From Actinomycetota bacterium (lineage in GTDB: Bacteria; Actinomycetota; Actinomycetes; Nanopelagicales; Nanopelagicaceae): 51,714 nucleotides of DNA. Positions 1 to 51,714 of this stretch are shown here, one piece after another. The notes below the pieces were generated by a model. That model was not told the origin of the DNA and did no database searches. It was given only the letters and a program-made list of their open reading frames with translations. Location of the stretch: assembly GCA_947450545.1 (NCBI GenBank), contig CANFVU010000007.1, positions 1 through 51,714 on the forward strand, given 5' to 3'. Both the position numbers and the translations under genes were made by a program. Numbering within the stretch: position 1 is the first letter of the stretch; every line of letters begins with the position of its first letter.

Positions 1-354
1 GATGCTGTAACTCTTGGCGTGCAGGATTACTTCACTGCATACAAGGCAAATGGTCACCAAGCTGAAATCCAGAAGTTCATGGACTTCTTGTACCAGCCAG
101 CTAACTACGCTGAATTCCTCAAGGCTGCAGGCGGATTCATTCCTGCAACAAAGTCTGCAGGTGCTGTAGCTGCTAAGGATCCTGCTCTTGCTCCATTCAT
201 TGCGCTGCTTCCAAAGGCGATCTTCTACCCAGGAGATATCGCTTCATGGCCTGCAGTCAAGGGCGCTCTTCAACAATCAGTTGGTCTTGCTGTAACAGGT
301 AACCCAACAAAGGTTATGAATGATCTCCAAAAGAAAGCTGAAGCTGCTAAGTAA
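1..354 (+). CDS. ABC transporter extracellular solute-binding protein, C-terminal part (5' end outside window)
   Basis: The open frame runs from the first base to a TAA, giving 117 residues of the C-terminal end of a protein that begins upstream. The segment looks like the helical end of a family 1 (carbohydrate-type) binding protein, with phrases such as FMDFLYQPANYAEFLKAAGG and a Lys/Ala-rich tail. Two MalF/MalG-type permeases follow 20 bp downstream in the same direction, which is the strongest argument for the assignment. By family knowledge it would capture a sugar outside the membrane and deliver it to those permeases. The ligand cannot be inferred, and the signal peptide lies outside the window. 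Confidence 0.8.
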   Translation, partial: DAVTLGVQDYFTAYKANGHQAEIQKFMDFLYQPANYAEFLKAAGGFIPATKSAGAVAAKDPALAPFIALLPKAIFYPGDIASWPAVKGALQQSVGLAVTGNPTKVMNDLQKKAEAAK

Positions 355-374
355 TTAGCAGATAACACAACTAC

Positions 375-1265
375 ATGACAACGGGATCAATTCGCAGAGG
401 TCGCTTCGGCGCACTTCCGTGGATTGGTCCCGCTGTTCTTTTAATTTTGGTGATGGTTGTATGGCCAGCCATCGAAATGATTCGCACATCGCTTCACGAA
501 ATTGATCAGACAGGTATCGCAAAAGGTTGGAACGGAATTTCTAATTACCGTTCCCTTATTCATAATCCCGATCTCCCGCAAACTCTTGTACGCACCCTTC
601 TTTGGGTAAGCGTTGTTGTAGTGGCGACAGTGTTGATATCTCTACCGGTCGCACAAATTCTTCACGGTAAATTTGTCGGACGTAAATTTGTTCGTTACGC
701 AATCATTGTTCCGTGGGCAGCATCCGTTGTTATGACTGCAACCATTTGGCGTTGGATGCTCGATGGATTTTATGGAATCTTCAATCGCATTCTCCAAGAT
801 CTTGGAATCTTGAAAGAGCCACTGGATTGGCTCGGTAATCCAAACTCAGCATTTGCTTTTCTCATGGTTGTCGCAATTTTCGTATCAGTACCTTTTACAA
901 CATATGTCATTCTTGCCGGTCTCACCACGGTTCCTGACGATATTCTCGAAGCGGGCGCAATCGATGGTGCGAACGGATGGAAACGTTATAAGGAGATTAT
1001 TTTCCCTCTCCTTCGCCCAGCACTCCTTGTCTCTGCAGTCATCAATCTCATCAACGTCTTTAACTCATTCCCAATCATCTGGGCGATGACAGGCGGCGGC
1101 CCTGGTTATTCCACTGATACAACAACCACTTTGGCCTACAAAATTAGCTTCCGCGACCAAGATATTGGTCAATCTGCTGCAATGGCTACCGTTAACTTCA
1201 TCATCATTCTCTTCTTTATCTCGATCTTCCTAAAAGTTTCTAACTGGCGGGAGGCAAGCGAATGA
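375..1265 (+). CDS. Sugar ABC transporter permease, MalF/UgpA-type
   Basis: This 296-residue inner-membrane protein has about six hydrophobic segments, starting near residue 15. The cytoplasmic EAA loop lies near residue 192 (EAGAIDGANG followed by IIFPLLRP) and is the contact site for the ATPase in this family. It follows the binding protein by 20 bp, and its stop overlaps the next permease start by 4 bp (ATGA), so the two are probably translationally coupled. Together they should form the heterodimeric channel of a family 1 carbohydrate importer. No ATPase gene is in the visible part of the operon, so a shared MsmK-like ATPase encoded elsewhere is likely. Substrate unknown. Confidence 0.9.
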   Translation: MTTGSIRRGRFGALPWIGPAVLLILVMVVWPAIEMIRTSLHEIDQTGIAKGWNGISNYRSLIHNPDLPQTLVRTLLWVSVVVVATVLISLPVAQILHGKFVGRKFVRYAIIVPWAASVVMTATIWRWMLDGFYGIFNRILQDLGILKEPLDWLGNPNSAFAFLMVVAIFVSVPFTTYVILAGLTTVPDDILEAGAIDGANGWKRYKEIIFPLLRPALLVSAVINLINVFNSFPIIWAMTGGGPGYSTDTTTTLAYKISFRDQDIGQSAAMATVNFIIILFFISIFLKVSNWREASE

Positions 1266-2110
1266 CAATGGCTGGCTCTTCCACCAAGCGCTTTACGGGA
1301 CGCAAAGTCTCACTCACCATTTCGGGTTGGGTGATCGGAGCAGTCTTTATCCTGCCGTACCTCTATATGTTGATCACCGCTTTAAAGCCAAAAGCTGAAA
1401 TCACAAAGATTCCTATTGATTACCTTCCCTCCAAGTGGAGTTGGGACAATTTCACAGAGGTGTGGCACGTCATTCCACTCGCTGGTTATCTGAAGTCTTC
1501 GTTCTTCGTTGCATTCTCTGCAACAGTGCTCGTTTTAATTTTCGCTGTGCCTGCTGCTTATTACGTTGCTCGCAATAAGTTCCGCGGGCGTACCGCGTTC
1601 TTAATGCTCGTTCTCATCACCCAAATGTTCTCCCCTACTGCTCTCGTCGTTGGAATTTTCCGCGAGATGATCAAGTTCCACCTCGTTGATACATATTTCT
1701 CTCTGATTTTGATTTACGGCGCATTCAATATGGCTTTCTCCATTTGGATTCTCTCCTCATTCTTCGCATCGATTCCTGTTGATATCGAAGAAGCGGCATG
1801 GATTGATGGAGCATCGCGCTTTGGAACGCTTCGCCGCGTCATTCTGCCGTTGGCTCTCCCTGGTTTAGTCACAGCTTTTATCTTTACCTTCATTGCTGCG
1901 TGGAATGAATATGTCATCGCACTCACGTTGATGTCATCCCCAGAACGCGAGCCTCTGACTGTTGGTTTAACTTCGTTGATTGGCCAATACCAAATTCAAT
2001 GGAACTTCCTCTTTGCTGGCTCCCTGATCGCAATCATTCCTGTCGTCATTCTCTTTGCTGCTATTGAAAAATATCTCGTCGGAGGCCTTACTGCCGGCTC
2101 CGTAAAGTGA
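1262..2110 (+). CDS. Sugar ABC transporter permease, MalG/UgpE-type
   Basis: This 282-residue inner-membrane protein is the second channel half. An N-terminal membrane segment is followed by a periplasmic stretch and five more membrane helices. The EAA loop is clear near residue 175 (EEAAWIDGASRFG, then RRVILPLALPG). The ATG overlaps the preceding TGA by 4 bp. A DeoR-type regulator starts 10 bp downstream, so transporter and regulator probably share a transcript. Length and topology match the MalG family, and the assignment at family level is secure. The transported sugar is not known. Confidence 0.9.
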   Translation: MTMAGSSTKRFTGRKVSLTISGWVIGAVFILPYLYMLITALKPKAEITKIPIDYLPSKWSWDNFTEVWHVIPLAGYLKSSFFVAFSATVLVLIFAVPAAYYVARNKFRGRTAFLMLVLITQMFSPTALVVGIFREMIKFHLVDTYFSLILIYGAFNMAFSIWILSSFFASIPVDIEEAAWIDGASRFGTLRRVILPLALPGLVTAFIFTFIAAWNEYVIALTLMSSPEREPLTVGLTSLIGQYQIQWNFLFAGSLIAIIPVVILFAAIEKYLVGGLTAGSVK

Positions 2111-2120
2111 GTATCTAGCA

Positions 2121-2912
2121 ATGAGTAAACAAGATCGCCTCAATAAAATCCTCGAACTTGTCGTCGAGCGAGGTTCTGTAGAAGTTGAGGAAGCAGCGTC
2201 GATTCTCGATGTCTCTCCAGCAACCATTCGCCGCGATTTTGATGCACTTGCTGCGCGCCAGCTCCTCAATCGCACACACGGAGGCGCATCTGCCACTGGT
2301 GGTTCATTTAATCTTCCATTGACCTATCGCGTTGCGAAAGATGATGAGATCAAAAAACGTATCGCTGCTGTTGCTGCAACGATGGTGAAACGCAACCAAG
2401 TTGTGGGTATCAACGGTGGAACAACGGCAACTGAAGTAGCTCGCGCACTTGCTGCATCCCCTGAATTTGCACCCGGATCAGATACAGAACGTCCACCGCT
2501 CACTGTTGTTACGAATGCACTCAACATCGCAACCGAACTCACTGTTCGCCACCAGATTCGTATCGTCGTTACCGGTGGCGTTGCTCGCGCACAGTCATAC
2601 GAGCTCACTGGACCTTTTGCAGAATCAGTTCTCGAAGAAGTGATTATCGATGTTGCATTCCTTGGTGTTGAAGGTTTACATCCTGACACTGGAGCTGCTG
2701 CAGCTTATGAGGATGAAGCTCGCGTCAATCAGATGATTGCCTCGCGCGCTAAAAAAGTTGTGGTCGTCGCTGATTCATCAAAATTTACAAAGCGCTCTTT
2801 TGCTGCCATCAAACCATTTAGCGAAATTGATGTCATCATCACCGATAGCGGAATCGACTCTGAAGTACGCAGAACTCTTGAAGCTCAAGGCGTTGAAATC
2901 GTTATTGCTTAA
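2121..2912 (+). CDS. DeoR/GlpR-family transcriptional regulator
   Basis: This 263-residue cytoplasmic DNA-binding protein has an N-terminal DeoR helix-turn-helix (about residues 3-57, with SPATIRRDFDALAARQLL and the family-typical RTHGGA). The C-terminal DeoRC sensor domain (about 75-255) carries the INGGTTATEVA phosphate-binding loop near residue 96 and VVVADSSKF near 211. The family usually represses sugar operons and responds to a phosphorylated sugar intermediate. Its place directly after the importer genes suggests it controls them. Its TAA and the stop of the convergent E2 gene share the same four bases, TTAA (2909-2912). Confidence 0.9.
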   Translation: MSKQDRLNKILELVVERGSVEVEEAASILDVSPATIRRDFDALAARQLLNRTHGGASATGGSFNLPLTYRVAKDDEIKKRIAAVAATMVKRNQVVGINGGTTATEVARALAASPEFAPGSDTERPPLTVVTNALNIATELTVRHQIRIVVTGGVARAQSYELTGPFAESVLEEVIIDVAFLGVEGLHPDTGAAAAYEDEARVNQMIASRAKKVVVVADSSKFTKRSFAAIKPFSEIDVIITDSGIDSEVRRTLEAQGVEIVIA

Positions 2913-4135
2913 ACGACCATCCACATTGGATTTTCAAAGCGCTTAGAGAACGCAGCTAACCATTCGGCAGCTAACGCACCATCAATGCTTCGATGATCCA
3001 CTGACAAAGTGAAGTTAATGACTGTTGCAGGAACGATTTGATCGTCCTTCACAACTGGCTTCTTTTTCGCAGCTCCCACAGCCAAAATCATTGATTGTGG
3101 CGGGTTAATGATGGCGTAGAACTCATCTGTGCCGTACATACCGAGATTGGTTACAGAGATCGTTCCGCCTTGAATTTCATCTTGCTTGAGTTTTCCTTCA
3201 CGTGCGCGGCCGAAGAGATCGCCAGTGGATTTCGCTAAATCATCCAAGCGGAATTTCTCAACACCGCGAACTACGGGAGTAATAAGCCCATTGTCGGTTG
3301 CTACTGCCACTGCAATATCGACAGTGTTGAAGAACTGCATCGCTTCATCGCCCCAAATGCAATTCGCTTTCGGAACATCTGCGTAAGCAGCAGCCACTGT
3401 CTTGAGAATCAAATCTGTCACAGAAACCTTGGTCGTGGTCCATTCGTTGAGCTTCTTTCGAAGTTCAAGGAAATCATCTGCGATAAGAGACGCTGAGAGA
3501 TAGAAATGCGGGACTGTCGTTTTGCTCTCGGTTAAACGGCGAGCAATCGCTTTGCGCATACGTGAATGTGGAACTGCTTCAGAAGGATTGCTTGAAAGAA
3601 CCGGTGCTGAAGTACGTGATGCACCACTTCCTTGCGCTGCATAGACATCTGCTTTGACGATTCGTCCGTTGGGTCCAGTTCCAGAAATCGAATTAACATC
3701 CACGCCAAGTTCGCGAGCCAGTTTGCGCGCAATCGGGCTGACAAATACTCGACCGGTGCGAACAGGAGTTGCCTCAACAACTACAGCGGGGACCGCAACG
3801 GGTGCAGGTGCTGCGACTGGTGCAGGTGCTGCGACTGGTGCAGCAGCAGAAATAGTTGTGCCAGCTAATAATTTATCGATCTCTGAAGCATCTTCACCTG
3901 TCGCAAGAAGCACAGCGATGGGAAGTCCAACTTGAGCATTCTTTCCTTCTGCAACGAGATACTTTCCAAGAATTCCTGCAGTTTCAGCAGGAACTTCGAC
4001 GAGCGCTTTCTCGGTTTCAACTTCAGCAAGAGGCTGACCAACATCGAATGCATCGCCCTCTTTAACAAGCCATTTCGAGAGAATCGCTTCAGTTGCATCT
4101 GCCAGCAGCGCTGGCATTCTCATCATCGAAGCCAT
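2909..4135 (-). CDS. Dihydrolipoyllysine acyltransferase (E2 of a 2-oxoacid or acetoin dehydrogenase complex)
   Basis: This 408-residue E2 core subunit has three parts. The lipoyl domain covers about residues 5-78, with lipoylated Lys43 in VETEKALVEV. An Ala/Pro linker and a peripheral-subunit-binding domain follow (about 130-165, FVSPIARKLARELG and GTGPNGRIVKADV). The catalytic acyltransferase domain carries HRSIDGA near residue 381, supplying the His and Asp of the active site. It transfers an acyl group from E1-bound TPP via lipoate to CoA. The ATG overlaps the upstream E1 stop by one base (TAATG), so E1 and E2 are coupled. No E3 gene lies nearby. Motifs alone do not separate pyruvate, branched-chain and acetoin specificity. 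The linker contains a short repeated APVAAP sequence. Confidence 0.92.
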   Translation of the reverse strand: MASMMRMPALLADATEAILSKWLVKEGDAFDVGQPLAEVETEKALVEVPAETAGILGKYLVAEGKNAQVGLPIAVLLATGEDASEIDKLLAGTTISAAAPVAAPAPVAAPAPVAVPAVVVEATPVRTGRVFVSPIARKLARELGVDVNSISGTGPNGRIVKADVYAAQGSGASRTSAPVLSSNPSEAVPHSRMRKAIARRLTESKTTVPHFYLSASLIADDFLELRKKLNEWTTTKVSVTDLILKTVAAAYADVPKANCIWGDEAMQFFNTVDIAVAVATDNGLITPVVRGVEKFRLDDLAKSTGDLFGRAREGKLKQDEIQGGTISVTNLGMYGTDEFYAIINPPQSMILAVGAAKKKPVVKDDQIVPATVINFTLSVDHRSIDGALAAEWLAAFSKRFENPMWMVV

Positions 4136-6315
4136 TATTTGCCGCCTTTATTGCTCTTCAGAGCGCGAAGACCTTCAACAACTTCTTCGACTCCAGCAAT
4201 TGCAGCGCGTTCCAAAACCTTGGAAATGCTTGGTGAAGCTTCTTTGCCTGTTACGCGTTGAACAGGTTGATCCAAGTAATCAAAGAATCGGCGTTGAATT
4301 TCATCAGAGAGCCAAGCGCCATACCCTGTGCCTCGGGCACCTTGCTCAACAATCACCACGTTATTGGTCTTCTTGATACTCGCACCAATGGTCTCCCAAT
4401 CGATGCTTGCGCGATCGAGCCAACGAAGATCGATGAGATCAGCGTTCATACCAAGTTCGTTGAGAGCTGCTTCTGTCTTGCGAACCATAGAGAGATATGA
4501 AATGACAGTTGCTTCATCTCCCACTCGTGCCAAACGCGCTTTGCCAAGTGGCAAGTAATAATCAAAGTTCTCTGGAACTTCCTCTTGCTCTTGATAGAGA
4601 TCAACATGTTCAAGAACGAGTACAGGATCGTTGAGAGCGAGTGCAGTATTCATCAAGCCGATATATTCGGCAGCAGATGATGGTGCAACAATTCTCCAAC
4701 CAGGTTGCATTGCTACAACTCCAGCAGGATCCATAAGGTGTTGTGAACCGTATCCACTTCCCATCGCAACTTTGGTACGAAGCACAACTGGAATGTCATG
4801 AGTTCCACCGAACATGTGGCGAGCTTTACCAATCTGGTTAAAGATTTGGTCAGCAGCTACCCACATAAAGTCCGCATACATAAATTCAATAACAGGACGG
4901 AATCGTCCATCCATTGCCATTCCACCACCAAGACCTGCGAATGCATTTTCGCTGATTGGTGTTCCAAGAATGCGACCTGGGTACTTCGCAGCAAGCCCCT
5001 TGGTCGCACCGTTGGTACCACCGTTAAGACGGTGAATATCTTCACCCAAAATAACAATACGAGGATCTGTCTCCATGCGACGATCAAGAACTGATGCAAC
5101 AGCATCTGCATACTTCATTGTTGTTTTCGCTGCGATGGTTGATGGCTCAGCGAATGCAAGACCATTGAGTTCAGATCCATCTCCGCGAATTCCCACATCA
5201 ACGAATGATTTATCAGGCCACAAAGCAAGCTTAATACGGCGCTTTCCTGCCTTTTCTGGGTCTTCTTCAAAGATCTGGGCTGCAGCAAGAGCACATGCAT
5301 CGACTGCTTGTTGGCGGACTGATGCAATGCCTTCATCATCAATTAAACCAAGGTTCTTCATCTCACTAGCTAGGCGAAGCAATGGATCGCGTTCTTTCCA
5401 TTCAGCTTCTTCTTCCTTGGTGCGATAACCAAATGCGCTTCCAGGGAATGGTCCGCTCTGGTGGAAGTAGCGATATACATCGGCTTCAATAATTGTTGGT
5501 CCGCCACCGTTGCGCATAATCTCATTTGCTTCAACCATTGCAAGGTGAACAGCGAGAGGATCCATTCCATCGACAAACCATGATGGAATTGCGAAACCAG
5601 AACCACGTGCAGATAGACGAGGTTCGCCTGTTACTTCATTGATATGTGTCGAAACTGCATAGCGGTTGTTTTCGATAAAGAAACAGAGTGGTAATTTCCA
5701 CGCAGATGCTAAGTTCATTGATTCCAAAACTGAACCAATATTTACTGCGCCATCTCCAAAATATGTAACCGAAACATTGTTTGTACCCGCGCGAGATTGT
5801 GCGTATGCATTACCTGCAGCAAGTGGAGCTCCTCCTCCAACAATCGCATTTGTTCCTAGCGCGCCTGCGTCGAGCCATTGAAGGTGCATCGAACCACCAC
5901 GGCCACCGCAATATCCTTGAGCAAGTCCCAAAATTTCTGCCATCGTGCGTTGCACAACTTCTTGAATTGCAGGCGTGATGAGATTGTTAACGTCTAAACG
6001 ATTCCCCGAAACGTGATTTAAAACTTTTGCTAAAAATTGGTGGTGGCCGCGGTGCGAACCGTTGACGCCATCTCCACTATTGAGGCTATATGCCGAACCA
6101 ATTGCGCCACCTTCTTGACCGATGGAGCTGTGAACTGGTCCATGAACTAAACCTTCAGTGGCAAGAGTGAGCAAGATTTCTTCAAAGGCGCGAATGATGT
6201 GGCCTTGTCCCAACAGTGTTTCAAGAAGTTGGGGATCAGCAGCTGCCCAATCCTCCGGAGTTGTCCGAAGTTCGATCCAAGGCTTACTTGGAGAGAGGGG
6301 ATTGCGAATGGCCAT
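4135..6315 (-). CDS. Fused E1 alpha-beta subunit of a 2-oxoacid or acetoin dehydrogenase (TPP-dependent)
   Basis: This 726-residue fusion carries out TPP-dependent oxidative decarboxylation and reductive acylation of E2 lipoate. The alpha half has the TPP motif starting at GDGAVNIG (near residue 186) and ending in ENN about 28 residues later, plus GGRGGSMHL. The beta half starts near residue 398 (MKYADAVASVLDRR) with a transketolase pyrimidine-binding domain (ILGEDIHRLNGG), then a C-terminal transketolase domain. ATG 6315 is preferred over an in-frame start 25 codons earlier because GAGGAG sits 8-9 bases before it and family-like sequence begins there. E1 alpha and beta are separate genes in most bacteria. 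E2 follows with a 1-bp overlap. Three butanediol-dehydrogenase-like enzymes downstream make an acetoin role possible but unproven. Confidence 0.88.
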   Translation of the reverse strand: MAIRNPLSPSKPWIELRTTPEDWAAADPQLLETLLGQGHIIRAFEEILLTLATEGLVHGPVHSSIGQEGGAIGSAYSLNSGDGVNGSHRGHHQFLAKVLNHVSGNRLDVNNLITPAIQEVVQRTMAEILGLAQGYCGGRGGSMHLQWLDAGALGTNAIVGGGAPLAAGNAYAQSRAGTNNVSVTYFGDGAVNIGSVLESMNLASAWKLPLCFFIENNRYAVSTHINEVTGEPRLSARGSGFAIPSWFVDGMDPLAVHLAMVEANEIMRNGGGPTIIEADVYRYFHQSGPFPGSAFGYRTKEEEAEWKERDPLLRLASEMKNLGLIDDEGIASVRQQAVDACALAAAQIFEEDPEKAGKRRIKLALWPDKSFVDVGIRGDGSELNGLAFAEPSTIAAKTTMKYADAVASVLDRRMETDPRIVILGEDIHRLNGGTNGATKGLAAKYPGRILGTPISENAFAGLGGGMAMDGRFRPVIEFMYADFMWVAADQIFNQIGKARHMFGGTHDIPVVLRTKVAMGSGYGSQHLMDPAGVVAMQPGWRIVAPSSAAEYIGLMNTALALNDPVLVLEHVDLYQEQEEVPENFDYYLPLGKARLARVGDEATVISYLSMVRKTEAALNELGMNADLIDLRWLDRASIDWETIGASIKKTNNVVIVEQGARGTGYGAWLSDEIQRRFFDYLDQPVQRVTGKEASPSISKVLERAAIAGVEEVVEGLRALKSNKGGK

Positions 6316-6419
6316 GCTGGTACTCCTCGACGCTGGGGTTCCCAACTTTAGAGTCGATTGCATCCAATCACAAGAAAAAGTAGGTAACAACCTGGTAATA
6401 ATGGGAAAAATACTCTACT

Positions 6420-6463
6420 TTGTATCCAATTGGTATCCAATTGGTATCCAATTGGTATCCAAT
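6420..6463. repeat. Four tandem 11-bp units forming overlapping palindromes (candidate operator)
   Basis: Four consecutive 11-bp units of consensus TGGTATCCAAT lie between the divergent E1 and VOC genes; the first unit has T for G at its second base. Each junction creates the palindrome ATTGGTATCCAAT (ATTGG, TAT, CCAAT). The period is close to one helical turn, so identical sites would lie on one face of the DNA. A GntR-type regulator is encoded about 0.6 kb downstream and is a reasonable binder, but this is inference. A related half-site (ATCCAAT) lies at about 6362. Confidence 0.75.
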
Positions 6464-6502
6464 CAGCACCAATGCAGGCTCATTCAATGGAGAGGAACGC
6501 TC

Positions 6503-7030
6503 ATGGCACTTCCCGGTTTACGCGGCACTGAGCACATCGGATTTACTGTTCCCGATCTCGATGAAGCCGAACGATTTTTCGTCGACATCATTGGGTGCGA
6601 AAAAGTGTATTCACTCGGACCTTTCAAAAACGATGACAACGACTGGATGCAAGAACATATGAATGTGCACCCTCGCACAATCATGAAAGAGCTGCGATTC
6701 TTTCGTTGCAAGTACGGTCCTAACTTTGAAATTTTCCAGTATGTCGCAGTGGATGGGCAGCAACGTCAACCACTAAATAGCGATATCGGTGGACACCATC
6801 TCGCTTTTTATGTTGATGATTTTGATCTTGCTTACCAATATCTTCTGGATAATGGCGTTCGCGTTTTAGGCGAACCAACTTTTAGCAAAAGTCATAGCGA
6901 AGGCCAACGTTGGGTCTACTTCCTTACTCCATGGGGAATGCAATGTGAACTTGTAAGTTTCCCTAACGGAAAAGCGTATGAGAAAGATGCACCAGTAAAA
7001 CTCTGGCATCCAGCTCATCCGGATAAGTAA
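6503..7030 (+). CDS. VOC-family (glyoxalase/extradiol dioxygenase fold) protein
   Basis: This 175-residue cytoplasmic protein has two beta-alpha-beta-beta-beta units of the vicinal-oxygen-chelate fold. Likely metal ligands are His in EHIGFTV near residue 10, Glu in NFEIFQY, His in GGHHLAFYV and Glu in QCELVSFP. ATG 6503 is chosen because AGAGG precedes it and the VOC domain begins immediately (GLRGTEHIGF). The frame is open further upstream, but that part crosses the repeat region and is antisense to the E1 gene. Known members include lactoylglutathione lyases, epimerases and ring-cleaving dioxygenases, and the exact reaction is not readable. The GntR gene follows after 8 bp, so the two probably form an operon. 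Confidence 0.85.
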   Translation: MALPGLRGTEHIGFTVPDLDEAERFFVDIIGCEKVYSLGPFKNDDNDWMQEHMNVHPRTIMKELRFFRCKYGPNFEIFQYVAVDGQQRQPLNSDIGGHHLAFYVDDFDLAYQYLLDNGVRVLGEPTFSKSHSEGQRWVYFLTPWGMQCELVSFPNGKAYEKDAPVKLWHPAHPDK

Positions 7031-7038
7031 GCGCATTC

Positions 7039-7689
7039 ATGGTTCTCGTTTCCGATAATGATTCTGCAACGTCACATGCGATTGCAGATGACCTCAAAGA
7101 GAAAATTCTCGCTGGTAAATACAAGCCAGGTGCTCGACTCATTCAAGATGAGTTAGCTATTGAATTTAAAGCAAGTCGCTCCCCTATTCGCGAAGCTCTA
7201 CGCATGTTGGAAGCTGATGGTTTAGTAACAATCAAAACGCACTCAGGGGCGTGGATTACTGAACTCAACTTTGCTGAATTTGAAGAGCTTTATCAAATAC
7301 GTGAACGTGTTGAGCCACTTATGCTTCGCTTGAGTATTCCGCACCTCACCACAAAGTTGATCAAAGAACTCGAAGCCACTTTAGAAAAACTCAATGAAGC
7401 CACATCTGTTGAGCAATTCCTCAAGCTCGACCGCGAATTTCATCTGCTCACTTACGAAGGTGCAATCACTTCATATTTGGGCGAAATTGTTCAGCGCATG
7501 TGGAACACAACCCAGCCATATCGCCGCCGCTATAGCCAGATTTTGGAGCGTGAACACTTCACTTCAGCCCATCTTGAGCACACTCTCTTAATGAAAGCGA
7601 TCAAGCGAGCAGATCTCGATGATGCTGAGCGAATCCTTTACGGTCACATTCGTCGCACACGATTAGAACTTCAAGAGCAAGCTGAATAG
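7039..7689 (+). CDS. GntR-family transcriptional regulator, FadR/VanR (FCD) type
   Basis: This 216-residue DNA-binding protein has a winged helix at about residues 10-72, with the family signature SRSPIREALRMLEADGLV. An FCD effector domain covers about 77-212. Probable metal or ligand residues are the Asp and His of DREFHLLTYEG near residue 134 and the His of EHTLLMKAI. FCD members bind small organic acids and usually repress nearby catabolic genes. It follows the VOC gene by 8 bp, and its stop lies 11 bp from the convergent reductase gene. The tandem palindromes at 6420-6463 are a plausible target. Effector unknown. Confidence 0.9.
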   Translation: MVLVSDNDSATSHAIADDLKEKILAGKYKPGARLIQDELAIEFKASRSPIREALRMLEADGLVTIKTHSGAWITELNFAEFEELYQIRERVEPLMLRLSIPHLTTKLIKELEATLEKLNEATSVEQFLKLDREFHLLTYEGAITSYLGEIVQRMWNTTQPYRRRYSQILEREHFTSAHLEHTLLMKAIKRADLDDAERILYGHIRRTRLELQEQAE

Positions 7690-7700
7690 AAAATTCGGTA

Positions 7701-8762
7701 TTAAGGAATAATCTTTTCAGCGCGTAAGCGATCGAAGAGATTGGTGAATGAATCAAAGGTGACATTCACATCTTTAAATCCAGCGCGACGAGATTTACCC
7801 ATATCTGCAAAAGTTTCTACTTGGCGACCGAGGTCAGCATCTGTGTGCCACCAGGAAGCAAGGTGAGTAGCTTTGAAATCTTGCAGACCATGTTTTGCAA
7901 CAATCTTGGCCCACACTTCATCAGCATCGCCCATACGTGGTTCAAGTGGTGAAGTCTGTGCTGGATATCCAGGATCTTCCAAACCAAAGTAAGTAGCGAT
8001 GTGTTTCCACAATTGACGCCAACGGAAAACATCTCCATTAACAGTATTAAACGCTTGGTTTTTCGCTGCTGGTGCTGTTGCAGACCAGACAGCGTGACGA
8101 GCAAGAATGCTCGCGTCAGTTACATCTGTAACGCCATTGAATTGTTCTGTTGAGCCAGGGAATGTAAACGGACGACCTGTCTCTTTGCAGATGCTTGCGT
8201 AAATTGCGAGAGTCACGCCCATGTTCATGACGTTTCCAAGTGCGTAGCCGATCATTGTGTGAGGGCGGTGCACAGACCATGAGAAGTTTCGCTCTGCAGC
8301 GTGCTTGAAGAGAATATCTTCTTGAACGTAATAGAAGTTATCGATTGGCAGACGCTCTTGGCTTTCGCGGAAAGGCGTATCCATTGGGGTTGAGGCATAT
8401 GCTTCGAAGGGCCCGAGGTAGTGCTTCAGGCCTGTGATCAAAACAGCGTGTTCAAGGGATTTGGTCTGGCGCATCGCTGAAAGGGTATTTTCAAGCATTG
8501 CACCGTTTACAGCGCAGTTTTCAGCTTCAGTGTTCTGGCGGGACCATGTGCAGAAGAAGAGATGTGAAATAGGAAGGCCATCAATCGCCTTTTCGACGCT
8601 TGCTTGATCAAGAACGTCGGCATAAACGTGATTAACGCCGGGGATTGTGATGCCAGGTTTGCGCGATAGGCCATGAACTTTCCAGCCATCTGCCAATAAA
8701 ACTTGTGCGATGTTATTTCCTGCAATGCCGGTGACACCGACAATGAGAGCCTCTTTTGCCAT
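7701..8762 (-). CDS. PRISE-like NAD(P)-dependent SDR (progesterone 5-beta-reductase/iridoid synthase family)
   Basis: This 353-residue enzyme is an extended, atypical short-chain dehydrogenase. The N-terminal nucleotide-binding motif is GVTGIAGNNIA (about 8-18). The PRISE hallmark residues appear as ITGLKHYLGPFEAY near residue 110 and NFYYVQED near 142, where the Lys and the second Tyr are the catalytic pair in plant enzymes. The C-terminal half keeps the family's NGDVFRWRQLWKHIA phrase. Plant PRISE enzymes reduce the C=C bond of enones and bacterial members are poorly characterised, so enone or carbonyl reduction is the likely chemistry but the substrate is unknown. It is transcribed divergently from the SDR/ADH operon across a 173-bp promoter region. 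Confidence 0.82.
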   Translation of the reverse strand: MAKEALIVGVTGIAGNNIAQVLLADGWKVHGLSRKPGITIPGVNHVYADVLDQASVEKAIDGLPISHLFFCTWSRQNTEAENCAVNGAMLENTLSAMRQTKSLEHAVLITGLKHYLGPFEAYASTPMDTPFRESQERLPIDNFYYVQEDILFKHAAERNFSWSVHRPHTMIGYALGNVMNMGVTLAIYASICKETGRPFTFPGSTEQFNGVTDVTDASILARHAVWSATAPAAKNQAFNTVNGDVFRWRQLWKHIATYFGLEDPGYPAQTSPLEPRMGDADEVWAKIVAKHGLQDFKATHLASWWHTDADLGRQVETFADMGKSRRAGFKDVNVTFDSFTNLFDRLRAEKIIP

Positions 8763-8793
8763 GATGAATCCCTTCCGTTGGGGGGAATGTTAG

Positions 8794-8805
8794 GTGAGAC
8801 TGTAC
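8794..8805 (-). promoter_or_regulatory. 12-bp motif GTACAGTCTCAC in the promoter of the PRISE-like gene
   Basis: The minus strand reads GTACAGTCTCAC 32 bases before the PRISE-like ATG. The identical 12-mer occurs on the plus strand at 12695-12706, 27 bases before the importer permease start. TACAGT could serve as a -10 element (four of six consensus bases), and the following CTCAC would then overlap the start of transcription. No good -35 is seen here, so activator dependence or an operator role is possible. Confidence 0.45.
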
Positions 8806-8846
8806 GAAATGACAATAGATTGGGATAAGAGTGGTGATTCAGAGGA

Positions 8847-8891
8847 AAGTGTTCGTTCACACTTGACACTCAATCGGGGCGGTGTTTCACT
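8847..8891 (+). promoter_or_regulatory. Candidate promoter with overlapping inverted repeat for the SDR/ADH operon
   Basis: A perfect TTGACA (8863-8868) is followed after 17 bases by TTCACT (8886-8891), giving a plausible vegetative promoter about 45 bases before the SDR start. An inverted repeat AAGTGT-N6-ACACTT (8847-8864) overlaps the -35 element, the usual place for a repressor or activator site. The -10 match is weak (three of six). Confidence 0.5.
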
Positions 8892-8935
8892 TAACTCGCT
8901 TTATTTTTCTACTCCTACGTCTCAAGGAAGCGGCC

Positions 8936-9718
8936 ATGGGAAGACTTTCAGGTAAATCAGTCATCATTTCTGGTGCAGGCAGCGGCATTGGCCGCGGATT
9001 CGCGCAAGCTCTTGCTGCTGAAGGTGCAAAAGTTGGCGTTCTCGATCTCAATGAGAGCGCTGCTCAAACTGTTACAGATGCAATTAATAAATCTGGCGGA
9101 ACTGCAATGGCACTTCAAGCCAACGTTGCCAAGCGCGCTGAAGTTCGCGCAGCTTTCGAAAAATTTGTTGCATGGGCAGGGCAGCTCGATGTGCTCTTTA
9201 ATAACGCTGGCTTCAATAAGCCAATGCCACTTCTTGAAGTAACAGAAGATAACTGGCATGCAATTATGGATGTCAACGGACTTGGTGTGTTGATTGGAAT
9301 CCAAGAAGGTGCAAAGTTAATGATTCCTAATAAGTCAGGGAAAATTATTAACACTGCATCGATTGCCGGTCGTCAAGGCTATCCATCATTTGCTCCCTAT
9401 TGCGCGAGTAAATTTGCAGTCAATGCGTTGACGCAAGCAGGTGCTCGTGGATTAGCTGAGCACAACATCACTGTTAATTCATTCGCACCGGGCGTTGTCG
9501 CAACACCTTTGTGGGATGGGTTAAATAAGGATTTATACGCAATGGGAGAAGCAAAAACTCCCGACTCTGCCATGGATGAATTCGGTGCAGGAATTCTTAA
9601 AGGCCATGCTGCAGCTCCAGAAGAATTGGCGGGGACAGCGGTCTTTCTCGCTAGCAAAGATTCTGACTATATGACCGGCCAAACAATAATGATCGATGGT
9701 GGGATGGTGCTCCTCTAA
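8936..9718 (+). CDS. Short-chain dehydrogenase/reductase (classical SDR)
   Basis: This 260-residue NAD(P)-dependent oxidoreductase keeps all classical SDR motifs. The cofactor loop is GAGSGIGRG (about residues 11-19), then NNAG near 85, catalytic Ser in TASIAGRQG near 138, and YCASK with Tyr and Lys near 155-159. The C-terminal MIDGGM is also typical. ATG 8936 is preferred because AAGGAAG precedes it by 6 bases and the protein then starts directly with GRLSGKSVIISG; an upstream in-frame start lacks this. It is the first gene of a four-gene run whose members overlap by 1-4 bp. It probably oxidises a secondary alcohol, and the substrate is not identifiable. Confidence 0.9.
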   Translation: MGRLSGKSVIISGAGSGIGRGFAQALAAEGAKVGVLDLNESAAQTVTDAINKSGGTAMALQANVAKRAEVRAAFEKFVAWAGQLDVLFNNAGFNKPMPLLEVTEDNWHAIMDVNGLGVLIGIQEGAKLMIPNKSGKIINTASIAGRQGYPSFAPYCASKFAVNALTQAGARGLAEHNITVNSFAPGVVATPLWDGLNKDLYAMGEAKTPDSAMDEFGAGILKGHAAAPEELAGTAVFLASKDSDYMTGQTIMIDGGMVLL

Positions 9719-10695
9719 TGAAAGCTCTTCAATTTATGTCTCCAAATGTTATGGCAGTAAATAACATTGACATTCCAAAGATTGCAGAAGATGAAGTCCT
9801 TTTGGCAAGCCGTTCTGTAGGTATTTGTCACTCAGATATCGAGCTTCTTGAAGGTCGCTACATCATTCCTTTCAAGTACCCAGTAATCCCAGGCCACGAA
9901 TGGGCCGCAGAGGTTATGGAAGTCGGTAAGAAAGTTACGACTCTCAAAGCTGGCGATCGCGTTGTTGGCGAATGCGTTATTGGCCAAGAACACTTCGGTT
10001 TCAGCATCAGCGGTGCTATGGCAGATTTCTTTATTGCAAAAGCTGATTGGTTGCACAAGATTCCAGAAAATCTTTCTTACACGCAAGGCGCACTTGTAGA
10101 ACCATTTAGCTGTGGTTACTACGCAACTGTTCGCGCAGATAACCTCGATGGTAGCGACACTGTTGTTGTATTCGGTGCTGGTCCAATTGGTCTTGGTGTT
10201 ATCGCAGCAAGTGCTGCAAAGCGCGCACGCGTCATTGTTGTCGAGCCTTCAGCTGCACGTGCACAAGTTGCACTCGGACTTGGCGCAGAAGATGTTGTCG
10301 ACCCAACAAAGGGTTCTGTTGCAGATCAGGTTATGGCGCTCACCCAGGGACAGGGTGCATCAGTTGTTATTGATGCGAGCGGTCGCCCAGATGCAATGGC
10401 AGCAACTCTTGAAGTTGCTGGTTTCCGTGCACGCGTTGTCATCATCGGCATCAGCGTTGGTGGAAGTGCCCCAACACAAATGGGTCTCATTCAATCGAAG
10501 GAGCTCCAAGTACGCGGAATCATTGGTTCTCCAGGGGTATGGCCACAAACCATCAAATTCCTTGCTCGCACAAATATCGATCTCTCGAAGCTTGTTACAT
10601 CTAGTTTTGACATTGCTGAAGCGAACTTGGCTTATGACAAAGTGCTTACCGACAAGAGCCAAATTAAAGTTCACGTCACCAACAGCAAGTCATGA
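9718..10695 (+). CDS. Zinc-type alcohol/polyol dehydrogenase (MDR superfamily) without structural zinc
   Basis: This 325-residue medium-chain dehydrogenase retains the catalytic zinc ligands Cys37 (GICHSD) and His60-Glu61 (PGHEW), and a Rossmann GAGPIGLG motif near residue 155. The lobe that normally carries four structural-zinc cysteines is shortened (GECVIGQEHFGFSISG) and has a single Cys, so structural zinc is absent. This explains the length of 325 rather than about 350 residues. Relatives oxidise sorbitol, threonine or butanediol. The start overlaps the SDR stop by one base (TAATG) and the next gene overlaps its end by 4 bp, so it belongs to a tightly coupled catabolic operon. Substrate unknown. 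Confidence 0.88.
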   Translation: MKALQFMSPNVMAVNNIDIPKIAEDEVLLASRSVGICHSDIELLEGRYIIPFKYPVIPGHEWAAEVMEVGKKVTTLKAGDRVVGECVIGQEHFGFSISGAMADFFIAKADWLHKIPENLSYTQGALVEPFSCGYYATVRADNLDGSDTVVVFGAGPIGLGVIAASAAKRARVIVVEPSAARAQVALGLGAEDVVDPTKGSVADQVMALTQGQGASVVIDASGRPDAMAATLEVAGFRARVVIIGISVGGSAPTQMGLIQSKELQVRGIIGSPGVWPQTIKFLARTNIDLSKLVTSSFDIAEANLAYDKVLTDKSQIKVHVTNSKS

Positions 10696-11744
10696 GCACG
10701 ATGAAAGCAGCGGTTCTTCACGCCCTGAATGATCTTCGCATTGAAGATGTAGCGGTCCCTACCTGTGGCGACAATGATGTTCTGATCAAAGTTGCGTATA
10801 ACGGAATCTGCGGAACGGATGCCTACGAATTTGCTAAGGGCACGATGTTGGTGCCTTTGGAAAAACCACATCCCAACAGCAAACATCAAGGTGCAACAAT
10901 CCTTGGTCATGAATTTGTTGGAACAGTCGTTGAAGCAGGTAAAAACGTTGCAGGTATGAAAGGTAAGCGCGTTGCGTGCGGAGCGGGAGTCTCCTGTGGA
11001 GATTGCAAACGCTGCAAAGAGGGTCGTCCAAACTTGTGTGCGCATTACTACACGCTTGGACTAAGTATCGACGGAGGTCTTGCTGAATTTGTTAAAGCGC
11101 CTGCAAATATTTGCGTAGAAATTCCAGCAAACGTTTCGATGAAAAACGCAGCACTTGCTCAGCCGCTTGCAGTTGCTATTCACGGCGTCCGACGCTCTGG
11201 TGTTAAATCTGGAGACCGCGTATTTCTTTTGGGAGCGGGAGCTATCGGAGCATTTGCATGCGTTGCTCTCAAGAATCTTGGAGTCGATGTCACGGTTGCG
11301 GATATTTCACAAGATCGTTTGGATGTAATTCACCAACTTGGAATCACACAAACTCTTCTCATCGATCGTGATGCCACACCAGAACAACTCAAAGCTCAAT
11401 TCGGCGGCCAAGCTGATGTTGTTTTCGAAACGTCTGGAGTTCCGGGAGGCGTTGAAAAATGTATCGCTCTCACTCTCTCAGGTGGAACAGCGATGCTCTT
11501 GGGGCTCAATAAAACCCCTCAACCAGTGGTTTTCTCAGACCCAGTCTTGCGTGAAGTAACGATGCAGACGACGGTTGCTCACGTCTGCCATGACGATATG
11601 CCAGAAGCTCTCGCTTTACTTGCTGATGAGGCAATTGCTGCGCTCCTCACGGGTGAAGTATTTCCACTTGAAAAAACTCAAGCTGCTTTGGAATTACTCC
11701 TCAGCGGAACATCCAGCGGCAAAATCTTGATTGGTAGTGAGTAA
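10692..11744 (+). CDS. Zinc-type alcohol dehydrogenase, butanediol/sorbitol dehydrogenase-like (MDR)
   Basis: This 350-residue medium-chain dehydrogenase has catalytic zinc residues in NGICGTDAYEF and GHEF, and a full structural-zinc lobe (SCGDCKRCKEGRPNLC). The cofactor motif is GAGAIGAFA. Sequence style matches (R,R)-butanediol or polyol dehydrogenases that interconvert vicinal diols and hydroxyketones. The 4-bp overlap with the previous gene and the one-base overlap with the next place it mid-operon. With the preceding MDR enzyme it may catalyse successive oxidations of one polyol-like substrate, but this is inference. Confidence 0.88.
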   Translation: MSTMKAAVLHALNDLRIEDVAVPTCGDNDVLIKVAYNGICGTDAYEFAKGTMLVPLEKPHPNSKHQGATILGHEFVGTVVEAGKNVAGMKGKRVACGAGVSCGDCKRCKEGRPNLCAHYYTLGLSIDGGLAEFVKAPANICVEIPANVSMKNAALAQPLAVAIHGVRRSGVKSGDRVFLLGAGAIGAFACVALKNLGVDVTVADISQDRLDVIHQLGITQTLLIDRDATPEQLKAQFGGQADVVFETSGVPGGVEKCIALTLSGGTAMLLGLNKTPQPVVFSDPVLREVTMQTTVAHVCHDDMPEALALLADEAIAALLTGEVFPLEKTQAALELLLSGTSSGKILIGSE

Positions 11745-12613
11745 TGCATGTATTAATTGTTGGTGCAGGAAAGATGGGCTCTGCAATTGCTAAAGAGCTC
11801 GCAGCAGATGGCGTAACCACCACAATGTGGAATCGCACTTCTGAAAAACTCGATGCACTTAAGAGTGAAATTTCCTCGCCATCATTTAGTACGTCCACGG
11901 ATCTCACATCATCAGTTGCTGCCGCTGACATCATCATCACGCTTTTAACTTCTGGAAAGATAGTCGAAGAAGTTTTACTTGCTCCTGGGTTGTTGGATGC
12001 ATGTAAGAAAAGTGCAATCATCGTTGATATGAGCACAAGCGGAGTTGATACCCCGCATATTCTCAATAAAGCAATCACAGCTGCAGGACTTCGATTTGTT
12101 GATGCACCAGTTTCTGGAAGCATGGCGACGATTGCATCTCACCAACTCCTGGTTATGGCCAGCGGTGAAGCGAGCGCAATTGACGAAGTCACTCCAGTCT
12201 TGATGAAGTTCTCTAAGAAAGTTGCCAACCTCGGTGCTGCAGGAAATGGCCAAGTTATGAAGTTGGCCGTCAACCTCATTGTGCATTCACTCAGCGCTGC
12301 GATTGCAGAATCCCTAGCAATTGCTACTAAAGGCGGCATTGCAATTGAGAGCGCGTATGACATCTTGGAAGAGAGCGTCGTTGCCGCTCCATTCCTCAAA
12401 TACAAGCGCGGAGCATTTACCAACCCTGAATCTCCTGTAGCGATGCGCATCGATACCGTCGTGAAGGATATGAACCTCATTGCTGCTCTCGGCGATCAGC
12501 TTGGCTTGCCGCTGGTGGCGACCCCAGCTGTCCTCCAGGCCTATACGGAGGCCGTGACCCAGGGCTTGGCCGACCGGGATATGGCCCGCCTGCTGGAGAT
12601 TTTCCAGAAGTAA
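11744..12613 (+). CDS. 3-Hydroxyisobutyrate dehydrogenase-like / beta-hydroxyacid dehydrogenase
   Basis: This 289-residue NAD(P)-dependent enzyme is related to 3-hydroxyisobutyrate and tartronate semialdehyde reductases. The N-terminal cofactor loop is VGAGKMGSA (about 5-13), the substrate-binding signature is DAPVSGS near residue 120, and the catalytic Lys lies in GNGQVMKLAVN near 172. Length is normal for the family. It starts within the previous stop codon (TAATG) and ends the four-gene operon. The family oxidises or reduces beta-hydroxyacids, suggesting that the pathway reaches a small hydroxyacid or semialdehyde. Confidence 0.88.
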   Translation: MHVLIVGAGKMGSAIAKELAADGVTTTMWNRTSEKLDALKSEISSPSFSTSTDLTSSVAAADIIITLLTSGKIVEEVLLAPGLLDACKKSAIIVDMSTSGVDTPHILNKAITAAGLRFVDAPVSGSMATIASHQLLVMASGEASAIDEVTPVLMKFSKKVANLGAAGNGQVMKLAVNLIVHSLSAAIAESLAIATKGGIAIESAYDILEESVVAAPFLKYKRGAFTNPESPVAMRIDTVVKDMNLIAALGDQLGLPLVATPAVLQAYTEAVTQGLADRDMARLLEIFQK

Positions 12614-12635
12614 GCCTACTTTTACGCTCAAAAAC

Positions 12636-12668
12636 CGTTATAGAAGCGTTATCGAAGCGTTATAGAAA
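12636..12668 (+). repeat. Three tandem 11-bp units upstream of the importer operon
   Basis: Three consecutive units of CGTTATAGAAG (second unit CGTTATCGAAG, third ending in AAA) lie just upstream of a candidate promoter. Like the set at 6420, the unit is 11 bp, which places copies on one DNA face, but the sequence differs and is not palindromic. An activator array is a reasonable guess. Confidence 0.7.
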
Positions 12669-12672
12669 ACCC

Positions 12673-12706
12673 TTGTGAACACCTCAGGGCGTCTGTACAG
12701 TCTCAC
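12673..12706 (+). promoter_or_regulatory. Candidate promoter of the first ribose-family importer
   Basis: TTGTGA (12673-12678) and TACAGT (12696-12701) are separated by 17 bases, about 30 bases before the permease start. The -10 lies inside the 12-mer GTACAGTCTCAC (12695-12706), which recurs upstream of the PRISE-like gene on the other strand. Spacing and position support a vegetative-type promoter. The tandem repeats at 12636-12668 lie immediately upstream. Confidence 0.55.
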
Positions 12707-12733
12707 TTCACAGGCCGCCCGTGAAAGGTGAAC

Positions 12734-13753
12734 ATGAGCTCAACGCAGGTTCGAGAAGTAAAACGCTCTGCGCGTTTACAGATTTCTCGTGGCATGAAGA
12801 CTGTTCTCGCTGGAACAATCATTTTGTATATCGCCAGCGCTCTTCTTGCACCTACTAGCGTCTCCAAAGTTGCTCAAATGGGAATGCTCCCATTCGCTGC
12901 ATGTTTGGCAATCGTTGGACTTGGACAAACTCTTGTTATTCAACAAGGCGGTATCGATCTTTCAGTTGCAGGCGCTGTCTCTCTCACTGTTGTTATCGTG
13001 ACATGGGGACCTGATCGCCACGACAATCGATTGATTCCTGCTGTTATCGCTGCATTTGCTGCTGCAATCATTACTGGATTTATCAACGGTGCGCTGATCA
13101 CTAAGACAAAGCTCAACTCCATTGTTGCAACCCTTGGTGTTAACTCACTTCTCTACGGCGTCATGATGGCTCTCTCAGGTGGAAGCCCACGTCGTACAAC
13201 AGAACGTCTTTCACATTTCACCAATGACAAAATCTTTGGTCTGCCACATTCAATTTACTTTGGAATCATCTGCGCAATCGTCGTTACCATTCTTGTAAAG
13301 CGCACTGTTATTGGACGCCGCTTTGAAGCTGTTGGTGCAAATCCTCGCGCAGCACTTGCTACTGGTCTCAAAGTTGGTCGTTACCAAGTTGGCGCATATG
13401 TCATGGCTCAAATTCTTTATTGCATCGCTGGTGTAGTTCTCGGTGGAGTTATTTCCCAACCTACTGCTTACCAAGGCGATGATTACGTTCTCCCTTCAGT
13501 TGCAATTGTTGTTCTCGGTGGTACATCACTTCTTGGTGGTCGCGGATTCCCTGCAGCATCAGCACTTGCAGCGCTCTTCTTAAAGCAGCTCGATATGTTC
13601 GTGCTCTCACTCGGTGTGCCTTACGGCGTTCGCACACTCGTTATCTCGATTTCATTAATGGTTGGTATCGCACTCTATGCGGTGAATTGGCGATCAATTC
13701 GCTCCAAAGTCGGTGTGAAAACGAAAGAGGAAAGGCAGCTACAAGCAGCCTAA
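12734..13753 (+). CDS. Ribose-family ABC transporter permease (RbsC/BPD_transp_2 type)
   Basis: This 339-residue inner-membrane protein has about ten hydrophobic segments and the family signatures GGIDLSVAGA near residue 78 and GGTSLLGGRG near 260. ATG 12734 is preferred to the in-frame GTG two codons earlier because AAAGG then sits at normal distance. It precedes the binding protein and the ATPase-permease fusion of the same transport system. Because the fusion protein brings its own permease domain, this subunit probably pairs with it to form a heterodimeric channel. Substrate unknown; a sugar, polyol or cyclitol is likely from the family. Confidence 0.9.
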   Translation: MSSTQVREVKRSARLQISRGMKTVLAGTIILYIASALLAPTSVSKVAQMGMLPFAACLAIVGLGQTLVIQQGGIDLSVAGAVSLTVVIVTWGPDRHDNRLIPAVIAAFAAAIITGFINGALITKTKLNSIVATLGVNSLLYGVMMALSGGSPRRTTERLSHFTNDKIFGLPHSIYFGIICAIVVTILVKRTVIGRRFEAVGANPRAALATGLKVGRYQVGAYVMAQILYCIAGVVLGGVISQPTAYQGDDYVLPSVAIVVLGGTSLLGGRGFPAASALAALFLKQLDMFVLSLGVPYGVRTLVISISLMVGIALYAVNWRSIRSKVGVKTKEERQLQAA

Positions 13754-13829
13754 AACAATAGGTTTCGGCGGTCGCAAGATAGTCGAATAGTGCGTCAACA
13801 TATGCCGCACAACTAGGAAAGGAAATAAC

Positions 13830-14921
13830 TTGATACGCTTCAAATCTCGAGCCGCTGTAGTCGCGAGTGTCATCAGCGTTGCAGCTTTAACAATTGCAAC
13901 TAGCGTTGTCGCTTCTTCTTCAAGTAGTGCTGCAGGCGTACCTTCATGGTGCGGCCCTAAGAAAATTACAATGGGATTCACTGATGGTTTCGGTGGAAAC
14001 TCATGGCGTCTAGTAACAACAGCTGCTGTACGCGAAGAAGTTAAGCTCTGCCCAAGCGTTACAAAGCTTTACTACGCAGATGGACAAGGCAAGACAGATA
14101 AGGCAATTTCAGATATCAAAGGAATGGTTGCTAAGGGCGTAAAGGCTCTCGTTGTATTCCCAGATGCTGGCCAAGCAATGCTTCCTGCTCTTCGTTCAGC
14201 ATATAAGGCTGGCGTTGTAACAGTTCCATACCGCGTATGGGCTGGCGGAACTGCTGGTAAGGATTACAACCTATTCGTAGGATCAGATTTCGTTCTTGCT
14301 GGAAAGCTTTGGGGCGAATGGATTAAGAAGAACCTTCCAAACGGTGGAAACATCCTTCGTATCTCAGGCCCAGCTGGTAACAGCCAAGGTGCAGATGAGT
14401 CAAAGGGACTTGCACAGGTTCTCGGAAATGATCCAAAGTACAAGTTCATTGGTGCTGACCCATTCGAAGTTACAGGCTGGGATCCAGGCAAGACACAAGA
14501 AGTTCTAACAGCTGCTATTGCTAAGTATCCAAACATCGATGTAATCACATCTGACTTTGGTCCTTCAATGGTTTCAGCTCTACAAGCTGCTGTGTCATCT
14601 GGCTGGAAGGTTCCTGCAATTGCAACATCAGACGGAAACGTTCTCGGTTGCTTCTACCAGGATAACAAGGCAACACAACCTAACTTCAAGATGATGACAA
14701 TCTCAACACAGAACGATCACTCACGTTTGGCAACAGACTGGGCGATTGCTCTTGCAACCGGCGGAAAGACTCCAAAGGAAAAGGCATATCCATCAACATT
14801 GTTCGAAGATTCAGTATCTGGCAAGCCATCAGCTGTCCAGTGCCGTAAGGATCTTCCAGGAGACGTTTACCTCTCTGCAAAGATGTCTGGAGATGCTCAA
14901 GCTAAGTTGAAGACCAACTAA
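13830..14921 (+). CDS. Sugar-type periplasmic binding protein of the first ribose-family importer
   Basis: This 363-residue exported protein has a signal peptide of about 35 residues ending near SSSSSAAG, followed by a type I periplasmic binding fold (KKITMGFTDGFGGNSWR, later FVGSDFVLAGKLWGEW). No lipobox Cys is present at the cleavage site, so it may stay cell-wall associated or be retained by contact with the channel. The start codon is TTG, with AGGAAAGGAA upstream at good spacing and no better ATG in frame. A strong hairpin follows the stop and probably keeps this gene's transcript more abundant than that of the downstream ATPase gene. Ligand unknown. Confidence 0.88.
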   Translation: MIRFKSRAAVVASVISVAALTIATSVVASSSSSAAGVPSWCGPKKITMGFTDGFGGNSWRLVTTAAVREEVKLCPSVTKLYYADGQGKTDKAISDIKGMVAKGVKALVVFPDAGQAMLPALRSAYKAGVVTVPYRVWAGGTAGKDYNLFVGSDFVLAGKLWGEWIKKNLPNGGNILRISGPAGNSQGADESKGLAQVLGNDPKYKFIGADPFEVTGWDPGKTQEVLTAAIAKYPNIDVITSDFGPSMVSALQAAVSSGWKVPAIATSDGNVLGCFYQDNKATQPNFKMMTISTQNDHSRLATDWAIALATGGKTPKEKAYPSTLFEDSVSGKPSAVQCRKDLPGDVYLSAKMSGDAQAKLKTN

Positions 14922-14941
14922 GCGACAGTAAGTAGGACAAG

Positions 14942-14979
14942 AAATCAGATTGGCTGCTGCAAAGTAGCCAATCTGATTT
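14942..14979 (+). terminator. 14-bp perfect stem-loop after the binding-protein gene
   Basis: AAATCAGATTGGCT (14942-14955) pairs perfectly with AGCCAATCTGATTT (14966-14979) around a 10-base loop, and the 3' arm ends in four T. It lies between the binding-protein stop and the ATPase-permease start. It probably acts as a partial terminator or a 3'-end stabiliser, giving excess binding protein over membrane subunits. Confidence 0.8.
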
Positions 14980-15046
14980 TCCACTGTAAGGGCCGTAATA
15001 AATAAAGTTAGAAATTAAGAAATAATTAAGAAATAAGGTGAAACAA

Positions 15047-17515
15047 GTGTCACGTTCTCCACTGATCCTTTCAAATATCTCCAAGAGCTTCGCTGGTGTT
15101 GCTGCTCTGCGCGATGTATCCCTGGAAGTGAAAGAAGGAGAAATCCACGCCCTCCTCGGAGAGAATGGCGCAGGCAAGTCCACGCTGATGAATATTGCTT
15201 CTGGAACTCTTCAACCAGATAGCGGAACAATTGAAATTAATGGCGAGAAGATTGATGTTCTCTCCCCTCACCTTGCAACATCTCACGGCTTAGCGATTGT
15301 TCACCAACATCCAGCCGTCCTCCCAGATCTCTCTATTGAAGAGAACATTCGAATTTCTGTACCAGAAGAGTTCTTACTCTCTGAAGGCAGCCCTGCTGCA
15401 ACTATGCGCAAAATTCTTGATGACTTTGGTTTTACAGTTTCGATTAAAGATCGCGTAGAAAATCTCACCATTGCTCAACAACATCTTCTCGATCTTGCTA
15501 AAGCATTCGCAGTTAATCCAAAAGTTTTGATTCTCGATGAGCCAACAGCTCCACTTGGACAAGAATCCGTTGAAATTCTCTTTGATCGCGTTAAGAAAAT
15601 TGCTCAATCTGGCACTTCAGTTGTTTACATCACCCACCGCTTAGCTGAAGTTCGGGAACTTGCAAACCGCGTAACAGTTCTTCGCGATGGCAAGTGGCGC
15701 GGCGTGAAAGCAATCGCAGATATTTCAGATGACGAGATCATGACAATGATCGTGGGCCGCGAACTTGAATCAACATTCCCACCTAAGCACGGCAGCAAGA
15801 GCAGCGACAAGCAGTTCTTCAAAGTCTCAGATATTTCTGGTGGCGAGTTCCAAAACGTCTCTCTCACTGCAAATAAAGGTGAAATCGTAGGTATTGCAGG
15901 TGTTGTGGGTAATGGCCAGAGCCAACTTCTTCGCGCGATCGCAGGCTTAGATAAATTCTCCGGAACGATTGAAATTAATGGCGAGCCAATTACCGGCAAG
16001 CAACTCCTAAACAAAGCTGCATATATGCCATCAGATCGCCACGGCGAAGGTTTAATGATGACGCTCTCAGTTCGCGAAAACGCAGCCGTGAATGCGCTCA
16101 ATAAATTAACAAGTGGAATCTTTGTAAGCCGCAAGAAAGAGACTGATGTAGTTCATTCATCGCTCACTGCTCTTGAAGTAAAAGCTCCATCAATGGATGC
16201 AGATGTTTCATCTCTCTCTGGCGGTAACCAGCAAAAGATTGTTATGTCTCGCTCATTGCTTGCTGATCCAGTTTTGATTATTGCCGATGAACCAACCCAA
16301 GGAGTTGACGTTGGTGCTCGTGCTGAAATTTATAAGATCTTGCGCGAAGTTGCTGAAAATGGAATTCCCGTCATCGTTAACTCTTCTGACTCAAAGGAAC
16401 TTGAAGGACTCTGCGATCGCGTCTACGTCATGTCTCGCGGCCACATCGTCGAGACTCTTGAAGGCGAAAACATCACTGAGACGAAGATGGTGGCAGCGGC
16501 AATTAGCTCCACCAAGCTCAAGAAAGAAGATGGTCCATCGGTTTCCGAGAAAACACTTCGTCGTCGCAAGATTCTTCGCTCGGATGGACTCCCACCAACC
16601 GTTCTACTTGGCATGATCGGTCTCCTTGCGATGTTTATTTACTCCAAGAACCACCTCTACTTCGGTTCGTACAACATCAATGCTGTTCTTGGGCTTGGTA
16701 CAGGTCTTGGATTTATCGCTCTTGGTCAGACAATCGTTTTGATGACGGGAGGCATCGACTTATCTGTCGGCCCCGCATCTGGTGTGCTCTTATGCGTCGG
16801 CTCATTCTTTATTAACGATGGTAAATCGGCGCCGATCATCATTATCGGTTTCGTGCTCATGATTATCGTTGCGATTCTCATCGGAATCGTGAACGGTTCT
16901 CTCATCAGATTCGCTCATTTCACGCCTGTAGCAGGCACTTTGACGGTCTATATCGCGCTTATCGGTATTGGTTTCTTGCTCCGTCCAGCACCTGGCGGAT
17001 ATTTCAATGCGACTATCACCGACCTCTTGCTCGCAAAGATTGGTCCAATTCCTTACACATTCATTATTTTGGCTGGCGCAGCAGTGGTCTTCGAGCTACT
17101 TCTTCGTCGCACTAACTGGGGTGTTCGCCTTCGCGCTTCTGGTTCCAATGAAGAGTCAGCTCGTCGCTTGGGTATCAACATCAATCGCACCATCATCGGC
17201 GCATATATTGCCTCGGCACTTTTTGCGGCTGCTGGCGCAGTCATCATCATGGGGCTTATTGGTCTTGGTGACCCTGCACAAGGCACCACATACACTCTTC
17301 AATCTGTGACCGCTGTAGTTCTCGGCGGTACATCGCTACTTGGTGGACGCGGTTCATTTATTGGAAGCTTGCTCGGTTCAGTCTTGATGGTTCAAGTATT
17401 GAATGCTTGCGTATTCCTCAACCTTTCACAGACATGGCAATACCTCTTCCAAGGATTGCTCATCGTCTTTGCTGCAATTTCATATTCACTAACACGATCA
17501 GGAGGAAAGAAATGA
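15047..17515 (+). CDS. Fused ABC importer subunit: tandem RbsA-type ATPases plus RbsC-type permease
   Basis: This 822-residue fusion joins two ATPase domains and one permease. ATPase 1 (about 1-235) has Walker A GENGAGKST near residue 38, an atypical signature (LTIAQQHLLDLAKAF) and Walker B LILDEPTAP. ATPase 2 (about 250-490) has the degenerate P-loop GVVGNGQSQ usual for RbsA, a good LSGGNQQK signature and IIADEPTQGVD. From about residue 515 a ribose-family permease follows with GGIDLSVGPAS and GGTSLLGGRG. GTG 15047 is preferred to GTG 15038 because AAGGTG is then correctly spaced. ATPase and permease are normally separate genes. It should energise and partly form the channel with the permease at 12734. 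The following ADH overlaps it by 4 bp. Confidence 0.9.
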   Translation: MSRSPLILSNISKSFAGVAALRDVSLEVKEGEIHALLGENGAGKSTLMNIASGTLQPDSGTIEINGEKIDVLSPHLATSHGLAIVHQHPAVLPDLSIEENIRISVPEEFLLSEGSPAATMRKILDDFGFTVSIKDRVENLTIAQQHLLDLAKAFAVNPKVLILDEPTAPLGQESVEILFDRVKKIAQSGTSVVYITHRLAEVRELANRVTVLRDGKWRGVKAIADISDDEIMTMIVGRELESTFPPKHGSKSSDKQFFKVSDISGGEFQNVSLTANKGEIVGIAGVVGNGQSQLLRAIAGLDKFSGTIEINGEPITGKQLLNKAAYMPSDRHGEGLMMTLSVRENAAVNALNKLTSGIFVSRKKETDVVHSSLTALEVKAPSMDADVSSLSGGNQQKIVMSRSLLADPVLIIADEPTQGVDVGARAEIYKILREVAENGIPVIVNSSDSKELEGLCDRVYVMSRGHIVETLEGENITETKMVAAAISSTKLKKEDGPSVSEKTLRRRKILRSDGLPPTVLLGMIGLLAMFIYSKNHLYFGSYNINAVLGLGTGLGFIALGQTIVLMTGGIDLSVGPASGVLLCVGSFFINDGKSAPIIIIGFVLMIIVAILIGIVNGSLIRFAHFTPVAGTLTVYIALIGIGFLLRPAPGGYFNATITDLLLAKIGPIPYTFIILAGAAVVFELLLRRTNWGVRLRASGSNEESARRLGININRTIIGAYIASALFAAAGAVIIMGLIGLGDPAQGTTYTLQSVTAVVLGGTSLLGGRGSFIGSLLGSVLMVQVLNACVFLNLSQTWQYLFQGLLIVFAAISYSLTRSGGKK

Positions 17516-18576
17516 AGGCTGCTCGCTTCCACGGACAGAAAGATATTCGCGTAGAAGAAGTTGCGCGACCAGGGGCGCCTCGTCCAGATGAAGTTGTTGT
17601 AGAACCGCTCTATTGCGGAATCTGCGGAACCGATCTTCACGAATATATGGTTGGTGCAATCGTTACACCAACAAAACCTCACCCACTCACAGGCGTTACT
17701 AACCCACAAATTTTGGGTCACGAATTTTCTGCACGCATCATCGAAATCGGCGCTGATGTCACCACAGTAAAAGTTGGAGATCGCGTTGCAATCATGCCTG
17801 CGATTGTGTGTGGCAAGTGCGATCCATGTCGCACAGGTCGCGGACATCTCTGCGAACTCTTTGCTTGCACAGGTCTCAGCGCAGAAACTGGTGGACTTGG
17901 TGAGATTGCAACACTCAAGGAGTACCAAGTTGCAAAACTTCCTGATTCAATCTCAGATATTGCTGGCGCAGTCGTAGAACCAGCGGCTGTGGCTGCTTAT
18001 GGCGTCGATCGATTGAATATGAAGGGCGGCGATGTCGTTCTCGTCACCGGCGCTGGCCCAATCGGAGCGCTCAGTGCTTTGTATGCAAGTGCAATTGGTG
18101 CATCACAAGTAATTATCTCTGAACCAAATCCATACCGCGCAGCATTTGCAAAGACTCTTAATCTGGGTCCAGTTATCGATCCAACAAAGCAGAATTTGCA
18201 TGATGAAATCATGAAAGCAACAGATGGCCACGGCATCGATGTTGCAGTTGAAGCATCTGGCTCAACACCGGGCCTCACAGCATGTATTGATGAGACTCGC
18301 CGTAGCGGGCGTATTGTTCAAACTGGTCTTCACACAAAGCCAGCAACAATCGATGCGATGAAGCTCTCTGAAAAAGATATTTCACTTATTGGATCATGGT
18401 GCTACTTGATCACAGATTGGCCACGCATTATTCGTTTGGCCGCTGCTGGTAAGTACCCAATCGAGAAAGTTGTCACAGCAACAATCGATATCGATGATGT
18501 TGTGTCAAAGGGATTTGAAGTTCTTACAGATCCAAATGGAAACCAGATGAAAGTCCTGGTTAAAGTTAAAAAGTAA
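17512..18576 (+). CDS. Zinc-type alcohol dehydrogenase, (R,R)-butanediol dehydrogenase-like (MDR)
   Basis: This 354-residue medium-chain dehydrogenase has catalytic zinc ligands in CGICGTDLHEY and GHEF, and a structural-zinc lobe (CGKCDPCRTGRGHLC). The cofactor motif is GAGPIGAL. ATG 17512 follows GGAGGAAAGA and overlaps the transporter stop by 4 bp (ATGA); an in-frame extension upstream only overlaps the fusion gene. Relatives oxidise 2,3-butanediol, sorbitol or threonine. Coupling to the importer suggests that it performs the first oxidation of the imported compound. It is the third MDR enzyme in the block. A strong bidirectional terminator follows. Confidence 0.88.
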   Translation: MKAARFHGQKDIRVEEVARPGAPRPDEVVVEPLYCGICGTDLHEYMVGAIVTPTKPHPLTGVTNPQILGHEFSARIIEIGADVTTVKVGDRVAIMPAIVCGKCDPCRTGRGHLCELFACTGLSAETGGLGEIATLKEYQVAKLPDSISDIAGAVVEPAAVAAYGVDRLNMKGGDVVLVTGAGPIGALSALYASAIGASQVIISEPNPYRAAFAKTLNLGPVIDPTKQNLHDEIMKATDGHGIDVAVEASGSTPGLTACIDETRRSGRIVQTGLHTKPATIDAMKLSEKDISLIGSWCYLITDWPRIIRLAAAGKYPIEKVVTATIDIDDVVSKGFEVLTDPNGNQMKVLVKVKK

Positions 18577-18592
18577 TTTAGCTAGTAAGAAT

Positions 18593-18628
18593 AAAACCCC
18601 CGCTCTCAATGACGAGAGCGGGGGTTTT
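18593..18628. terminator. Bidirectional rho-independent terminator
   Basis: AAAACCCCCGCTCTC (18593-18607) pairs perfectly with GAGAGCGGGGGTTTT (18614-18628) around the loop AATGAC. The GC-rich core is flanked by A-runs and T-runs, so it can stop transcription both from the ADH gene and from the convergent VOC gene. Confidence 0.95.
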
Positions 18629-18640
18629 TAATCTCTTCGA

Positions 18641-19180
18641 TTATTTATTGAAGAGTGGTTTGAATGAGCTAAGTGGTGGACGGTTCTTCAGATATTCCGC
18701 CACAGCAGCTTCGCGCTCTTCCTTCTTGTAGTAATCCCATTGGATCAATTCAAGTGCGAGTCCATCTGGATCGCTGAAGTAGCACCAACGCCAACCAGCA
18801 AGTGGACCTTCATCGACAACGTTGACATCGCTATTGAAGACAACGCCATGAGATTCCAGTTCTTTCTTCGTTGCATAAATATCATCAACTTCGAAACAGA
18901 CGTGAGCTGCGCCAAGATGGTTATTCGCCACTGGCTTGCCTGTTGTGTCTGCGCGAGGTGAGTATTCGATCAATTCGAAAGTGGTTGTGTCATCTACCCA
19001 AAGGGAGACTTGGCGAAGCTTGGCATTCGGGACGCCGACGCCCTTGGATAGTTCAGGCCCCTCAAACCAACCCGTTGGTTCGTTTTGGAATTGGAAGCCC
19101 ATAATGTCGTGGTAAAAATAGATGGAACGGTCCAAGTCGCTGCAAATAAGCCCGACATGGTGCACGTAATTCATCTTCAT
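18641..19180 (-). CDS. VOC-family (glyoxalase/bleomycin-resistance/dioxygenase fold) protein
   Basis: This 179-residue protein has two VOC modules. Candidate metal ligands are His in YVHHVGLICSD near residue 7, Glu in FELIEYSPR near 73, His in AAHVCFEVDD and Glu in LALELIQWD. ATG 19180 is chosen because AAGGAGGAG precedes it by 6 bases; an upstream in-frame start lacks a site. The long C-terminal tail (EREAAVAEYLKNRPP) extends past the fold. It is transcribed divergently from the XRE-cupin regulator across a palindromic site, suggesting common control. Reaction not determinable; epimerase, lyase or dioxygenase are all known in the family. Confidence 0.86.
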   Translation of the reverse strand: MKMNYVHHVGLICSDLDRSIYFYHDIMGFQFQNEPTGWFEGPELSKGVGVPNAKLRQVSLWVDDTTTFELIEYSPRADTTGKPVANNHLGAAHVCFEVDDIYATKKELESHGVVFNSDVNVVDEGPLAGWRWCYFSDPDGLALELIQWDYYKKEEREAAVAEYLKNRPPLSSFKPLFNK

Positions 19181-19228
19181 AGATCTCCTCCTTGAGCCTA
19201 TTAGGTAGGCCAAACGATACGCCTCTGT

Positions 19229-19253
19229 TTTAGGGGTGTACAGTCCCCCTAAA
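19229..19253. promoter_or_regulatory. Perfect 8-bp inverted repeat in a divergent promoter region
   Basis: TTTAGGGG and CCCCTAAA are separated by nine bases (TGTACAGTC), midway between the divergent VOC and XRE-cupin genes. On the minus strand TGTACA could serve as a -35, with TATCGT (19213-19218) as a -10 for the VOC gene, so a protein bound here would block it. Autoregulation by the adjacent XRE-cupin regulator is the simplest reading. Confidence 0.6.
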
Positions 19254-19297
19254 CACTGGCATACTTACCCATCGGTATTAATAAGCGAGGAGACGCC

Positions 19298-19951
19298 GTG
19301 TTTGACCCAATGGAGAACCTAGGCCCACGCCTAAAGACCATTCGTCTTGCCAGCGAAAAATCCCTTCGCGAAGTGGCTCGCAGACTCGATGTCTCGCCAT
19401 CTTTTCTTTCACAAATTGAAAACGGAAAATCCCAACCATCTGTTGCAACGTTGTACGCACTTGCCAGATTGCTTGGCGTACCTGTTGATACTCTTTTTGC
19501 TCCCACTTTTGATGGCGCTGCACCACTCACTCCCGTAGATGAAGAGATAATTAATCGTTCTTTGATTCAACACCCAACAGATGCATGGGATGAAGGTGGT
19601 GCCCGCGTATCGCTGATAAACCCACAAAATCGCAGTGTTTTAACGATGGATACAGGTGTTCGTTGGGAACGTTTAGCTGCGACTCATGAAGCAGATATCA
19701 ACTTTATGGAGATCATCTACGAGCCAGGTGCGGGTTCAAATGCCAATGGCGAATTGATTCAACATGATGGTTATGAATATGGCTACGCACTTGATGGAGA
19801 AATCGAAGTCACCATTGGCGATAGCGTTCTCAATCTTTCAAAGAATCAATCGATCGGTTTTGACTCCTCCATCCCTCACCGCTTCAGAAACACTGGCACT
19901 GTGACCTTCCGTGGCATCTGGTTTGTCCATGGCTGCCACCCAGCTAAGTAA
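19298..19951 (+). CDS. XRE-family transcriptional regulator with cupin sensor domain
   Basis: This 217-residue protein has an N-terminal helix-turn-helix (about residues 9-65, with SPSFLSQIENGKSQPS). A C-terminal cupin domain covers about 130-210 (YGYALDGEIEVTIGD and SIPHRFRNTG). Such regulators usually sense a small ligand in the cupin barrel and control nearby catabolic genes. The GTG start is preceded by GAGGAG; an ATG four codons later is an alternative. It stands between the divergent VOC gene and the M24/EboE-like operon and may control both. Effector unknown. Confidence 0.9.
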   Translation: MFDPMENLGPRLKTIRLASEKSLREVARRLDVSPSFLSQIENGKSQPSVATLYALARLLGVPVDTLFAPTFDGAAPLTPVDEEIINRSLIQHPTDAWDEGGARVSLINPQNRSVLTMDTGVRWERLAATHEADINFMEIIYEPGAGSNANGELIQHDGYEYGYALDGEIEVTIGDSVLNLSKNQSIGFDSSIPHRFRNTGTVTFRGIWFVHGCHPAK

Positions 19952-19969
19952 CCCTTTCGCTTAAAACCC

Positions 19970-19998
19970 TTGACTTACGCTCAACGCTCCTGTTAACT
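19970..19998 (+). promoter_or_regulatory. Candidate promoter of the M24/EboE-like operon
   Basis: TTGACT (19970-19975) and TTAACT (19993-19998) are spaced by 17 bases, about 56 bases before the M24 start. The leader that follows contains a short CCGCA/TGCGG hairpin. The -35 is good and the -10 only moderate. Confidence 0.45.
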
Positions 19999-20053
19999 AG
20001 TAGCGAACACTCCGCACGAATCATGCGGGGCTTTGTACACAAAGGAGCGTGCG

Positions 20054-21436
20054 GTGGCTATTCCAACATTTGGTTTTAATGGGGTCGACTGGGAAGAGCG
20101 CGTTGATTTCGATCGATTGCGCAATGAACGTCTCAATCGCCTAAAAGCCACTCTTGAAGCATCCGATCTCGGTGCAGTACTTACTTTTGATTTCCACAAT
20201 ATTCGATACATGACATCGACACATATCGGAACATGGGCAATGGATAAGTTGATTCGCTTCTCCATCCTTCCACGTGGCGGTGAGCCAGTTCTTTGGGATT
20301 TTGGTTCAGCTGCAAAGCACCACACACTTCAAAATACATGGCTTGATCGCGCACATGCCGAAGCAAGTGCAAGTGGTCGCGAACCACATCACGATGCAAA
20401 ACCAATCGTTGGATCTCGCGCAGGTATCTCAACACTTCGTGGTGCAATTAGTCCTAACGCAGGTCAAGCTGAAAAAGTTGCTGACAAAATTTATGAAATT
20501 CTTAAAATTTACGGTTTAGATAAAGCACCTCTTGGTGTCGACATCATTGAGCCACCAGTTCTCTTCGCTCTTCAAAAGAAAGGCATCACAGTTGTTGATG
20601 GCCAACAAGTATTTCTAGAAGCACGTCGCATCAAGACAAAGGATGAAATCACTCTTCTTACATCAGCCGCAACAATGGTTGATGCTGCTTACGACCGCCT
20701 TTATGAATTCCTTCGTCCAGGTGTTCGCGAAAATGAAGCTGTCGGACTTGTAGCTAATTCTTTGTACAGCATGGGATCTGAACACGTTGAAGGTGTGAAC
20801 GCTATTTCTGGCGAGCGCTGCTCCCCGCATCCACACGTATTTAGCGATCGCATCTTGCGCCCTGGAGATCCAGCATTCTTCGATATCTTGCACAGCTTCA
20901 ACGGATATCGCACGTGTTACTACCGTACATTCGCTATTGGAAGCGCATCACCTGCACAACGCGATGCATACAAGATTTGCCGCGAATACATGGACAAGGC
21001 AATTGCACTTGTTAAGCCGGGTGCTACTACTGCTGATATTTGTGCAGTATGGCCTGCAGCTGAAGAGTTCGGTTTTGCCAATGAAGAAGCTGCTTTCGCT
21101 CTTCAATACGGCCACGGAGTCGGGCTATCCATCTGGGAACGCCCAATCTTTAGCCGCATGATTTCATTTGATCATCCTGAAACGCTTGAAGAAGGAATGG
21201 TTTTTGCGCTCGAAACATACTGGCCTGCGAAGGACGGTTGGGGAGCAGCTCGTATTGAAGAAGAAGTTGTTGTTACTGCAACAGGCTGCGAAGTTATTAC
21301 TAAGTTCCCTGCTGAAGAACTTCTCGTTGCTGGTCAGCGTTATTTCACAACCGGCGGATTCCTCAACACGACTCGTGATTCACAATCTCATTTCAACACC
21401 GATACTTTCAATCACATCGGTAACGGTGGTAAGTAG
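20054..21436 (+). CDS. M24 (creatinase/aminopeptidase P fold) family hydrolase with altered metal site
   Basis: This 460-residue protein has a creatinase-type N-terminal domain and a C-terminal pita-bread domain (about 210-445). Of the five usual M24 metal ligands, Asp277 (FFDILHS), His354 (YGHGVGLS), Glu387 (FALETYW) and Glu402 (RIEEEVVV) are present. The second Asp position, 11 residues after Asp277, is Cys288. The GTG at 20054 is chosen because AAAGGAGCG precedes it; an upstream TTG would overlap that site. Family members include prolidases, creatinase, ectoine hydrolase and DMSP lyase DddP, so peptidase activity should not be assumed. Its stop overlaps the EboE-like start by one base (TAGTG), implying a joint function. 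Confidence 0.85.
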   Translation: MAIPTFGFNGVDWEERVDFDRLRNERLNRLKATLEASDLGAVLTFDFHNIRYMTSTHIGTWAMDKLIRFSILPRGGEPVLWDFGSAAKHHTLQNTWLDRAHAEASASGREPHHDAKPIVGSRAGISTLRGAISPNAGQAEKVADKIYEILKIYGLDKAPLGVDIIEPPVLFALQKKGITVVDGQQVFLEARRIKTKDEITLLTSAATMVDAAYDRLYEFLRPGVRENEAVGLVANSLYSMGSEHVEGVNAISGERCSPHPHVFSDRILRPGDPAFFDILHSFNGYRTCYYRTFAIGSASPAQRDAYKICREYMDKAIALVKPGATTADICAVWPAAEEFGFANEEAAFALQYGHGVGLSIWERPIFSRMISFDHPETLEEGMVFALETYWPAKDGWGAARIEEEVVVTATGCEVITKFPAEELLVAGQRYFTTGGFLNTTRDSQSHFNTDTFNHIGNGGK

Positions 21437-22653
21437 TGGATCTCGGAAATGGTTACGGACATTTAACGTACTCAACTCTTGTTCACCCGGGGGATACCTG
21501 GGCAGATATGAAGAATTCTCTTCAGACATATTTGCCTGGAGTGAAAGCAAAGATCTCACCAGATAAGCCAATGGGCGTTTCGCTTCGCCTCTCTGGTTCA
21601 TCTGTAGAAACCTTGCTTGCAAATCCTGCAGAGCGCACATGGCTCAAAGAATTTCTCATCAAAGAGAATTTATATGTCTTTACTGTTAACGCATTTCCTT
21701 ATGGACCATTTAAGAATCAAATTGTAAAAGCCGAAGTGTACGAACCTGATTGGACAACTGAACAACGCACGAAGTACACAATGAATATTGCTGACATTCT
21801 TGCTGAAGTTACAGGCAAAGATGTTGAGCCAACCATTCAGACTGCTCCTCTTGCTTTCCGTCCAAAAGTGACAACAGCTGCGTATGAAGATTCCTTTAAT
21901 CAAAATATTTATCGCGTTATCGCCCACTTGATGAATCTTGAAATTCGCACAGGGCGTCGCGTGAAGCTCGCTGTCGAACCAGAACCATTCTGTTTCCTCG
22001 AGACTATCCCGGAGACTGTCGATTGGTTCAACAACAAGATTTACACCTTTGAAGCTGCATTAGCGATCTCCAAGATCTCTGGACAGCCACTTAGTGAATG
22101 TTTCGGCGCGACCCGTCGCTACCTTGGTGTTGTCCTTGATATCTGCCATCAGAGCGTTGAATTTGAAAATATCGCCGATGATATTCATGCGCTCAACAAC
22201 TCATGTATTCCAATCTTCAAGCTTCAAGAAGCTGCAGCACTTCAGGTCGGAGTCGTTACCCCTGAAATCGTTGCAGAGCTCAAGAAGTACACAGGGACGA
22301 TCTACTTGAGCCAGACAACACAGCTCAAAGATGGTGTGCTGAAGCGCTACTTGAATCTCGAAGAGGCGATTGAGGAATATGAACAAGATCCTTCAGGAAC
22401 GCGTGAGTGGCGTACCCACTTCCACGTACCTGTCTTCTTGAAGGATCTTGGACCGTTCCAAACAACTCGTGGCGGTATCGATGCAGCTCTCAAAGAGCAT
22501 GCGAAGAATCCACTCTCGAATCACTTAGAGATTGAGACCTACACGTGGGATGTATTGCCAGATCACCTCAAAACTGGCGACATTTCAGAGTATGTCATTC
22601 GTGAACTTGAATACGTTCGCGATGAACTCGGCCGCCAGATTGAAGCTCTTTAA
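21436..22653 (+). CDS. EboE-like protein (xylose-isomerase-type TIM barrel)
   Basis: This 405-residue protein resembles EboE of the ebo/edb cluster. The likeness rests on an N-terminal GHLTYSTLVHPGDTWADM, then LYVFTVNAFPYGPF, YEPDWTTEQR and VEPEPFCFLET. The middle carries DICHQSVEFE and later HFHVPVF, possible metal or substrate residues of the barrel. In other organisms EboE is found with eboA-D and eboF and is linked to trafficking of membrane-associated metabolites; its biochemical role is unsettled. None of those partners is in the window. Here the gene is coupled by one base to the M24 hydrolase, so a catabolic role (isomerase or lyase) is worth considering. The start is GTG. Confidence 0.78.
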   Translation: MDLGNGYGHLTYSTLVHPGDTWADMKNSLQTYLPGVKAKISPDKPMGVSLRLSGSSVETLLANPAERTWLKEFLIKENLYVFTVNAFPYGPFKNQIVKAEVYEPDWTTEQRTKYTMNIADILAEVTGKDVEPTIQTAPLAFRPKVTTAAYEDSFNQNIYRVIAHLMNLEIRTGRRVKLAVEPEPFCFLETIPETVDWFNNKIYTFEAALAISKISGQPLSECFGATRRYLGVVLDICHQSVEFENIADDIHALNNSCIPIFKLQEAAALQVGVVTPEIVAELKKYTGTIYLSQTTQLKDGVLKRYLNLEEAIEEYEQDPSGTREWRTHFHVPVFLKDLGPFQTTRGGIDAALKEHAKNPLSNHLEIETYTWDVLPDHLKTGDISEYVIRELEYVRDELGRQIEAL

Positions 22654-22658
22654 ATTTT

Positions 22659-22681
22659 AAGTAACTTTTAAAAAGTTACTT
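22659..22681. terminator. AT-rich inverted repeat between convergent genes
   Basis: AAGTAACTTTT and AAAAGTTACTT are perfect inverted repeats around a single A, so the hairpin would open several central pairs as a loop. It begins 5 bases after the EboE-like stop and includes the last codons of the amidohydrolase gene. A weak bidirectional terminator is likely. Confidence 0.5.
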
Positions 22682-24118
22682 CTTCTTCCAATCAGCTGAT
22701 CCTGAATCGAATGTTGTGTAGGTGTATGGGTTCTCATTGAGCTTTGTCTCTGGAACCTCTGGATGCATTCCTGCTTCCCAAACATCTGCTCCCATTGTTG
22801 ATTGCAAGTATTCGACTGTCTCGCTAACGGCTTTCTTCGCAGCAGCAAGCTTTGAATCGACAAGCTTGTGGTTCTGCTTAACGATCTTGCCATCTACTAC
22901 GACAGTGTGAACATCTCCGCGTTGCGCTTGCATAACGATGTGGCCATAAGGATTAAGAATTGGGAACATCACTGGTGAATCATCGTTCTTTACGAGAACA
23001 ACGTCTCCGCGCTTTCCAACCTCAAGTGAGCCAATCTTGCTATCCATCTTGAGCGCGCGGCTACCGCCACGAGTTGCCCAATCAACAGCTTCTTCACAAC
23101 GCATATGGAGAGCTGAAACCGTCTCTTTTTTGGAGTGTGCTTCAAGGTGTTCGCGTGAGCGGTCTGCGCCAACAGTTGTGCGCATTGCTGAGAACAAGTC
23201 TCCGCTCCACCAAACGCTTGTATCCATTGAAAGTGATACTTGAATATCGTGCTGACGTAGCTTCCAGGTTGGGGGGTATCCCTGACCAGCGCTCTGCTCT
23301 GATTCTGTAGATACTGAAACATTTCCGCCAGTTGCAGCGATGCGGTTGTATGAATCATCGCTCAAAGTTGCAGCATGGACGTAAACAGTATTGTCGTTCA
23401 TGAATCCGTTTTCATACATCAAGCGAATTCCATCGTCATTTGTTGCGCCCCACACGCCTGCGTGTGTAGTGACAGCGACGCCAAGTTCGCGAGCAACTTC
23501 AAAAGCAGCTTTTTCAGGGAATGTTGGATCTCCAGGAATATCAAATGCCATCTGGAATCCGAGCATGTCACCTTTGCCATCGATGCGGCGTTTAATGAAA
23601 TCTTTAAATTCAGATTTAGCAGACCATTCCCATGGACCAGCTTGGATATTTCCGTAAGCAAGTACGAAACGTCCAGGAACAGCTTCGAGTGCATCAACCG
23701 CTGCATCTGCGTGTTCGATTGTCTGCAAACCATGGGACCAGTCCACAACCGTTGTGACACCAGCATCGATTGCCTCAACAGCAGCGAGCAAGTTTCCTGC
23801 GTAAATATCTTGTGGGCGGAAAGATTTTCCATGTGAAAGGTAGTACCAAACGAAATATTGGGAGAGCGTCCAGTCTGCTCCATAACCGCGCATTGCTGTC
23901 TGCCACATGTGTCGGTGTGTATCAATCATGCCTGGCATGATGATTCCCCCTGATGCATCAATAATTTGAGCGTCTGCAGGCCCTTGGATGTTATGCCCTA
24001 CTTCTTTAATAACTCCATCAATGATCAGAACATCCGCATCGCGAAGAAGCGTATGTGAATTATCCATTGTGAGGACGATTCCGTTTTTGAAAAGTACTGG
24101 TCGATTCGTAGCGCTCAT
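22676..24118 (-). CDS. Amidohydrolase-superfamily deaminase/hydrolase (TrzA/AtzA/guanine-deaminase-like)
   Basis: This 480-residue cytoplasmic metal-dependent hydrolase has an HxH motif near residue 65 (GMIDTHRHMWQT). A His follows in VAVTTHAGVWG, another in VYVHAATLSDD, and an Asp in SLSMDTSVWW, as in the mononuclear-metal deaminase subgroup. Small beta domains flank the barrel (LFKNGIVLTM at the start; GSLEVGKRGDVVLV near the end). The ATG at 24118 is chosen because AGAGG precedes it. Known relatives deaminate or dechlorinate s-triazines, guanine, cytosine and related rings. It converges with the EboE-like gene and is divergent from the next SDR, so it belongs to this block by position only. 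Substrate unknown. Confidence 0.87.
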   Translation of the reverse strand: MSATNRPVLFKNGIVLTMDNSHTLLRDADVLIIDGVIKEVGHNIQGPADAQIIDASGGIIMPGMIDTHRHMWQTAMRGYGADWTLSQYFVWYYLSHGKSFRPQDIYAGNLLAAVEAIDAGVTTVVDWSHGLQTIEHADAAVDALEAVPGRFVLAYGNIQAGPWEWSAKSEFKDFIKRRIDGKGDMLGFQMAFDIPGDPTFPEKAAFEVARELGVAVTTHAGVWGATNDDGIRLMYENGFMNDNTVYVHAATLSDDSYNRIAATGGNVSVSTESEQSAGQGYPPTWKLRQHDIQVSLSMDTSVWWSGDLFSAMRTTVGADRSREHLEAHSKKETVSALHMRCEEAVDWATRGGSRALKMDSKIGSLEVGKRGDVVLVKNDDSPVMFPILNPYGHIVMQAQRGDVHTVVVDGKIVKQNHKLVDSKLAAAKKAVSETVEYLQSTMGADVWEAGMHPEVPETKLNENPYTYTTFDSGSADWKKK

Positions 24119-24275
24119 TGCATCCTCTTCGTTGAGTAAGGGGTGGACATTGGCGATTAGTATCCGCCCGCCAATTAGCTCTGTCAAGGGTCACTTCATT
24201 TAGCGTTAAGTAACACTTCCCTAACTTCCCTCTTTCAGTTACTCTGCTGCGAGCGAATTATGAAAGGTGGCTGCT

Positions 24276-24971
24276 GTGTCAGATAAGAAGCGGGCAATAG
24301 TTCTGGGGGGGACCCAGGGCATCGGTAAAGAGATTGTGAAGTTTCTAGCCGCACGCGGTGAAGACGTGATTCTGACAGGACGCACTCCAGAGAGCACTGC
24401 TGCTGCTGTCGCAGAGATTGGCATGGGCGTCACTGGCATCGCACTTGATCTTTCAGAACCTAAAACAATTGCAGCTGCCCTGAAAGATATTCCTTCAATC
24501 GATCACATTGTCATCAGCGCAATTGAACGCGACGCAAATCAACTTAAGAGTTATGACATCGATCGTGCGCTTCGTTTAGTCACACTTAAGCTTGTTGGGT
24601 ACACAGAAGTTGTGCACCAGCTTTCAAATCGAATTACACCTGAAGGTTCTGTTGTTTTATTTGGTGGTCTAGCAATGGAACGCCCTTATCCAGGAAGCAC
24701 AACTGTTTCGACAGTTAATGGTGGTGTAACTGGTTTAGTTCGCTCGATGGCAATCGAACTCGCACCCACACGCGTAAATGCTGTGCATCCCGGCATCATT
24801 GGAGATAGCCCGTATTGGGCGGACAAAGATAATTCACGCGTTGTTGAGCGGACTCCACTTGGCCGACTAGTAACGATGCAAGAAATCGTCGGAGCAACAG
24901 CATTTTTGCTTGATAATCATGGAATAAATGGAATTAACCTCGCCGTTGACGGCGGATGGCTCATTAAGTAA
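24276..24971 (+). CDS. Degenerate short-chain dehydrogenase (SDR) lacking the catalytic Tyr-Lys pair
   Basis: This 231-residue SDR-fold protein has a good cofactor loop (GGTQGIGKE, about residues 11-19) and the C-terminal VDGGW. The usual YxxxK is replaced: aligning GVTGLVRS with the family places Val144 and Asn148 at the Tyr and Lys positions, and the preceding Ser region reads LFGGLAM. It may therefore bind NAD(P) without standard dehydrogenase chemistry, or use another mechanism. The GTG at 24276 is preferred over one three codons earlier because AAAGGTGG is then properly spaced. The bicupin gene follows after 10 bp, and the two probably work together. Confidence 0.83.
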   Translation: MSDKKRAIVLGGTQGIGKEIVKFLAARGEDVILTGRTPESTAAAVAEIGMGVTGIALDLSEPKTIAAALKDIPSIDHIVISAIERDANQLKSYDIDRALRLVTLKLVGYTEVVHQLSNRITPEGSVVLFGGLAMERPYPGSTTVSTVNGGVTGLVRSMAIELAPTRVNAVHPGIIGDSPYWADKDNSRVVERTPLGRLVTMQEIVGATAFLLDNHGINGINLAVDGGWLIK

Positions 24972-24981
24972 GGGGAGATCA

Positions 24982-25893
24982 ATGTATTTCATCACTCGCA
25001 TCGATAAGTCAAAAGCTGTCGAGCCAGAAGTTTTTCATGGTCACTCAAAAGGTTTCACTCGTCAAGAGTTAGTCGATCGCACTGTGGGTTCTCCACACAC
25101 AGACCTTTCTGCAAGTTGGATTGAACCTAATGGCCAAATAGATGCGGTTCTTCATTCATACGAATTCAGCATGTATGTCTTGAGTGGTGAAGTCACTATT
25201 TACATGATGGGCGAGAAAGTCACACTCAAAGCAGACCACTGCGTATTGGTTCCAATCGGTACAACATATTCATTAAAAGCTGGAGCAGAAGGTGCACATT
25301 GGTTGCAATGCAGCGCTCCAGGTTCTGTAGAACGTCCACGTCGCAAAGATACATATTTCACTGGTGAAACACTTGTTTCAGGTTCTGGCGTTGAATTAGA
25401 TCTTCGCGATCCACGTAACCAACGTGCTTTTAAGTTTGATCCTGCATCGATGAATCTCAATAACCTTGCTGTTGGTTCAAAAGTTTCTGACCCAACTGTC
25501 TCCGCAAGTATGGCGACTGCTTTGCTTGCATACAGCGGTATTGGTGTTCGCATGCTTGTCGATCAACGTGTTCATGCAAAACTCCACACGATGTTTATCG
25601 TGGATTACCAACCAACAGCTATTGCTCATCCCCATGATCACCCATTTGAAGAGACCTACACATTCACTCACGGCGAAACGATTGGTCTCATCGAAGGCAA
25701 GGAATACACATTCGTTCCCGGAGATGTTCTGTGGTGTGGTGTGGGATCAGATCACGGTTTCCAAAATAAGACAGATGGTTTGGTTCGCTGGATTGAAACT
25801 CAATCTCCGCAACCTCCGATCCAGCATTCCTACCGATTCATGCGCGATTGGGAGTATCTCGACCAAAAGCTCGGTGAGGGCCATTCCCACTAG
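24982..25893 (+). CDS. Bicupin protein
   Basis: This 303-residue protein has two cupin barrels. The first (about 40-115) contains YVLSGEVTIYMMGEK and VLVPIGTTYSL but few metal ligands. The second (about 205-275) has a full cupin motif, with HPHDHPFEETY giving His, His and Glu and a later His in VGSDHGFQN. The metal site is therefore likely in the second barrel only. The ATG at 24982 follows AGGGGAGA; an in-frame upstream start would run through the SDR gene. Similar bicupins include ureidoglycine aminohydrolases, gentisate dioxygenases and isomerases. The function here is open, with the neighbouring degenerate SDR as a likely partner. Confidence 0.83.
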   Translation: MYFITRIDKSKAVEPEVFHGHSKGFTRQELVDRTVGSPHTDLSASWIEPNGQIDAVLHSYEFSMYVLSGEVTIYMMGEKVTLKADHCVLVPIGTTYSLKAGAEGAHWLQCSAPGSVERPRRKDTYFTGETLVSGSGVELDLRDPRNQRAFKFDPASMNLNNLAVGSKVSDPTVSASMATALLAYSGIGVRMLVDQRVHAKLHTMFIVDYQPTAIAHPHDHPFEETYTFTHGETIGLIEGKEYTFVPGDVLWCGVGSDHGFQNKTDGLVRWIETQSPQPPIQHSYRFMRDWEYLDQKLGEGHSH

Positions 25894-25952
25894 TTCGACC
25901 TGAAATCATGCGGAACGTTAGTTAACATCTTTATAACAATGTTCAGTATTGC

Positions 25953-25981
25953 TTGACACCTGGTCATATCTGCAGAAGTAT
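25953..25981 (+). promoter_or_regulatory. Candidate promoter of the second ribose-family importer
   Basis: A perfect TTGACA (25953-25958) lies 75 bases before the binding-protein start. At 17 bases spacing the -10 would be AAGTAT (25976-25981), a poor match; TATCCA at 25979 is an alternative at a longer spacing. An upstream AACAT-N10-ATGTT inverted repeat (about 25925-25944) could be an operator. The strong -35 and the position after a gene end support a promoter somewhere here. Confidence 0.4.
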
Positions 25982-26032
25982 CCACTTACGTTTATTTGAG
26001 GGATTGGCTCTCAAATATTGTAAGGAGGAAAA

Positions 26033-27043
26033 GTGATCCAAAGTAAGAGCAGTTTACGACGCAGTGCTGCATTGGGAGTTTTAGCCCTGGCAGGATCACT
26101 CGTCCTAGGAACATCCGCATCACAAGCTGCTGCAAAGCAGATCAATATTGCTTACCTTTCATACGCTGTTGCTAACAGTTATGACGGACCAATGCTTGCA
26201 GCTGCTCGCGCAATTGCAGATGCAAACGGTGCGAAGGTAACAGTATTTGATGCTGGTAACGATCCAAAAGTTCAATACACACAACTTCAGAATGTGATCA
26301 GCTCTGGCAAGTACCAGGGTGTTATCACTCAACCAATTTTCGGTGCAGGTCTTGCGCCACTCGTTGCAAAAGCGATTGCAGCAAAGATTAAAGTTGTAAA
26401 TATCGACCAGATCTTGGGCGCTGACTACACAACTGATCAATCACAAGTTAAGGGTCTCTCTGCAAACGTTGTCTTCTTCCCATCAAAGATCGGAACACAA
26501 CTTGGGCAGCAAGTTATTGCTGCATGTAAGTCAAAGAACCTCACAACTTGCAAAGTTGGATACATCTACAGCATCAAGGCATCAACACTTGACGTTGCAA
26601 TCAACAAGGGCTTCTCAGATGCAATCGCTGGTTCTGCGGCTTCAGTAGTTGCTGAAGGTGAATCATTCTTCACACCAAGCATTGCTCTTGGCGCAGTTCA
26701 GAACATGCTTCAAGCTCACCCAGATATCAACGTAATCGTTGCTGCGGACCAAGGAATTCAAGGCGCTGTACAAGCACTTGATGGAGCAAAGCTCACAGGT
26801 TCAGTTCTTCTCGTTGGTTTCGGTGGAAGCGCAACTGCAGTTGCAGGCGTTAAGGCTGGAACATGGTTCTCTGATGTAGCTCAAGCACCTGCTTCAGAAG
26901 GTTCACTTGGAATGCAAGCACTTATTAAGGCAATCAAGACCGGCAAGGTCACTGGTGCTCTTAATCCTGTAGCTGCACTTCCAGATCACGGAGTTATCAC
27001 AAAGGCGAACGCAAGTAAGTTCACCGGAGAATGGCTTGGTTAA
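26033..27043 (+). CDS. Sugar-type periplasmic binding protein of the second ribose-family importer
   Basis: This 336-residue exported protein has a signal peptide of about 33 residues with a signal-peptidase-I site near ASQAAAK. A type I periplasmic binding domain follows (INIAYLSYAVANSYDGPM and later VIVAADQGIQGAVQAL). There is no lipobox. The GTG start is supported by a strong AAGGAGG. ATPase and permease genes follow in the same direction, so this is a complete importer. It is clearly different in sequence from the binding protein at 13830, so the two systems probably import different compounds. Confidence 0.9.
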   Translation: MIQSKSSLRRSAALGVLALAGSLVLGTSASQAAAKQINIAYLSYAVANSYDGPMLAAARAIADANGAKVTVFDAGNDPKVQYTQLQNVISSGKYQGVITQPIFGAGLAPLVAKAIAAKIKVVNIDQILGADYTTDQSQVKGLSANVVFFPSKIGTQLGQQVIAACKSKNLTTCKVGYIYSIKASTLDVAINKGFSDAIAGSAASVVAEGESFFTPSIALGAVQNMLQAHPDINVIVAADQGIQGAVQALDGAKLTGSVLLVGFGGSATAVAGVKAGTWFSDVAQAPASEGSLGMQALIKAIKTGKVTGALNPVAALPDHGVITKANASKFTGEWLG

Positions 27044-27098
27044 TAGGCGTTAAACGCTTATAACAAACCGGGACTAGAGAAAGCGACTCCACCAAGAC

Positions 27099-28598
27099 AT
27101 GACGAAGCAAGCAGGCGACTTAACAGTTGTCGGTGTGTCGAAAAGTTTTGGTGGAGTTGCTGCTCTCACAGATGTTTCAATCACAGTAAAGCAAGGTGAA
27201 GTTCATTCACTCGTCGGAGAAAATGGCGCCGGCAAATCCACTTTAGGAAAAATTATTTCAGGGTTGCTGCTCCCAGATAGTGGCCAGATTCAAATTTCCG
27301 GAGAGAGCGTCTCCTTCCGATCACCGCGTGAAGCACTTGCTCACGGCATAGTCACCATCGCTCAAGAACTCGCAATCGTCCCTGGTTTAACTGTCGCAGA
27401 AAATGTTTTGCTCGGAGATGAACCGAAAAAAGTTGGATTCATTAAGAGAAAGAAACTTCGCAAAGATTTCGCTGCTCTCGCAAAACGAGTTGGCTTCGAA
27501 TTTGAACCGGACACAGTTGCTGGATCACTCAGTGTTGCTGAACAACAGAAAATTGAAATCCTTCGCGCACTAAGTCGCAATGCATCAATCATCATTATGG
27601 ATGAGCCGACTGCTGCTCTCTCGCGACAAGAAGCAGAAGCGCTTCACAAAGTTATTTGTGACTTATCAAAAGCCGGTACTACAGTAATTCTTGTTTCTCA
27701 CTTCCTTTCGGAAGTCCTTGAACTTTCAGACACAATCTCTGTACTTCGCGATGGCCACCTTGTTAAAACAATGCCCGCGGCGCAGTCCAATCAAGAAGAG
27801 CTCATCGAATTGATGTTGGGTCGTTCTCTCGGCGCGATTTACCCAACAAAGATTTTCCCTCACTACACAGCGCCCACAGTTCTCTTCGTCAATAACCTTT
27901 GCGCTGGCGGGGTTTCAAATGCGTGGCTTTCAGTTCGCGCTGGTGAAATTCTGGGGGTGGCAGGCCTTGTCGGTTCAGGCCGTAGCGAGCTAGCGCGAGC
28001 GATTTTTAAAGATTCAAAAATTCACTCCGGAAGCATTGAAATCAATGGTGTTCGCATCACGGGTAAGAATCCTCTCGCTGCGTTGCAACGTGGAATCTCA
28101 CTCCTGCCAGAATCACGCAAAGAGCTAGGTCTTCTTCTTGAACGAAGCATCAAAGAGAACATCACACTCTCCAGTCTTGATCGCTGGAGTAAGTTTGGAA
28201 TCATCTCCCGACGACGTGAGAATCAAGTTGTTGCAAAGATTCTTGAAAAAGTTCTCGTTAAATCAGCAGGCGTTCGCCAAAAAGTTTCTCATCTATCGGG
28301 TGGCAATCAGCAGAAAGTTCTGCTCGCTCGCACACTGATGAGCAGTCCTCGTGTTCTCATCGTTGATGAGCCAACTCGCGGCGTTGATGTGGGTTCAAAG
28401 CGCGCGATCTATGACTTACTTACCGAATTAGCTGCTGACGGACTCGCAATTATTGCTATCTCTAGCGATCTAGAAGAAGTCCTCGGTATCGCTCATCGCG
28501 TGATAGTTATTCGCGGAGGCAAGATTGTTTCAGAACTTTCTGGTCGCGCAATGACAGAGCACGCAGTTTTAGAAGCAGCATTTACAGGAACTAAGTAG
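27099..28598 (+). CDS. Ribose-family ABC importer ATPase (RbsA-type, tandem domains)
   Basis: This 499-residue cytoplasmic ATPase has two nucleotide-binding domains. The first carries GENGAGKST near residue 41, the signature LSVAEQQK and IIMDEPTAAL. The second has the degenerate P-loop GLVGSGRSE, a strong LSGGNQQK and LIVDEPTRGVD. Length is normal for RbsA/XylG. No clear ribosome-binding site precedes the ATG. It forms an operon with the binding protein 55 bp upstream and the permease 11 bp downstream. This standard form contrasts with the fused subunit at 15047. Confidence 0.92.
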   Translation: MTKQAGDLTVVGVSKSFGGVAALTDVSITVKQGEVHSLVGENGAGKSTLGKIISGLLLPDSGQIQISGESVSFRSPREALAHGIVTIAQELAIVPGLTVAENVLLGDEPKKVGFIKRKKLRKDFAALAKRVGFEFEPDTVAGSLSVAEQQKIEILRALSRNASIIIMDEPTAALSRQEAEALHKVICDLSKAGTTVILVSHFLSEVLELSDTISVLRDGHLVKTMPAAQSNQEELIELMLGRSLGAIYPTKIFPHYTAPTVLFVNNLCAGGVSNAWLSVRAGEILGVAGLVGSGRSELARAIFKDSKIHSGSIEINGVRITGKNPLAALQRGISLLPESRKELGLLLERSIKENITLSSLDRWSKFGIISRRRENQVVAKILEKVLVKSAGVRQKVSHLSGGNQQKVLLARTLMSSPRVLIVDEPTRGVDVGSKRAIYDLLTELAADGLAIIAISSDLEEVLGIAHRVIVIRGGKIVSELSGRAMTEHAVLEAAFTGTK

Positions 28599-28609
28599 AA
28601 GAGGGAAAA

Positions 28610-29584
28610 ATGAGCACAGATACTGCGAAGAGTTGGAATCGTTACCTTCCACCTGCATTACGATCATGGCGCGACGCAGGCATCATCCTTCCTTTTGCGA
28701 TTCTCTTCGTCACTCTCTCCATCACGAGCCAGCCATTCTTACGAAAGACCAATCTTCTTAATATTCTCGATCAGCAATCAGCAATTCTGATTATTGCAGC
28801 GGCTGGCGCTCTTATTTTGGTCTCTGGTGCGATTGATCTATCAGTAGGTGCTACCTACGCACTTGCTGGCTGCGTTTCTGCGCAATATGCAATCAAGCAT
28901 TCAGTGCTCTCTGCTGTCATTGTTGGACTAGCTCTCGGGCTTTTGGTCGGAATTGTTAATGGAATTATCGTCGCAATTTTCAAAATCAATTCTTTGATTG
29001 CAACTCTTGCGATGTCATTCGTTATCGGTGGTCTTGGTGCCAAAATAACAAAGGGCAATCTCATCATGCTCACCGAGAAACCTGAGTATGGAAAAATCGC
29101 ACAATCCACGTGGCTCGGAGTTTCTTCTTCAATTTGGTTGATGGTTGGCGTAATCGTTGTTCTTGGTTTCCTTCTCACCCGCACTACAACCGGTCGATAC
29201 ATGATTGCATCAGGCGGTAATGCGCAAGCAGCTCGCCTCGCAGGTATTCGAGTAAGCCTCATCCGCATCATTGCATTTGGAATTAGCGGAATGGCTGCTG
29301 CACTTGCTGGAATTATTGATGCGTCTCGAGTTCTCAGTGCATCTGCTCAACTCGGTGGCACCCTAGCGTTCACAGTCCTTGCAGGAATTGTCGTCGGTGG
29401 AACATCAATTGCTGGCGGACAGGGCTCTGTATGGAGAACTGTTTTCGGTGTTCTCTTCATCGCACTTATCGGCAACGGTTTCGATCTCCTTGGAATCGAT
29501 CCGCTCTATCACCAGATTGCTCTTGGCCTTATCCTGCTCGTTGCCGTTGGCCTCGATGCATGGGGCAATAACAAGCGCCGTTAA
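28610..29584 (+). CDS. Ribose-family ABC transporter permease (RbsC type)
   Basis: This 324-residue inner-membrane protein has eight to ten hydrophobic segments and the family signatures SGAIDLSVGATYAL near residue 72 and VVGGTSIAGGQGS near 265. AGAGGG precedes the ATG. It should form a homodimeric channel for the second importer. Its TAA is followed immediately, without a spacer, by the stop of the convergent PEP carboxykinase gene. Confidence 0.92.
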   Translation: MSTDTAKSWNRYLPPALRSWRDAGIILPFAILFVTLSITSQPFLRKTNLLNILDQQSAILIIAAAGALILVSGAIDLSVGATYALAGCVSAQYAIKHSVLSAVIVGLALGLLVGIVNGIIVAIFKINSLIATLAMSFVIGGLGAKITKGNLIMLTEKPEYGKIAQSTWLGVSSSIWLMVGVIVVLGFLLTRTTTGRYMIASGGNAQAARLAGIRVSLIRIIAFGISGMAAALAGIIDASRVLSASAQLGGTLAFTVLAGIVVGGTSIAGGQGSVWRTVFGVLFIALIGNGFDLLGIDPLYHQIALGLILLVAVGLDAWGNNKRR

Positions 29585-31387
29585 TTAAATATTTATGTAA
29601 GCCTTGAGCAAGTTGAGTTGATGCTCCATTTGCTCAGGAAGTTTCTCGCCGATTGTTGCAAACCACTCTTCGATAAGAGGAATCTCTTCCTGCCACTCCA
29701 AAGTTTGTACTCTGCTCGCTTCTGCAACATCCGCTTCGCTGACAGGTATACCAACTGTGTCGAGAGCACCAGGTGAAGGCACAAATCCCAATGGTGTTGC
29801 ATCAGCTGAAGTATTTCCCTCAACTTGTTCGATCGCCCATTTGATGACGCGCATGTTCTCGCCAAAGCCAGGCCATAAGAAACGTCCATCTGCTCCACGG
29901 CGAAACCAATTCACATAGAAAATTTTTGGAAGTTTTGATGCTTCGGTTCTCTTTCCGATACTCAACCAATGTTTGATGTAATCCCCTACGTGGTAACCAA
30001 TGAAGGGAAGCATCGCAAATGGATCGCGTCGCACAACACCAACTTGTCCAGTTGCTGCAGCTGTTGTTTCAGATGAGAGAGTCGCTCCCATAAAGACTCC
30101 GTGTTCCCAATTTCGGGATTGAACAACGAGAGGAATGGTTGTCTTACGTCGACCACCGAAGAAAATTGCAGATATTGGAACACCTGCTGGGTCATCCCAC
30201 TCGTCAGCAATGATTGGGCATTGGCTTGCAGGCGTACAAAAACGTGAGTTCGCATGTGAGGAAAGCTCACCATTTTCAGGCGTCCAATCACGATGTTTCC
30301 AATCAGTGAGGTGTGCAGGGGGAATTTCAGTCATTCCTTCCCACCAAATATCGCCATCGTCGGTCAGGGCAACATTGGTGAAGATGCTGTTGCCCTTCTC
30401 GATTGTGCGCATCGCATTAGCGTTTGTTGACCATCCTGTCCCAGGTGCAACGCCAAAGAAACCATTCTCTGGATTCATCGCATACAAGCGACCATCATCA
30501 CCAAAGCGCATCCATGCGATGTCATCGCCTAGCGTTTCAACTTTCCAACCGGGAAGTTTTGAATCCAACATCGCTAGGTTTGTTTTACCGCAAGCAGAAG
30601 GAAAGGCTGCAGCAACAAAATGAACTTTGTTTTTAGGAGTAGTAACTTTCAGAATCAACATATGTTCTGCAAGCCATCCTTCATCGCGGCCAATTACGGA
30701 CGCGATGCGAAGTGAATAACATTTCTTACCTAAGAGCGCGTTTCCGCCGTATCCGGATCCAAAAGACCAAATCATGCGATCTTCGGGAAATTGAGAAATA
30801 TATTTTGTTTCATTGCAAGGCCAAGCAACATCAACTTGCCCATCATTCAATGGCGCTCCGACAGAATGCAGTGCCTTTACAAACTCACCGCGATTTTGCA
30901 ACGCTTCGAGAACTTCAGATCCCATGCGAGTCATGATGTGCATTGAAATCACAACGTAAGCGCTATCTGTAATCTGGACACCAAATTTTGGATCTTTAGA
31001 ATTTATTGGGCCCATGCAAAATGGGATGACATACATTGTTCGATTCTTCATTGAGCCTCTGTACAACTCGGTCATCAACTTCTTCATCTCATCTGGCGCC
31101 ATCCAATTATTTGTTGGGCCAGCATCGTCTTTATCGATTGAGCAAATGAATGTGCGATCTTCTACGCGAGCGACATCTGTTGGATCCGATGCGCACCAAA
31201 AAGAATTGGGCTTCTTCTCTAAACGAACCAGCGTTCCGGCATCAACAAGCTCTGAAGTCAGCTGCTCCCACTCGGCTTTTGATCCATCACAAATGCGCAC
31301 ATCTTTTGCGCCGGTGAGGGAGTGGATCTCATCGATCCAGGTTGATAGAGCGGCAAGTGTTAAACCGTCGATGGCAGAAACCGTCAC
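29585..31387 (-). CDS. pckG: Phosphoenolpyruvate carboxykinase (GTP)
   Basis: This 600-residue enzyme catalyses GTP-dependent conversion of oxaloacetate to PEP, the entry step of gluconeogenesis. The P-loop region [13 protein letters not shown] and the metal and nucleotide segment [17 protein letters not shown] are characteristic, and length is as expected for the GTP class. The GTG at 31387 is preferred over an ATG 13 codons upstream because AAAGGAG sits just before it and the native sequence begins TVSAIDGL. A gluconeogenic enzyme next to catabolic blocks fits growth on non-sugar or C2-C4 products, but the adjacency may be chance. Confidence 0.95.
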
Positions 31388-31428
31388 ATGAACTCCTTTG
31401 TTAATGCGTTTTCTGATAGTAACCAACG

Positions 31429-31445
31429 CTTAACTTGGTGTTAAG
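31429..31445. promoter_or_regulatory. Inverted repeat CTTAAC-N5-GTTAAG in the pckG/DMT divergent region
   Basis: CTTAAC (31429-31434) and GTTAAG (31440-31445) form a perfect 6-bp inverted repeat, and another CTTAAG follows at about 31451. It lies 42 bases upstream of pckG and 74 bases before the divergent transporter gene. Regulator unknown. Confidence 0.45.
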
Positions 31446-31518
31446 TGATACTTAAGAGTAGATATGGTGAATTGGGGCACAAAGGGGTAATTACGCTCAA
31501 AGGCGTTACTCTCAAGGC

Positions 31519-32487
31519 GTGAAAACCCCTCAGAAGCCCGAAAATGAGCGTTCTGTGGCTTGGTATGGGCCGCTCGCCTTCACTGTTGGCGCCCTCACGG
31601 CGCTCCAATCCCGCGCGAATGGTCGCTTGGCCGTCCACCTCAATAACGGCATCCTGGCCGGGCTCGTCTCCAACCTCACTGGTTGGGTCTTCCTCTTTCT
31701 CATCGTCGCGCTCTCGCCGAAAGATCGCGAAGCTTTTACGCGCACTCTTCGAGCTACCCGTCATCGCCAAATTAAATTTTGGGAAGTTCTCGGCGGATTT
31801 GGCGGAGCATTCTTCCTCGCCGTACAAAGTTCGAGCGTTCCGGTTATCGGTATCGCTCTCTTCACCATTGGTTTAGTTGCAGGACAAACTTCGTCCTCGT
31901 TGTTGGTCGACAAACTTGGCATTTCACCAAGCGGTAAAAAACCAATTACATTGATGCGAATCATTACTGCGCTGCTTACTGTCACTGGCGTTTCCATTGC
32001 AGTGTTACCGAAACTTTCGCAAGGCACTTTCGATGCAGTTTATGTTGTTCTTGCACTCATCATTGGTGTGATCGTTGCATTCCAACAAGCAATCAACGGT
32101 CGTCTCAACGTTATCGTGCAACGGCCGCTCGTCACAGCATGGTTTAACTTTGCAGCTGGCACGGCGCTGCTTCTCGTGTTCCTTGCAATCAATCTATTTC
32201 TCGGTGGAAAAATCGGATCATTCCCCGCCAACCCATTGATGTATACCGGTGGAATCATCGGGCTCATCTTTATTGCAATCTCTGCTTACACAATCAAAGA
32301 GCTCGGCGTACTCAACTTCATTATGTTTAGCGTTGCAGGGCAGGTTGTAACGGCACTTCTCGTTGACGCAATTGCTCCAGCAAAAAATGCTCGGCTCAGC
32401 GTATGGGTAATTATTGGAACGGTGATTACATTTATCTCGGTATCAATACCGAAAATTCACGAATTAGTTACGAAGAAAAAGGCTTAA
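31519..32487 (+). CDS. DMT-superfamily transporter, DUF606/YdcZ duplicated type
   Basis: This 322-residue membrane protein has about ten transmembrane segments. It appears to be a tandem of two DUF606-like halves: the first is marked by ALTALQSRANGRLA (near 25-38) and the second by VAFQQAINGRLNV (near 188-200), each with the QxxxNGRL-type motif. Known DUF606 proteins are often half this size and pair up. The start is GTG with a weak ribosome-binding site. Substrate unknown. Its stop shares the bases TTAA with the convergent small gene. Confidence 0.82.
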   Translation: MKTPQKPENERSVAWYGPLAFTVGALTALQSRANGRLAVHLNNGILAGLVSNLTGWVFLFLIVALSPKDREAFTRTLRATRHRQIKFWEVLGGFGGAFFLAVQSSSVPVIGIALFTIGLVAGQTSSSLLVDKLGISPSGKKPITLMRIITALLTVTGVSIAVLPKLSQGTFDAVYVVLALIIGVIVAFQQAINGRLNVIVQRPLVTAWFNFAAGTALLLVFLAINLFLGGKIGSFPANPLMYTGGIIGLIFIAISAYTIKELGVLNFIMFSVAGQVVTALLVDAIAPAKNARLSVWVIIGTVITFISVSIPKIHELVTKKKA

Positions 32488-32720
32488 CCTTCTTCTGTAC
32501 CTGAAGCACCTTCAGCAGCTTCGTGGCCAGATGTTCCTTCAGCGCCACCAGGTGCAGCAGCAATGGATGGCTTTCCAACTAGTGTTGGAGCAGTCGATGT
32601 AAGGCTTGATGGCTTTGCGATTTTCGCCGAACCTTCATCGTCGCCACCGCGAAGCAGCGCGAAAGCACCAGCGATAACTACAAGCGCGACCAAGAGAACT
32701 GCAGCTAACTTCTTATTCAT
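32484..32720 (-). CDS. Small membrane-anchored or secreted protein of unknown function
   Basis: This 78-residue protein has one N-terminal hydrophobic segment (about 5-23) followed by an acidic, Ala/Gly/Ser-rich tail (AAPGGAEGTSGHEAAEGASG). AGAGGAG precedes the ATG at good spacing, which supports translation. It overlaps the convergent transporter by four bases. Nothing indicates function. The low-complexity tail probably extends outside the membrane. Confidence 0.65.
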   Translation of the reverse strand: MNKKLAAVLLVALVVIAGAFALLRGGDDEGSAKIAKPSSLTSTAPTLVGKPSIAAAPGGAEGTSGHEAAEGASGTEEG

Positions 32721-32755
32721 ATCGACTCCTCTAAAAGGTGTGGAAATTCTACGGC

Positions 32756-34711
32756 TTAGCGCTTAGGAGCTGCCTTGTGGCGAGGCTTCTTTGCAGCAAC
32801 TTTTTTGCCGCCCTTTGCTTTCGCGCGAGGAGCAGCTTTTCCGCTTGACGTCTTTTTACGAACGCCGGCTTTGCCTCCGCGCTTTACATCGGGATCGAAT
32901 GCATTGGTACGAAACGGTTTCTTCTCACTCGTTTCAGAACTCTTTGCAAATCGCTCTGCACGATCATTATCGCGAGCTTTCTTCACTGCAGCTTTTGCAG
33001 GAGATAACTTACGAGCGCCAGGCTTACCAGGCTTTGTGCCCTTTGGAACATTGAACTTATCTGGCTTTACATACTTTGGCTTGCTGACGCGGTCGCGACG
33101 CTTTTGCTCGGACTCATCAACAATGCGAAGTACTTCGCGCTTCTCCACCAATGGCTTGTAAACGCGCTCTTCTTTTTTGAATGCAGGTTTCTTTGCAACT
33201 GGCTTTTCAAAAGCTGGCTTCTCGAATTTACGAGCTGGCTTATCAAAGCTCTTTTCAAACTTCTTCTTCTCAGAAAACGGTTTTGAGTAATCAGGTTTTG
33301 TATAAACCTTCTTCTCGTATTCGCGCTTTGGAGCTTCGCGGTCTTGGCGTGAAGTAAATCCACCATCGCGGTCGCGCTTTGGGCGATCCGAGAATTCTTT
33401 CTTTGGCGCGCGATCTGATGATCCACGCTTTGGGAAATCTCCAGGGCGATCACTACGTGGTCGATCTGAGCGAGGACGATCATTGCTACGGCCACGAGAT
33501 CCGCCGCCACGTTCATTACGACGAGGTGAAGGCTCGCTTACAACAACTGGAATACCTGATGGCTCTTGAGCGCCTGTAATCGAAACTAAATCATCATGCA
33601 TCGGATGAACAAAAGTCTCCTTCAGCTTCACACCAGCGCGGATAGCAAGGCCAAAGATGCCTTTCTTCTGCTTATGTGTTCCGATTGAAACAACTGTTCC
33701 TGATGCTCCCGCACGCGCTGTGCGACCAGCACGGTGCAAGTAATCCTTATGGTCTTGTGGTGGATCGACGTGAACGACAAGTGAAACGTCATCTACGTGA
33801 ATACCGCGCGCTGCTACATCGGTTGCAATCAACGCAGTGGAATGTCCAAGTTTGAAGCCTTCAAGCACACGCGTGCGTTGAGATTGAGTCTTTCCTCCAT
33901 GCAATACAGCTGCAGCAACACCTTGCTCGCGCAATTTATCGGCAAGCTTGTCTGCGCCATGCTTGGTCTTCACGAACATAATCGTGCGACCTTCACGAGC
34001 AGCGATCTGTTGCAAAATCTGGTCACGATCACGTTGTTCAACGATCAAAACGTGGTGCTCCATATTTCCTGCAGTGGACTTCTCGTTCTCAAGAGAATGT
34101 GTCACAGGGTTCTTCAAGAAGCGACGAACAAGAGCATCCACATCGCGATCCAAAGTCGCAGAGAACAACAAGCGTTGGCCATCTGGGGGAGTTAAATTCA
34201 AAATTTGTGTGACGATTGGAAGGAATCCCATATCCGCCATCTGATCAGCTTCATCCAAAATTGTGATTTCAATATCGTCCAAGACCATGTACTTCTTCTT
34301 AAGGAGATCTTCTAAACGACCAGGAGTTGCAACAATGATTGGAACGCCGCGCTTAAGTGCAGCTTGTTGAGTTGTGTATGACATTCCACCTGCAACAACT
34401 TGTGAATTCAATCCAACTGTTCGCGCAAGTGGCGCAATAACTTCACTGATCTGGACTGCAAGCTCGCGTGTTGGAGCAAGTACTAAACCAAGTGGGCGAC
34501 CAGGAGCAGCTTTCTTTCCTGCTAATCGAGTCATCATTGCTAATCCGAATGCAAGTGTCTTTCCTGAACCGGTTTGTCCACGACCAAGAACATCGCGACC
34601 TGCAATTGCTTCAGGCAAAGTAGCTTTTTGAATAGGGAATGGAGCTGTCTTGCCCTCTTCAGCCAAGGCGGCAATAAGAGCAGGGTGAACACCTAAAGAT
34701 TTAAACGTCAT
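32756..34711 (-). CDS. DEAD-box RNA helicase with long basic C-terminal tail
   Basis: This 651-residue ATP-dependent RNA helicase has the core motifs in order: Q motif (PFPIQKA), I (GQTGSGKT, near 47), Ia (PTRELA), II (DEAD in TILDEADQM), III (SAT), V (ATDVAARGIHV) and VI (HRAGRTARAG). The core ends near residue 375. The remaining 275 residues are low-complexity and highly charged: an RG/RSDRP stretch, then FEKPxxxKP units, and finally a Lys/Ala-rich end. Such tails bind RNA and are common in cold-shock or ribosome-assembly helicases. No clear ribosome-binding site precedes the ATG. Nearest relatives are RhlE/CsdA types. Confidence 0.9.
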   Translation of the reverse strand: MTFKSLGVHPALIAALAEEGKTAPFPIQKATLPEAIAGRDVLGRGQTGSGKTLAFGLAMMTRLAGKKAAPGRPLGLVLAPTRELAVQISEVIAPLARTVGLNSQVVAGGMSYTTQQAALKRGVPIIVATPGRLEDLLKKKYMVLDDIEITILDEADQMADMGFLPIVTQILNLTPPDGQRLLFSATLDRDVDALVRRFLKNPVTHSLENEKSTAGNMEHHVLIVEQRDRDQILQQIAAREGRTIMFVKTKHGADKLADKLREQGVAAAVLHGGKTQSQRTRVLEGFKLGHSTALIATDVAARGIHVDDVSLVVHVDPPQDHKDYLHRAGRTARAGASGTVVSIGTHKQKKGIFGLAIRAGVKLKETFVHPMHDDLVSITGAQEPSGIPVVVSEPSPRRNERGGGSRGRSNDRPRSDRPRSDRPGDFPKRGSSDRAPKKEFSDRPKRDRDGGFTSRQDREAPKREYEKKVYTKPDYSKPFSEKKKFEKSFDKPARKFEKPAFEKPVAKKPAFKKEERVYKPLVEKREVLRIVDESEQKRRDRVSKPKYVKPDKFNVPKGTKPGKPGARKLSPAKAAVKKARDNDRAERFAKSSETSEKKPFRTNAFDPDVKRGGKAGVRKKTSSGKAAPRAKAKGGKKVAAKKPRHKAAPKR

Positions 34712-34736
34712 GAAACTAGTACCAATCGAGAGTTGC

Positions 34737-34742
34737 TTTATA
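34737..34742 (-). promoter_or_regulatory. Candidate -10 element of the helicase gene
   Basis: The minus strand reads TATAAA 25 bases before the helicase ATG, with no matching -35 at normal distance. Initiation about 7 bases downstream would give a leader of roughly 18-20 nt, consistent with the missing ribosome-binding site. Confidence 0.4.
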
Positions 34743-34787
34743 GAACAAGCGTGTCCCGATTCGATTCATCTATTTAGAATTCGATTA

Positions 34788-34806
34788 CTGATTTTCTAGA
34801 AATCAG
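34788..34806. terminator. Short inverted repeat between gatD and the helicase
   Basis: CTGATTT and AAATCAG flank TCTAG, forming a perfect 7-bp stem with a 5-base loop, 37 bases after the GatD stop in the direction of transcription. It lacks a clear T-run. It may be a weak terminator or an operator. Confidence 0.35.
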
Positions 34807-34842
34807 AAAAGACTCGCAAGTAATGCAATACCTAATTGTAAC

Positions 34843-35511
34843 TTACTTAATTGAGGCTCTTCGCCACTGCGCATATTCATCAGCAATCGGATCACTTACG
34901 CGTGGAAGTGCATGTCCGATCGCACATTCAAGCAATAAATCTGCAAATTCTGGATTACGTGCAAGTACAGGGCCATGTAAATATGTACCAAACACATTGC
35001 CTACAACAGCACCATCAACGCCTGACGTTCCATTTCCCATGCCTGTAATTACACCTCCCAACGGTGTAATTCCACCAGCGAGATTCGTTTCTCCGCCATG
35101 ATTTTCAAATCCTGTAAGAGTCACGCCCACAACATCCGATTCAATAGCGATATCTCCAACAAATCGAGATGCACCTGGAACAGTTTCCATATCAATCACG
35201 CCTAAACCATTTTGTTTTACTCCACCTGCAAAATATGAGTTCCCCAAAATCTGGAATCCAGCACACACTGCAAGAACAACGCAATCCTTAAAATCAAAAC
35301 CGCGAAGTGCTTCACACGATAAAACTTGTGCAGCATCTTCGGCGCCGCCTAACAGATAAATATCACCATCACCAGGAACTACATCCCGATAAGAAATATC
35401 CACCACATCCGCACTTATTCCATTCAACCCTGCGCGATACGCCAATACATCTGCATTTCCTCGGTCGCCATATGTACCGAGCAACTCATTATGGATTCGA
35501 ACTATTTTCAT
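34843..35511 (-). CDS. gatD: Lipid II isoglutaminyl synthase, glutamine amidotransferase subunit
   Basis: This 222-residue class I-like (CobB/CobQ type) glutaminase has the nucleophilic Cys in VCAGFQILG near residue 84 and the catalytic His in TYLHGPVLARN near 178. With MurT it amidates the alpha-carboxyl of D-Glu in the lipid II stem peptide. The ATG overlaps the murT stop by 4 bp (ATGA), as expected for obligate partners. The pair is typical of Actinobacteria and Firmicutes. Confidence 0.93.
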   Translation of the reverse strand: MKIVRIHNELLGTYGDRGNADVLAYRAGLNGISADVVDISYRDVVPGDGDIYLLGGAEDAAQVLSCEALRGFDFKDCVVLAVCAGFQILGNSYFAGGVKQNGLGVIDMETVPGASRFVGDIAIESDVVGVTLTGFENHGGETNLAGGITPLGGVITGMGNGTSGVDGAVVGNVFGTYLHGPVLARNPEFADLLLECAIGHALPRVSDPIADEYAQWRRASIK

Positions 35512-36641
35512 AGCCCACGCACTAACAAACCATGAAAAGCGGTATATGCCGCGAGCACTTCAACATCTCCAGAAAACTTCGTAATAGCCCCGCTAAATTC
35601 AGAAACTAATTCATTTTCCACACCTTGCACATGCAAGCGATACGAGAGATCCATTCCTCGCTCACCTGTCACCACAACTCGCTTGCCTCTCAAAGATGAG
35701 AAATCCACATCCCACAACCACGATGTATCGATTCCATCCACTTCGCGCGCATTCAAAATCAAAATGACAGAACCACCGGAAACCCCGCGAAGCGCTTCAC
35801 GCCACGACGCAGGATTCTTCGTCAATCGAATCGCACAATCAGCGTTTCCAAATTTTCGTGAAACTTTACGTTCCAACGTCGATGTATCCACTTCATGCCA
35901 CGGCACACCAAATAATTCAGCTGTCACATTTGCAAGAATTTCATTTCTCACAGCAGCGCTGGTCCCATCAAACTTCTTATCCGAGAAGTGATTGCTCAGC
36001 CCACACCCACATGAGTAGAGCCCACCAATCCAATCCAAATACGCACCACACGCAGGACAAACCGCTCCATCCGGGTGCTTTCCTGCTGCGCCGCCAAAAG
36101 AAACCTTCACGCTCTTCGCGGCGTCACTCACTACATAATTCAAGAACGGATCATCCACATCCACGACAATCGTGGCGCTTGTCTTTGATGCCATCTCTTT
36201 CCATCGATCCGCCACACGTTTTACTTCATGCATTCGGTGAAGCTGATCGCGCGTGAGATTCAGTAACAAAATCGCAGCAGGATTACTCGCAGCGGCAACC
36301 AAGGGCAAATGCAGCTCATCTACTTCAAGCACTGCATATTCACTCTTACTCATCAACGCACTTGCAACACCACGTGACAAGTTAGATCCTGACTTTGATG
36401 TCGTAACGCTGCCCGCTGTCGCCATAAACCCGGCCAACGCTCGAGTCGTAGAAGTCTTTCCATTTGTCGCTGAAACCAAAATAACTTTACGACCACGTGC
36501 CAAGAGTGAAATGGCATTAGGGCAGAGAATCAGTAGTACGCGTCCAGCAATCGTCTCACCTGACTTCTTCAGCAATACCTGCGACAAGAGAGCAGCCAAC
36601 CTGGCCACCACCATCGCAACTTGAAGTCGAAGCTGATTCAT
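35508..36641 (-). CDS. murT: Lipid II isoglutaminyl synthase, Mur-ligase-like subunit
   Basis: This 377-residue protein has a Mur-ligase central domain with ATP motif SATNGKTSTTR near residue 57. A Cys4 zinc ribbon (CPAC and later CGCG near 195-215) is the known MurT insertion. A C-terminal DUF1727 domain contributes the conserved Asp in EVDGIDTSWLW. It activates the D-Glu carboxylate with ATP for amidation by ammonia from GatD. The start abuts the apt stop directly (TAG then ATG). Confidence 0.93.
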   Translation of the reverse strand: MNQLRLQVAMVVARLAALLSQVLLKKSGETIAGRVLLILCPNAISLLARGRKVILVSATNGKTSTTRALAGFMATAGSVTTSKSGSNLSRGVASALMSKSEYAVLEVDELHLPLVAAASNPAAILLLNLTRDQLHRMHEVKRVADRWKEMASKTSATIVVDVDDPFLNYVVSDAAKSVKVSFGGAAGKHPDGAVCPACGAYLDWIGGLYSCGCGLSNHFSDKKFDGTSAAVRNEILANVTAELFGVPWHEVDTSTLERKVSRKFGNADCAIRLTKNPASWREALRGVSGGSVILILNAREVDGIDTSWLWDVDFSSLRGKRVVVTGERGMDLSYRLHVQGVENELVSEFSGAITKFSGDVEVLAAYTAFHGLLVRGL

Positions 36642-37175
36642 CTATTCAGGAAAGACCGTATTAACAACGACGTTAGGAAATTCTTTGTTGTACTTCGCCT
36701 TGCCACCCAAACCTGGAATCTCCAGCAAGACAGCCACAGAATCAATCACACCGCCACATCGCTCAATCAACTTCGATGCCGCTTTCAAAGTTCCACCGGT
36801 CGCAAGAACGTCATCCAACAAAAGAACTCGTTCACCTTTGAGGACTGCATCCTGATGAATCTCCAACGTATCCACCCCGTACTCAAGTCCATATGACTCG
36901 CTATGAGTTAAATAAGGAAGCTTTCCCGACTTACGGATTGGCACAAAACCCTTGCCTGCATATCCCGCCACAGCGGCTGCCAAAATGAATCCTCGCGCTT
37001 CGATTCCCGCAACCAATTCAAAGTTTTCAGAATATGACGCGATCTCTTCCACCACGGATGCAAATGCTTCAGCATCCTTAAGCATTGGTGTGACATCTTT
37101 AAAGATGATCCCTGGGCTAGGAAAATCAGGCACTATTCGTATCAACGAGAGTGCGTTGGCCAAGGATGAGTTCAT
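36642..37175 (-). CDS. apt: Adenine phosphoribosyltransferase
   Basis: This 177-residue purine-salvage enzyme makes AMP from adenine and PRPP. The N-terminal IRIVPDFPSPGIIFKDVTPML and the PRPP loop VLLLDDVLATGGTL near residue 115 are diagnostic. Length matches bacterial Apt. It is followed without spacing by murT and preceded after 12 bp by the end of a secreted-protein gene. Confidence 0.96.
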   Translation of the reverse strand: MNSSLANALSLIRIVPDFPSPGIIFKDVTPMLKDAEAFASVVEEIASYSENFELVAGIEARGFILAAAVAGYAGKGFVPIRKSGKLPYLTHSESYGLEYGVDTLEIHQDAVLKGERVLLLDDVLATGGTLKAASKLIERCGGVIDSVAVLLEIPGLGGKAKYNKEFPNVVVNTVFPE

Positions 37176-37187
37176 GCCATGAGTTTA

Positions 37188-38906
37188 CTAAGCCTTTTTG
37201 TATCCCGACGGACACTTGGGGTTCACCCCAGAGACCTTCTTTACGACTTTTCCCTTCACACAATTGAAAACAATGATTTTTCGTGGAGCCGTTGGCCTCA
37301 CCTGCGAGACATCCTTCGAAGGCGACGTAGAAGCCGTAGGCGTCGGTGATGCTGACGGTACGGCAGCGGAATTGAATAATTTCAATTTGATTGTTGGGGC
37401 AGAGAAATGAAAACCTGATGCTTGGAAATAATAGAAATCATCTTTCAGGTTAACGCTGGTCGCCACAGTCTGTTCAATTCCATCCGATGACGTCACGGAC
37501 ACGGTCGCCTTGACTGGGGCATCGGAGAGATTAAATATGCATCGTGCCGTATCAGCTCTTATCTGTAAGGAATAGAGTCCTTGGAATTCACTTCCATCGG
37601 TTGTGAAATGTGGAGCAGCTACTTGGTAACTTAAAGACTGATCCGCGCTGTTATACGTTGGAGGTCCAGACATATAAGAAGTTGCATTCGTATTTACAAA
37701 CCCAGCTATCCCATTATTTCCACTCGCCATTGCTGTTTTGACAAGGCATTTAAGCGCTTGATCTCCTGCGGTTGCAACAGCTTGGTCTTTTGTAATATTT
37801 CGGACAGACCACACCGTTGGCATAGCAACGGCTTTATCTTTTAAGAATGGAAGCCAGTTGAGAAAACCGTTGTATGTATAAGTTCCTCTTACCGGTGCGA
37901 ATGTTGATACAAAAGGCTTTGAGTATTTTTGCAAAGCTTCAATGGACTGAACACCCCAGGAATCTTGCAGTAATTTTGTTGGTGCATCTTTAGCGGCAAC
38001 AACTCCCATAGCTACTGGAACTTGGCTTGGCTTCCCGCTTATTTCTACAACATAGTTTCGGTTACCAACATCTTTGCTAACAATTGTTCCTCCATTTAGC
38101 CGGCCGTGGAGCCATCCATAAAAGGTCTGATTAAGGCGCAGCGTTAAAGAAAAAGATACGTCTCGTGGCATGGGGACAGGTTTGCCACAAATTCCAATCT
38201 CCATCACGATGCATTCAGAATTCCGGCTCAATGCTTCTGGATCAAATCCATTTGGGGTTAGTTGTGCAACTCGTGGGGTGTAACTTCCTTTGACCAACTC
38301 CACTGCATTTATAGAAGCCAAAAATCCTGGGTCGAAATATGACCCACTCCCATCTAGATTATGAGTGAATCGATCAATGACATAAACATTTATTGCATAG
38401 TCAATTGTTCCGGCACTATTTGTAATTTTAGGGAACTGCACAACACTTGGTGTGCTTCCATTTGGCGCCTGAGCACCAGGATTACCCTTAAATACCAACT
38501 CCTGAGCGGCAGGAAAATATTTTTGATTTTTGTATTCAATCTTTTCGCCGGATGAAGTTGTTGCGACCACATCCTGAATGCAGTTTTTTTCATTGGCGTC
38601 ATGGCAGAAACCGAGATTAGCGACCATTGAGACTTGGTGACCGATGCATTCCTCTTCACTCTTGCATAAAGGCGTCGCATCTCTTAGTGGCACATCTTCT
38701 TTGTTCAAGTACGAAGGTGTCTCGCCAGCCAAATTCCCGAAATCTCCAAAAATTGCACCGAGTGTTGCGCCGGTAGCTAAGCCGGGGTTCTCCTGTTGTA
38801 ACTGCGGCCATGGATCAAACTGCTCATCGGGTGTTGATGCGGCTATTGCGGGTGCTGTTGAAATTAAGGCTAAGGCTACGACTACGGCAAAGCGTTTAAC
38901 TCTCAC
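37188..38906 (-). CDS. Secreted protein of unknown function with C-terminal Cys-pair tail motif
   Basis: This 572-residue protein has a signal peptide of about 23 residues (cleavage near AIAAS). The mature part is mostly predicted beta with paired Cys (LCKSEEECIGH, FCHDANEKNC). Phrases such as LRLNQTFYGWLHGRL and PTVWSVRNI match nothing I can name. A Pro/Ser/Thr linker (near 515-535) leads to a compact basic C-terminus (about 545-572) with FNCVKGKVVKKV and CPSGYKKA. In my recollection this tail recurs on exported proteins of freshwater actinobacteria. Start is GTG with a weak ribosome-binding site. There is no sortase motif and no homologue I can cite. Confidence 0.72.
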   Translation of the reverse strand: MRVKRFAVVVALALISTAPAIAASTPDEQFDPWPQLQQENPGLATGATLGAIFGDFGNLAGETPSYLNKEDVPLRDATPLCKSEEECIGHQVSMVANLGFCHDANEKNCIQDVVATTSSGEKIEYKNQKYFPAAQELVFKGNPGAQAPNGSTPSVVQFPKITNSAGTIDYAINVYVIDRFTHNLDGSGSYFDPGFLASINAVELVKGSYTPRVAQLTPNGFDPEALSRNSECIVMEIGICGKPVPMPRDVSFSLTLRLNQTFYGWLHGRLNGGTIVSKDVGNRNYVVEISGKPSQVPVAMGVVAAKDAPTKLLQDSWGVQSIEALQKYSKPFVSTFAPVRGTYTYNGFLNWLPFLKDKAVAMPTVWSVRNITKDQAVATAGDQALKCLVKTAMASGNNGIAGFVNTNATSYMSGPPTYNSADQSLSYQVAAPHFTTDGSEFQGLYSLQIRADTARCIFNLSDAPVKATVSVTSSDGIEQTVATSVNLKDDFYYFQASGFHFSAPTIKLKLFNSAAVPSASPTPTASTSPSKDVSQVRPTAPRKIIVFNCVKGKVVKKVSGVNPKCPSGYKKA

Positions 38907-38962
38907 AAGGGAAAGATACCTTCGTCAGTAAAAGATATAGATGTAAATAGTGGTCAAACAAA

Positions 38963-39037
38963 TGGAGCCTCAGGCCGGGATTGAACCGGCGACCTGTCCA
39001 TTACGAGTGGACTGCTCTACCACTGAGCCACTGAGGC
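38963..39037 (-). tRNA. tRNA-Thr (anticodon CGU)
   Basis: The minus strand folds into a complete cloverleaf. The acceptor is GCCTCAG/CTGAGGC, the D stem GCTC/GAGC, and the anticodon stem GTCCA/TGGAC with loop CTCGTAA. The T stem is GCCGG/CCGGC with loop TTCAATC, followed by discriminator T and an encoded CCA. Anticodon CGU reads ACG threonine codons. Confidence 0.96.
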
Positions 39038-39060
39038 CTAACTTGCAAAGCAATGAAGCC

Positions 39061-39705
39061 TTAAGAAATCTGCACAACTCCTGCATGGTTCTGAAGAACC
39101 ACAGAGACGATTCCAAGTTCACCATCATTTGTTGATGGATCTACGAACTCAACATCGATGTCACCGAGGTGGCCTGATACATCTCCGCCAACCCACTCAT
39201 CGATTGTGTTCTTTGTTCCCGCAATAACAATCTTTTCAATTCGAGACTTTGCTGATCCATCTGCACTTGGGTGATCTGTTGTCATCCATTGAATAAAGAA
39301 TGGAAGTTGTTCATTGTGCAACAACTCTTTGATGCCTAGTTGCTTCCACTTTAAATCTGTTCCATCTGGACGGCGGCGATGACCTTCAACAGCTTCGCGA
39401 CCAATTCGTGATTCGAGAGGTGAAATATCTTTTGTCGCTAGGACCCATGACAACCATCCGCCACCCTCATTAGCTTTTTGAGAGACAGCTTTACCAAATG
39501 GTGTCTGCTCTGCAGCCGGGTGATCAAGTGCGCACACAACTTCGATGTATTGGCCACCTACGAGAGGCGCTGTGAAGTTACGTGTTCCAAAACGAGGATG
39601 AATTCCACCATCAACGAAGGCTGTTCCGATTTGAGAACCGATTCGCTGGACGACATCTGAAATCTGGTCGTGAGTCGTGGCATAAGAGACATGGTCTAAA
39701 CGCAT
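39061..39705 (-). CDS. VOC-like (Glyoxalase_3 type) protein
   Basis: This 214-residue protein from ATG 39705 begins MRLDHVSYATTH, a typical VOC opening. It continues with GGQYIEVVCALDHP, supplying possible His and Glu ligands. The tail lacks a clear second canonical module, as in the Glyoxalase_3 subgroup. The frame is open 14 codons further upstream. Neither start has a ribosome-binding site, so a leaderless transcript is possible. The 11-mer CACCATAAAAT is repeated at 39718 and 39742 in this start region. Function unknown. Confidence 0.78.
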   Translation of the reverse strand: MRLDHVSYATTHDQISDVVQRIGSQIGTAFVDGGIHPRFGTRNFTAPLVGGQYIEVVCALDHPAAEQTPFGKAVSQKANEGGGWLSWVLATKDISPLESRIGREAVEGHRRRPDGTDLKWKQLGIKELLHNEQLPFFIQWMTTDHPSADGSAKSRIEKIVIAGTKNTIDEWVGGDVSGHLGDIDVEFVDPSTNDGELGIVSVVLQNHAGVVQIS

Positions 39706-39806
39706 AGGGAAATTCTGCACCATAAAATGGGGTGTCCCGACCACCATAAAATCCGCAGGAGGCAGGTAGTTCCAGCCCAGCCCGCGTATAAATCGGGAAC
39801 CTTGCC

Positions 39807-40778
39807 TTAAACCCCGGCCCTGAGGCTCACCATAAGAGCTTCGAGAGTCAACAACGGCGCGGCATTTCGCGCCAATCTCGCCCGCGCATCCATCACCGCA
39901 TCAATCTTGGCAATGATTTTGGTCTTCTCGGCATCGCTACCCGCACCCACTAATTGATCGCGATACTTCACTGCAATATCCAACAAAATCGTATCCAAGG
40001 TGTCATGCACCATCCGCGTCTGTCGAGACTTCTGTCCCTTTTCCAATTCCTTAATCGCCTTCGATCCGCCCGCCGTCAACTTCGAACCTTGCTGGCCCCA
40101 CGCCTCTTTCGCTTTGCGAATCTCTTCATCATTTAACTCTTCTGCAACCGCTTCGGCGCCACTCTTTGCAAGCTCCACGATCTTTGCAGCTGCAGCAAAC
40201 GCCCCCGCCACATCTTTAATTTCAAATGGTAATTTCAAAATCTCTGCCGACGTTGTCACACTCAACGATGCTGGTGCCACAAATGCCAACACCCGCACAC
40301 GCGAACGAATCGTCCCAATGACGTCAACATCCGATGGTGCACACAAAATCCACACCGTCCGAAGCCCCGGCTCTTCAATTGCTTTCAACAACGCATTCGC
40401 TGCCGAATCGGTCAATCGCTCAGCACTCTCCAAAATCACAACTCGATAATTCGCAGTCGATGGACTCCACGATGCGCGTTGCACAAGTTCGCGCACATCA
40501 TCAATCTTGATTGACAAACCATCTGTCTTAATTAATTCCAAATCGCCATGCGATCCCGCAAGTACCGTTGTGCAATCCGCGCACGCACCACAACCCACAT
40601 CACGACATAACAACGATGCAGCAAATGCCAACGCAGCTTCCTCGCGACCAAATCCCGTAAACAACCAGGCATGTGTCATCTCTTGTGATTCCGACGCATC
40701 ATTTGCGGCAGCTTTCGCAGCCCCCTTCATCACAGGCACTGCCTGCTTCTGGCCGACTAACGCATCAAAAACGGACAA
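39807..40778 (-). CDS. holB: DNA polymerase III delta-prime subunit
   Basis: This 323-residue clamp-loader subunit has the AAA+ fold with a degenerate P-loop (GFGREEAA in place of GxxGxGKT), as is normal for delta-prime. Its zinc module is CRDVGCGACADC, and ALLKAIEEPG is the typical segment. It helps load the sliding clamp on DNA. The start is TTG immediately after the stop of the Tmk gene (TAA then TTG), so it is translationally coupled to tmk, a common actinobacterial order. Confidence 0.92.
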   Translation of the reverse strand: MSVFDALVGQKQAVPVMKGAAKAAANDASESQEMTHAWLFTGFGREEAALAFAASLLCRDVGCGACADCTTVLAGSHGDLELIKTDGLSIKIDDVRELVQRASWSPSTANYRVVILESAERLTDSAANALLKAIEEPGLRTVWILCAPSDVDVIGTIRSRVRVLAFVAPASLSVTTSAEILKLPFEIKDVAGAFAAAAKIVELAKSGAEAVAEELNDEEIRKAKEAWGQQGSKLTAGGSKAIKELEKGQKSRQTRMVHDTLDTILLDIAVKYRDQLVGAGSDAEKTKIIAKIDAVMDARARLARNAAPLLTLEALMVSLRAGV

Positions 40779-42803
40779 TTACTTCGCCTTCTTCGCAATA
40801 TTCATCTTCAACAACGGCAGCGCCGAAACGCGCTCCACAATCGCCGCATGAATCACTTCCACACTCTGCTGCGCATCAATCACCGCATATCGATCCGGAT
40901 CGACCGCCGCCAAATTCAAAAACTCATTCCGCACTCGCTCATGAAACGCCAGTGGCTCTTCCTCTAAACGATCCTTCGACGTCAATCGCCCAATGCCCAC
41001 CTCGGCAGGCAGATCCAAAATAATCGTCAACGTCGGAGTCAACTGCTCCGTCGCCCACCGACTAATTCGCGCCACCTCAGATGGTTGCAACACACGCCCC
41101 GCACCTTGATATGCAATCGATGAATCCAAATAACGATCCGTAATCACAACCGATCCCGCATCTAACGCCGGACGAATCAACGAATACACATGGTGCGCAC
41201 GATCCGCCGCATACATCAACGCCTCCGCGCGCGGTGAAATATGTCCCGTCTCATTCGCCAACAAAATCTTGCGAAGCTCAACACCTAAATCAGTTCCACC
41301 AGGCTCACGCGTCAACACGACAGTCTCACCAATGGATTCCAAATACTCTTTCAACATCTTCGACTGCGTCGACTTACCCGAACCTTCACCACCTTCAAAA
41401 GAGATAAAGACTCCCGAATGTGTCGCCCCGGTTATTCCCCCGAGCTCACCGCGAAATGCCATCGCAATATCCGACCACAACGAAACATTGGGACGATCCT
41501 TCATGCGACGGTAAGAAACAACTCCCACCACCACACCAATGATTCCCGCACCAAACATCGTAAATGCCGCACCGTTATACGAGACCGAGAAATTCGAAAC
41601 CTTAAATGTATGTCGACCCACCGCAGCTGCCACAGCCGGTGCGATTGCCAAAACTCCGACCAACGAAATACGAATCAACGATTGCACGAAAGCAAATGTG
41701 CGCCCACGTACTTCATCCTCAACTTCAAGCCCCAACATCGTGAAGCCAGTGACCCACGAAAGCCCCGCAAATGCCCCTAAAACAACCACAATAAACAAGG
41801 CCAAGACCAAGTTAGTAACAAGTGCCAATAACAATAAGAAAACAGACGAAATCGTCAGCGACGCACCAAAAATACGACGACGCGAGAATTGCCCAAAGAT
41901 CTTTGGTCCCAAGGAGATTCCCAAAGCAAGACCAAGGAATACCGCACCAAACAAGATTCCATACGCAGCATCACCCGCCTGCAGATCCCCAACAAAAGTA
42001 CGCGCCAATCCAATAACTGCACCCGCCGCAAAGAACGCACCAAGCATTCCAAAAATCAGCCCCGATATAACTTGATTGCTCCGTACAAATTTAAAGCCCT
42101 CAAACAAACTTCGCCCAATATTGTCACTCTTCGTCTTTGAATCCGCAGCGCCCTTTGGCAACATCTTCAACGTATAAACAATCCACGCCGTATACAAAAA
42201 CGAAATCGCATCCACATACAACGCCAAATCCGCCGGCGTAAAGAACTTCGTGTGCTTCAACCCCGCACCCGCAATAGCAATCAACGCAAAGACCACCGAC
42301 GCCACCGGCGCACTTCCATACGACGCCAACAACGTTACCTGGTTCGCCGACTCCAATTTATTCTTCGGCACCAAATTCGGCACCGACGCTTCCTTCGCGG
42401 GCGACCAAAACAACGTCACCGCTTCCACTAAAACAGTGGCGGTATATAACCAAAGATAATTTCCAACAATCGGAATCGATGCATACAAACCAAATCGCAA
42501 AATATCGCAGACAATCATCAAACGCCTACGATCAAATCGATCAGCGATCACACCAGCAATCGGCCCCAAGAAAACCGCCGGCAACAAACGCACAATAAAA
42601 ACACCCGCAATAGCAAAGTTCGCCTTCTTATAATCCGATCCCGCTAGCTCCTGCGCCAATGCAGTCGTGGCCAACAATCCAAGCCAATCCCCAAACGAGG
42701 AGAAGGCCATCGAGTTCCACAGCTTCCTAAAAGCCGGAATCGACAACACACTCCTGGAATCCGCCTGCGCGGGGGCGCCGGGATATGGCATCTGCTGAGA
42801 CAT
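40779..42803 (-). CDS. tmk: Fusion of MFS transporter and thymidylate kinase
   Basis: This 674-residue fusion has an MFS domain of about 12 helices (about 20-430, with GVIADRFDRRR). A dTMP kinase domain (about 465-670) follows, with P-loop FEGGEGSGKST, TREPGGT and the lid and base motif DRYLDSSIAYQG. The kinase makes dTDP from dTMP, and the role of the membrane part is unknown. Such fusions are known in actinobacteria, so this is not a frameshift artefact. ATG 42803 is preferred to TTG 42827 because identity with the second copy ends at 42818, between the two. TAGACT lies just before the ATG, suggesting a leaderless transcript. The 5' end is duplicated at 51432-51635. Confidence 0.9.
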   Translation of the reverse strand: MSQQMPYPGAPAQADSRSVLSIPAFRKLWNSMAFSSFGDWLGLLATTALAQELAGSDYKKANFAIAGVFIVRLLPAVFLGPIAGVIADRFDRRRLMIVCDILRFGLYASIPIVGNYLWLYTATVLVEAVTLFWSPAKEASVPNLVPKNKLESANQVTLLASYGSAPVASVVFALIAIAGAGLKHTKFFTPADLALYVDAISFLYTAWIVYTLKMLPKGAADSKTKSDNIGRSLFEGFKFVRSNQVISGLIFGMLGAFFAAGAVIGLARTFVGDLQAGDAAYGILFGAVFLGLALGISLGPKIFGQFSRRRIFGASLTISSVFLLLLALVTNLVLALFIVVVLGAFAGLSWVTGFTMLGLEVEDEVRGRTFAFVQSLIRISLVGVLAIAPAVAAAVGRHTFKVSNFSVSYNGAAFTMFGAGIIGVVVGVVSYRRMKDRPNVSLWSDIAMAFRGELGGITGATHSGVFISFEGGEGSGKSTQSKMLKEYLESIGETVVLTREPGGTDLGVELRKILLANETGHISPRAEALMYAADRAHHVYSLIRPALDAGSVVITDRYLDSSIAYQGAGRVLQPSEVARISRWATEQLTPTLTIILDLPAEVGIGRLTSKDRLEEEPLAFHERVRNEFLNLAAVDPDRYAVIDAQQSVEVIHAAIVERVSALPLLKMNIAKKAK

Positions 42804-42818
42804 AAGGGGGAGTCTATC
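42615..42818 (-). repeat. Direct repeat copy A: 5' end of the MFS-Tmk gene
   Basis: These 204 bases match 51432-51635 at 199 positions, in the same orientation. They cover the first 63 codons and 15 bases upstream, including TAGACT. The five differences are all synonymous. This copy belongs to the intact gene. Confidence 0.95.
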
Positions 42819-42821
42819 GGT

Positions 42822-42855
42822 GCTCAAAACAGGGCATTTTCAGCCTATTTTGAGC
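42822..42855 (-). terminator. Imperfect hairpin between the secreted-protein gene and MFS-Tmk
   Basis: GCTCAAAACAGGGC (42822-42835) pairs with GCCTATTTTGAGC (42843-42855) with one mismatch and one bulge around a 7-base loop. It begins 8 bases after the stop of the 663-residue protein and ends just before the repeat boundary at 42818. It probably separates cassette transcription from tmk, although it has no T-run. Confidence 0.6.
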
Positions 42856-42862
42856 CCTCTAG

Positions 42863-44854
42863 CTACTTTTTAACGGTGACAGTGACGGTCTTGGTTGTAT
42901 TGCCTACCTTGATCGTCAGCTTGTATATGCCTGGCTTAGCAAACTTCAAAGCTGGCAAAGTCACGTTGCCTTTCGATTGAGTTGTCGTTGAAGAGACTTG
43001 ATAACTCTTTCCATCGGCACCCTTAATTGTCACAACAACTTTTGATCCCTTAGCCACAGCTGGCAAAGTGAGGGCAAAAGTCTTCGAAGCACTTATCGAA
43101 ACAGCAGTGGAAGGTTTCGCCGCTGAGACAGAAATTGAAGCCTTCGATGTTGATGGCAACACAGTCGCACCAGAACTCTTTGGCAATGCACTTGGAATTG
43201 GTTTACTTGGTGAAGGCAGCGGCTGAGGAGTTGCACTTGGTACAACTGGCAAAACAATTCCGGTTGGTTCTGGAGATGGATTTGCAAATGGTGTTGGAGA
43301 GTTGCGAATGACCGGAGTCATCACCGGCGATGGGGTCGTTGATGGGGAAGGTGTTGGTGTTGGAGATTCAGAGACAACTGGAGCAGGTGCACCTCCGCCA
43401 CCGCCACCAAGTGCAGCCAAAATTGTGAATGGGCGAGATACAGAAGTACTTGCATAACTTGAGGTAGCAACTGAAGTTGCGGTCACTGTACAAGAACCTG
43501 TGGCACTGAGATTAATGCTTGCAGTGCCTGAAGTATTTTGTGTTACAGAACAATTTCCTGATGCAGTGAAATTAATAGTAATTCCAGAGACCGCAGTAGT
43601 TGCCGAGACTGTAAATGGACCAGGCAAATTCTTATCGGCGATTGCTGAGAAAGTAATTGCTGGTGTTGCTTTAGTGATGTTGAAAGTTTTATTTGCTGTC
43701 GCGGCGTCATAAGTTGAAGTAGCAGGGGATGTTGCTGTGACAGTACAAGTACCCACTGCGTTCGCAATAATTCCTATCGCAGAGTCGTATGTACATGCAT
43801 TAGCTGGATTGCTCGTAACTGTGATGGTGACGACTCCACCTGATGCAACAGAAGCAGATACTGATTGGTTAGATCCAACAGCCATATTGGCTAGCGTTGT
43901 TGGAGTCCATGTCACTGTATTTGCAGTCAAACTCGCTGCTGAAACAGTTGCGGATGATGATGCTGGAGATACATCAGAAGTACCAACAATATTGGTAGCA
44001 GTGACAGTTGCTGTATATGTTCCTGCAATAACTCCAGTAAATGTTGTGGTGGTTCCGCCCGTAACTGACTTTGATGCATTGCCGGCAGCATTTGTACTGT
44101 TAACAACGCTGACAGTGTAAGAAGTGATTGTGCTGCCATTATCTGCCGGAGCGCTCCAGGTGGCAGTCAGCGTCGTTCCGCTTGCAGAGAATGTTGGTGC
44201 AGTAGGAGCTGATGGCTTTGATGGGACAATAGCAGTCGCAAAAGATGCAGAAGCAGAACTTCCAAGACTGTTGATTGCAACAATTGTGTAGTTCAACGTA
44301 CTACCGGCAGCAAGACCTGTAAAAGTTTTACTAGTGGCAGCTGGATCTGAAATGGTTGTGTCTACTCCACCAACAGAAATTTTGTAACCTGTTAGTGGAA
44401 GTCCGCCAGTATTAGTTGGAGCTCCCCAAATCAACGCAACTTGTCCAACGCCTGCAGTTGCAGATGTAATCGTTGGTTTAGCTGGTACAGATTTTGCAAC
44501 GAACGTAACGGGATCGGATTCGACAAGCGCGCCAGTGTTATCAACTGCAGTCACCGAAATTGAATACGATGCTCCGCCAGATAAGCTGTCGATATTGATT
44601 TGGCACGGTGAAGCAATGCAACCTACCGGTGAAGTTTGGGTTGTAATTCCCCCTGTGGTCGCTTTTGCATAATATGTAATTGCGCCAGTAACTTTTGAAA
44701 AACTTACTTGTACTGAAGCAGCATCGACTGAATAAGGCGAGATCGAGGCACTCGAGACAGTTACCCCTGACGGCTTGGGCATGGTTGCCCAAGCCGCGGC
44801 GAGACCAATAGTTGCAAGAGTTAGGGCGATAATTGAAGTTATAAATTTTTTCAT
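42863..44854 (-). CDS. Secreted multi-domain Ig-like/FN3 protein (partner of giant repeat protein)
   Basis: This 663-residue exported protein has a signal peptide (about 1-23). Three fibronectin-III-like domains follow (about 28-305; KPTITSATAGVGQVALIWGA and PTFSASGTTLTATWSAP mark starts). Two Ig-like modules with single Cys pairs come next (about 310-475; CTYDSAIGI and CTVTATSPAT). After a GGGGGG hinge there is a Pro/Ser/Thr-rich stalk (about 482-575) and a C-terminal beta module (about 585-663). There is no LPXTG motif. The start lies 7 bp after the giant gene stop, with AAGGGG as ribosome-binding site, so the two form an operon. A surface-fibre or adhesion role is inferred from architecture. 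Confidence 0.85.
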   Translation of the reverse strand: MKKFITSIIALTLATIGLAAAWATMPKPSGVTVSSASISPYSVDAASVQVSFSKVTGAITYYAKATTGGITTQTSPVGCIASPCQINIDSLSGGASYSISVTAVDNTGALVESDPVTFVAKSVPAKPTITSATAGVGQVALIWGAPTNTGGLPLTGYKISVGGVDTTISDPAATSKTFTGLAAGSTLNYTIVAINSLGSSASASFATAIVPSKPSAPTAPTFSASGTTLTATWSAPADNGSTITSYTVSVVNSTNAAGNASKSVTGGTTTTFTGVIAGTYTATVTATNIVGTSDVSPASSSATVSAASLTANTVTWTPTTLANMAVGSNQSVSASVASGGVVTITVTSNPANACTYDSAIGIIANAVGTCTVTATSPATSTYDAATANKTFNITKATPAITFSAIADKNLPGPFTVSATTAVSGITINFTASGNCSVTQNTSGTASINLSATGSCTVTATSVATSSYASTSVSRPFTILAALGGGGGGAPAPVVSESPTPTPSPSTTPSPVMTPVIRNSPTPFANPSPEPTGIVLPVVPSATPQPLPSPSKPIPSALPKSSGATVLPSTSKASISVSAAKPSTAVSISASKTFALTLPAVAKGSKVVVTIKGADGKSYQVSSTTTQSKGNVTLPALKFAKPGIYKLTIKVGNTTKTVTVTVKK

Positions 44855-44861
44855 TTACCCC

Positions 44862-47800
44862 TTAGACCGTCCGATTCTGTCGTACGGCAACTTGTCCAGG
44901 CGAAGGGGGCGTAAATGCCGTGTTGTAGCCCGACAGGACCATCAAATCTGTGGCTCCGGTTGGATTAATTGGAATCACTTTAATCTTCCACTGTATGGAG
45001 GAATCAAGTTGTAGTCCGTAGTTTCCATCGGAATCTGTGGATGTAATAACTGCTACAGCATCGTTATCAGACGTTTCAGTTGAAGGAAGTGCATAAATAA
45101 CAGCGCCTGAAACAGCTGTGCCATTATGTGTAACGGTTCCGATGACATTTCCTTGAGCAAGCGTCATGGTCAATGTTGATCCAACCATGTTAGCGCCAGT
45201 ACATGTATTGCTTGCATTGGTTGTCACAGTTACAGAATCACTCGAATCCGCTTGTAGGTAGCAAACGCTTTGAGCGCCTGGCTTCCCTGGACCTGGCCAT
45301 GCAGTAATTCTGTAGTACTTAGTTCCTGGAAGGGAAAGACTTGCTCGACCTTGATCATCGAGACCGTAGCCACCCACCCATCCAATCCAATTTCCAGAAA
45401 TGTCTACTTGCTCAACATTCACCCAGCCCCACTTATCAGTCACACCGCTCTTTGCGTTGATAACCAAGTTGAGATTTGGTGCTGCCAATTTGAAACTTTG
45501 ATTGTTGACGCTTGAGAATGCAAGTCCTGCACCAGAAACACCATCATATGTTTTCGCTGCATATTGACTCTTCATATTCCATGGAGCATCTACTTGAACA
45601 GCAAATGCTGTGGAAGTATCAACGATATTAAATGTTGCGACACCACTTGAATCAGTGTTGCTTCCACCAATCCATTGCTTGTTACCGCCCACGACACTGA
45701 ATATCTGCACCCAAGCACCTTGCCCGATATTTGAGTCATCAGGTTTCTTCACCTGAATAGTCGTATTCGGCGCTGGCATCGTGATTGTGATTGGTGAGCT
45801 TATGTCGCTACCCACATAATCTGATGTCGTACTCAAATCAACGGATGGAACATTCACGCAAGGGGTAGTGACTTGCGAGGATGCACAATTCACTCTAACC
45901 ACTGCACTTGATCCCCATGGTGGGTCAATCCAGATCCACAGATTTTGCGTGCCTGTTAATCCGCCGCCAAAACCGCTCTTAATCGCAGCTTTATCCACGA
46001 ATACTGAAACTTTTCCGTTGGAATCACTATTTCCATATGTATTCCAAGGACCTAGTCCAATTCCGAATCCTGCATTTTGAATTGGATGTCCATCTTTATC
46101 TACGAGACGAACTGTGAGGTTCGGTGCACGTAATCCGAGCACGACTCCACCTGAATTTGTCGCACATCCAGAGACATTGGAAATCGTATTTGAAGATGTC
46201 ACAGTCAATGAACAACGTGCACTTCTCGCCAATCCCGAAACATTCCATGGAACGTTCGCTTCTAGCTGGTAATTACCAGCAGAGAGCGCCATACCAAATT
46301 GACCTTGTGAGTTGGTATTAGATCCATAATTACCAAGCCAATCGCCTGTATCAGCATTAATTGGATTAACCCAACTATTTGCGACAGATGATCCATCCGG
46401 CTTTTGCACAACACCCGTTACAGATGGAGTTGCAAGATGTACCGGGAAAATTCCAGAAGAGTTCTTAGAAACCGGTGCTGCATTGAATGTGTCACTCAGT
46501 GCAACAATCGAAGTATTCGATCCATCAACGACAGCTGTGTAAGCATGACGAGTGGATGTCGTACTTCCGTTCCAAGGGGCATTAACCGTGACGGTGTATA
46601 CGTGACCAGCTGTTGGGGCATTAAGAGCAACAAATCCATTGCGATCTGTTGAACCTCCGCCAATCCAAACGTTATCGGTTGCATCAAATAATTCAACCCA
46701 TGTGTATGGGACCAAGGAATTATTAACTGGATCAGTTACTTCCATTTTCACATTTGGTGTAGCAAGTGAAACAGAATCAGCGAATGTGGTGCCGGCACCG
46801 ATAAGCGTTGCTACTTCTGACGATGTATATCTCTTAAAGAGTGATGCATACGAACTCGAGTAATCAGCATTTCCATTAACTTCAACGCGGACGTTAAATG
46901 ACTTATCTGGAAGTGCTGAAAGCCCATCAAGGTTGAATCGAGCGTAGCCGTTGGAATCTGTTCCAGAGCCACCGATCCATCCAAAGTTGTCTTTATCTAG
47001 GTTCACCCAAAGATTTCTCGCTGGTGATCCATTAGCCATCACGCGGATAGTGATATTTGGAGCTACAAGACGCAGATCGACAGATCCACCGCCATGCATA
47101 AAACCTGCTCCTTCGATGGCAGATTTACCTTGATATGTGGCCATTGAGAAGTTGCTTGATCCATTCGGAGCGACTTGAAGTTGCGAATCAGAGGCAAAGT
47201 CTGTGGTCCCAACGGTGTACCCAGTTGGAGCTGACATTGCCCAATTTCCATTTTGATCTGTATTCGCGCAAATCCATGGGCTCTTTGACGAAATATTAAC
47301 GAATAGGCAGACACGAGCATTTGCGAGCGCAGTTGCACCCGTTGGATCCAGAACTCGGCCAGACCAGGTTGGTGACTTCAATTTAATCTTGAATGCAGAC
47401 GTTGTAAGACCAGCAGTTTGGGCAGCGCCTTCTACGCTCGTATTTCCATTTGCTGCGACAACAACGTTACCTATGAGATCGCTGTTACCCATGTTTGTAA
47501 CATTCCACGGTGCGCGTGCATAGATTGAATACGATCCTTGAGGAAGTGACATTGCCCAACTTCCGTCAGCATGTGAACCAACAGAGTAATCCCACATTTC
47601 TTGACCAGTTGAATTGTCTACAGGAACAATTTGTGCATCGCGAACGGCAACTCCTGGTGTAGTTGTATCAACAACAGTTCCGACAAGTCCTGCTGTGCCA
47701 AGTTTCAAAACATAAACACCGCTTGAATTTGGCGTGACACCTGTGACTGCACCTGTGAATGAAGAGCCGCTTGCTGTGACACTTACGGAATAGATCTTCT

Positions 47801-50800
47801 TAGAAGCGGTTGGTTCTGAACCATCTCCTGGAGGGTTGACTACAAAATCATATGTCCCAGCGCTTGTGAGGTTTACTCCACCGATTCCACTCCAACCAGT
47901 ACCACTCCAATCAATCCAGTTACCATTCTTACGAATTTCAATTCCGATATTTTGGAGATTTGTATTTCCAGTTGCGGTTTGGACTGCAACTTTCAAAGTT
48001 GGAGCATTAAGACGAATTTCTCCAAAATCTTTTGACAAAGTATTTGGATCTGTAACGGCGAATGAATCTGTATTTGTCACCGAGACGTCCGAGCGACCTT
48101 CCGGCTGTAAACGCAAGCGATATGTTCCAGCTGCTTCTACGCGCATGCTGAAATATCCATCTTGGTTGACGTTGGCCCAGTTATTGGACCAATTCCAGTT
48201 AACTCCATCACCAGCAAGTTTCTGGAGGTTGACGTTCATCCAGATGTTATTTCCATTGCTCCAAGGGACTCCCGCAGCATCAAGGACTCGTCCAGAAATA
48301 TTCGCACTAGCAGGCGATACGACATAACGCCCACTATCTTGAGAAACTGCCGAACCTAGGGCTTGAGGATCATTTCCAACAGTGAACGAAGTAACTGCAC
48401 CCGCTTCAACTTTCACGATGTACTGCTTAGTTGTAAGTCCTACTATAGATGCAGCGCCTTGCGGAGGATTGACGGTTAGTAGATATTGGCCATTTCCTAG
48501 AGCGGCGCTTGTTAATCCTGGATTGCTTGCATTGAGATCCATGTTTTGAATCCAATGACGTGCACCATAAATATCGTCAAACATCTCAACAGTCACCCAA
48601 CCATTACTTAGTGGTGTTGCGGGACTCGTGAGTGGATTTACAACTGTAAGTTTGAGATTTGGCGTCGCAAGATTCGCGTTGATCACTTGTGAATCAGCTG
48701 GTGAGTTACTGTTATAACTAACTTTTAGTGGGCCTGTTGTTACATCGAAAGGTTCGATGAAGCTCTGGGAATAATCATTGAACCCGATTGGGTTCAAGGA
48801 AACGCGATATCGCCCAGCCTCTGTGATGTTGTAACGAACCACTCCTTGTGACCAGCCGCCATCTTGAGAATAATCCCAGAAATTCTTGACAGAGTTCCAC
48901 TTAAAGAGCGTTGATTGAATCCATTGACCGTTTGCAAATGAGATTGCACCACCAGTTGGTGTCTTCACATTAAGGGTTACATTTGGCACAGATGGTGCAA
49001 GTTTGAAAACGCCGTCACTCTCTGCTGTCACTCCTGTAATAGAAGCAACACCAGAACTATTCACGGTAACTTCATATGTCTTGGTTGCAAAACCAAGTGA
49101 GCTGTCAGGGCGCACATTTAAGCGATATGTCCCTTGAGGCATGTTGAAATTCACTTTGCCCTGCTGGTTAAAGCCCATGCCTTCACAGTTGCCCCCAGAA
49201 GTTGGGCAATAATCCACTGACCCCGCGGTCAATGGCGTTGAAGAGTTTGCTGGATCTACGATCTGTAGGCGCAGGTTTGGCTGCTTTGGCGAGATGAGAT
49301 AAACATCGCCGTCCTTATTGACCGTCTCCTGGAATGTTGCTACCGAAGTGGTTGCGTTATATGTGAGGTGATAGTTGGAGAGTGCGTAAACACCGCTTTG
49401 ATCGTTTACTCGAATCAAATACTTGCCGGTGCTGAGAGATACACCCGATGTACCAGTCCATCCACCACCGTCAAAGCAACTCTGAATGTTCCAACTGTTA
49501 TCAGTAGGGCACACTTGAATATTCGATTGAGTCAACATTGTAGACGGATCTAGCGGATCGACGATCTTAAATTTCAAACTTGATAGTCCAATTGGAAGTG
49601 GATAAAAACCGGAAGAGTTTTTAGCAATAGTGGTATTAGATGCATCTTTGACAACCACTGAAGATCCACTAACTACAACAGAATAAGAAATTGCAGCTAA
49701 ATCAGAATTTCCAAATGGACTGAGGGTTAACTTGTACGTTCCGTCTGGAACTTGAATCCCACCTTGGAGTGTTGCTGAATTGAAATTTCCCCAGAAACAA
49801 TTGCCTTCGTTTCCACCGCCGAGGTCAATACACATACGGGCATCAATCCATTGAGTTTGGAGTTCAATCCCAGATGGATGACTTACAACAAAGGGAATAT
49901 TTACTGAATTAAGCGAAACGTGATAACTGCCATCACCATCAAGTGCAATCACATTATTGGCTTCATCTTTAAGTGTGAAAGTGCTTCCAGAAACCGTCAA
50001 AGTAAAGTTTGAGTTACTTGCATCATCACGATTCGGACTAAGTGAAATTGAATATGTTCCGTCCGTAAATGCAGACTTCTCCCACGAAGCGTTGCCGTCG
50101 GTGGAAGCAATATTGCCCATATCCGTCTTTGTTGAGTTGCGATTAACTTGAATGTTCGCAGCTTCCAAAGTAGAGGTGCCACTCTTCACCACTTTGAGTT
50201 TAAGCAAAGCGCTATCGGCTGGCTTAGAAAGATTAAATTCGAATGGCTTTGTTGCGGAATAACCGCTCTGTGTGAGTGACCAATTTCCGCTTGAATCTTG
50301 GTAAATATTGCGCACAAAAGCCGGGTTTGTGCCGCTTCCCGTTGGAGTGAAGATAACTTGGTACTTTCCAGCAATATTTCCCGCTACTGAGGCATAGAAA
50401 GTTCCATTGGAAGTCATGCCCGAATTTGATCGTGCAATTTGTGGGTCCGCTGCAGGGTTTCCACTTGAAGGATCTTCACGAACAACGCGCACGTTGTAAT
50501 GCGTTCCTGAAGGCAATGTGTATGAAGTGCCATCTGTGTTCTTGAGATGTCCAACCAATGTATTTGTGCGCAACTTAAATTGATAGATGCCAGCACCAGT
50601 TGGTGAATACACAGAAGTGAATTGGGCATCCGAATAGAAAGTAGGAGTTTGTGATCCCGCTGCTCCGCTTACTTTCATTCCATAGCGCCACGCGAATGTC
50701 GCACTATTTGTTGCACGTGAATCAGGAGCAATTGTCGCAAAGTAACTGGTGCTCGTGCTCAAGGCTGTTGGTAAATAAACACCAAATGCGCCACTTCGCA

Positions 50801-51308
50801 ATGACCAATAACAGTTACCATTATTTTGAGTACCAAGAAGTGGATCTACGGATGGCAAACAGAACCATGTGTGATTCTCTGCTGCAGTCCCATCGTTGTT
50901 AAGCAACTCAACTTTAAGGTTCGCCTGCTTGAGATTGATGTTGTACGTGCCATCTGCAACTGCTGACAATCCTGCATCAGCCATCGCGACAGCATCAGTC
51001 ATATTCCCTGAAGGTGGCGTGACCTGAAGTTGCATCCAATTCACATATCGACTGATGGTAAATGTAGCCACACCATTCGCACCTGTAGTAACAACCGGTG
51101 AGAAAAATTCATCAACCGCGTCATACGTCAACATCTGAACGAGCGCACCACTCATCAAATTACCGCTGTGATCGCGCACCACAACCGTCTTCGTGACCGT
51201 TCCCGCCGCTTGCGCACTTCCCATTCCCACTCCGGGCAGTACCGTTTGGAAAATTCCTATCAACAAAGAAAAGACAGCAAGCTTTGAAATCGATGCGCGT
51301 TTTAACAT
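44862..51308 (-). CDS. Giant secreted repeat protein (2148 aa, about 20 Cna-B/carboxypeptidase-regulatory-like units)
   Basis: After a signal peptide of about 35 residues (cleavage near SAQAAGT), the whole protein consists of about 20 diverged units averaging 105 residues. Units tend to open with phrases such as PNLTVRLVDKDG, PNVKMEVTDPV or GRVLDPTG. A W-rich strand follows (NWIDW, QWIGG), then DxNG, and units close with Y-x-hydrophobic-x-hydrophobic and xPWN or PPxG. This matches the transthyretin-like Cna-B or carboxypeptidase-regulatory fold, used in surface stalks. Cys is rare, and no sortase or membrane anchor is visible at the C-terminus. AGGATGG precedes the ATG. It probably forms a long extracellular rod. 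Function unknown. Confidence 0.88.
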   Translation of the reverse strand: MLKRASISKLAVFSLLIGIFQTVLPGVGMGSAQAAGTVTKTVVVRDHSGNLMSGALVQMLTYDAVDEFFSPVVTTGANGVATFTISRYVNWMQLQVTPPSGNMTDAVAMADAGLSAVADGTYNINLKQANLKVELLNNDGTAAENHTWFCLPSVDPLLGTQNNGNCYWSLRSGAFGVYLPTALSTSTSYFATIAPDSRATNSATFAWRYGMKVSGAAGSQTPTFYSDAQFTSVYSPTGAGIYQFKLRTNTLVGHLKNTDGTSYTLPSGTHYNVRVVREDPSSGNPAADPQIARSNSGMTSNGTFYASVAGNIAGKYQVIFTPTGSGTNPAFVRNIYQDSSGNWSLTQSGYSATKPFEFNLSKPADSALLKLKVVKSGTSTLEAANIQVNRNSTKTDMGNIASTDGNASWEKSAFTDGTYSISLSPNRDDASNSNFTLTVSGSTFTLKDEANNVIALDGDGSYHVSLNSVNIPFVVSHPSGIELQTQWIDARMCIDLGGGNEGNCFWGNFNSATLQGGIQVPDGTYKLTLSPFGNSDLAAISYSVVVSGSSVVVKDASNTTIAKNSSGFYPLPIGLSSLKFKIVDPLDPSTMLTQSNIQVCPTDNSWNIQSCFDGGGWTGTSGVSLSTGKYLIRVNDQSGVYALSNYHLTYNATTSVATFQETVNKDGDVYLISPKQPNLRLQIVDPANSSTPLTAGSVDYCPTSGGNCEGMGFNQQGKVNFNMPQGTYRLNVRPDSSLGFATKTYEVTVNSSGVASITGVTAESDGVFKLAPSVPNVTLNVKTPTGGAISFANGQWIQSTLFKWNSVKNFWDYSQDGGWSQGVVRYNITEAGRYRVSLNPIGFNDYSQSFIEPFDVTTGPLKVSYNSNSPADSQVINANLATPNLKLTVVNPLTSPATPLSNGWVTVEMFDDIYGARHWIQNMDLNASNPGLTSAALGNGQYLLTVNPPQGAASIVGLTTKQYIVKVEAGAVTSFTVGNDPQALGSAVSQDSGRYVVSPASANISGRVLDAAGVPWSNGNNIWMNVNLQKLAGDGVNWNWSNNWANVNQDGYFSMRVEAAGTYRLRLQPEGRSDVSVTNTDSFAVTDPNTLSKDFGEIRLNAPTLKVAVQTATGNTNLQNIGIEIRKNGNWIDWSGTGWSGIGGVNLTSAGTYDFVVNPPGDGSEPTASKKIYSVSVTASGSSFTGAVTGVTPNSSGVYVLKLGTAGLVGTVVDTTTPGVAVRDAQIVPVDNSTGQEMWDYSVGSHADGSWAMSLPQGSYSIYARAPWNVTNMGNSDLIGNVVVAANGNTSVEGAAQTAGLTTSAFKIKLKSPTWSGRVLDPTGATALANARVCLFVNISSKSPWICANTDQNGNWAMSAPTGYTVGTTDFASDSQLQVAPNGSSNFSMATYQGKSAIEGAGFMHGGGSVDLRLVAPNITIRVMANGSPARNLWVNLDKDNFGWIGGSGTDSNGYARFNLDGLSALPDKSFNVRVEVNGNADYSSSYASLFKRYTSSEVATLIGAGTTFADSVSLATPNVKMEVTDPVNNSLVPYTWVELFDATDNVWIGGGSTDRNGFVALNAPTAGHVYTVTVNAPWNGSTTSTRHAYTAVVDGSNTSIVALSDTFNAAPVSKNSSGIFPVHLATPSVTGVVQKPDGSSVANSWVNPINADTGDWLGNYGSNTNSQGQFGMALSAGNYQLEANVPWNVSGLARSARCSLTVTSSNTISNVSGCATNSGGVVLGLRAPNLTVRLVDKDGHPIQNAGFGIGLGPWNTYGNSDSNGKVSVFVDKAAIKSGFGGGLTGTQNLWIWIDPPWGSSAVVRVNCASSQVTTPCVNVPSVDLSTTSDYVGSDISSPITITMPAPNTTIQVKKPDDSNIGQGAWVQIFSVVGGNKQWIGGSNTDSSGVATFNIVDTSTAFAVQVDAPWNMKSQYAAKTYDGVSGAGLAFSSVNNQSFKLAAPNLNLVINAKSGVTDKWGWVNVEQVDISGNWIGWVGGYGLDDQGRASLSLPGTKYYRITAWPGPGKPGAQSVCYLQADSSDSVTVTTNASNTCTGANMVGSTLTMTLAQGNVIGTVTHNGTAVSGAVIYALPSTETSDNDAVAVITSTDSDGNYGLQLDSSIQWKIKVIPINPTGATDLMVLSGYNTAFTPPSPGQVAVRQNRTV

Positions 51309-51413
51309 GAAGCCATCCTATTTTTTACCCCAAACAGGGCGGTAGAAGTGACCAGTCCATTCTTGTTTCCTCAACAGAGTCCACTCAGCACTCACCGTAA
51401 AACAAAGTTCTAT

Positions 51414-51620
51414 TTATGCAGGAATGGAGAAAAAGTTCGCCTTCTTATAATCCGATCCCGCTAACTCCTGCGCCAATGCAGTCGTGGCCAACAATCCAAG
51501 CCAATCCCCAAAAGAGGAGAAGGCCATCGAGTTCCACAGCTTCCTAAAAGCCGGAATCGACAACACGCTCCTGGAATCCGCCTGTGCCGGGGCGCCGGGA
51601 TATGGCATCTGCTGAGACAT
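51414..51620 (-). pseudogene. Truncated second copy of the MFS-Tmk 5' end
   Basis: The frame from ATG 51620 gives 63 residues identical to the N-terminus of the intact fusion, then leaves the homology after KKANF and stops five codons later. It contains only the start of the first membrane segments and no kinase. It lies upstream of, and in the same direction as, the giant secreted gene. It is best read as a junction remnant. Its promoter-proximal TAGACT and start are intact, so a short peptide could still be made. Confidence 0.85.
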
Positions 51621-51635
51621 AAGGGGGAGTCTATC
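51432..51635 (-). repeat. Direct repeat copy B: remnant of the MFS-Tmk 5' end
   Basis: This copy is 204 bases long with 199 identical to 42615-42818 at an offset of 8817. Beyond the upstream edge (51636 onward) the sequence is unrelated to that before copy A, and beyond the other edge (below 51432) it switches to the leader of the giant gene. The boundaries therefore mark recombination joints. Confidence 0.95.
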
Positions 51636-51689
51636 CGCACCCCACTGACACGTCTTGGTCTAAATATGACGCTTATCCACATCGATTCT

Positions 51690-51714
51690 GTACAAAATCA
51701 AATTGATTCTGTAC
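51690..51714. promoter_or_regulatory. Near-perfect 25-bp palindrome at the window edge
   Basis: GTACAAAATCA and TGATTCTGTAC flank AAT, with one mismatch between the arms. The 10-mer GATTCTGTAC also occurs as a direct repeat 21 bases apart (51684 and 51705). It sits about 70 bases upstream of the truncated tmk start and may be an operator of whatever gene once lay here. The element may continue past the window. Confidence 0.5.

Follow-up and report, generated by a model that had tools for sequence, protein, structure and literature searches.

In these freshwater actinobacteria, a group among the most abundant bacteria of fresh water, the junction between topA and tmk serves as a flexible genomic island site and is recurrently filled with differing cargo. 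In the window, the whole stretch of 51,714 nt that was analysed and the entire contig C7 of a 1.31 Mb genome (88% complete), the filled site contains two secreted-protein genes lying between two copies of the tmk 5' end. We consider it probable, at about 0.6, that DNA from a close relative, comprising the cassette and its own tmk start, entered the resident tmk at this site through a homologous joint in tmk and a non-homologous joint at resident codon 63. The relevant features, read from the sequence unless otherwise stated, all lie on the minus strand:

40779-42827, minus strand: intact MFS-Tmk fusion gene (Pfam MFS_3/MFS_1 and Thymidylate_kin), likely start ATG at 42803
42615-42818, minus strand: repeat copy 1, promoter-like box and codons 1-63 of intact tmk
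42811-42816, minus strand: TAGACT, a -10-like box 7 nt before the ATG, putative leaderless promoter; box conserved in relatives
42863-44854, minus strand: secreted protein of 663 aa with fibronectin type III domains and a Pro/Ser/Thr-rich segment (ORF, Pfam)
44862-51308, minus strand: giant secreted protein of 2148 aa with CarboxypepD_reg and macroglobulin-type domains (ORF, Pfam)
51414-51620, minus strand: truncated tmk reading frame, 63 tmk codons and 5 others, then TAA
51431-51432, minus strand: non-homologous joint where tmk codon 63 meets the cassette
51432-51635, minus strand: repeat copy 2, promoter-like box (51628-51633) and codons 1-63 of a second tmk allele
51636-51714, minus strand: last 79 bp of the contig, with an operator-like near-palindrome, GTACAGAATC-aattt-GATTTTGTAC; no match in congeners

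The gap between topA and tmk

Orthologues of the MFS-Tmk gene, which are 60-91% identical within the same genus and family, were gathered from GTDB contigs as well as from 60 related genomes. They represent 72 distinct loci, most of the named sources being uncultured lake actinobacteria and Candidatus Nanopelagicales. The site is empty in 55 loci, where topA, preceded by a conserved run of genes, ends just before tmk; other DNA lies upstream of tmk in 16, and one locus is undecided. topA is still visible 0.6-9.6 kb further out in nine of the 16 filled loci (L026, L035, L036, L056, L059, L070, L071, L076 and L077), which places the insertions between topA and tmk. The cargo varies from locus to locus, with sugar-nucleotide, glycosyltransferase, toxin-antitoxin and secreted-protein genes well represented; among its products are sugar epimerases, aminotransferases, glycosyltransferases, ParE-type toxins, an M3 peptidase, inositol-phosphate synthase and secreted proteins. 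Hence a single site is found both empty and filled with unrelated content in related genomes, with surface and glycosylation functions appearing prominent among the cargo, and this identifies it as a flexible island site. The first-pass annotation had proposed, as a check, a comparison of the region upstream of tmk in relatives for alternative arrangements, and these exist as either empty sites, with tmk next to topA, or unrelated cargo that includes secreted and surface-polysaccharide genes. No relative was found with tmk joined to the sequence beyond 51636, of which there are only 79 bp that match nothing in the relatives.

Empty and filled sites alike have only a short stretch of conservation upstream of tmk, centred on a TAGRCT-like box that precedes the ATG by 6-7 nt. 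In 59 of the 72 loci a TANNNT box stands 5-8 nt ahead of the ATG, and in several of the remainder it precedes a different start codon; in many empty sites its TAG is the topA stop codon. Both copies of the tmk start in the window retain the promoter-like box. This arrangement suggests that tmk has a leaderless promoter, which would have to be kept whenever the gap is filled. A broader idea, which we regard as doubtful, is that the tmk start with its leaderless promoter, whose -10 box at empty sites shares bases with the stop codon of topA, serves as a portable anchor; islands would then arrive with a tmk 5' end, and throughout the clade the exchange of surface genes would also swap the promoter of an essential gene. 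The synonymous divergence ratio at the tmk 5' end is about 1 in the filled and empty classes alike, such that a general valley there is not supported by the comparison of filled with empty sites, and only single pairs such as L039 and L041 deviate (0.18 versus 0.55).

Only one pair of loci, L033 and L036, shares an island edge: the edge and 1.5 kb of tmk are about 99% identical, followed by about 20% divergence. The switch in L033 (193-3556), from about 1% to about 20% divergence relative to L036, is abrupt, lies near tmk codon 500, and may represent either recombination or an assembly mosaic. As the L033 genome contains two overlapping holB fragments, this contig is possibly chimeric, and such errors are possible at this locus. 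Related FAD-dependent oxidoreductase genes adjoin tmk, in opposite orientation, in two distant relatives (L056, 2695-3909; L092, 8758-9957).

The repeated tmk start and its cassette

A 204-bp direct repeat of the tmk 5' end, with two secreted-protein genes between its copies, had been recorded in the first-pass annotation, and both its coordinates (42615-42818 and 51432-51635) and its identity (199 of 204 positions, without gaps) agree with our comparison; the spacing of the copies is 8817 bp. In gene orientation, the repeat begins 15 bp before the ATG, includes the promoter-like box and extends through codons 1-63 of the MFS-Tmk gene. A match of 98% over 204 bp lies far outside what chance would produce, and the copies, with five mismatches, are far nearer to each other than to any relative, the best of which is 88% identical over the repeat stretch. 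It had been anticipated that one copy might match some relative better, and neither clearly does. Copy 2 breaks off at codon 63 and no tmk sequence follows, whilst the gene on the cassette side is complete and has its promoter-like box. The 21 bp between the joint and the second GAACTTTG at the joint have no other copy in the window.

The five mismatches (CCC/CCG, GCG/GCA, AGT/AGC, TCG/TCT and CTA/TTA) are all synonymous, as originally noticed; the copies differ at three of 30 fourfold-degenerate sites (about 10%), and the 63 codons of copy 2 contain neither frameshift nor stop. Had the repeat arisen through duplication within the genome, with the intact gene kept under selection and copy 2 drifting neutrally ever since, the probability of all five changes being silent would be 0.007-0.017, depending on the transition bias assumed. 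The argument drawn earlier from the silent differences therefore keeps its direction, although its strength is less than the first count suggested. Such wholly silent divergence favours two functional alleles that met later, and fits the proposal that they were separately under selection before being united. Given the differences at three of 30 fourfold sites, with the nearest relative being 88% identical, donor and recipient would have been close relatives.

The open reading frames of both the 663 aa and 2148 aa proteins have signal-peptide-like starts. The giant protein has a single match, weak and partial, in 31 congeneric genomes and none in viral contigs, in which no tmk was found either. 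The C-terminal 90-180 residues of the 663 aa protein (42863-44854) match parts of otherwise different proteins in three genomes (G008, G021 and G026). G occupies 44-49% of the fourfold sites in tmk and holB (39807-42827; also 35508-36641), compared with about 5-20% in most other genes of the window; among tmk orthologues the median is 13%. These shifts towards G arise from A, C and T alike, and the next highest values among tmk genes are those of L035 and L076, both filled sites.

Origin of the repeat

Under the preferred reading, a fragment from a close relative, with a tmk about 10% divergent at fourfold sites, would have carried the secreted-protein cassette and the donor tmk start. One end of the fragment would have recombined by homology somewhere within tmk, and the other would have been attached to codon 63 of the resident gene without homology. 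The resident promoter and the first 63 codons would thereby have been left isolated on the outer side of the cassette, and tmk would have acquired the donor promoter and 5' end. This predicts the resident flank first, then the resident tmk 5' end broken at codon 63, next the cassette, and last the donor tmk 5' end leading into the tmk body, which is the order observed. The homologous recombination at the tmk start originally put forward would account for one joint but not for that at codon 63, which is non-homologous; homology-facilitated illegitimate recombination is consequently the more exact model. This process has been described experimentally, although it was rare in the E. coli experiment (PMC3240628), and its rarity counts against the reading. 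We infer the identity of the donor, the order of events, the position of the homologous crossover and the selective reason, for instance phage recognition of surface proteins.

The lack of a general change in synonymous divergence between filled and empty sites, noted above, likewise speaks against this explanation. Also against it is the position of copy 2, which lies wholly inside the last 283 bp of the contig, and with its 79-bp flank makes up exactly that segment, such that the tip may be misassembled. As the window is the whole contig, the outer neighbourhood of copy 2 is unseen; as topA was not found in this 88% complete MAG, so is the outer edge of the island. In L070, GTACAG half-sites resembling the near-palindrome at the contig end are found beside a ParE/Phd-type pair adjoining tmk, hence a toxin-antitoxin pair may lie beyond the end of the contig. 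The main rival explanation, which we hold to be unlikely, is an assembly chimera: the sample would have contained a second strain whose tmk allele had another sequence upstream, and the assembler would have attached the 5' end of this allele to the contig tip. Such an error would be in keeping with the location of copy 2, with the variability of the locus between strains, and with the mosaic appearance of other contigs here (the L033 versus L036 switch and the two overlapping holB pieces). However, no shared sequence that could give rise to a false link is evident at the 51431/51432 joint, and the longest exact run common to the copies, at 53 bp, is inside them.

Partial duplication of the tmk start within the genome, followed by decay, with the cassette either inserted later or carried between the copies, would explain their common orientation, their presence in one genome and their high identity. 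It is nevertheless quite improbable, in view of the low likelihood of five silent changes calculated above and the undamaged 63 codons. A further alternative, that copy 2 has been retained under selection as the working promoter and leader of the giant secreted-protein gene, draws on its intact TAGACT box and ATG, and on the short frame ending 105 bp upstream of that gene in the same direction. Yet the copy is absent from every other filled site, and a promoter has no need of 63 conserved codons; as an explanation of the repeat we judge this role highly unlikely, though it is compatible with insertion of donor DNA as a later function.

SXT inserts in the 5' end of prfC, supplying a new start. 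A mobile element integrating site-specifically in tmk in the same manner, and carrying a replacement 5' end, is the least credible and a disfavoured possibility: it would suit repeated insertion at a single position without loss of the intact gene, but no recombinase was detected in the cassette or among the 25 listed of the 46 cargo families (50 proteins from the filled loci), and no direct repeats of more than 13 bp are common to the two edges of any of the eight islands for which both edges can be seen. Neither a recombinase nor short direct repeats at both edges, as expected of a site-specific integrative element, were thus seen, the outer part of the island in the window being out of view. 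The first-pass annotation likewise saw no integrase, transposase or tRNA site at the joints, and this stands: the only tRNA of the window is a tRNA-Thr at 38963-39037, and the only two Phage_integrase-family proteins of the genome are both on other contigs. Its suggestion that such repeats would permit precise excision is not supported, as no second tmk 5' end occurs in any other locus with upstream sequence. Together with the lack of edge repeats in the eight islands, this indicates the scar of one event rather than a recurrent boundary or an excision system.

The tmk repeat is therefore the probable molecular scar of one insertion, in which the donor and recipient alleles are both preserved. 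If the structure is confirmed, it would reveal how bacteria with streamlined genomes and no visible mobile elements gain surface genes.

Relation to known exchange systems

Elements of the SXT/prfC type resemble the insertion proposed here in that the reading frame of the target gene stays complete whilst what lies upstream of it is new; they differ in that here no integrase was seen, the sister islands have no attachment repeats, and the 204-bp repeat has allelic differences.

The replacement flexible genomic islands of aquatic prokaryotes (Lopez-Perez et al. 2014, PMC4033161) offer a parallel for the site as a whole. These surface islands are exchanged by homologous recombination via conserved flanking genes, with peaks of silent SNPs at their edges, and the likeness extends to the use of one chromosomal site for unrelated surface-structure genes and, for the two tmk starts of the window, to silent differences at the boundary. 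Unlike them, the topA-tmk site is empty in many relatives, a truncated copy of the flanking gene has been left behind, and no clear pair of identical islands in diverged backgrounds was found among the relatives' topA-tmk loci.

In Vibrio T6SS immunity arrays and Rhs loci, where homology-facilitated illegitimate recombination has been proposed to explain displaced gene ends (PMC5361080), a new module with one homologous anchor would similarly displace the old gene end outward as an orphan. Here, by contrast, a housekeeping gene provides the anchor, and what is orphaned, in a single example, is its 5' end with the promoter. As far as the literature checked shows, the topA-tmk locus is new, and its mode is probably an ordinary, known kind of island exchange.
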